Assembly (NCBI RefSeq): GCF_024713945.1
Contig: NC_134682.1
Coordinates: 4,069,001-4,133,000, forward strand
DNA from: Dermatophagoides farinae
Lineage: Eukaryota > Arthropoda > Arachnida > Sarcoptiformes > Pyroglyphidae
DNA: 64,000 nucleotides
Reading direction: 5' to 3'
The notes under the pieces were generated by a model. That model was not told the origin of the DNA, made no database searches, and was given only the letters and a program-made list of their open reading frames with translations. The translations under genes and the position numbers were made by a program. Positions 1 to 64,000 of this stretch are shown one piece after another (the stretch's first letter is position 1; each line of letters begins with the position of its first letter).

Positions 1-609
1 GATATAAAAAGTGCGAATATCCTATTGGATGGACAACTTTGTGCACGATTAGGTGATCTTGGTCTTGTACGTCAAGGTTCAAATTCCAATACGGAAACAA
101 CTATTGTAACACAAACGGTTAAAGGAACCAGTGTATATATGGCACCAGAAGCATTTCGTGGTGATGTTTCTGTGAAAGTGGATACATTTAGTTTCGGTGT
201 TGTTTCATTAGAATTATTGACCGGTATGGCTGCATTCGATCCTAATCGTGATGAATCCGATATGGTATCGTATATTGATGAAATGATTGGTGATGAATTT
301 GATCAAACAACAAATTATGATCGAAATATCAATCTAATCGAATCAATTAAACAAACATATCAACGATGGAATAATCCAACAAAACTTGAGCAGATATTTG
401 ATCAAAAATGTACGGATTGGCCACAACAATTGGCCACAAAATTGATGATTTTGGCAAAATGTTGTATTGAACAACGAAAACGAAATCGACCCACAATGAT
501 TGAGGTTTTCTAAAGGTTTTTTAATGGGGAAAAACAAAAATTTATTTAAAAATTTTTTTTTATTAATTTACAGGTACGAAATTTTCTTGATCACCTGTTG
601 CGTACATAA
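1..609 (+). CDS. Pelle/IRAK4-like serine/threonine kinase, C-terminal part (5' end outside window)
   Basis: This is the 3' end of a protein kinase of the Toll/IL-1 pathway, which acts downstream of MyD88/Tube at the receptor complex. Exons are <1-504 and 574-609, joined in phase 0. The window opens inside the catalytic loop at DIKSANILLD. GDLGLVR follows, so the DFG motif is DLG, then a TQTVKGTSVYMAPEAFRG activation segment and the DTFSFGVVSLELLTG helix. The Tyr-Met-Ala-Pro-Glu-Ala and Leu-Leu-Thr-Gly pattern is what IRAK4 and Drosophila Pelle show. Exon 2 adds a short tail ending NFLDHLLRT. The stop lies 35 bases from the stop of the convergent cyclin H gene. The death domain and P-loop are not in the window, so Pelle and IRAK1/4 cannot be told apart further. 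Confidence 0.85.
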
Positions 610-644
610 AAATAATACCGTTATGGTACAGTTCATTGGCGACA

Positions 645-2081
645 TCATTTTTTACGTATAGATCGTTCCAGAAGATTTTGTTCAGTTCGATCTTGTTCGG
701 AACGATAATGAGAATAACGTTCTAATGGGTAAGTGGTCGTATCGTCTTCGATTTGGTCATCATCATCCACATCATCAATTTCATCATCAGAATCAATCGG
801 CCGATTTGATGAGTCAGATCGATTCATAGCCATTGTTTTACTTTGTACATATTCCAATTTAGTATCAATTTGTTTTACATAATTTTTTGCTGGTGGTTCA
901 ATCTTTCGAATCATCTCATTGGTTTCTATATTCAATAAACGAGATCGAGATTAGAATAAAGGTCACTAAATCTCAACATCATGGTTTCATCATCATACTT
1001 ATCATCCATTTACGAAGAAAAGCTATTTCATCTGAATTTCCATCGAATAATATACGTAAATATCTATCAAAAAACAATAATACATTACATTCAATCAAAT
1101 TGCAATAAAATGACTGCCCAACTTACTCGTCCATTGATTCATTAAATTTATCGGCTGCATATATGATGGCCAACAACGCAAGCTGTGATGGTGGTGTGAA
1201 AAAAAAATTCAATTATTAAAAAACCAATCTACTTAATAATAATTACCTGATTCGGACAGAGAAGAAAAAAAGCATCGGTAAGAAAACATTGATCAATAAA
1301 TGTATCGATATGTTGTCGATAACGTTCCGGATCTCGGCACGATGGACAACGGGTCTAATCATCGGGTTTTTTTCATTTTTAAAAAAATTCACCATTTAAA
1401 AAAAAATTGTTTGGTTTACCTTGATATCGATAAGAAATCCTTCGATCGATCGATATGGATGCCAAATGATCAGCTGATAATTGATTTTAAGTAACAATAA
1501 TAGTTCATTGTTCAATACAATATCGGCCGCTTTTTCACGATCACCTTTAACATTTTTAACAAATTGATCCATTGTAACATTGAATTCTTCAATTTTGGCA
1601 GCTAAATATACACATGTAACAATCAAATGTTTTGGATGATGTTCCATTACAGAATTATTGAGATAGAAACGTTTAAAATATTGTATTGATGTACTCTATA
1701 TCAAATGAATAAAACGATATTTTAATGAATATGAAAAAAGATTCGATAATATAATCCAATGATTTACCGTCACATATTTAGGCATAGGTGGATTGAATCG
1801 ACGGCAAAAATCTCTCAATAAACTTAGATAAAAATTAACCAAAGCTATCTCTTCGGCAAGTGTTAGAAAATGTTTATGAGCTTCATCTGGCTGTAAACAG
1901 AATTTGTTTTAACAAAAAATCAATTTAAATGGATTCAAATCTTTTTTGATTTTCTTACCTTCACATTAAGCCAGGTAATATTGTCTTGAATAAAACGATG
2001 ATTTGCTTCCTGTCTTCGTCTATATAGTTCATCTTCATCATCAAATATCCAATATTTATAATGTGTTGTTGTACGGAACAT
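645..2081 (-). CDS. CCNH: Cyclin H (CDK-activating kinase / TFIIH subunit)
   Basis: Cyclin H partners CDK7 and MAT1. This complex phosphorylates the T-loops of cell-cycle CDKs and, within TFIIH, the RNA polymerase II tail. Seven exons read 2081-1959, 1890-1768, 1695-1420, 1354-1247, 1182-1127, 1063-999 and 925-645. All have GT-AG ends and the phases join, giving 343 residues (human 323). The N-terminus reads HYKYWIFDDEDELYRRR, like the human HWTFSSEEQLARLR. The cyclin box has FKRFYLNNSVMEHHP, AKIEEFNV and HPYRSIEGFLIDIK, all near-matches to vertebrate cyclin H. The tail holds an EPPAKNYVKQ segment and an acidic stretch, as in the family. The start ATG is the first in frame and lies directly before the family-conserved N-terminus. 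Confidence 0.93.
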
Positions 2082-3328
2082 ATTTGTATACGAGAATTTT
2101 GATTTTCTAATTTTTTTACTTTGAAAAAAATTCTTTCAAAAAAAAAAATGTAAACAATTGTTTTTTTGGAATATTTCGAACATGTGTGTGTGTGTGTCAG
2201 TGACCCGTACATAGATAATGTATCCTAATTTTTCAAAAAAAAAAAAAAAAAATGAATTTTGAATTTTGACATGTTCAAAGTCCTCACACTAAATAGGATT
2301 TTTTTTTAGGTGAATATGCCAAAAAAAAAAAAAATTTTCCATTCTCTAATTTTATTATCATTCATTCATTCATATTTTTATATGTGTGTATGATACATTG
2401 TCATTTGGAAATTGGAACAATCACACCCACAATGATATACTAGCTTCTTGTTCAATATGCTGTTCTCGATTTAATGTTTCTTTATTATCATCATTTTCTA
2501 ACGAAAAAAGAAAAAAAAACTAAATGCTGATTTCAGCAGAAAAAAAAACATTTCATTAATTTTTTGATTGAATAATGTGAAATTCATAAATCAAAAAAAA
2601 AAAAAAACGAAGAACGAAAAACGAAAGTGTTGGCTATCGTTATTGAAAACAGGTTATCATTCGAAAAAAATTTTGAAATCAATTGAAATATTTATTACAT
2701 GAAATGAAAAATAAATTAAATGATGGAAAATTAAATGGAAAAAGAACTCGGACTGAAGAAAAATTATTGATTTATCATTATCATCACCATCACCATTACC
2801 ATTATCGTCATCATCAAATATAAACGACACACAAATCACAAGACAGCAAAAAAAATGTCTTTTCTTTTCTTTTTTTTTTTTCTAACTAATCATAAATGTT
2901 GACAAATCGTAAATTGTGTCAACTTCTCTGATTTTTTTTTCTTCTCAACAAAAATTTCTTTTCCTGCTCCTGTGTATGTATAGAAAACATTCGATAAGAG
3001 TGTGAAATTATTAGTGTGTTTGTGTAATGGAATTTTCACATCATCATCATCATCGTTGTCGTTGTTGTTTTTGATAACTTTTCACAATCACATCTCTCAT
3101 TCTAAAACAAAAAAGAAAGAAAATTTTGTTGAGAAATAAATTAATTTAGTTCGTGTGTGTGTGTTTAAGCTTTTTGCACAATAACTAATAACAATAATCA
3201 AACAGTTGACAAATTTCTTTCGTTTAGTCAACATCGTTTTAGTTTGTTTGTTTGTTTGTTTGTTTTTGGCCCATCCATCCATCTATTCAATCTATCCATA
3301 AATCGTGATTGAGAAACAAAAAGCAAAC
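2082..3328. other. Intergenic, between divergent cyclin H and reeler genes
   Basis: The interval carries the divergent 5' flanks of the two genes. It has poly-A/T runs, a TG repeat near 2181, CAT-type triplets and a GTTT repeat near 3245. No coding exon is supported. Confidence 0.6.
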
Positions 3329-4156
3329 ATGAAAAAATTCATCAAAATATTCACCACCATTGGAATATTGTTGGCCATCATTATTGGTTCAATAAGATCA
3401 TATCCAACTGGTGCACCAAAATGTTCGGCAACAGCACCAAAACATGAAGATCATAAAGCACAGACAACACCATCACCATATCAGATAACGGCATCAAAAA
3501 CGGGTAAATCCACTGCATCGGTAACAATTTCTGGTGGTGATTTTAAAGGTTTTATGTTGTATGCGGCTAAACCCGGTTCAAATGATATGATCGGTACGTT
3601 TACTAAGACTGATAAATCCAAAGAAATTACCTGTGGATCTGCTGTAAGTTTTTTTTTTGTTTTGTTTTCCATGTTGCTGAAATTGAAATTTGAGAAAAAA
3701 AAACTAATAATAATTTCTTTATTATGTTTAAATAGTCGGCCATTACACATAAAAATGATAAAGCTAAAAGTTCAATTACATTGACCTGGAATGCACCGGA
3801 TAAATTTACGGGTGATGTTGAATTCAGGTAAATAATTATTTGTTATTCAAAACAAAACAAAAAAATGATTCATGTCAACGATGACAACAACAACAACAAC
3901 AGGTCACAGTCTAATAATTGACAAAAATGTGGTCAAACGTGTGTGTTTGGTGTTTCATTCGAGCAATGAAATTGTATATGTTAGGAAAAAAATTGTAAAA
4001 GAAACAATCAGTTTTCAATTTTAACAATTCACTTTTTTAATTTATTTACATTTTCTTTCTCTATTTACACACACATGAATAAACAGGGCCAGTGTTGTCA
4101 AAGAATTTAAAGAATTTTGGTCTGGTCTGAAATCACCAAAAGTCACCTTTAAATAA
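3329..4156 (+). CDS. Secreted reeler-domain protein (putative defence protein family)
   Basis: Small secreted arthropod protein of the reeler/putative defence protein family, induced on infection in some insects. Its molecular activity is not settled. Exons are 3329-3643, 3736-3827 and 4087-4156, giving 158 residues, the usual family size. The signal peptide is MKKFIKIFTTIGILLAIIIG, with cleavage likely just before the YPTGAPKC start of the mature protein. The reeler signature follows: Cys in APKC, PKHEDHKAQ, PSPYQI, then ISGGDFKGFMLYA. A second Cys is in KEITCGSA, and a beta-rich end includes LTWNAPDKFTGDVEFRASVV. Eight codons upstream an in-frame ATG exists at 3305; I prefer 3329 because it begins the signal peptide cleanly. 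A poly(A) signal AATAAA lies at 4414. Confidence 0.85.
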
Positions 4157-5228
4157 TAATGAAAAAAAAGGGATAAATTGTGATTCGAGCTCATTATTAT
4201 CATCATCATCATCATTATCATCGTCGTCGTCGTCGTCGTCGTCGTCAACATCCTGATCATCATCAATATTAATCATTGAACAAAATTGATTCGAATTTTA
4301 GAATTTTTCAGATTATTATTATTATTATTAATTTTTTTTTCTATAGAAAACAAAAACACATTCTGAATTCTTTGCTGTTATTATGATAATTTAAAAATTC
4401 AAACAAAATATTAAATAAATGAATTTTTTTTGCCGTTTTTTAAAACAAAATTCCTTTTCATAATAATAAGAATCGCGCGTGTGAAAAAAAAAATTCTGTT
4501 GTTGTTGTTGTCGTTTTGTGTTTACGAGCGTGTGTGTGTGTGTTGTGTGTGCTGTTTATCATAAATCGTCATCTTAAAAATCAGCTGATATCATCCACAC
4601 ATTGACTCATCATCATCGATATTTTTGAAAAAAATTTTTTTTTTGTTTTTCAAATTCATTGATTATTATGATATGTTTCGATCCATGGTCATATTTGATC
4701 AATAAAAAGAGAGAGAAAGAAAAAAAAAGACGGCAAGTTTTTTTTGCTGGACATGATGATTACATATAACCGGTTCGATCAACAGAAAAAAAACATCTTT
4801 AATTAAATATTGAAAAAAAATTGAATAAATAAAATAAAATAAAAACTGGTCATACCTTGTGTTTTTGTGTGTGTGTGTGTGCGTTTGCAAGCGAATATAA
4901 ATAAACTATATACTATAATAAAAAACATCTAGATAGCTGATTCGAACAGGTTAGCAATCTAACATCAACAACAATCAAAGTGATGACCAACCACTTGTCA
5001 TAAAGTTATTGACCCATTTTTCATCTTAAAATTCGACACACACGTACACACAGAAAAAAAATCGACTGATCATCATCATCATCAATAATCAGAAATTATT
5101 TGTCTTCAACATAAAAAAAAATATCCAACAATAAATTCTATCCACTTTTATCATTTTTGATTCGAATTTTAGTTGTTTTTTTTTTACTTGCTACTAGTCC
5201 ACGTTTATTTATTATTTGAAAACAAAAA
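4157..5228. other. Intergenic with dense simple repeats
   Basis: 3' flank of the reeler gene and 5' flank of the farnesyl diphosphate synthase gene. Contains a GTC run at 4221-4246, TG tracts near 4535 and 4866, and many poly-A/T runs. No exon is supported. Confidence 0.6.
4221..4246. repeat. (TCG)n microsatellite
   Basis: About 8-9 uninterrupted TCG triplets just 3' of the reeler gene, preceded by CAT triplets. Confidence 0.9.
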
Positions 5229-6698
5229 ATGCAGGCCAGTAATATGACAAGATTTATTCGTTATTATACTCAACATTGTCATCGTCGTATGTCATCAATA
5301 ATCATTAATGGTTCTTCATCTGTTGTTGTTGTTGATAAAAAATCATCATCATCATCATCGGTAATAAAGCCACCATATTTCATTAATCAATCATCAAATG
5401 TATCATTCAATTCAACAAGGTAATATATATACGATGTTTATGAATTGTTTGAAATTTTCAAATTTTTCAATTTTCAAATTGATGATGATGATGATTTATA
5501 TCTGATGTTAATATAGATATATGGTTACCAAAACAAAAACAGGTGGTAAATTGAATAGAACGATATCGGCAATCGATCTGAATGAATTTGATGATGTATA
5601 TGAACAAGCACGTTTGAAAGCAATTGCCGATATTTACAATGAACACCAACAAACACAATCATTAAATGAAGCTAAAGAATGGCTACAAAATGTAATTGAT
5701 TATAATGTCGGCACTGGTAAACGTAATCGTGCACGTATCTGTTGGCTTGCATATAGACAATTATGTCCATCATCTGAATCTATAACTCAAGATAAAAATC
5801 TTCAAATCGGTATACTTGGCTATTGTTTAGAATTGATGCAATCATATTTTCTAATATTCGATGATATTATGGATGATTCGATTACACGTCGTGGTCAAAT
5901 TTGTTGGTATCGAAAGGTAAACACAAAGGACTATTGAGAAAAAAAAACCTTAAATCTAATTTAATTTAATTAATCATTTAAAAAATTTAGAATGGAATCG
6001 GTATGATTGCCATTAACGATGGTGTTATGATTAGTAGCTTGATACATTTATTATTGAAACAAAATCTAAGTACAAATCCAGTGTATACACATATGGTTGA
6101 ATTATTCAACGAAGTTACACGTTACACTTCATATGGCCAATGTTTAGATCTATTATCGAATCCGTCTGATGGATCAAAATTAGATTTTTCCAAATTCACA
6201 ACCGAACGTTATGATACGATTGTTCAATATAAAACAGCTTATTATACATTCTCATTACCGATACGATTGGCCATCTATTTGGCTGGAATCATTGATCCAA
6301 ATACTCATAATGAAGCGGAAGAAATACTTTTACAAATTGGACATTTTTTTCAAACACAAGATGATTATCTTGATTGTTTTGGTGATTCAAATATAACTGG
6401 TAAAATTGGTACCGATATTGAAGATGGTAAATGTTCATGGCTTTGTGTTCAGGCATTAAAATTGGCTAATAATGATCAACAGGCATTACTATTTCAACAT
6501 TATGGTGTAAAATCTAAAGAATCTGTTCAAATTGTTCGAAATATTTATCAACAATTATGTTTAGAACAAGTGTTTGCTCAATATGAACATGATAAGTACA
6601 AAGAAATTTGTTCAAGAATCGATCATATCGAAAATAAAATGCTGCCCAAAGATTTGTTCCACATGGTATTAACCATGATCTATAAACGAAAACAATGA
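5229..6698 (+). CDS. FDPS: Farnesyl diphosphate synthase
   Basis: Condenses DMAPP/GPP with IPP to farnesyl diphosphate for sesquiterpenoid hormones, dolichol, ubiquinone and prenylation. Exons are 5229-5419, 5517-5916 and 5991-6698, with phases agreeing, giving 432 residues. The first Asp-rich motif, DDIMDD, is at residues 179-184, followed by SITRRGQICWY. The second, DDYLD, is at 321-325. TGGKLNR is the GGKxxR substrate-binding motif. Residues -5/-4 before the first motif are Tyr-Phe, fitting a C15 chain limit. The first about 60 residues are Arg- and Ser-rich with no counterpart in the catalytic fold, and could be a mitochondrial presequence. An internal ATG at 5289 might give a cytosolic form. 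AATAAA lies at 6724. The gene converges on Asterix. Confidence 0.93.
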
Positions 6699-6847
6699 AT
6701 TGTGAAATCTTGATGAATGAATCAATAAATAGTTGCCATACATTTTTTTTTGACCATTAAAAATATCTATTTATTTAAATGAATGTTTTTACCCAATTTT
6801 AAATAATAAAAACAATTATTATTACTTTGAATCAATCAATCAATTGA

Positions 6848-7305
6848 TTAATTTGTAAATGGTAATGTCATTGGTAATGGATTCTGTAGATATGTCATGA
6901 CTACGGCCAAAAATGAGAGCATAAAACAGCTAAATATTTGTTTAAAATCATCGTGCATACGAAGATTGGCAAAACTAAATTGAACGAAAAAAAAAAATTC
7001 ATGTATCAAATGAACAAAACAAATAAGAAAAAAAATACCTTATGGCCGAACAAAACAAAGCAATCCATGCTGACCATTTTAATTTCATCTATTTTTCGCA
7101 CAAGTAGAATCAAATTGATCAAAAAATTGTTGCTATCGTTCAAACCACTTACCATCAGACCGCACATAGAAAACAACATGGAAAGAAGATTCATATAATC
7201 TGGTGTTGGATCTTCAGATGGACTACCGATACAACCAGCCGGTAATGGTTTATATCTTTGAACTCGATCTGGACGTCGTGGATCATTACTATTCATTTGA
7301 GACAT
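6848..7305 (-). CDS. WDR83OS: PAT complex subunit Asterix (WDR83OS/CCDC47 partner)
   Basis: Small ER membrane protein. With CCDC47 it forms the PAT complex, an intramembrane chaperone for multi-pass proteins at the translocon. Exons are 7305-7153, 7088-7039 and 6974-6848, joined to 109 residues (human 106). Family hallmarks are [24 protein letters not shown]-like [20 protein letters not shown], then [16 protein letters not shown]. The final helix reads [17 protein letters not shown] and ends PMTLPF. These match the human protein almost position by position, and the middle SFANLR segment confirms the exon 2-3 join. Its 3' end is 149 bases from the farnesyl synthase stop, so the 3' UTRs probably overlap. 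It lies 346 bases from the Pax gene on the same strand. Confidence 0.93.
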
Positions 7306-7651
7306 TTTATTTTCTGTCGAATTTTATAAAAAAAAATCAATGTGATCGAATAATTATCAGTTTATCGATAATAAGAATGTCTGCATGCACACACAACCAA
7401 CCAATACAGCTGATTCATTCAAGTGATAATGGCGCCATCTATTTGACTCCATGATGATTACCGGACAATTGAAATTATCAGATATGACAAACTTTTAATA
7501 TAAAAAATAGAACGATATCATTTATTATAGTTAATATTCATAAATTGGAACAAAAAAAAAATTACATATACATCGAATGAGAATTTCATTTCATAGAATC
7601 ATAAATTCTGTTTCGTGATTAATTAATAATTCATCATTATTTACAATATAT
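7306..7651. other. Short intergenic gap, Pax3/7 3' end to Asterix promoter
   Basis: 346 bases of AT-rich sequence. Contains the 3' UTR of the Pax3/7 gene and the upstream region of Asterix. No exon seen. Confidence 0.55.
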
Positions 7652-15027
<7,376 letters not shown>

Positions 15028-17418
15028 TGTTGTGGAAAAAAAACAAAACAAAACAAAAAAAAGAATTTTTCTATTTTATTCTTCTTCTTCAATGAATTTT
15101 TCTTCCCCAAAATTTAATCATTTCTTAACGGAACTTTGGTTAATATATGATCATATTTGTAGTATAGTATCACTATTTGGTCACACACACACACACACAC
15201 ACGCACAGAGAGTAATTGGTTGTGGTCCAAAAAATTTGATTATTTTTGATTGCAGTAATAATAATATTTTTTTTCAGGACCGTAACAGAATCAAATTACC
15301 AGAAAAAAAAATACTAAGAAACTATAACGATATCGATGATTATATGACGATGATGATGATGATGATTATGGTCAAATATTTACACACACACATACTCACT
15401 CGCACTTGTTTGGTCAAAATATTAGATTCGGATATCAGATACGGAACGAAAAAAAAAAAAAATTTTTTTTTGTGTTGATCAAATTTCTTTCGTGGCCAGA
15501 CAAGGGCTTCTACGAAAAAAAATGTTTCAATTTTTTTTTTGTTTGATTTCGCACTTTGTAACTTTTCTTTTTCTATCTGTACAATATTGCTACCAGACAA
15601 GAAATGTAGAAAAAAAAATGAAATCAAATCATTTCACTGGTGTTTCAGGAACGAATTTGTTGTTGTTGCTGCTGTTGTTCAGGCAGGGTAGGTAGTATCA
15701 TTCGTTTCGATTCGATTTGATTCGATTCGATTCGTGGTCCGTTTTTGTTGAATAACTAACCGAAACTAAACAGAATATACTACTCTATACAACAGACACC
15801 AACAACAACAAAAAAAAAACAGTTTCATTTCAACAAATTTTGTTTTGGATTCATACAAGAAAAGTTCTCTTCTTTTGTATACAATACAATTTATGAGAAA
15901 ATAAAAAAATTAAAAAAATTTCGGCTGTCTACTATTGGATAATCAACCATACAACAGGTTCCGCCCCATTTTGGGCATGGCCAATAACAATTTCTTGTTC
16001 GAAGGTTTGGATATTTTTTTAGCCAATCACACAAACACATACACAGATCTATGGCTTCTCCTTTACAATACACACACACACACACACAGTGGATCTGATT
16101 AATGTGAATTTCAGCAACAACAACAACAACAACAAGGACCTCACTGTATTTTGAATAATAAATGAATGAATGAATGAATGGACCTGGTTACATAAAACGA
16201 ATTTGGTCCCCATTGTTATTATTATTATTATTATATGATTATTATTGTTGCTGTTGTTAATTACCATCAAAAGCAAAAAAAAAAAAACTAGACCGTGAAG
16301 AAATTTTGAAAATTTCTTTTCTTCATCATCAATCGATTGCCGTTGTTATATATTGTTGTTGATTTGGTGTGAATTTCGTAAATTTCATTTTGCATTTTTG
16401 CATTTCAATAACTAGATTTAAATGGTGTGATTATTTTATTATATTGATGATGATATTGGGGCGTCATGGTTCGTTATTGTTGGTGTTGTTGTCACTTTTA
16501 TTTTCAATTTGGTTGTAACCAAAAAAAAAAACCATAGGATGTGTCAAATGTCATTTGCTAAAAAAAAGGTCATTGAATGAATAACGTGGAAACAAAAATG
16601 GTCACACGGTCAATTTTTGTTTCTATTTAAATGATCGATTGATTCATTCACATTGATCATCGATTCGATTTGATCAATAAAACATCATGATGATGATGAT
16701 GATGATGAGAAAATTGGGTCAAAAATTACTTCATTTTACCACACACATATACATCTTTCCAATTCCACAACATAATTAGTTTCGGGTATTTAGAGAGAGA
16801 GAGAGAAAAAAAAGATGATGTTCAACAACAAAATCAGAACACAAAGAAGAAGAAGAAAATTGTTGTTGTTGTTGATTTACTTGTTTATTATGAAAATTGG
16901 GCGTAAAATTCATCTTCATTCAAAGATTTGCCAAAAAAAAGTGATTATTATGAACATAATCAGCTAATGTGTGTGTGTGTCTTTATTTTTTATTGGCTGC
17001 TTCCGCGTATTTTTTTTTTGTTTTTTTGTTTTTCTCTCATTACGATTTACACGTGAATCATCATCATCACCGATTCTACTGATGAACTATAGTGAATAAT
17101 TCACAAGAAACAGAAAAAAAATATTCAGATGTTTTATGACGATCAATAAAACCATAAAAAAAAACAAAAACAAAACAAACCAGACCAAAAAAAAAAAAAA
17201 AAATGAAAAATGAAAAAAACATTCGAAAATGTAATGTTCACAAATGACATGTTCGGTGTAATGTTTGAAATGGAATTATCTAATGAGATTCCTGTGTATG
17301 CATGTTTAGTGGTGATAATGACCATCATCACCACCACTGCTACTACTACTGTGATTATGGTCATAAAAAATTTTTCGGACCAAATTTTTTTTTTCATTAC
17401 TAAAAAAAAAGTTTTTTT

Positions 17419-17457
<39 letters not shown>

Positions 17458-19799
17458 GGTTGTGAAAACGATGATAATGACCATTCATTATTATCATTCT
17501 TACTACTACATTATTATCAATGAGGAAAAAAAAGGTAAAAAAAAGGTACATCGATCGTCGTTGTTGTTGATGATGATGATGATTTCTGAATACCGTGGTT
17601 CATATAAAAAAAAACTATGAGCTACTGGAACTTTGACGATGATGATGATGATAATGATGATCTTTTTGCTGCAGATACCATAAAAAAAATGTTCGGGCCA
17701 TAAAGGCTAGGGCCATAAAAATAACAATACGTTGTAGTGATTTTGAAGAATAATTCGTGGTCACACACACAGAGAGAGAGAGAATGAGAAATTTTTGGTT
17801 CATTATATTACCTGCCATGTGCAGGTATCTTCAATTCACGTCAAACAAACTCAAATTCAATGAATTTAAACAACAACAAAAAAAAATTCTCTGTTTTTAA
17901 CCATAAACGTCGGCTTTGGGATTTTTTTTTTTTGGTTTCTGTATACCACCTCATTGGATCAATGATCCAGATTGAAAATGTCAAAAATTTTCGATGTAAA
18001 ACGTTAATTTCTTTCTTTTTCTCGTTTTTTTCTGAATTTTCTGATAAATTTCATGATGAATTTGAACAAATTGATTTTGAATGATTTTTTGTTTGTCAAT
18101 AAAAAAAAAAAAATTTTTATTAATGTCAAAACACACACATATAGGTTTGATCTATTGTGTGACAACAACAACAACAACAACAACGACGATGACAGAAAAA
18201 AAACATGTCATCAAAAAAAAAAAAAAAACTGGACATAGGTCAAACACACAAATTTCGTAAACCACCGTGGGTCATAAAAAATGAAAATGACAACAACAAC
18301 AACAACAACGACAACAAATTTTTGTTTCGTTCCAAAGATAGAATCTATTCCACCAAGTTGAATGAAACAAACTCTTAGGTTCTTTTTTTTTTTTTTTTGT
18401 TCGCTTCTGTCACAGAAACAGATAATGACCTAGATCATTTCATTGTCATCGTCAATTTTTCACCATCATCATCAGCACCTTTTCATCGTTTTGCGGACCT
18501 TATGATTTTCGTTGTTTTTTTTATTTTTATTTTTTTTTTTTTTTTGGTCAAGTTAAATTTGACCATTTTTTTATTGCACCCGAAAATAACAAAAAAAAAA
18601 CAGGTATACAACACACAACAACCAATACAAGTTGCTAGAAATAGAGAAAACAAAAACAATGAACACACATAAATTTTCTACCTGTCAATTATTGTCATCA
18701 ATCGATGATGATGATGATGATGAACCAAATGAAAAATTTTGAAACAAAAACCAAACATAGGTAACACCAGTGTGTGTGTGTGTGTACAAGAAACAAATCA
18801 TCATCACCCTTAATGATCTTTTTTTTCCTGGATCCAAGGACAAGAAATGAATTCAATGAATGAATGAAAACAAAAACGGGTCATAAATTAATCAATTTTT
18901 TTTTTTGCTTGTGGCTGTCACCAACAACAAATCAACAATCATCAACGATATTATTATTGTGTCATCATCGATCGATCGATCAGTGATCGTTTTTTTTTTA
19001 TTTTGTTTTTGTTTCACCATGCATGGTGTCGAAACAATCACATCAAACATGTTCGTATTGGGTAAACATGATAATAATAATAAAAAAAAATATGGACAAA
19101 AATATCATCATTGGGTAACAAACAAACAAAATAATGATGATAACATTGTGGCCACCACCACCATTACAACAACACCTTTATCATCATCATCATCATCATT
19201 GAAAATTCAATTGAATAAAATGAACAAATTTGTTTGGGCCAATCAAAATGACAAATTGATGAACAAAATCAAACAAATGATTTTCGTATACACAGACATA
19301 CACACACAGCCACACACAGAGGACAAGGACAACAATAAAGATTTACATTTTGTTCCATTGTTTCATTCAATTTCATGATTATCGTTTGGTTAGATATTCA
19401 CCATAGGTGGTGTATAGGCTTCCCATCATCATTAGTATGGATGTTTGTTGCACATTTCTTGTCCCAATCGTCATGGCCAATCATCAACAAGAAGAAAAAA
19501 AAATTTTTCTTGAAATTCGTCATACTTGGGTTCACATTTGTTTAACGGTTTTGGATATTTTTTGTTGCTGCTGATGTTGATGGTGAATCATTGTTTCATG
19601 TCTCGATTATTTTGTTTGTAATATGAACTAAAACAAAAACAAAAAAAAAAAAATCTGATGATGACAATTAATCAAATTTTGATTTTTTTTTGTTCAAATT
19701 TTTTATTTTTTTTTTTATTTAAACAAACAAATGATTAATAGTGTTTCATGGTATTGTTTTTTTTATAGGTTTTGATTGTTGGCCAGTTAGTTGCGTTAT
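15028..19799. other. Gene-free 4.8 kb block upstream of Pax3/7
   Basis: Contains only short open frames made of microsatellite translation. CA, CT, TTG, CAA and CAT runs and long poly-T tracts recur on both strands. It includes the Pax3/7 promoter side. No tRNA, mobile element or conserved exon was recognised. Confidence 0.6.
17422..17454. repeat. (CT)n microsatellite
   Basis: About 16 CT units in the gene-free block upstream of Pax3/7. Confidence 0.9.
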
Positions 19800-20024
19800 T
19801 CATTCATCGCGATATTTTGAAACAGATTCCAATAATTCTTCACGATATCCAACAATATCTACACGATCATCGGGTGCTACATAGGATGGTTTTCGTATAT
19901 TAACATATTCAGGTGACTTATAATTGAAATGAATGTAAATAATTCCAGCCATACTGGCCCATAATCCAAACCATTTTGCTGCCCGTATTAATGGTGGTGA
20001 TCGTTGTAATCGTGGATCATTCAT
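19800..20024 (-). CDS. Small single-helix membrane protein, possibly ATP synthase subunit e-like
   Basis: A 74-residue single-exon frame. It starts MNDPRLQRSPPLIRAAKWF, then a membrane helix GLWASMAGIIYIHF at about residues 20-34, then a charged tail ending SKYRDE. The SPPLIR-aromatic-helix layout, with a small-xxx-Gly pattern (ASMAG), resembles the N-terminus of mitochondrial F1Fo ATP synthase subunit e, where a GxxxG helix drives dimerisation. The tail does not look like the usual coiled subunit e tail, so the family call is weak. Another small mitochondrial inner-membrane subunit is equally possible. The low-complexity-free composition and its position opposite MYT1 support a real gene. 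Confidence 0.5.
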   Translation of the reverse strand: MNDPRLQRSPPLIRAAKWFGLWASMAGIIYIHFNYKSPEYVNIRKPSYVAPDDRVDIVGYREELLESVSKYRDE

Positions 20025-20581
20025 TTATTCAATCGTGATCGATATCGATTGATTTATGAAACAAAATGAAAATCAGAAACAAAAAATCCAAAACAACAAC
20101 AACATTCGAATCAAATCAGATGATCATCATTCTATGCTGCCATCTGTCAATGGTTAATGAAAAAAAAACAGAAAAAAATTTTTAACACTGGATGGCGTAA
20201 TAATCGTTCTGGAAAGAGACATGCGCATCATGTATACATTGTCATATACACGTGCAGCCATTGTGATTCGATATATCAAAAGAAAGAGCAAAAAAAAAAA
20301 AAAAATCAATTTCGATTTTCATGATCCAAAACACACACACACACATGTACTGTTTATTTTATTTTTGAAAATTTTGTGACAAAAAAACATTTTGTGTTTC
20401 GATTCAAAAAATTCGATTCAATTCGATTTGATATTATCTACAATGACCACTGATGTCATCCATGACACAACATAACTTTCTTTTCTTTTTTTTTTATTTT
20501 GAATTGAATTTATTTTTCTTTTGACCTTTACATTTTTTTGTTTGTTTGTTTGTTGTGGATAACTTAAATTAAAAAAAAAAG
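20025..20581. promoter_or_regulatory. Shared divergent upstream region
   Basis: 557 bases separate the divergent start codons of the small membrane protein and MYT1, so both promoters must lie here. It holds poly-A tracts, a CA repeat near 20331 and a GTTT run near 20540. No core promoter element can be assigned with confidence. Confidence 0.4.
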
Positions 20582-22931
20582 ATGACATCACCAACCGATC
20601 CATTATCATCGACAACGACACCAACACCACGTCCAATACCACAATTTTTTAATGAATACAATCATTTAACAACAAAACGTGAACGTTATAGTTCAACACC
20701 GAAACGTACACAATTACCACCAAGACCACCATCAAAATCATTTGCACAATATAGTCGTCTATCATTATCATTTAATCATTCTTGTCAACAAAATTCGAAT
20801 CATCATTTACATAATAGTCATCAACAAAAGGCAAGAATTATATCATTTAAAAATGAAAAACAACAACCACAATTATCACCATTGTATAATCGTCAACTAA
20901 AAGAATCATATTTAAAACAATGTTATCATATTGAAGAACGTATTGGTAGCGGTTCATTTGGTGATGTATTTCGTTGCCGTAATCGTTGGGATCAAAAATA
21001 TTATGCTGTAAAAGTGTCACGTGAAAAATTCAAAGGTAAAATTGATCGTGAAGAAAAATTGAATGAAGTTTGTAAACACGAACAATTACCGGATCATGAT
21101 CATTTGGTTAAATTACATTGTGCATGGGAAGAAAAACAAAGGCTTTATATTGAAACGGAATTATGTGCCGGTACATTATCAATGTTGGCCGATAATAATC
21201 ATGATCTAGCTGAATCAACAATATGGGCCATACTAGTCGACCTATTGAAAGCTATTGATCATCTACATACGAATAATTTGATTCATTTGGATATAAAACC
21301 AGAAAATATATTCATATCAAGAGATGGTGTCTGTAAATTGGGTGATTTTGGACTTATATTCGATATGAATAATGTAAGTAAAATTTTATTAATTTTTTTC
21401 ATTGTGTGTTGACACATTGTTTTTTCTAATAGCATGAATTAAAAGAAGCAACCGAAGGTGATCCAAAATATTTGGCCGGTGAAGTTATACAGGGTATTTT
21501 TACAAAATCGGCCGATATATTTTCATTGGGTATGACTATATTGGAGATTGCATGTGATCTAGATCTACCAAGTCGTGGTGATGCATGGCATTGGTTACGT
21601 ACTGGTGCTATACCTGATTATATTTTCAAACGTAAGTTGGTGGAAAAATTAAATTTGAAACTTGATTAATCAATTTAATTTTTTCTCTGTTTCATAGATC
21701 GAAATGATGATCTCAAACAAATCATTAAAATGATGTTGAATCCAGATCATTGTAATAGACCTACAGCAAGACAATTATTGGAACATCCATTGATCATTTC
21801 ACATGAACGTTATAGACGACAAGAATTGAAAGGGAAAAAATTTCGTTCCAAATTAACTGAAACAATACAAATGATTGATGCATTATGCATTGGACAAAAA
21901 ACATTTTTATGGCCATTATGGTCATGCGTAAAACAAATGGTCAATATTCTTTCGGCACCTTTTCGATTGTTATTATCGAATTTTCAACAACAACTACAAA
22001 TGAATTCAAGGCATGATTCTGATTTGATTTTAAAATCATTACATCAACAAAACTCGTATCCATCGACACCTATATCATCATCGATTAATAATCGAAATAA
22101 TAAAAATGTTTCCAGCAGTTCACGGCCAAAATCACCCAATTATAATCGAACATATGTATCAAATTATTTGGATCAATATTCAGATGATGATAATGATAAT
22201 ATGACTACATCAAGATTCATATCAAATCTTTCGTTTGATATGTCATTTGGTTCATCATCGGATGATGAATATAGCCATCAACAACAGCAACAACCACCAT
22301 CACAAAGGCAAATGATGATGAATGAATCATTGGATCGATTTGATAATCTAAGGTAAGTTGTCTGGTTTTATTTTGAGATTTTAGAATTTTTTTTTCTTTT
22401 TGTTTTTCTCCCAGTAATCGTAATCTATGTTCAACAGTTAATCATCATCATCATAGACCAACATCGATTAATTTTGAAATGACACCTAAATTCTCACCAT
22501 TAAATCAGAATAATAGTGTCGATGTAATGATGATACAAACAAGTCCAATACATTGTACTGATAATGGTGGTGGTGGTGGTGGTGGCAATTCAATCAAATC
22601 TGTCATACAACGTTTAACATTTGATGAATTTAGTTCAGATGAAATGGAAATGACTGAAAATGATGATAATGATGATGATAATGATAATAGTAATGAACCA
22701 ATCGGTATCACCAATAATAATAAAAATAATAATATTACCAAAGATGCCGATTCAACAACATCATCATCATCACCATTATCATTCCATGGTATTTCAGGTG
22801 ATTATCATCATTCAAATCATAATATTTTGAGAAAAAATTTAATGAAAGTAAGTGATGCAAAAAATGAAAAATAATTTAAATTTTTAACATTTTTGTTTTT
22901 TTTCTTGTAGTCATTCGACGAAATTGACTAA
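20582..22931 (+). CDS. PKMYT1: MYT1-type membrane-associated CDK1-inhibitory kinase
   Basis: Phosphorylates CDK1 on Thr14/Tyr15 and holds cells in G2; in animals it sits on ER/Golgi membranes. Exons are 20582-21373, 21433-21631, 21698-22352, 22415-22847 and 22911-22931, giving 699 residues (human 499). The kinase domain begins about residue 112 with CYHIEERIGSGSFGDVF. It has AVK lysine, HLDIKPENIF catalytic loop (HLD, the Wee1/Myt1 form), LGDFGL, and EGDPKYLAGEVIQG. SADIFSLGMTILEIACDL separates MYT1 from WEE1. After the domain a hydrophobic segment, TFLWPLWSCVKQMVNILSAP, would be the membrane anchor. The last third is Ser/Asn/Asp rich with poly-Gly, and the final exon encodes only SFDEID. Confidence 0.9.
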
Positions 22932-23025
22932 ATGGTATCGTGAAGAACAAAAAAAAACACTTTTCATATTGACTTTTTAAAAATTTTTTTTTGTATTTTG
23001 TTAATTTGTACCCTATTTTTATCAC

Positions 23026-23059
<34 letters not shown>

Positions 23060-26000
23060 AAACTTTTCTTTCTAATTTGTAATCAATTTTTTTTTTCGTT
23101 TAGCCACACTTACATAATTTGTATTGATATTTTTTTTACAATTGTCATCATCATCATCATCACATATATGTATAACTAAACGCGAATATATATGATACAC
23201 ATCATAAAAAAGTCTCTATATATCAATTGTTGATTCTTTGACCGATTCTCTTGAATATTCTTTTTTGACTTTAAAAAAACAAAAAAAAATTTTGATTTGA
23301 AATGAAAATTAATTATTCATTCATTCAATTTTGATTTGAAAACAAAAAAAAACTTTTATTTTCTCCAAAAAAGTTCCGGGTCCGGGTCAAGTAGTTTGTC
23401 TAATTCGTGTCTCATGCTACATGATTCGATACGATTCATTCATGGCCAATAATTTTTTTTTTCTGTTGTTGTTGTTGTTGTTGTTCTTGATTGACAGGTA
23501 AAAGTATTTTTTGTTTTCTTTTTTCATCACATTTTTTTTTTGTTGGCAACACAATTCATTAATGATTGTCCCCAATACGTGACGTGAAATTTTTCATGGT
23601 TTTTTTGGAGACATGATGATGATGATGATATATGGTTCTATATACAGACAAATGATTGTTTGCATACGTGTGTGTGTGTGTGGCCATATTGTTTGTTCCA
23701 AAGAAGATACAAAAAAAAATATTGCCAAATTCATTTTTCCATCATTCAATGTGTATTATGTATTGTTTGTATGTTGTCAAAGGCAACCCGGTGTCTAATG
23801 AATCATGACAATAATTGACGCATTTTTTTTTATCACAACAGAATAATTTTTTCTTTTTTCGATCGAACATATGAATTCAATAATTGATAGATGACCGTTG
23901 ATATAGATTGATTTATATTTTATTTCATTTTCATATAAACAATCAAAAATTGATCAATCTTTTCATTCATTTTCAAATCGATTTTTATCTAAATTATCAT
24001 GTCATTTATGTATGGACCCCCTGGATTCTAATACATTGATGAAACGTAACCACCCTTTTTGGTGGTAGTGGCAGTCTACGCTAATAATCAACGTTACAAC
24101 GGTAGGAGTGGTCAATTGTTTAAATTCAGTTTCGGTTGACTGACAATAAATTGCATTCTCTCTCTCTCTTTTGCTCTCTTTCTGTTGTTTGTTCGATTTT
24201 AGCCAACAACAAAAACAACAACGGAACGAATAAAAAAATTCGTTGCAATTCACAATATTATTACCCCAAAAAAAAAAAAAAAAAATTTCGTCGACTGTTG
24301 TTGTTGTATATCGTGATGATGGTTGATGGACACCGAAAAGAAAAAAAAACCCGTTGAGTTTTATTATTTTTTTTTCTTTTTTATCGGTTGTTGTAGATGG
24401 TGGATGTATTTTTTGAACAAGTTTTTTTTTCATTCTTTTTTTTCATCATTCTTCATCTTGATTGCTTCCTGAGTGTTGTGCGACTACCAGCCACCACAAA
24501 ATAATAACAACAACAACCAGTCACAAAATCTCATCTTGACTCGAATTTTTTTTTATTTGTTGTTGTTGTTTTTACTTGTATTTATCATCATCATCATCTA
24601 CAACAACAACAACAACAACAACAAAAATTTTTGTAAATTTTCAACCATATCGAATATTTTGATTTTATTATGACCAATTCATCAATAGAAACTATTTAAA
24701 ATTTGTTCAGCTCTCTTTAGTTAATCTGGAATCTGGTAATATTTTGTTGCTTGCCACTTTTCTCTCTGTCTCTCTATCTCGCTCTTTTTTTTCTCTCTCT
24801 TTGATTTACTCCATCACAATCCCCCCATCCACTCAATCATTAATCGTGAAATGATGATGATGAAGTTTATTATTATCCAATGACAAGTGAAAAAAACAGA
24901 AAACAAAATAAAAGGGTTTAGTTTTTTCCATCTTGTTGAATCATCGAATTTCACATATATAAAATAATGTGTTTTATTTTTCCCCAAAGAAAAAAGATTC
25001 TTTTTTTTTTGTTCTCACACCATTTGTTTTCAATATATTGATGAATGAAAAACACCAATCATCATCATCGGTTATATATCCACTATTTATCTTTTTTTTT
25101 TTAAAAAAAAAAGATTATGTAGATTTGTCGTCGTGGTTGGTGGTTGTTGGTTCCGAAAAAAAAACAAAACAAAACAAGAAGTCCACTACTCTCGCTGCTT
25201 TTGGCCAGTTTGTATGGACGTCGTCGTTGTTTGTATGAATTTACTTTTTTTTCTTGTTATTGTTATTGTTCTGATGTGGATGATTCGACTCAAATTTCAT
25301 GTGTGATATCTGTGTGTGTGTGTTTGGATTCCGTTAATCGTTAGAATATTTTGTGGTTTGTTTATTTTCAAAATTTCAATTAGTTTCAAACATCATATCA
25401 TATTCAATAATAATTGTGCTTGTCATTGTGTGTATGTGTGTGTGTTTTTTATTTTTCTTGAAAAAAAGCCGATGATGATGATGGCTTAGTCATCATTATC
25501 ACAGTCTTTGTCTTGTTTTTATGACAAAATTTTTTGCTTTTTGTGTGTGTGTATGTTTAAAAAAAATTCAATATTCAACCAACTTAATCTTCACACATTA
25601 GATAGATAGATAGATGTGGGTGTTGCCTCATCTTCATCACATGATGATGATGAAATATGAGAACACGTTGCTCTTGATTATATTGTGACACTTTGACCAG
25701 CCAACAACACTAATAATAGAAAAAAAAATCCTAATTTTTATGGTCTTTATATGTGCGATTTCTTTTTTTTTTTTTTAAAGATGACGCACATGAACAAAGA
25801 TCAATTTTTTTCCTTTGTTTCTTCTTGCACAGAATTGTATTGATTAAAAAAATTTTTTTTCTTCTGTCAACGGAATCAAGTTTACCAGCAACAATAAATC
25901 GATTTTTTTTCTCTGTTTGTTTCTCCATCTTCCTCCTTTTTCATTCATCACAATAATAATCGGAGTAACCTTGATTTTTATTCTTGAAATTATAATGCTA

Positions 26001-26221
26001 ATATAATTATCGTTTATTACAGAATTTCAAATTGTAAAACAGAACAACCATAACAGCAGCGACGGCAGCATTAGTAACAGCAGCTATCGATATCAGCTTT
26101 TTGGCAAAGTGAACATTATTTGAAAAGTGTCGAAACAAAATTTTTTTGTTTTGTTTTTGCTTCCACTTTTTTTTCAAATTCTTTGATCTATCATCAAAAT
26201 TTTCAAATCAAATCAATCAAA
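22932..26221. other. Gene-free 3.3 kb between MYT1 and kinesin-13
   Basis: Simple repeats (CA 23029-23057, TTG near 23465, CAA near 24600), poly-A/T and CT-rich sequence. The last 150 bases, with CAG/ACAG-type sequence near 26050, may be kinesin 5' UTR. No coding exon found. Confidence 0.6.
23029..23057. repeat. (CA)n microsatellite
   Basis: 14 CA units about 100 bases downstream of the MYT1 stop, probably in its 3' UTR. Confidence 0.9.
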
Positions 26222-29155
<2,934 letters not shown>

Positions 29156-30018
29156 TTTTTTTTCCCCAATCAATCAGGAAAAGTAATTCGACCAATATTG
29201 ATTATTATCAACAATTTATTATTATTATTAAATTGTCAATCGTCATTCAACTAAACTTCCATCCAAGTTTCAAACAAAAAATTCTATAAATTTGTTGTTG
29301 CTGCTGCTACACTACTACCACCCTACATAATTCAAATTTTGGTCATATATTGAGCGAGACCCACCTTGTCATCGTCTTTCTTCCACCTGCATTACCACCA
29401 TCCACCCCCACAACATCAACTATTTGTGCATAATTTATTCTTGAAAACAAAACAAAAAATTGATTTGAATTTCTTCAAGTGTTTTTATCTTCTCAATGTA
29501 AAATTGATTCAATTTTATAACCAAAAAAAATGATGATTTCTACAATGGTAATTTTATCCAATGTGGTGATTGTGGTGGTGATATGATAATAATTTATACG
29601 CGCCACGTTTATATATATGGCCTCCACACACACACACAAACACATTACCCACCTAAATTATTTTAAATTTTTTTTTTTAATTTTATCATTTGTCTGATTT
29701 TTTTTTATTTTCAAAAAGAAATTAAAAAAATTTTCTTATAGTGTTGTGTGCGTGGCTAGTGTGTGTGTGTATGTAATGTGTGTCTTTTATATGTTGTGTA
29801 AATAATTGAAATTTGTAATGATGATGACACAGAGATTCAGGCTCACACACCCACATTATCAGTGTGTATGAGACCACTTTATATTTGTTCTGTGATTCAT
29901 TTTTTTTTGTTTTGTTTTTAAGCATCAACAATGCATTATAAATACACACATACCAGCGTGTGCTATGGATTATCAAATGAGAATGGATTATGATTGATGT
30001 CCGAATTAATTATACTCA

Positions 30019-30052
<34 letters not shown>

Positions 30053-30329
30053 GATTTATTTGAATTTTAGATTTGCACCTTTTTATCACCCCCCCCATAA
30101 ATTCACATATAACACACACAGAGAGAGAGAGAAATTCAATGATTATAAATTGGCTAATCTTGTTTTTGAATCAAAAATCAAATCATAATAAATAAAAATA
30201 AAATTTTTAACACTGAAATGATGATTGACGATAATATTTGGTGGTGTTTGTGTGTGTTTTTTTTTTTATTTTTTATTTATTGAATTATCGATATTTGGTT
30301 GTACGGTTTGTTTTTTTTTGTTGTTTCAT
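29156..30329. other. Intergenic between kinesin-13 and phosphatase-like gene (convergent)
   Basis: 3' flanks of two convergent genes. Contains CA/TG repeats (30027-30052 and near 29630 and 29759), poly-T tracts and a GA run at 30121. Nothing coding is supported. Confidence 0.6.
30027..30052. repeat. (AC)n microsatellite
   Basis: 13 AC units between the convergent kinesin-13 and phosphatase-like genes. Confidence 0.9.
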
Positions 30330-33079
30330 TCATTCAATTATTGTATTGATTTTAATGATTCGAATCTTTGGTGAATCGACTACCACTACTGTCAATTCAT
30401 GATCATTACGTCCACCAGTGTTTGTAGCAGCAGAAGAACCAATTATTGCTGAAGAATTTGGTACACTAAATAAATTAATAATACGTTTTTGGCCACCAAT
30501 ATGAAAACCACGATCCAATTGTTGATTAGCACGTATCAAATGTGTAAGACCATTACGATTTAAATAATCAATATTTTGATTATCATCAGCAGTATTCATT
30601 CTAGACACATTGATCAATATTTCTTTAACTATAGGAAATTGATTTGGATCTTTTAATTCTTTTGGTAAATTATTATTAATATCATCAATCGATGTGGTCG
30701 TACGAATGGGCAGATTATTATTAACACATGCAACCGATTCATCGATTATTATAGCCAATGGCATACGATCGAATATATCATTGATCAATTCATAAAGAAT
30801 ATGTCCACTTTTATCACCATATTTTCGATTACATTCTGATTGAAATTTATTTTTCTGCATTTGTCTACATTCATTATGGCCACGAAGTAGAAAAAATTTA
30901 TTTGGTGTAATAATTTTCAATGCAAACAAATACAATATACATTCGATTCCCATTGAATTAATGCCAATACCATTAACATAATTGCCAAGAAAAACATAAT
31001 TACTGGGTACAACTGGAACACTTGTCCATAGGGCTCGTTCCATTTTGATTAAATTACCTAAATCACCGATAATATCACCAATAATATATGATGATGAATT
31101 TATACGTATCAATTTATCTTCACAATCAAATATTGCACGAACATTTTGACATAGAATGGTTACATAACGAATAAATAGATCATGATTATTATCAGTACCA
31201 GCAAAAAATCCCAATGGTTGATGTTGTTGTTTGTTGTTGATGATGTCGATCTTTTCGTGATTGTTGTTGTTGTTGTTGTACGGCATTAGCAGCATTAAAT
31301 TCTCGTAACATATCCAAAAATGTTGGACCAATCGATACAGTTGAGAATACATAATCCTGTGAATATTTATGCATAGTCATTTCATTTTTATCATTATTAA
31401 CTGTTGGATCATTGCTAATATTCAATTCGTTTGTATCATCGTCTAAAAAGAGAGAAAAAAAAGAAAAATTTAAATTCAAAAAAAAAAATTTCCAGAAAAA
31501 ACAACTTACGTTCAAGAATATTTCTAGCTTCAATACAACGACCAATCGGATCGAAACGTACACAATGTGAACCAAATTCATAATTACGTTCACGACATGC
31601 TAAACAAGGGCCATGACTTTTATCAACAATAACGGATGATGAATGATGATGATGTGATGATTCAACACGACTTTTACGATATGCAGAAATTCTTGTATCA
31701 TTACGGCGTTGAAAATTATGACAAATATGCACCAATAATGGACTTGATGCACGACACAATGATTCTGTACGTATTGAATCATTTGATACTAAATGAATAA
31801 ATTGATCAAAATTTATTGGAAAATTTTTCCATGTACCAAGCGATTGTTCATTCCAATTTAAATCACGAAACATTCTGGCCATATCATTTTGATCCAAATG
31901 ATCACGACGTTCCAGATCATAATAACGAAATATAAAACGTAATCGTTGATTTGTATTTGGACAACCAGGTTCTATTGAAACGATACCAGAGAAAAATTCT
32001 TGAAATGTTAGATAACCACAACGATTTGAATTGAATGCCTGAAATAGCTGTAATAGTGTATCACATTCATGAAAATAATCATTAATATAACTACAAAATG
32101 ACCAATATGTCATATAGAATGATGGAAAACAATGTTCCAAAAAATCGCTATAAATTTTTCCAATATCCATTTTTGATATATGAAACGTATTTGCTAATAT
32201 TTGATCTATATTTTTATTCTGCTGCTGCTGTTGTTGTTGTTGTTGATTAATCAAATCCTGCAGTCCAATCATAGTAATCAAATTATCAACATTGAAACCA
32301 ATTTCTGATATTTCTCTTGGTTTATTTGTTTCCACTAAGAATGATACAAACATTGGTACTTCAGGACCCCATAATCCGGATATATTACCGGTGATGGCAT
32401 CATTCATGTCTATCCATTGTAAATGTTTACTACTTGTACAGCATTTAAATTGTGTTGCTGTATCACCAGGTGGTTGATTAACACTATCCAATGTGACCAA
32501 TTGTATTAAACGATAAATAAATTTTTTTGTCATCGGTAATTGTATCCGCAATATGTGGACACAATTAATACTTTGTACTGGTATTGTTTTCACTAATCTT
32601 GGATCAATTTCTGAATCTTCTTTTGAGAATATTATGGCAATACCTTCGGTAGTGGCCATATTCCATGTTTTATCCGGTTGTAATGCAACAAATGGTAACC
32701 AAACAGCATTATTACGTTCATTAAGGCTAAGCATTATTCTTCGATGTAATGGACAATAGAATATATAGGCAATACAATTGTACATATATTCACCAATTGG
32801 TGAACCACTTTCTGGTTCTAATTTAGCAATAGTGAATTCTTTTAATTTAGGCAATTGTGTCATATCAAAACCATGAAAATCTACTGATGGTTGTGGTTGT
32901 TGTTGCTGCTGATTCTGCTGATGCTGATGCTGCTGCTGCTGTCCAACACCCATACCAATCGATTCAATAGAATTAGTTGAATTTGTTGTACTTCGAGATG
33001 ATTTCTGTGATGACATCGATGATGATGACAATGATGATGATGATGATGATGTCTTTGTTGATGTTGTTGATGATTTCAT
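30330..33079 (-). CDS. EF-hand protein with catalytically degenerate PPP-type phosphatase domain (frame broken)
   Basis: Two exons, 33079-31510 and 31442-30330, join in phase 1. Exon 1 (about 523 residues) has a Ser/Gln-rich start and an unrecognised globular region. Two degenerate EF-hands follow (NSNRCGYLTFQE and DLERRDHLDQND), then a short Cys segment, HGPCLACRERN. Exon 2 holds a PP1/PP2A-like fold: IIGDIIGDLGNL, YVFLGNYVNG, FFLLRGHNECRQM, LIRANQQ and NLFSVPNSSA. Metal ligands are lost: GDIHG is GDIIG, GDYVDRG is GNYVNGI, RGNHE is RGHNE and the RAHQ His is Asn. It should therefore be an inactive pseudophosphatase, perhaps a scaffold or PP1 competitor. Between about 31300 and 31200, in Gln/Asn codon repeats, the reading frame shifts by one base with no usable intron. 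This is a likely sequence error or allele-level lesion. Confidence 0.7.
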
Positions 33080-33288
33080 AATTTTTTTATATTTTTAAAT
33101 TAATGAAAAAAAAATTGAAATAAAAAAATAACGTATTTTTGATACAACGAATTTCATCGATATCAATAATTTATAGTCACTATTTATATATTAATGTGAA
33201 AAATTATTTTCGTTCTTTAATAGAATTATTATCAAATTAATTAGAATTAGAAACAATAAACAGTAACATAATAAAATAATTCATTCAT

Positions 33289-33808
33289 TCATTTGTTATT
33301 ACCAATCATCATCATCATCATTGTTGTTGTAGCATCATTTAATTGTTCGAATGTTTGAAGATTTTGTTGTGCCGATTGTTGTAGATAATTTTTTCTTTCA
33401 ATCAATTTTTTTCTACAACAATCACGTTTATTTATTAATCGTACCATTTTATAACGTAATTCATTTTGATGTTCATTTTTTTCATTATAACATTGTCGTA
33501 ATTCTTTCAATGTGTTTGCACGAATTTTACATTCATCCAAATAAATCTATTATAATCAATCAATCAGTAAATCAGTGATATAATGATAAAAAAAAAAAAA
33601 CAAAATCAATAATTACAATTGTAAATCACCAACAAAAATATTACCTCTTTTTCATTTTTATTCTGTTTCACTTGACAAAGTACAAGCAAAATATTACGAA
33701 ATGATTGTCCATTTGGTTGTCGTAGAAAAATAAGCCGATATAATTCAAATTCATCATGAACATTTAACGTTTTATTCCGATGTGGTTGCTGATGTATATG
33801 ATGACGAT

Positions 33809-33839
<31 letters not shown>

Positions 33840-33998
33840 ATGATCACCATTATTCGATGATAATTGATGATGATTATTAGTATTAAATGGACAATAATAA
33901 CATTTCAATAATATTATCAATCTATTGAATAATTTATATTTATAATCAAAATCAAATTTATTATAATTATTATTATCGTTAATCCAAACATCATCATA

Positions 33999-34033
<35 letters not shown>

Positions 34034-34274
34034 TAGAATTTAATTCCATTACAATCATATGTAATGTATACAGGACAGTTAAATGATTCGGTTGAATGAA
34101 ATCATTTGATCGTAACTTGAATTGATGATGAAAATATTTTGATAATAGATTAATTATTCGATGATTTTCATTAACATTATTCATTATCATCATCATTATC
34201 ACATCATCAACAACAATGATTTTATGATTGAAATTGAAATTTTTTCCAAATTTCTGATGACAAAACACAAACAA
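33289..34274 (-). CDS. Unrecognised Asn/Asp-rich protein with C-terminal coiled coil
   Basis: Two exons, 34274-33645 and 33546-33289, joined in phase 0 with a GTAATA donor and TAG acceptor, give about 295 residues. The first 60 residues include several Met, so the start could be one of the later ATGs near 34197. Blocks that look truly coding are FKLRSNDFIQPNHLTVLYTL, FNRLIILLKCYYCPFN and HDEFELYRLIFLRQPNGQSF. Asp, Asn and His repeats separate them. Exon 2 is a charged helix rich in Lys/Arg/Glu (LKELRQCYNEKNEHQNELRY), so a coiled coil. A helical N-domain followed by a coiled coil faintly recalls kinetochore Nuf2, but the match is too weak to name it. Neighbours give no functional hint. Confidence 0.55.
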
Positions 34275-35177
34275 TAAACATTTTTCACAATTATAGCCAG
34301 TTGTATTTTACTTTAGTTTTTATTTTTTTTCGTCATCCTAGTCAATGTCAATTTTTCTTGATGATGATGATATTTTTTTTCGAACGAATTGAAAATGGAA
34401 AAAAAACTTAGTCACCAACACACACCACATTCGAATCATTGTTTTGTTTGTTTTCACTTTTCTTTGACCTCGATCGATTGATTTATTTACACTTGAAAGG
34501 ACTTGAAATTCAATTTATGGCTAGAATTTTGACAGAACAAAAAAAAAGTCTATTAATTGCAAATTAAATGACAAAAAATGTATAACAACAACAACAACAG
34601 CAGCAAAAAAAAAAAATTCACCATGTAATCAATCAATCACCAAATTTAAATAGACATGAAATTTGAATTGCAGAATTAATTATGGAGATGGATCAACAAA
34701 TAAGAGAATCAAATTACAATATAATTTTTTTTCATCGTTTTTTGTTGAATTTAATGACACAAAAAAATATTCTTCATCGGTTGTTCATCATCATCATCAT
34801 CATTGTTGTTTTTGAAATTCGTACCATTTTTTTTATCGTTTGTTTAACACAACAATCATCATCATATCCTCGAATATTTTTTGTCATGATAATGATATAT
34901 ATCAATAATAATGTTCTCTTTGGAATACCTTTGTTTATCTTGTCGTTTTTATTGTTTCAATTTCAACATTTGGGTCATTCATCATGTGTTGTTTTGGTTG
35001 ATTCACCTGACTCGAATTTTTGATTCGATCATCATGATGATGATGCTGATGATGATTTAAATTATTTTTTTAGTTTCAAATGAAAAAAAATGATTCATTT
35101 CAAATCTAACGATCATCATCATATCATCATCATCATCAACGAATTGTGTTGTGTAAAAGAGAAGAAAAAAATTTATA
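34275..35177. other. Intergenic upstream of the six-cysteine gene pair
   Basis: AT-rich, with CAT and TTG repeats. A 113-residue hydrophobic frame at 34682-35023 is judged to be chance (poly-Ile/Phe from T-rich DNA). The final 100 bases are probably the 5' UTR of the next gene. Confidence 0.5.
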
Positions 35178-36145
35178 ATGGAAACGACAACCATATCGTT
35201 AGGACCGGCTAGGTCGATACAATCGATACATTTATCATCATCATCATCACCATCATCATCGTCATCATCATCATCGAAACAATCGATTGGTCAATCATGG
35301 TTTTCATCATTTGTCATTATCATTGGCGTTGTTTTATTATTATTAGGCTGTGGTTGTGGACCATCATTACAGATTGCATTTGCACCGAAATTGATAACAA
35401 GATTTTGTTATAATTCACCAAATTTATCCACTATTAATGTAATGATGATGATGATTATGTTTATTTCCAGATTTTTTTTTTTAATTACTAATCATCATTT
35501 CAATTTATTTCCATCCACATTTTATATGTATAGAGCCAATGTGTCCTATGTAATTATTATATGTTTGATGCTACGGTAAGTTTTGGTGAAACAAAAAAAC
35601 TTTTTTTCTTTGTAAAATTATTATTTTTTTTTGTTATCATCAATAGGTTCTTGGATGTACTGGATCGGTTTGTAATCTCGTCATTTAAAATTCTTTTTTT
35701 GGTGTTTATTTTAAATTTCATTTTTCTCGATACACATACACACACAGACAGCATTAACGATGAATATAACGGCAACGCAGGCATTCTGTGTCATTTCACA
35801 ATGTTTAGGTGTAAGTTGAATTTTTTTTTTTTTTTTTTGAATCACAATTTCTTTTTTATTGAAAATATTTTACAGCAAATAAGACAACAACCAGTATTTT
35901 TGGGACGTCGTAAACGAGATAGTAATTCAAATATGATAATGGAACAATTAGCACCAATACAACGTTACAAGGATTCGAATTTGGATATGATCAATCAATC
36001 TGCTATATCTACATTACCGGTTGAATATCGTATCGAAAAAGAAGTTGAAGCAGATATTGTACCTGATGATGATATCGATAATGACGATGATGATGACGAT
36101 GATGGCTACGAAATTTCCGGCAAAGATTTGGATTCGTCAATCTAA
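35178..36145 (+). CDS. Secreted six-cysteine protein, paralogue A, with RRKR cleavage site
   Basis: Unrecognised secreted protein. Exons 35178-35438, 35534-35575, 35647-35671, 35752-35810 and 35876-36145 give 218 residues. A Ser-rich leader precedes the hydrophobic signal segment FVIIIGVVLLLLGCGCG at about residues 45-61. The mature part has six Cys in the pattern C-x12-C-x2-C-x11-C-x16-C-x4-C: RFCYN, SQCVLC, LGCTGS, AFCVISQC. The next gene has exactly the same spacing, which strongly supports these small exons and their joins. After the last Cys comes QIRQQPVFLG then RRKR, a furin-type dibasic site with a Gly before it. The C-terminal tail is acidic (Asp run) and ends KDLDSSI. It could be a growth-factor or hormone-like precursor. 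Confidence 0.65.
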
Positions 36146-36656
36146 TTGATCATCATTAATCATTAATCATCTAACTTGACCCTATTCATCATATATGAAT
36201 GAATGAAATTATTATAACTAACCTAACTTGTTTTATTTTGAATGATTTATTTTTTGTTTTTTTCTTTTATTGAAAAAAAATGTTGTTGTTTTTTTTTGTT
36301 TCCAAAAAAGAAAAATTTTTTTTTTCATTATTCAATGACAAATATGACATTTCCGCCTGGTTTGTTATTTTATTTTGTTAAAATTTATGAATCAATGAAT
36401 TCAAAACAACACAACAAACGACAACAACAACAACAACAACAAAAAAAAACATCCAATCAATTCAAATCCAATCCGGTCCAGTGAATTTATGGGTGGACAA
36501 ATAGATTCCAATATATATATTCGGATGTATTGTGGTGGTGGAAGATTGTGTGTTCGGGTCAGTCGGTTTTTTGTTGTTGTTGTTGTTGTTTGTGAAAATA
36601 AAATGAAAAATAAAAATATTTCATGATCATCATTCATTTACTGACTATCATTGAAA
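36146..36656. other. Spacer between the two six-cysteine genes
   Basis: 511 bases of poly-T, CAA repeat and TTG repeat sequence. It contains the 3' UTR of paralogue A and the promoter of paralogue B. No exon seen. Confidence 0.55.
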
Positions 36657-37641
36657 ATGGTTGATTCAATCAGAATGATGATGATGATGATACGAATGAA
36701 GAATATTTTCGTACTTATTACCACTGGTATTTGGTGGTCATCATTATTTTTCATTTCATTCATCAGTCTATTTCAACATTATTCAACCTATCCAATGGTA
36801 AGTTTATATATAAGTGAATAGCAAATTCTTTTATCATTCGATTTCGATGAAAAAATAGCCACAAATGAGAATATGTATACAATCAATTGATCCAACAAGA
36901 TTACCAAGTCAATGTATCTATTGTAAAAGTCGTACATTTCCAATTACTGTTCGTATGTGTACTGGTAATGTATGTTAATTTTTTTTTTTTTTTTTTTTTT
37001 GATAATGTGAATGATTGGGTTAACCAATATTTTGTGTTTTTTTTTTCTTGTTATATGAAGTCATATCTTCCGGCACGTATGACATTGAATGAAGCTTCGT
37101 GTTTGATAACCACTTGTCGTAAGGTGTGTTATATATATTCTATTTAATGAATGTCCATGATTGATTCGTTTTTTTTGTTTTGTTTGCATAGCAACTTCCA
37201 AGATATCCACCGGAACCATATTCATATATACGTCCAATGGCTAATAATAATATTGGTTATAATAATAATAATCATAATAGCTATAATAGCCATAATAATA
37301 ATAATGCAATGCATAATGATCCAATTAATGATGACGATGATGATAATGATCATAGTAATGATCATACGAATGGATCGAATGGTATCGATGATGTTGGTGG
37401 TAACAATGGTGGCAATGATATAATGGAACATCCATCAACAACAATAATCAATAAGATACGTAAACCAGCGAAATTTTTTCTTGGAAAACCACAAAAAATT
37501 CAAACATCAAGTAAGATTTTTTTCCTTCTCTCTCTCTTTCTCTCTCTCTCTCTATCAACAAACTCAATTCATATTAATATAACATTTTTTTCTTTTGATT
37601 AAAAATTGTAAATAGTTCGACCATTTTCGTTGTATGGATAA
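36657..37641 (+). CDS. Secreted six-cysteine protein, paralogue B
   Basis: Unrecognised secreted protein and tandem paralogue of the preceding gene. Exons 36657-36797, 36859-36969, 37061-37123, 37192-37510 and 37616-37641 give 219 residues. The N-terminal signal anchor is IFVLITTGIWWSSLFFISFI. The Cys module reads RICIQ, SQCIYC, RMCTGN, ASCLITTC with spacing C-x12-C-x2-C-x11-C-x16-C-x4-C, identical to paralogue A. Shared residues include SQC before the CxxC and CTG at Cys 4. The intron two residues after Cys 6 sits at the same place, phase 0, in both genes. The tail is Asn/Asp-rich and ends IRPFSLYG, a terminal Gly that could be amidated if the end were exposed. No RRKR site follows the module here. 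Function unknown. Confidence 0.65.
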
Positions 37642-38487
37642 TTTTGGAAGAATTTTATCTCCAAAAAAAAAAATGTTAAATTTCAACGACAAAAAAAAAA
37701 TAAACTTTGTACACTGATTTATTGGTTTCAAAGGATTTTTTTGTTTTGTTTTTTGGGGATTTTTCAACCATCATCATCATCCAAACTATTATTAATACAA
37801 CCACTACAACTACCTGCTGCCGCATCATTTCGAAGGAATTCATTTCATATATCATCACATTCAGCAGCAGTAAGCTAGCCAGCCAGTCAACCATTTGATG
37901 GACGTTGACATCTGTGGATGAAATATCAAATGTACGCATGTGTGTAAGAGATTCTTTAAGGAGCCCAAAACAAAACAAAAAAAAACTAGAAATAAAAATT
38001 TTCATTTCATCATCAATTGCACCCTGAAAATTTTCTTGTTTCTTTTTTTGGTTGATGATGGAAACGTCACGAATTATGATGATGATGATGATGACGATGC
38101 GGTCAAAGGTCTATTTCTCTATCGTTTCTATATATCAAAAAGGAGTGGTTGATAAAAACAAAAAGGTGGAGCCACCACCACAAACGAATCGGGCGTCGTA
38201 AGGAAAAAAAAGGTCAACCAAACAACCGATAAGCATTCCGACATTAATAAATACAGTATATAACCACTTAATCACATGCTGCAGCATCATAAAGGTTGTG
38301 TTTTCAATATTGCTAAACATCAGAGAGAGAGAGAGAGAAAGAGAGTTTAGACAGTAAAATGGAAAAAAATGAATGAATGAATGAATTGATGTGCCATGTG
38401 CTTTCACCCCCTCCCACCCTCATATTTCCTGTCATGATACGCTTGCTCGAATCATAAGACCAGTAGTTTGTGTTTAGAGTATACTCC

Positions 38488-38490
<3 letters not shown>

Positions 38491-38520
<30 letters not shown>
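38491..38520. repeat. (CT)n microsatellite
   Basis: 15 perfect CT units. A GA run lies about 170 bases upstream, so the two are complementary. Confidence 0.9.
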
Positions 38521-38523
<3 letters not shown>

Positions 38524-38802
38524 GTCATCATCATCATCATCATCATTACATGATTACATGAATCGTGCATCGACACTAACATTTGATATACAAAAAAAAA
38601 AAAATACCATCTGTATATTGGCGAAAAAAAATAGTGAATGAGTATGGCAATGATGAGGATGAGCTATTATAATAATTTATTATGAGTGAAAATTAACAAA
38701 CAAACGAATTGAACATGCGCAAAAAATAAATATCATCTGCCGAATTGAAAAGAAATAAGCAAAGAAGGGGATTGTCACGACGACTATGATGATGATGATC
38801 AA

Positions 38803-38823
38803 GACGACGACGACGACGACGAC
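38803..38823. repeat. (GAC)n microsatellite
   Basis: 7 GAC triplets in the DOT1L upstream interval. Confidence 0.9.
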
Positions 38824-40040
38824 AAAACCAAACCAAAAAAAAAAAAAAAATAAACGGCTGGCTCAATTCATACAAACTTTTAGCATCCTCTATTTTTTTT
38901 ATTATTATTATTTATTTATACAGAAAAAAATAAACAAATTTTTTTCTCCCAAAATGTAAATGATGGATATATTGGCCTAAAAAAAAGAAGAAAAAAAATC
39001 TGCCCATTTGGTTTTGGTTTTGGTTTTTTTTTCTTTCGTCGTGTGTGTGTGTTTGTGTGTGTGTGTGTGTATGTTTGGAACATCAACATTGTGGGTGAAC
39101 CATATGAAAATTTGTTTTGGTATTGCTGATCATCAGATCATATGTTTGAATGAAAATATAACCAACGATAATATATCAATGAAGGCTGGTATGGCCGATT
39201 ATTTTTCAAATCTCCATCATCATCATAATCATCATCATTTTTTGCGCCTTATTGTACATCATCATCATCATTGTTTTTAATGATTTTGACGAGAAAAAAA
39301 AACAAACGGAAAAATTTCAACGAAAAACACACACACAAAAGCCTTTTTTTGCCTCACATACACACACACAGTGTTTGTACATTGGGCCTTGATTGATTCG
39401 AAAAAACAACAAAAAGGCGAAAGGATTTATGGCTTCATTTGAATGATGATTGTGGGGTATTGTAAAAAAAAAATCCTGAAGTTTTTTTTTCTTCATTTTC
39501 CAATGAAAAATGTTTTTCGATAAACTACTACGGAACTATTTCATCGTAATCCATTAATAATTATCCAGAATTATAATCTCTTTTCTCGCGCCCACCATAA
39601 AAAAAGGAGAAAGAGAAACAGAGAATAAAACGAAAAACGACAACAATCGATTAATCGAATGTTGACAACAATACAAAACATTTAAATTCGAATACTGCCA
39701 TAACATTACATTTACACAAATGAAGAAATGAACGAATGAATTCTTTATCATTCTATATTTTCTTCCGTCTACTTATGTTTTACTCATTTTTATTCTTTGT
39801 TTTTTTTTCCAGAAAAAAAATGAAAAATTCAAATTTAATGAAATTAATCAACAAAATACGTCTGTGCCTCATTTTGATATTATAGGAGTTTTTTTTTAAT
39901 TTCAAATTTTGAATTTTTTTTTGTTTTGTTTTGTTTTGCTCACATTCGATCATCATCATATCTTACCACCATTATAACACCGCCACCCGATATATCCTAT
40001 CCTGATAACCCTTTTTTTTTATTTATTACCCTGTACTGCC

Positions 40041-45909
<5,869 letters not shown>

Positions 45910-46961
45910 AATAAGAAAAATCTCATGCTAATCATCTCTTTTATTTATTTTCCAGATAAATCAACCACATTCTATAATCAGAAAATGATATTCTAGAATC
46001 TAGATAGACAATGATTTTATCTCAATTAATTAATCACAATTCATAATCATCAATTTATACAAAGTTTATTCCGCTTTGGATTGTTTGAATTTTTATAGCT
46101 CCATGTTAGAAAATGTGTATGTGTTCCTCTCATCTCGTTTGTTCCATATGTTTTATATCTGCTATATGTATTCTTTCCGATTCTATCGTTCATTCATTAT
46201 GTATTCTACATTTTTACATCACAGTTCAAAATTCAACATCATTATCCATGATTTGATCTAGTGTTTTTCATTTCATTCTTCTCAATTTCTTTTTTTTCAT
46301 TTTCGTTTTTATTTGTTTACATCTACCTCTTATTTTGATGATGATGAAAGTGTGTGTGTGTATTCATTCTCAATCAAATCAATGGATACACACACCATTA
46401 TGTGTGGAGAGAGCTAAGAATCATGTGGAAAATTACTAAGCTGTAAAAAAAGGATTGTTTTTTTTCTCAATCTCATCATTCTTGTTCTGTAAATGTTTTT
46501 TTTTTCAACATTGAATTTTATGAATCAAGATTTTGATAATATAAATCACACTGCCAATAATGACCATGATAAATGTTTAGGAAAATTGATTGTTTTTTTT
46601 TTGCTTCATCTGATAATGCCAACAGTTGACAAAATTTGTAATTTTGACAAACACAAACACACACACACAATTCTGGATGTATATTTGTCATCATTTGATT
46701 ACTTATTTTTTACTTAATTTATTTTTTTTTCTTTTCTCTTTTTGGTGTCTTTTTAATAATTTGGTTATTTCTAAATAAATTTGACATTCTTTTGAATTGG
46801 TTTGTTTTCATTATGAAACCAATAGATATGGATAGAAAAAATGATTTTGACTATTTTTATCCAACCGGTATATTCATAAACAGCGAAATAGCCAAGTGTT
46901 TTTTTTGTGTTTAAATTTTTTTTAGCATTCGATTTTGTGTGTGTGTGTGTTGTGTGTGTAT
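45910..46961. other. DOT1L 3' flank and upstream of RING-BRCT gene
   Basis: About 1 kb, AT-rich, with short TG repeats at 46351 and 46935. The first several hundred bases are less repetitive and probably 3' UTR of DOT1L. Nothing coding is supported. Confidence 0.55.
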
Positions 46962-48716
46962 ATGAAAAGCAACACGAAATTAATGATGAAATCAGCAACG
47001 AAAAATCATCGTCATAATTTATCCGACAATATGGAATTGATAAAAAATTTGGAAAAAATGATTCGTCTATCGAAATGTTGTCTTAAATGTCAACATGATG
47101 AATTGCCATTGAAAATGATTAAATGTGGCCATTTATTCTGTTCAAATTGTCTATCTCATTTATCACAATGTCCATCATGTTTTTGTCATTTTGATCAAAC
47201 AGATATTAATGATGATGTATTGTTTGAGCAATTAGCAGATAAATGTTTAAAATTGCAAAAAACTTTGTTCACAAATGAAACCCTTGGTAATGATCATCTT
47301 GATGATTCTGGTGATATCAATCATAATTTGACTGTAGTTATTGATAATGAAATGAAAATTAAATCAAATACTATAACAACAATGGAAAATCAGCCATTGA
47401 AACATGATTGTTGCATTGAAAAAATGTTGCATCATACATTACAAGCGAATATTTGTCCAACTATCAACAATATCATGCAAAAATTGATCGATCCATTGAT
47501 AGTATCTCATCATTCCGAACAGAAATCATCACCACCATCATTCAAATTGGATGTATCGGTTCAAACTGATCAAATACCGGTAATTATACAATCAACGAAA
47601 TCCATTCAAACTGATCAAATACCGGTAATTATACAATCAACGAAATCCATTCAAACTGATCCATTGCCGGTAATTATGCAATCATGGAAATCCATTCAAA
47701 CCGATCCGATGCCAGTAATAATGCAATCAACGAAATCCATTCAAACCGATCCTTTACCGGTAGTTAATTTTTCATCTCAATCCGTACAAACTGATGCTAT
47801 GCAAACATCGGTTTTTTCATCAAACTCCAAACAAACAGAGGCAATATCAACAAATGAATCATCAATGGTAAAGAGTACGTCTATTAATGTGAAATCTTCT
47901 CAAAACGATGAATCACCAGTGAAAATTCCAACATATTTCCAGCCATTGTTGACAAGTACTGATAAAAAAAATAAAAAGAAAAAAAATCTCCCATTTTTAT
48001 CGAGCAATGAAGATTCTGATTATTCTGTTCCACTGAAACGTTTCTGTACATATTCATCATCATCGTCATCATCATCGTCATCGTCATCAGATACTTATAA
48101 TCATTTTGTCATACTATGTTCCAACCTTGAACAAATACAAAAACGGCGATTATCTAAAGCTGCCATTTCATTAAATTTTGAATTGGTCAAAGAATGGTCA
48201 TTGAATGTCACACATCTAGTGGTTGGTTCGGCACCTGGAACGAAAAAATCTGATCTTTTGACAACTAGATCATTCAAATATCTTATGGCATTGACTGCCA
48301 ATAAATGGATTGTACATTGGGATTGGATCACAGCATCATTGGCAAATGGAAGTTTAGTTGATGCTGAACCGTATGAAATCAAAGGAGTGAAAAATTGTGA
48401 TAAACTTGGCTGTCCAAATGAATCAAGACGAATGAAAATTGCTTTGTTTAAAAATTGTGCTATACATTTTTCCTCATTGATTAATTCTTCAGTAAGTTTG
48501 GACGAATTAAAACAAATTGTACAGCTTGGACGAGGTACGATTGTCGATCAATTAGAACAACTCGGTGTAATATTGCTCAAAATGCCTCATCTAAAACCTA
48601 TTTTAATCCATAATGAACACAAATATGAGAAGGGTGCTGATCTCAATGATTCTATCTGTTGTTTATCTGTTTCAGAATTTTTTGAGATTATTTGTCGATT
48701 AAAAAGTGTTTCATAA
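46962..48716 (+). CDS. RING-BRCT protein, BRCA1/BARD1-like, with IQTD repeat array
   Basis: Probable nuclear E3 ubiquitin ligase of the BRCA1/BARD1 DNA-repair group, single exon, 584 residues. The RING finger is at residues 40-73: CLKC, KCGHLFCSNC, CPSC. Tandem BRCT repeats lie at about 380-468 and 485-580, with THLVVGS, ANKWIVHWDWITASL and VQLGRGTIV. The segment YEIKG after the first BRCT resembles BRCA1 YEVRG, while SRRMK resembles both. No ankyrin repeats are present, against a canonical BARD1. The length is far below vertebrate BRCA1, so I leave BRCA1 or BARD1 open. Residues 199-296 carry seven 15-residue units with [IV]QTD. A Ser run (about 364-375) precedes the BRCTs. ATG at 46962 is preferred because the frame upstream is a TG repeat. 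AATAAA is at 48724. Confidence 0.82.
   Translation: MKSNTKLMMKSATKNHRHNLSDNMELIKNLEKMIRLSKCCLKCQHDELPLKMIKCGHLFCSNCLSHLSQCPSCFCHFDQTDINDDVLFEQLADKCLKLQKTLFTNETLGNDHLDDSGDINHNLTVVIDNEMKIKSNTITTMENQPLKHDCCIEKMLHHTLQANICPTINNIMQKLIDPLIVSHHSEQKSSPPSFKLDVSVQTDQIPVIIQSTKSIQTDQIPVIIQSTKSIQTDPLPVIMQSWKSIQTDPMPVIMQSTKSIQTDPLPVVNFSSQSVQTDAMQTSVFSSNSKQTEAISTNESSMVKSTSINVKSSQNDESPVKIPTYFQPLLTSTDKKNKKKKNLPFLSSNEDSDYSVPLKRFCTYSSSSSSSSSSSSDTYNHFVILCSNLEQIQKRRLSKAAISLNFELVKEWSLNVTHLVVGSAPGTKKSDLLTTRSFKYLMALTANKWIVHWDWITASLANGSLVDAEPYEIKGVKNCDKLGCPNESRRMKIALFKNCAIHFSSLINSSVSLDELKQIVQLGRGTIVDQLEQLGVILLKMPHLKPILIHNEHKYEKGADLNDSICCLSVSEFFEIICRLKSVS
47556..47849 (+). repeat. Seven-unit 45-base tandem repeat inside the RING-BRCT gene
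   Basis: The unit encodes 15 residues, consensus SIQTDPLPVIMQSTK. Units start at 47556, 47601, 47646, 47691, 47736, 47781 and 47826. Units 1 and 2 differ at only two of 45 bases, a sign of recent duplication. Units 6 and 7 are diverged (SVQTDAMQ, SKQTEAIS), and the last is partial. Confidence 0.9.
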
Positions 48717-48989
48717 ATCATTGAATAAAAAAATTCTTTTTTTTTTTAATCGAACGTTTTTTATGAACGCCATCTTGTTGTTGTTGTTTTTATGTGCGAT
48801 GACATTTCGTTTTTTTTCTTGATTTTTTTATTGTTATTGTTGTAAAAAATGAAATTTTTTTTTTGAAATAATAAATTAAATCATCATCATCATCATCATT
48901 CATCATACGTTGTGTTTGAGTTGTTTGTTTACTTTTTCTGTTTTTCTGTTTTGTTCAATTATCATATTTCATTCGTCATCATTGTTCAT

Positions 48990-49243
48990 ATGTGGGAATA
49001 TTCATTAACCTGGTTAATTGTATTGTTTCTAATCAATCTTGTTTCATTATCTATTGCTTGGAATATTTATGGTTCTCGTATCAATGTTCTCATTGATCGT
49101 AAAGAAGAAAAGGATTTAATTTTCGGTAATTTATATATTCTGGTTGAATAAACATTCATATTTTTTTTGTTTTGTTTCTAGATCAACTTCGTAAAGAGGC
49201 ATTGGAATTAAAGCTACCGAAAGAACATACACCAAGAATCTGA
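48990..49243 (+). CDS. 65-residue single-pass membrane protein
   Basis: Unrecognised small protein. Exons 48990-49125 and 49182-49243 join through a split Asp codon with a GTAATT donor and CTAG acceptor. It begins MWEYSLTWLIVLFLINLVSL, continues SIAWNIYG, then a charged tail RKEEKDLIFDQLRKEALELK ending HTPRI. That is one N-terminal membrane helix and a soluble amphipathic tail, a layout common in small mitochondrial or ER proteins. The stop TGA is followed by ATC and then the ATG of UBXN6, in the same frame. The two may share one mRNA, or they could be one protein if the TGA is read through or is a sequence error. The frame is open for a further 78 bases upstream, so an earlier start is possible. 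Confidence 0.6.
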
Positions 49244-49246
49244 ATC

Positions 49247-50593
49247 ATGCAGAAAATTAAAGATTTATTTAACAAGAAAAAAGGTGATCTAACATTCAAA
49301 AAGGCTGGACCTGGCTATCGTCTCAATGATAATGCATCACAAAGGCCTACTTCATCCACATCATCATCGGGTATGGGACGAATATTAGGTTCAGGTCAAT
49401 CAATTCAATCGAATGAATCACAACCAAAACGTCATGGTGGTCCAGATGAAAATGTAGCTAAAGCTACATTAGCTCGTCTGGAAACAAGACCAAATTCGAC
49501 AACAACAACAACCAGTGTAAATAAATCTACACTATACGATATAATGGCCGAAGAGAAACAAAAATTTGAAAAAGAATTAAAAATGAAAGATGATATGGAA
49601 GAGAAACGTCGTCTTCAACAACAACAACAACAGGAACAATTGAAACAAATGGAAAATCCTTTCAAAGAATTTGAAGAAGCACAACGATTCACTTGTCAAA
49701 CTTTGGATATAAATGATTCGATTCCATTCAAAGATATTATCCGACAAATTAAATCATCCATCTATGATAATTTTACTGATGATCCTGTTCTTCGATCAGC
49801 TATGATTGTATTCAATTGTAATCGATCTATCGATGATGGTCCTAACAACGGTGGCCGCAATGTTCGATTACAAAATTGTTTGGATATTTTGTTGAAAATT
49901 GTATCAAATCTATTGAATGCCGAAAATAATGAACAGCTAGAAAAATTTAAACGTGTACGACGATCTAAAATTGAACAAAAAGTTCTCAGCCTAGATGGTA
50001 CATTGGATTTTATGTTTGCCATTGGTTTCACCATTGATGATAAAGATTCTGATTGGCTAGTCTACGTAAATGATGATGATGAAGCTGGAAGAAAAGCTAA
50101 AATGACCTATCTAAAAGATTTGATTTCCAATCCACAAATCATTCCGATCGAATTGGATAGACAGGTTAAACTGATCGATCAATCGATACCAGTAGATGTT
50201 GAATCAGATGATCAAATAACATCGGCTAATATAAAAGAATATCATTCGAATCTTGAACGAACACGTCAAATTGAAGAAATGTTCATCAGTCGAGAAACAA
50301 AAGCCAAACTTTTAGTTACGAATCCAAATCTAAGCAATTATCGTTCGATATTTACAAAGCTTCGATTTAAATTTGAGCTAACTGGTGAAATGCAATTAAT
50401 TGAAGCAGTGTTTTATTCACAAGAAACATTGGCCGATGTAAAAAAATGGTTTCTAGAACAATATGGTAATGTATGTGATGGTCAATCCGTTCAATTCAAA
50501 CAAGGTCTATCATTATTGACCAATGAAAATGATACATTGGATATATTGAAATTATCACCTGCATCAACATTGTTGGCCGTTGTTGTTCATTAA
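49247..50593 (+). CDS. UBXN6: UBX domain protein 6 (UBXD1), p97/VCP adaptor
   Basis: Cofactor of the AAA ATPase p97/VCP in endolysosomal sorting and ER-associated degradation. Single exon, 448 residues (human 441). Order: N-terminal VIM-like helix region MQKIKDLFNKKKGDLTFKKA leading to GPGYRL, the conserved AGPG motif of UBXD1. ENVAKATLARLE corresponds to the conserved ALARLE segment. A PUB domain follows at about 160-270 (LQNCLDILLKIVSNLL, IEQKVLSLDGTLDFMFAIGF). The UBX ubiquitin-like fold is at about 365-448 (RSIFTKLRFKF to STLLAVVV). The usual FPR loop of UBX domains is not evident, as in UBXD1. AATAAA lies at 50620. The start codon is one codon after the stop of the small membrane protein. 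Confidence 0.9.
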   Translation: MQKIKDLFNKKKGDLTFKKAGPGYRLNDNASQRPTSSTSSSGMGRILGSGQSIQSNESQPKRHGGPDENVAKATLARLETRPNSTTTTTSVNKSTLYDIMAEEKQKFEKELKMKDDMEEKRRLQQQQQQEQLKQMENPFKEFEEAQRFTCQTLDINDSIPFKDIIRQIKSSIYDNFTDDPVLRSAMIVFNCNRSIDDGPNNGGRNVRLQNCLDILLKIVSNLLNAENNEQLEKFKRVRRSKIEQKVLSLDGTLDFMFAIGFTIDDKDSDWLVYVNDDDEAGRKAKMTYLKDLISNPQIIPIELDRQVKLIDQSIPVDVESDDQITSANIKEYHSNLERTRQIEEMFISRETKAKLLVTNPNLSNYRSIFTKLRFKFELTGEMQLIEAVFYSQETLADVKKWFLEQYGNVCDGQSVQFKQGLSLLTNENDTLDILKLSPASTLLAVVVH

Positions 50594-53500
50594 TTTAATA
50601 ATTAAAAAAAAACAAATACAATAAATGTAATCAAAATAAAATTTTTCATTTTAAAAATATAATAATAACTGTAATTTTGTTTGTTTCGAAATTTAGCATT
50701 ATCATCGAAAGCGGAAGTTTAGTAAATACCAAACCTAATGCTACAATTGTTGGCATGTCTGTTTTTGTCATCAATTAAATATTAACATATATTGTATATA
50801 TCCACATTTTTATTCCACATATCATGGTCATCATCATCATCATCATCATCGATATATCGAAAACTTTTTTCTTTTCACTATTGCCCCATAACTTGATTAT
50901 GATGATCGATGACGATTGATTGATGCATTCGGTGGTTAATCTCAATATATATTGATATATATAAATGATAAGCCATTGAAATGCCGAATGATGATTATGA
51001 TGATGATGATGATGATGATATGGACAGTATGATGATGTATTTGATGTAAATCGAACCTTCAGCTGTATCAATACACGAAAAAGTTTAATTGACGCCTGTC
51101 TATATACATATCGTTTTCATTTTATTCGATCAACAATCAATGGATCGATGATATGTCGTGTTTCTTTTGTTTTTTTTTCATTTATACGATTGGTGGTGGT
51201 GGTGGTGGTGGTCTGATCATCATCATCATCATTCTTTGGATGAAACAAAAAAAAAAAAAAGTTTCCATACACACACATGGCATGTGAATGTTTTATGGGT
51301 GTATATTATATATGTAAAAAAAAAAACATTGTCGAGACACAAAGCCAAGCAAAAAAAAAAAAGTTCAATAACAAGAAAAACATTTATTCACATTTTCAAT
51401 TTGAATGTTTTACACGCGGGCAAATTCATACATATGATGATGATGATGATACAGACAGACATAGATCATCATCACAGACATAGATTTTTAGTCATTCGAA
51501 TCGAATTGAATCGAATCGAATACATATGGACAGATATGTTACATTAATTATTATTATTATTATTATATCGATAAGTATAAGATTTCGATTATTAAAAGAT
51601 TCAAATCATGATTATCATTCATTCATTCATTCATTTCATTCATTAATTCGTTTGTTTGGTTTGATTGATCGATGAAATAATCATCATCATCCTCCCCTTG
51701 ATTGCTTATTATTATTATTAAATATCAGAAATTTTTTTTTTGTTTTGTTTTGTCTATTTCATTATCATCATCATCATCAACATCGACATCATCAGCGTGT
51801 TTCTCTCTCTCTCTTGTCATCGGGTACGAATCGATTTGAATTCGATTATACAAACCAAATCGAATTTAATCACCATCATCATCATCATCATTTGATTATC
51901 AAGGCATTATTATGAATGATGACAGATAAAATTAATTGCCTACAAATTGCCAATATAACACACAGAGGCGCGATTACTTTTGTTGTTGTTGTTGTTGTTC
52001 AATCATCATATGGCCAAAGCTTTCGATTAATGATGTAATATCTCATATATTGCTCAATGATTATATTAGTTCGTGAGTCATGGAATTTTTCATTTCATTT
52101 CATTTTTTTTTCTGTTAATCGATAAGGTCAATCTAGATCTATTGATTATTATGTATACAAATTGTAAGAATTAAACGGGGCAAAAGATGATACCATTAGG
52201 CAAATCATTGGCTTTAATTACATAATTAACAATTTCATTAATTATCACGAAAACATTTGTCATTGTCATTGTGTGTGTGTGTGTTTGTTTGTTTTCCGAA
52301 ATCAAATTCACAACTTTTGTCTGATCCATTTGTTCCGTAGTCGTGGTGTGTGTGTGTGTGTTTTTCATTCAAGGTTCCAAGAATGATGCCATTTATATAA
52401 CCGAATAATTTTTATTTTGTCTTTTCTTTTCTTCCCATCTATAATTCAATGATGAATCGTGTTATACCGAAAATGATGATGATGATGATCTTGTTGTTGT
52501 TGTTGTTTTTGTTTCTGGATCATTATTATTATCATCATCATCATCATCATTATCAATGAAAGGATGGGAATCATTTATTCATTCATTTTTTGTTTTCCAT
52601 TGTTATTATTGTATATTAGATATACAACTGATAAGTTCGAACTTGAAACAATTATATTTAGTTTTCCAATGATTTTTGAAGGTTTGGTCGTGTGTGTGTG
52701 ATGGTCAAAAAAAAAATCGACCGATGATGTTGAATTTCGCCCAAAAATTCAAGTCAAGTTGGATCAGATCGAATTGTTTCTATGGTTTTTTTCGTTGTTG
52801 GAAATTTTAATGATGATGAAACCAAAAAGGATTAATATACTCACTGTGGTGTGTGTGTGTGTGTGTGTGTAACATCATCTTCATTTTGTCATCATTATAA
52901 TAAAAATAAACACATGACATCAATTTGGCCATCAAATTCTCCTATTTTTTATTATTATTATTATTCATTAGTTGTTCTGATGATCTCAGTATTATATTCA
53001 TATGTGTGTGTGACACTTTAAAAAATAAAAATGACCAAGGTCATTATCGTTATATACATACCAATCTTTTGTTTTGTGATTCATTCATTCATTCATTCAT
53101 GAATCCATTTGATGAAGATGATGAAGATGGTGATCATCATCATCATCTTTATTGTCAACAATCATCATCATCATTGTAAAATATCTTAATTTCAATTGTA
53201 TCCCATTATCATTCAACACATCATCATAATAATATATATGAAAAAAAAATTGTAGGTGGCCACTATAGTGGAAGTGTTGCGTAAATTTTTTTTTTTTTTT
53301 TTTTGTTTAAAAATTTTCAATATATCACTTCTTTTCATCATCATCATCATCATGGTGATGAATCCATGTGGTCAAAGGAAAAAAAATCCTTTTTGTTTTC
53401 ATTCATCTCTCTCTTTATTTATGATTATAATCATATTATATTCATATATATATGAAAAGTTTTTCTTTTCGTTTATTTGTTTGTTCAGTATCAATGAATT

Positions 53501-53944
53501 GTATATACTTGAACAACAACAACAAAGAATGGATTTGATCATATACGATATATATGATATAATCATCATTCGGATATATAAGTGTGTGTGTGTGTGTGAC
53601 TTTGTTCTATATATAGTTTTTTCCATTGTCGTTTCGTTTCGTTTCATTTTAAATCCAAATACAACAAAACAATTCACATGAATGAAATATATGAACAATA
53701 ATATATGAATGATCATGATGATTATAGGTAGCTAGTATGAATCAGTTCATTTTCATCTAAAATCTTCAATGCTGTAATAATCATCATCATCATTATTATT
53801 ATTACTTCTGCTTTTAATTATTTCGATCAAATTGAAAGACCTTGATTAGAAAATAATTGTAGCACATTTCATTTCATTTAGTTTGTTCGTGTGTGTGTGT
53901 GTGGATGTTCAACACAGGTTATAGGATGTTTGCACCATGCATGA

Positions 53945-53966
53945 TGTGGTGTGGTGTGGTGTGGTG
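53945..53966. repeat. (GTGTG) pentamer repeat
   Basis: Four to five copies of a TGTGG/GGTGT pentamer in the gene desert, an unusual unit length here. Confidence 0.85.
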
Positions 53967-56900
53967 AGTTGATTTTGATCCTGGCAGTCTATTAGAAGTA
54001 TAATAATAATTACTGGTGAATAATAATAACAATAAACGGATTAAAATTGGATGGATTAATGATGTTGATGCTGATGATGAAAAAAAATGTTTTTCGCTTT
54101 TCATTTTCATTTTTTTGTTCCATAATTTGGCCTATAAATGTGCACTTACTTTTGATCATTGGCTGCTGATGAATCATTTTATTTTGTTATCAAAATTAAG
54201 GATCGTTCAATTCACAATCAATTCACACACACTCACAAAAAAAGATCCAGTTCATTTTCAATAAGTTCAGCTGTGTATGTGTGTGTGCGTAGTGTGATAA
54301 ATGTCGGAAGTTATCGATTTGCACTAAAGATTTATAATTCATTAATCCCGATACACATTGTATATATATTTAGCCTCGGGTTGTTGTTGTTTACAAATTT
54401 TTTCTTTATTGAAAACAACAAAAAACAATTATTTTTCCATCTATAATTTCAAATAATAATCGAAAATGAAATGAAATGAAATGGAAAAATCAAGATTACG
54501 ATTATAGAGATATGTGTAAATGAAAAGCAAAATTTTTTAAAAAAAAAACAATGTACTTACATGTGTGAAAATAAAAATTAAATCCATTTTTGGATCATTT
54601 AAAGTTCAAAGTTAAAAGCCGAAGAAAAAAAAATAAATCAATCCAAGTTCAAGTTCTTAAGTTGTAGAATTTTTAATGCAATTAGATTTGAATTATATCG
54701 GCTTCGTTTTTGTTTACATTAACTTTAATCTATATATTTTCATCATCATCATCGTCATCATTATTATGGTGGAAAAAAAAGTCGAGATGATTTTTGTTGA
54801 TGATCCATCCAGCCATCCATTCATCCATTAATTCATTCATTCATTAATGATTGATGTCTTTTTTGTTTTGTTTTGTTGGCGATATAATTTTCATTCAAAC
54901 ATTTGTTTTCAGCTCAGCCAGGTGTTATTCAAATAGAAAAAAAACGGGAGATTCATAATGGCCATCATCATCATCATCGTCATCATCATCATAATCATTG
55001 ACATAATGTCCACTTATGAAAAGCAGATTGAAAATGGATTGTATATGATGAATAATGGATAATGGATTCATTACATTATTGAAATAAAAAAAAAACACAT
55101 TTTCTTGATGTATTGAATTGAATTGAATTGAATTTTGAAATCAAAATTCAAATTGAATTACTGGAAAAAAAAGAGAAAAATATAATGGTAAAATGATTAC
55201 TTGTTGTTGAAATTCATATATATAGTGTATATTTACCGAAAAAAAACCTGCGGATAAATCACGAGTTATCATCATCATCATCATCATAATCATCATCATC
55301 ATCATCGTTGTCGGTCAATGGAGAAAAAATGGTTCCGTATTTAAAAAAAAAAATTGGCATTCATAACATATGCATTGCATTTTTGTTCTTTCTATTTCTT
55401 AAGGAATACAAATCACATTTTAAATGTGATTAATCGGTAAGTGATGATAATTTTTCAATTTTTCTCATTATCATCACATGGCTTAATATTTGATTATGAT
55501 TGGTGTTTGAATTTGTTGCTTTTTTTTCGCCGTCTTCATGAAAAAAAACCGAAACCAAGAAAAAAATGAAATGAAATGAAATTTCTTTGAATGAAAAAAA
55601 AAGGTTTTTTTGTTCAATTTGGTCGTGATATCCGGACAAATTATCATGTTTGTTTGTTTTTTTGTTTTCTTTTTTTGTTCTATGATAACAATTTTCACTG
55701 ACTTTCAATGATCACATTGAAGAATGATGGCAAAAAAAAAAACATTTTCAGATGAGAATCGACAATGGAAAACATTTTTTTTCTTCTTCTTGTGATTTTT
55801 CATTTTTATTCTTGTTTAACACTTTAGCGATAAATTCCATCATCATCATCAACATTTGACCTAAACGTTTTGTTTAGCGAAATGATGATGATGATGATGA
55901 TGATTGACATGATTGAAATTGGTGATTCACATTCACATACGTGAATGTCAATGCGCAAAAGAAACAATAAAAAAAAATTTCTTCATTTTCTAGTGAACAA
56001 AAAAACAAAATTTCTGACCTTTAATTTTTTTCTTGACAGCCGCCTTATAAGGGGTTATTAATCAAACGTCATCATAGTGATGATGATGGTCAATCAAATA
56101 TCATGATTTTTCTGTTGTTGTTGTTGTTGTTATTGTTGACATTCAAATCAACCAAATGGCCTTTATTATTTCAAAACTTTGCTACCGTTGATGATTGATG
56201 AACCAAAACAGATGCACCAATCGTTTTTTTGTTTTGTTTTGATGATCAAGTTCATCATCCATCAAATATTTCAATCAAAGTGGATTAATCTTTGGATGAT
56301 GAGATTAATTATTGATTTTTTTTTTGTTTCGAATAATCTATTCCATTGTTGTGTGTGTGTGTATATATTACCCAGTAGCCAGGATAGATCATCTGTTTTG
56401 TTTTTAATCATCAATCTGATCGTGATCAAATGACTGAATTTGATATGATAAATCATCATCATTTTTTTTCATAAAATGAAATGGATATCATCATTATCAT
56501 CGGATCATATGGATGGTGGTCTATACACAACAACAACAACAAAAAAAAATGTCAAGATCAAAAATGAACGGGGCTATAAATACAAAAAAAAAATCAGCAA
56601 AAAAAAAAGAAAATGAAAACAAAAAAAAATCAAAAATCATCACGTTGATTGTTCAATAAAAATTGACATGTTTTTCTTTCAATAAATGGACAGCTTGAAA
56701 ACTTTGGCTTACCTGTGTGTTTGATCATTTGAAACAATTGTCTTCATCAAGTTGGTTTAGCTTTTTTTTTGTTTCTTCGTTACCATAAGTGATGATATGA
56801 TATATCCATTCAGTGAAAAAAAAATGGAAAAACAAACAAAAAAAAAAAATAAACGAATGGATTACTGTTGTGTTGAAACATCATCATTGTTCCAAATTTA

Positions 56901-58134
56901 AATTTAAATTTTTTTTTCAAACAAACAAAAAAAAAGAAATTTAAATCCTTAACCACACACATATAGAGATAGGATTAAACACGATTTTAATTGGCCACGA
57001 ATATGAATGTATGATTCGGAATTTGGTAAATTCGAATGAATAAATGAATGAATGGATGGATGAATCATGTCATCGACTATTGTGACTTATTGTTTATATC
57101 ACTCATTTTGTTTTGTTTTTTTTTAGGGGAATTCTTCATTTGAAGGTCATTGTGGGCTGTTTAAATTTTTCAAAGATAAATTCATTTATTGTTTTTCTTT
57201 AATAGAACAACAAAAAAAAATTCAACGCATGTTCTGAAGTCTTCATTTAAAGTTTAAATTTTGATTTTTTTCTGTCATCGTCTGTTGTCGTTTGTTGTTG
57301 TTGTCGCTTGTTGTTGTTGAGATTCAAAAATTGATCGCTTGATCGATCGATTGATGGTGGCAAAGAAGTAGAAAAAAAAATAAAATACAATCTGTCAATC
57401 CTGCCGCCAAAAAAAAAGGTCGTTATTGTCTTATTGAATCATCATCATCATATTTGTTGTTGTTGAAACGATCACATCAATTTATTTGGTCGCTGCCGGT
57501 GTGTGTGTGTGTTTAATGTTTAAGAATTGATTCTGTCATATTTTTTTTTTCATACTGACTATATTTCTATTTCCACACAAATGTGTGTTCATTATCGAAA
57601 GTAAAAATAAAACCACATGTGAATCATTATTTTTTCAAAAAAAAAAAAAAAAAAAACTTAAGGAATTTCGTCACCATTCAAAAATTGAATTGAAAAAGTG
57701 GAATTTTTTTTTTTTTAGATTGAAATCTCAATTATGATGATGATGACAAAGTTTTTTATTTTTATTTTATTTTTATATTTTATTTTCGAAAGTAAATTGT
57801 CAATCAATCAATCAATCAAAAACACACACACAATCAAATTGTGATTGGACTAGATGAGTAGATATAGTGTGACCAAATTCGAACATTATTGTGTGGCATA
57901 TTGATCATTTTGATGATAATGATTTTTATTTGATTTGTTCATCATCATCATCATCATTTCATCGCTTAGACAGAAAGATTTTTTTTTTTTTTGGTATTTA
58001 CTTAACCTTTGATTATTATTGGCCATCAATTATTTCAAATTGACTGTATGTGTGTGTGTGTGTTTTTACTTTATTGAAACATCTATATTGATCGAACGAT
58101 TATTTGTTCATTTCTAATTTTCATTGTTCAATCA

Positions 58135-58163
<29 letters not shown>
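58135..58163. repeat. (AC)n microsatellite
   Basis: 14 AC units in the gene desert. Confidence 0.9.
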
Positions 58164-58165
<2 letters not shown>

Positions 58166-59020
58166 AACATCTTTTTCATAATATTCAATGTCATCAAATG
58201 AAATGATTATTATTATTATTTGATTTCAATAGATCGATCAAATTGAACATTGGAATCATATGTATCATCGCACTATTAAATTTTTTTTTATTTTTTACAT
58301 CATCATTCAATGATGATAATCGTAATCCAAATGGAACGAATTCAATGATTCTGTAAGTGTTTTATTTTGTTGAATTTCTTTAAAAAAACTGAAACTAAAA
58401 TAAATTCTTTTTTTTTGTTTTTAGCCAAAAAAAACATGATGAAACGATTTTTTTCGTTTTTGTTTTCGTTTTATTTTTGAAGGATGTTATCCATTCATCC
58501 ATGATGATGATTATGATTATGGTCGTGCGTGACATCATCCGTGTTGTGATATATCGATCATGTTCGAATTATAAATTTTTTTCTTGTTTGATTATGATGA
58601 TGATGATGATGAACAGAAAAGAAACATGATTAGAATACAATGGCTGTGTTTGTGTGTGGACCAAATAGCGTCAAATCCTTGATTGAATGACCGAATGAAA
58701 TAACAACAAAACAACAACAACAACAACAAAAAATGAAAATCGGTTCAAAGATTAAGTCATCGAATAAAAGAAAAAAAAACGTTTACATTGAAAAAATATT
58801 TGAGGAAACAACAACAATCGATCGTGATTGATTTTTTTTATTATACTTTTTTTTGCTTAAATTTAAATTTGATCTTGGTCTATGACAAACAAACAAAATA
58901 ACCGAATCTTTGATTTTGTTTTTTACTTTTTGACAGAACTTTTAAGCAACAACAACAAAACTTTTTTTTCGAAATTCATTTCTGATGATCTGTTTGGCAC
59001 GACCAAGATGATGATGACGG

Positions 59021-59040
59021 CGACGACGACGACGACGACG
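59021..59040. repeat. (CGA)n microsatellite
   Basis: About 6-7 CGA triplets, CpG-containing and so unusual in this AT-rich block. Confidence 0.85.
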
Positions 59041-60108
59041 AAAATTTGTCCATCAATCGAAGATGGTTAAATAATTTATTCAAATCTTTGTCATTGGTGA
59101 TGGTGGTTCTCAACTAATCTCTGGTTAGTAGTGATTTTCTTTTTTTTCTGTTACAAATTCAAAAATATTAACGTGATCTACTTATATAGTGGTATATATG
59201 CTAAATCCTGAATCCTGAAATGAAATTCCCAATGATCAAAAGGATTGTCACCCATTGTGTAAAAAAAAATCCCTGTTGAATATTTAATCAATTCCTTTTT
59301 GGCCACACATCAGAATCAAGATCACAAATGACATATGAATAAAATTATTTGTCAAACAACAATGATCCAACAAAAAAAATTTTCAACAAAGAGCATGTAA
59401 AATCAAAAAAAAACAAAAAAAAGAAGAAAAATTGGAACGAAAACGCTGATAAACTTAACGAGTGACTAAAAAAAAATGGGATGTTCATCCACAACAATAA
59501 TAATAATGAAAAATACATGCACAGGGGGCCAGTTCCAATAGCCATCTTGGAACAGCAGTAATACAACAACAGCTAAAACAACTGTCTATCTGGTCTTGTA
59601 ACAACAACAAGCCTTACTCACTTTGATTTGAGTGACTGGCCAACAACTTGTTACACACACATACACACCAAGCTGTTTGTCTCTATATGATTATGATCAT
59701 CATCATCTTCACATCTTCGACGATCATATATAAATAATGGTTTCAACTATTGAATGGACCAAAAAGAAAATAATCATTATTTTGGATCAAAAGTGTTCTT
59801 CTGAAAAGAAAAATCATTCAAATAAGTGAAAAAAAATCAACAACAAACATCGACATACGAAATTTTTTTTTATTATTTGTCTTTTGTGTTTATTTATAAG
59901 TGTTCATCATATCCGTAACGTCCCGTATATTCATATTTATTCGGTTTGCTGTGTCCATCCACCCATCTACCATCATTCTGGTTTCTTCTTCTTTTTTTTT
60001 GTCGAATCAAAACTTGAATGAATTAATCTACTAATTGATTAATTAAAGTTCCGGTTTTTTCTTCTTCCTGGTTAACCCATCAAACGAATTAGTTCAAGCC
60101 ATAAAAAA

Positions 60109-62853
60109 ATGGGCGGAAATCATCTACTGTTATTAGGTAAGTCTATCAAATGTCTGACGAAAAAAAAAATTGATTATCATATCCTGTCTGATTGCTTGTT
60201 ATGTTGAATGAATGGTGATTTTTTTCATTTCCAAATACATTCATCATCATCATCGACAACAACAATAATGATAATAATCACAGAATGATGATTAAAAACG
60301 ATGATGATGATTATATATCATCAGACATATAAATAGCAAAGCAATAAAAAAAAACATTAAGTACAACAGTAGGTCCTGTCGTTTATTGACTGATGATAAT
60401 AATGTTGAAAATATTAGTTCTACTTTTAGATTTTTTTTCATTTTCATTTTTTTTGAAAAGCTAGCCAGATTTCAAATTTGCAAACTACTCTTATTTATTA
60501 TTCATCAAAATTTTTAAAGAGCTTATAATTGTTTTTTTTCTTGTTCCTGTCTTTCCATGTTAACACACACACACACTCGCTGTCTACAAGTCAATTTATT
60601 CATTCATTCATTAAAAAAAAATATTGATTCATCATCCTTTTTTTATATATTTTATATATAATAAGTTTAGTTTTTTTCCGGAATGTTTGAAAAAAAATAA
60701 TAACATTACCACCAGCCACATACGCAAACGCAAAATCTCTAAATGATTGATTGTTTCATTCATTAATTTTACATTGATATTTTTTTTTTGATTCAATATA
60801 TTTCATTTTTGTTTTGTTTTGTTTTTTTTGTTGTCTGATTGATCCTACTTATTTTTTTTAGCCATTTTGCTGCCAGCAATAGTAACGAGCTTAGCCCCTC
60901 AAACACCATCATCATCATCATCATCAGGTGTTCGATTGAATCGAATCTTATTACGACGTACATCACGTACAGCCATACCGATGCGTATTAGTTCATCACC
61001 TCGACAAAGATTCTCTCGATATATACAAGAACAACAACAACAGCAACAATTGGAATCACCGCAGGATGTTCAACAACAACCGCAACAACAACAAGATGAT
61101 GATAATGATATTGATTCAGAATTGGAATTCCTTATGAATGCATTTCAGCAGCAGCAACAACAACAACAACAGGAACAACAGCAAGAGCAACAACAACAAG
61201 AACAGCAACCAATATCTATGATGATGAATGGCAATGGCGGTGGTGGTGGATCAGTTCCGGCTTCTGCTATGTATACAACACTTCCATATGGTGGTTATTC
61301 ACCTGCTGCTGGGTCAGCTTCGCCAACTTCAACGCCTCGAACCGTACAACAGAAAGGTAAATGGATAAAATTGATTATGCAAACAAAAAATCCTATAAAA
61401 TTTGATTATTTTAGAAGAGGATATACCACGTCGTTCACAACCGGCTGGATTGGCTGCCGCTGGTGTTGAAATAGATTTATCACAAAAATTCATGCCACAA
61501 ATGCGTGAAGTTGATCAATCATATGGTGCTGGTAATGGTGGTCAACAAAATGGTGCTTCAATGGGATATAGCACAAGAGGTTATAAAAATGGTGGAGGTA
61601 ATGGTGGCAGCAGCCATGATGATTATGATATGGGTTTTGATAACAGTATCGATATGATGGATATGATGAAAAATTCGATCCGTGGTGAACCGGGTAAAGA
61701 TTATCCTATTCTAGCAGATATTCCTATTACACGATTCAAATGTTCAGATCATGAATCGCCAGGTTATTATGCTGATGTTGAAACACAATGTCAAGTTTTT
61801 CACATCTGTCAAGCGGATGGCCGTCATAATTCATTCCTTTGTCCAAATGGTACCATTTTTTCACAACGTCATTTTGTATGCGTTTGGTGGTATGAATTTG
61901 ATTGTATGGATTCAGCGGCTTATTTTGGATTGAATGCTGAATTGTATAAAGAAGTTGAAGCAATCGTAGAATCAATGCCAAGCGGCCCAGCTAATGGAGG
62001 TGGATTTGCAGCTGGTAGTGCTGGACCAATCACCGGTGGTAGTGTACCAAGTTATGGTAATGGTGGTGTTACTCAATCCCCGAAACAATCTATGTATCAG
62101 CAACAACAAATGGCTGATGATTTTACTGTTGAAATGGGTCCAATGACAACAACATCTCCAATGTATTATTCTGGTAATGGTCAACGATCAAAACCATCAG
62201 CTATTCAAAACTATGGATATAGCAATGGCAAAAATGGTAACGGAAATGGCCAACGACCAAAACTAACCTCAAGATATGAACCATCATATGGTAGTGGTGG
62301 TAGCTCACCAATGTCTGTGACACCTAGTCCAATCGGTCAAGAAACCTATGAAACAACGCCTTACAATTTGGATGCTGCATTAGGCGAAGAAATTCATTCG
62401 GAAACACCATTAATCGAATCATTACCATTGACAACTATATTACCACATGTGGAAAAAGTCGTAGATATGGCCATTGCTAGCCGAAAAACAGCTTCAACTA
62501 AATCAGCATATTATGGTTCAAATAATGGTTTCGGAGGTAAAAAGTAAGTAGTCGACTATTTCGAATGACAATTTAACATCCAATTTAATTTGATTTGATT
62601 TTTTTCATCTAGATTAAATGGTGGTTCGAGACCATCATATGGTAGTATAAAAGGTGGTAGCAATAATGGTAAATCGAATAATGGCGGCGGTAGTGTACCA
62701 TCAACATATGGAATGGCAAATGGAAGTTCATCACCATCGACATCATCATCACCATCACCACCATTATCACCAGCATCAACGGTAGCAGCACGAAAGAATG
62801 GTGGATTTAAACCACAACAACAATATCAACCATCATATGGAACAAAAATTTAA
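60109..62853 (+). CDS. Secreted one-domain chitin-binding protein (CPAP1-like cuticle protein)
   Basis: Extracellular protein expected to bind chitin in cuticle. Exons are 60109-60136, 60862-61356, 61415-62543 and 62613-62853, giving 630 residues. Exon 1 plus the start of exon 2 build a signal peptide, MGGNHLLLLAILLPAIVTSLA, with cleavage likely after Ala 21. A signal peptide split by a long (725 base) first intron is common for arthropod cuticle genes. One type-2 chitin-binding (CBM14) domain lies at residues 284-338: RFKCSDHESPGYYADVETQC, VFHICQADGR, FLCPNGTIFSQ, then VCVWWYEFDC, so all six Cys are present. Flanks are Gln-rich before it and Gly/Ser/Asn/Tyr-rich after, with repeated PSYGSG/PSYG motifs. 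A single domain in long low-complexity arms fits the CPAP1 group. Confidence 0.9.
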
Positions 62854-64000
62854 AATCAAAAAAAAAATGAAATATTTTATTTGATTTGATTAAATGGTAA
62901 TGGGTGGATGGATTACAATGTTTTTGTTGTGTTTTTTTTTCAATTATCAAATTTTCTCATTATTTTTTCTGTTTTGTTTTCTTTAAATCGTATTCACTTT
63001 TATATTTCGCCCACCCCACAATGTATGTATTGGGGGGGGGGGGTAGCCACCATCAATTATTGAATATCATGTGTATAAATTATGATTGATGAATGAATAA
63101 TGAACTTGTTATTGACATTCAATGTTTTTTGTTTTGTTTTGTTTCGTTTCATTCATTTTTTTACTCTTCAATCCCAGTTTTTTCTATTTCTCTCAATTTT
63201 TTTTTTTCATTCAAATAATAACATTGATAATGAACGTAAGCTTATCTTTTATTTTATTTTATTTTTTTTTGATCCACAAGTTTCATCGATTTGGTATATA
63301 TTCATCAAGTGGGTTGATGGGTGTGTGCGTTTGAATGTAATGAAATTGGCTTTATTGACATTATTTTTTTTATATAATGATGAAAAAATGATGCTGAATA
63401 ATAAATTTGAAATTGATATCGATCGATCGATCAATCAATCAATCAATATATTGATCAAGATTTGGTTCGTTGAATGAATTTTTTTTTATTGCTGTTGCTG
63501 CTGCTGCTGCTGCACCTTCATGTTGTTCTTCTAATCATCATGTTGATATAGCCGCAATTTTTTCATCATATTCGATGCATAAAAAGGATTAATGTGGATG
63601 GATAAAAAACCAAGAAATCGAGAAAATTGGAGAACTTTTTTTCATTTTTTTTTCATATATGCAAATTGATTGGCATCAAACCTCAAATCAAATCATTAAC
63701 ACCTTGTAAAAGTGATGAGTGATGATGGTTTAGTGTTTTGTTTTCATTTTTGTGTTGTTTTTTCTTTTCAAAAAAAAAAAAAAAAAAAAAAATTTTCGCC
63801 CACATGTCTTTCATTTTTATCGTAATTCACACTCGCACACACAATATTTCCAGAAAATATTATTTCCGGTTGTCATTTTCATGGTAATCATTTTGATTAT
63901 CACGATAATATAGGCTGCATCTGAATAGTCATTCATTTTATAAACAAGACTAAAATTGAACTCGTGAAACCTTGAGTGAACTGAACATTTATTTTTATGA
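62854..64000. other. 3' flank of the chitin-binding gene to window end
   Basis: AT-rich, with a 12-base poly-G (63032-63043), a GCT run near 63491 and a 23-base poly-A (63770-63792). No exon is supported. Confidence 0.55.
63032..63043. repeat. Poly-G tract
   Basis: Twelve consecutive G in very AT-rich DNA, in the likely 3' flank of the chitin-binding gene. Confidence 0.95.

Follow-up and report, generated by a model that had tools for sequence, protein, structure and literature searches.

The window analysed here, a stretch of 64,000 nucleotides (positions 4069001-4133000 of contig C6 in a 62.4 Mb, 22-contig mite genome), carries two neighbouring genes on the same strand, A (35178-36145) and B (36657-37641), whose predicted products share a 51-residue block of six cysteines. 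Sequence comparison indicates that A and B are homologous, the old duplicates of one gene. As the most likely explanation we tentatively favour a tandem-duplicated pair of three-disulphide secreted peptides, which would serve as extracellular peptide ligands of a hormone-like or growth-factor-like kind. Small secreted proteins with six cysteines are an already known kind; the particular spacing found here matches none of the families with which we compared it, a comparison by sequence within Pfam and the PDB.

A tandem pair sharing a six-cysteine module

Both genes comprise five exons. Reading frames are open in the two models, all introns are bounded by GT and AG, and the predicted products are 218 (A) and 219 (B) residues long.

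35178..35438, plus strand: A exon 1; long Ser-rich N-region, hydrophobic core 42-60 (with Cys58 and Cys60), presumed mature start and Cys1; donor gtaatgat
35534..35575, plus strand: A exon 2; SQCVLC, with Cys2 and Cys3
35647..35667 (alternative end 35671), plus strand: A exon 3; VLGCTGS, with Cys4; the intron behind it matches B in position and phase
35748..35810 (alternative start 35752), plus strand: A exon 4; Cys5 and Cys6
35876..36145, plus strand: A exon 5; QIRQQPVFLG-RRKR, acidic 75-residue tail, stop
36657..36797, plus strand: B exon 1; Met-rich start, signal-like hydrophobic segment
36859..36969, plus strand: B exon 2; Cys1 to Cys4 (RICIQS...SQCIYC...CTGN)
37061..37123, plus strand: B exon 3; Cys5 and Cys6 (SYLPARMTLNEASCLITTCRK)
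37192..37510, plus strand: B exon 4; Pro/Tyr segment, Asn/Asp-rich linker, KIRKPAKFFLGK
37616..37641, plus strand: B exon 5; IRPFSLYG, stop

From Cys1 to Cys6 the two proteins align without gaps, with intervals of 12-2-11-16-4 in both and under either splice of A, and every cysteine past the hydrophobic segment falls within this module (six per protein). The tandem arrangement with identical intervals, the SQC ahead of the CxxC and the CTG at Cys4, all pointed out in the sequence-only reading, were thus found again. That reading had also called the sequence outside the cysteines strongly diverged, but conservation extends beyond the cysteines: identity amounts to 18 of 51 module positions, including 12 of the 45 that are not cysteine, and the shared letters read C..S.......SQC..C....F..TV..CTG...L....T...A.C.I..C. 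Its proposal that the spacing is under selection is consistent with the identical intervals, but draws on two sequences, in which other positions are conserved as well.

Single pairwise BLASTP comparisons of A with B gave E 3e-10 for the module and E 2e-9 for the whole proteins. When the non-cysteine residues of A were shuffled with the cysteines held fixed, the observed identity at non-cysteine positions was reached in 5 of 100,000 shuffles and the BLOSUM62 score in 1 of 100,000 (4 of 100,000 with the splice of the sequence-only reading). At the nucleotide level, identity by codon position was 24/30/21 of 51 with the splice we prefer, against codon-shuffle means of 14.4/13.1/17.7 (n=2000), a pattern as expected of coding sequence. 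Taken together, identity, shuffles and codon-position signal show that the resemblance reflects common descent under protein-level constraint, not spacing alone.

Intron positions were compared as offsets in nt, counted from the codon for Cys1 (first base). In B, one phase 0 intron interrupts the module at offset 96 and another follows closely after it at 159; two more, at -15 and 478, are peculiar to B. A shares the intron at 159, two residues after Cys6 and likewise in phase 0, just as the sequence-only reading had described, and has introns of its own at 33 and 75. For the third intron of A there are two in-frame options, both of which keep the x16 interval: 35671/35752, which lies at offset 100 in phase 1, and 35667/35748, at offset 96 in phase 0. 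The two remaining donor/acceptor combinations introduce stops, 9 and 14 in all. With donors starting GTAATC and GTTTGT, respectively, neither option was judged ideal. We prefer 35667/35748 because it makes two introns of A and B coincide instead of one; the junction of the sequence-only reading, 35671/35752, is in frame and preserves the spacing, but lacks this match to B. Common intron positions thus number one under either splice and two under the preferred one.

Between the genes, AATAAA (poly(A)-like) occurs at 36597 and 36609, 60 and 48 bases before the start codon of B. Lying this close, these elements imply that the 3' end of A and the 5' end of B may overlap, or that the two genes may be co-transcribed.

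Comparison with known families and search for further copies

Neither the proteins A and B nor their modules matched any Pfam model at its cut-off, both in a first run (A with the splice of the sequence-only reading, B minus its last 8 residues) and in a second with the 35667/35748 splice. Listings extended up to E 10 but are incomplete, as HMMER filters drop most matches above ~E 0.1. For A they held Astro_1A (E 0.079; 0.049 with the alternative splice) and Vg_Tdu (E 0.36; 0.21 and 0.5 with the alternative splice), both under the cut-off and taken as noise; for B they held nothing. In the PDB, module B alone returned 0 matches, and a two-sequence A/B profile listed RBBP6 (E 0.22) and FI20010p1 (E 0.54), neither significant. 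The earlier statement that the pair belongs to no recognisable family is therefore borne out in Pfam and the PDB, the eukaryotic references compared, and no description of a 12-2-11-16-4 spacing was noticed among the titles and abstract beginnings of the papers listed.

Eclosion hormone (PF04736) is a small secreted peptide which, like the module, has six cysteines (three disulphides) and a CxxC followed by a cysteine 11-12 residues on. However, its spacing, computed from the cysteine positions given for Amblyomma in PMC10490126, is 2-2-12-3-11; A and B lack C-x12-C-x3-C and do not match PF04736, which agrees with the earlier exclusion of this pattern. A six-frame search returned PF04736 in 0 of 1 genome, although this exon-wise search had no eukaryotic positive control and can miss matches. 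The hormone is also reported as absent in D. pteronyssinus (PMC12105342). CHH-type matches over the cut-off were found on contigs C3 (one) and C10 (two), with another below the cut-off on C2 and none at the locus. CHH/ITP peptides (PF01147) are likewise secreted, often amidated and built on six cysteines, with a spacing of 15-2-12-3-8; the module differs from it, and neither A nor B matches PF01147.

The cystine-knot hormones (bursicon, GPA2/GPB5, DAN, PF03045) resemble the pair in a tandem arrangement, that of the bursicon genes, and in having CxG where A and B have C-T-G. A classical cystine knot combines CxGxC with a later CxC. In A and B the C-T-G is followed by no second cysteine and there are zero cysteines after Cys6, so a knot of this definition cannot form; here too the sequence-only reading had judged correctly. 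Bursicon alpha and beta carry consecutive locus numbers in D. pteronyssinus (PMC12105342). DAN-type matches over the cut-off sit elsewhere in the genome.

Pacifastin (PF05375), with the consensus C-x9-12-C-x2-C-x-C-x6-8-C-x4-C, has six cysteines and three of five intervals in common with the module, but the module has x11 instead of C-x-C between Cys3 and Cys4, and no PF05375 match was obtained. CBM14 (peritrophin-A, PF01607) shares the six cysteines and two of five ranges; between Cys2 and Cys3 it has x5-6, as opposed to x2 in the module, and PF01607 did not match A or B, another ORF of the window serving as positive control. Chelicerate odorant-binding proteins, likened here by description, have six cysteines, as A and B do, but are larger binding proteins. 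Six conserved cysteines are described for mite proteins of this class in PMC8269058.

No copies beyond the locus were found in the 62.4 Mb genome with A, B or an A/B blend as query. B and the blend each recovered B only, leaving A unlisted at E <= 10, and A recovered itself, plus B at E 0.44. Since these searches barely connect A with B, equally diverged copies could be missed. One SQCxxC-type pattern gave 232 genome matches (40 for the reversed-pattern control), and a second 136 (control 84), A and B included. From the first part of each listing, 20 SQCxxC places (11 + 9) were picked by eye for likely middle residues; when these and the six frames of the window were searched with the A/B profile, only the exons of A and B passed inclusion, the next match having E 0.024. 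Pattern stretches in viral contigs (34) and in bacterial or archaeal contigs (18) yielded 0 confirmed relatives.

Predicted processing and possible roles

Both proteins have hydrophobic N-terminal stretches, with Kyte-Doolittle 19-residue maxima of 2.58 (A, from residue 42) and 1.84 (B, residues 17-18). The two had been called signal-bearing, which is plausible for B; the core of A, however, begins only at residue 42 by hydropathy, behind 41 residues rich in Ser, and includes Cys58 and Cys60. If the signal were cleaved behind AFA, as we read the -3,-1 rule, these two cysteines would be lost. A type II membrane anchor is another possible reading of a core so placed, after a Ser-rich stretch.

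Behind the module, A continues with LG, QIRQQPVFLG, RRKR (the GRRKR at residue 139) and the acidic 75-residue tail. With FLG-RRKR behind its module A looks prohormone-like, as far as processing can be predicted, and because of this site we lean towards a processed peptide ligand for A. The B module leads into RK, a Pro/Tyr stretch, the Asn/Asp-rich linker, KFFLGK and the terminal SLYG. The basic sites of B are RK at 104 (directly behind Cys6), RK at 195 and GK at 203, with a C-terminal G; a dibasic-amidation site adjoining the module is absent. Sequons occur in A within the module (NLS and NIT) and in the tail (NQS), and once in B, in the linker.

In the scenario we tentatively favour, the ancestor would have been a gene encoding a small secreted protein with a single module of three disulphides, which underwent tandem duplication in a mite lineage. 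Carried into the secretory pathway by its N-terminal hydrophobic segment, each product would be exported from the cell, its 51-residue module closed by three internal disulphides. Furin-type cleavage at RRKR would release the A module from its acidic tail, and the Gly ahead of RRKR could then become a C-terminal amide, as happens with peptide hormones; in B a low-complexity linker comes after the module. The two copies may then have diverged in receptor, tissue or timing. Secretion, cysteine pairing, cleavage, amidation and the ligand role are all steps that we infer. In favour of this scenario are the homology beyond the cysteines, the codon-position signal, the common introns, the hydrophobic N-termini, the GRRKR of A, the confinement of all later cysteines to the module, and the fact that no enzyme or inhibitor Pfam model matched A or B at its cut-off. 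The late hydrophobic core of A and the lack, in B, of a dibasic-amidation site adjoining the module weigh against it. Still, with two sequences, the results would fit a ligand, an inhibitor and a defence peptide alike.

Among the alternatives, it is conceivable, albeit unlikely, that A and B are secreted cysteine-rich peptides of defence or seminal fluid, whose action would be on microbes or in mating, not hormonal. D. pteronyssinus offers candidates that can be likened by description, namely 24 putative AMP-like genes with an annotation as cysteine-rich peptides, of which 11 are male-enriched (PMC12105342), and the net charge of +3 of module B would suit such a role. The net charge of -1 of module A and its acidic tail speak against it, as do the mere two copies found, in what was a weak genome search.

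We consider it rather improbable that the module represents a domain for protease inhibition or for chitin or matrix binding, pacifastin-like or CBM14-like, too diverged for the models. The three of five intervals shared with pacifastin and the two of five ranges shared with CBM14 could be read this way, but the pacifastin C-x-C and the CBM14 x5-6 are absent from the module, and neither PF05375 nor PF01607 was listed up to E 10 (HMMER-filtered), even though CBM14 was detected in the other ORF.

To a similarly small degree we would credit an already known peptide-hormone family of arthropods or chelicerates that diverged strongly in mites and that arthropod proteomes would readily reveal. A diverged homologue could hide behind the failure to detect PF04736 in the genome and its reported absence from D. 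pteronyssinus (PMC12105342); the spacing, however, is unlike the 2-2-12-3-11 of Amblyomma (PMC10490126), CHH-type loci exist elsewhere in the genome, and no Pfam hormone model matches A or B. That A and/or B are not real genes, their likeness being due to chance or mis-modelled introns, is most improbable: the models come from sequence alone and exons 2 and 3 of A measure only 42 and 21 (or 25) nt, yet the BLASTP E of 3e-10, the shuffle test, the codon-position signal and the common intron positions all argue against it.

If A and B are indeed ligands, mite endocrinology would gain an unassigned peptide family, in a setting where a standard component, eclosion hormone, went undetected. A bolder version, to which we assign little credence, would have them found a new disulphide-module ligand family of astigmatan mites, the pair being two linked signals, possibly partner subunits, with eclosion hormone apparently missing. 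A role in defence or matrix would make the finding an ordinary one. Thanks to the small module and its clear exon boundaries, profile searches, RNA-seq and peptide mass spectrometry would be direct.

Other features of the window and genome

A Pfam scan of neighbouring ORFs identified, upstream of A and B on the minus strand, a metallophosphatase ORF and an EF-hand ORF; the minus-strand ORF at 33609-34307 had no Pfam match over the cut-off. Downstream, the plus-strand region 40602-45906 holds DOT1-domain exons and, behind them, two long ORFs (487 and 839 residues), the larger of which has no Pfam match at E 0.001. Further upstream, on the minus strand, a homeodomain exon (10100-10429; PF00046, E 8e-16) and a paired-box exon (13607-14254; PF00292, E 6.6e-73) perhaps belong to one Pax-type gene (region 8587-14254). 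On the plus strand, a small protein encoded at 3302-3781 combines a Reeler domain (PF02014, E 3.6e-11) with a hydrophobic N-terminus, and the ORF at 61399-62544 contains a CBM14 chitin-binding domain (E 4.9e-10).

Elsewhere in the genome, the papain family (PF00112) accounts for 36 matches at E <= 1e-10, some with internal stops, and forms clusters at C5:5390518-5395996 and C6:4883586-4889723; one papain-family marker matched cathepsins, with no dust-mite entry noticed among the best 60 of its 133 matches. Group-2-allergen-type matches number five; the one compared with the PDB makes a house-dust-mite relative likely, and as a single marker supports the mite origin proposed in the sequence-only reading, its best matches being Der p 2 (E 3e-30) and Der f 2 (E 1e-29).
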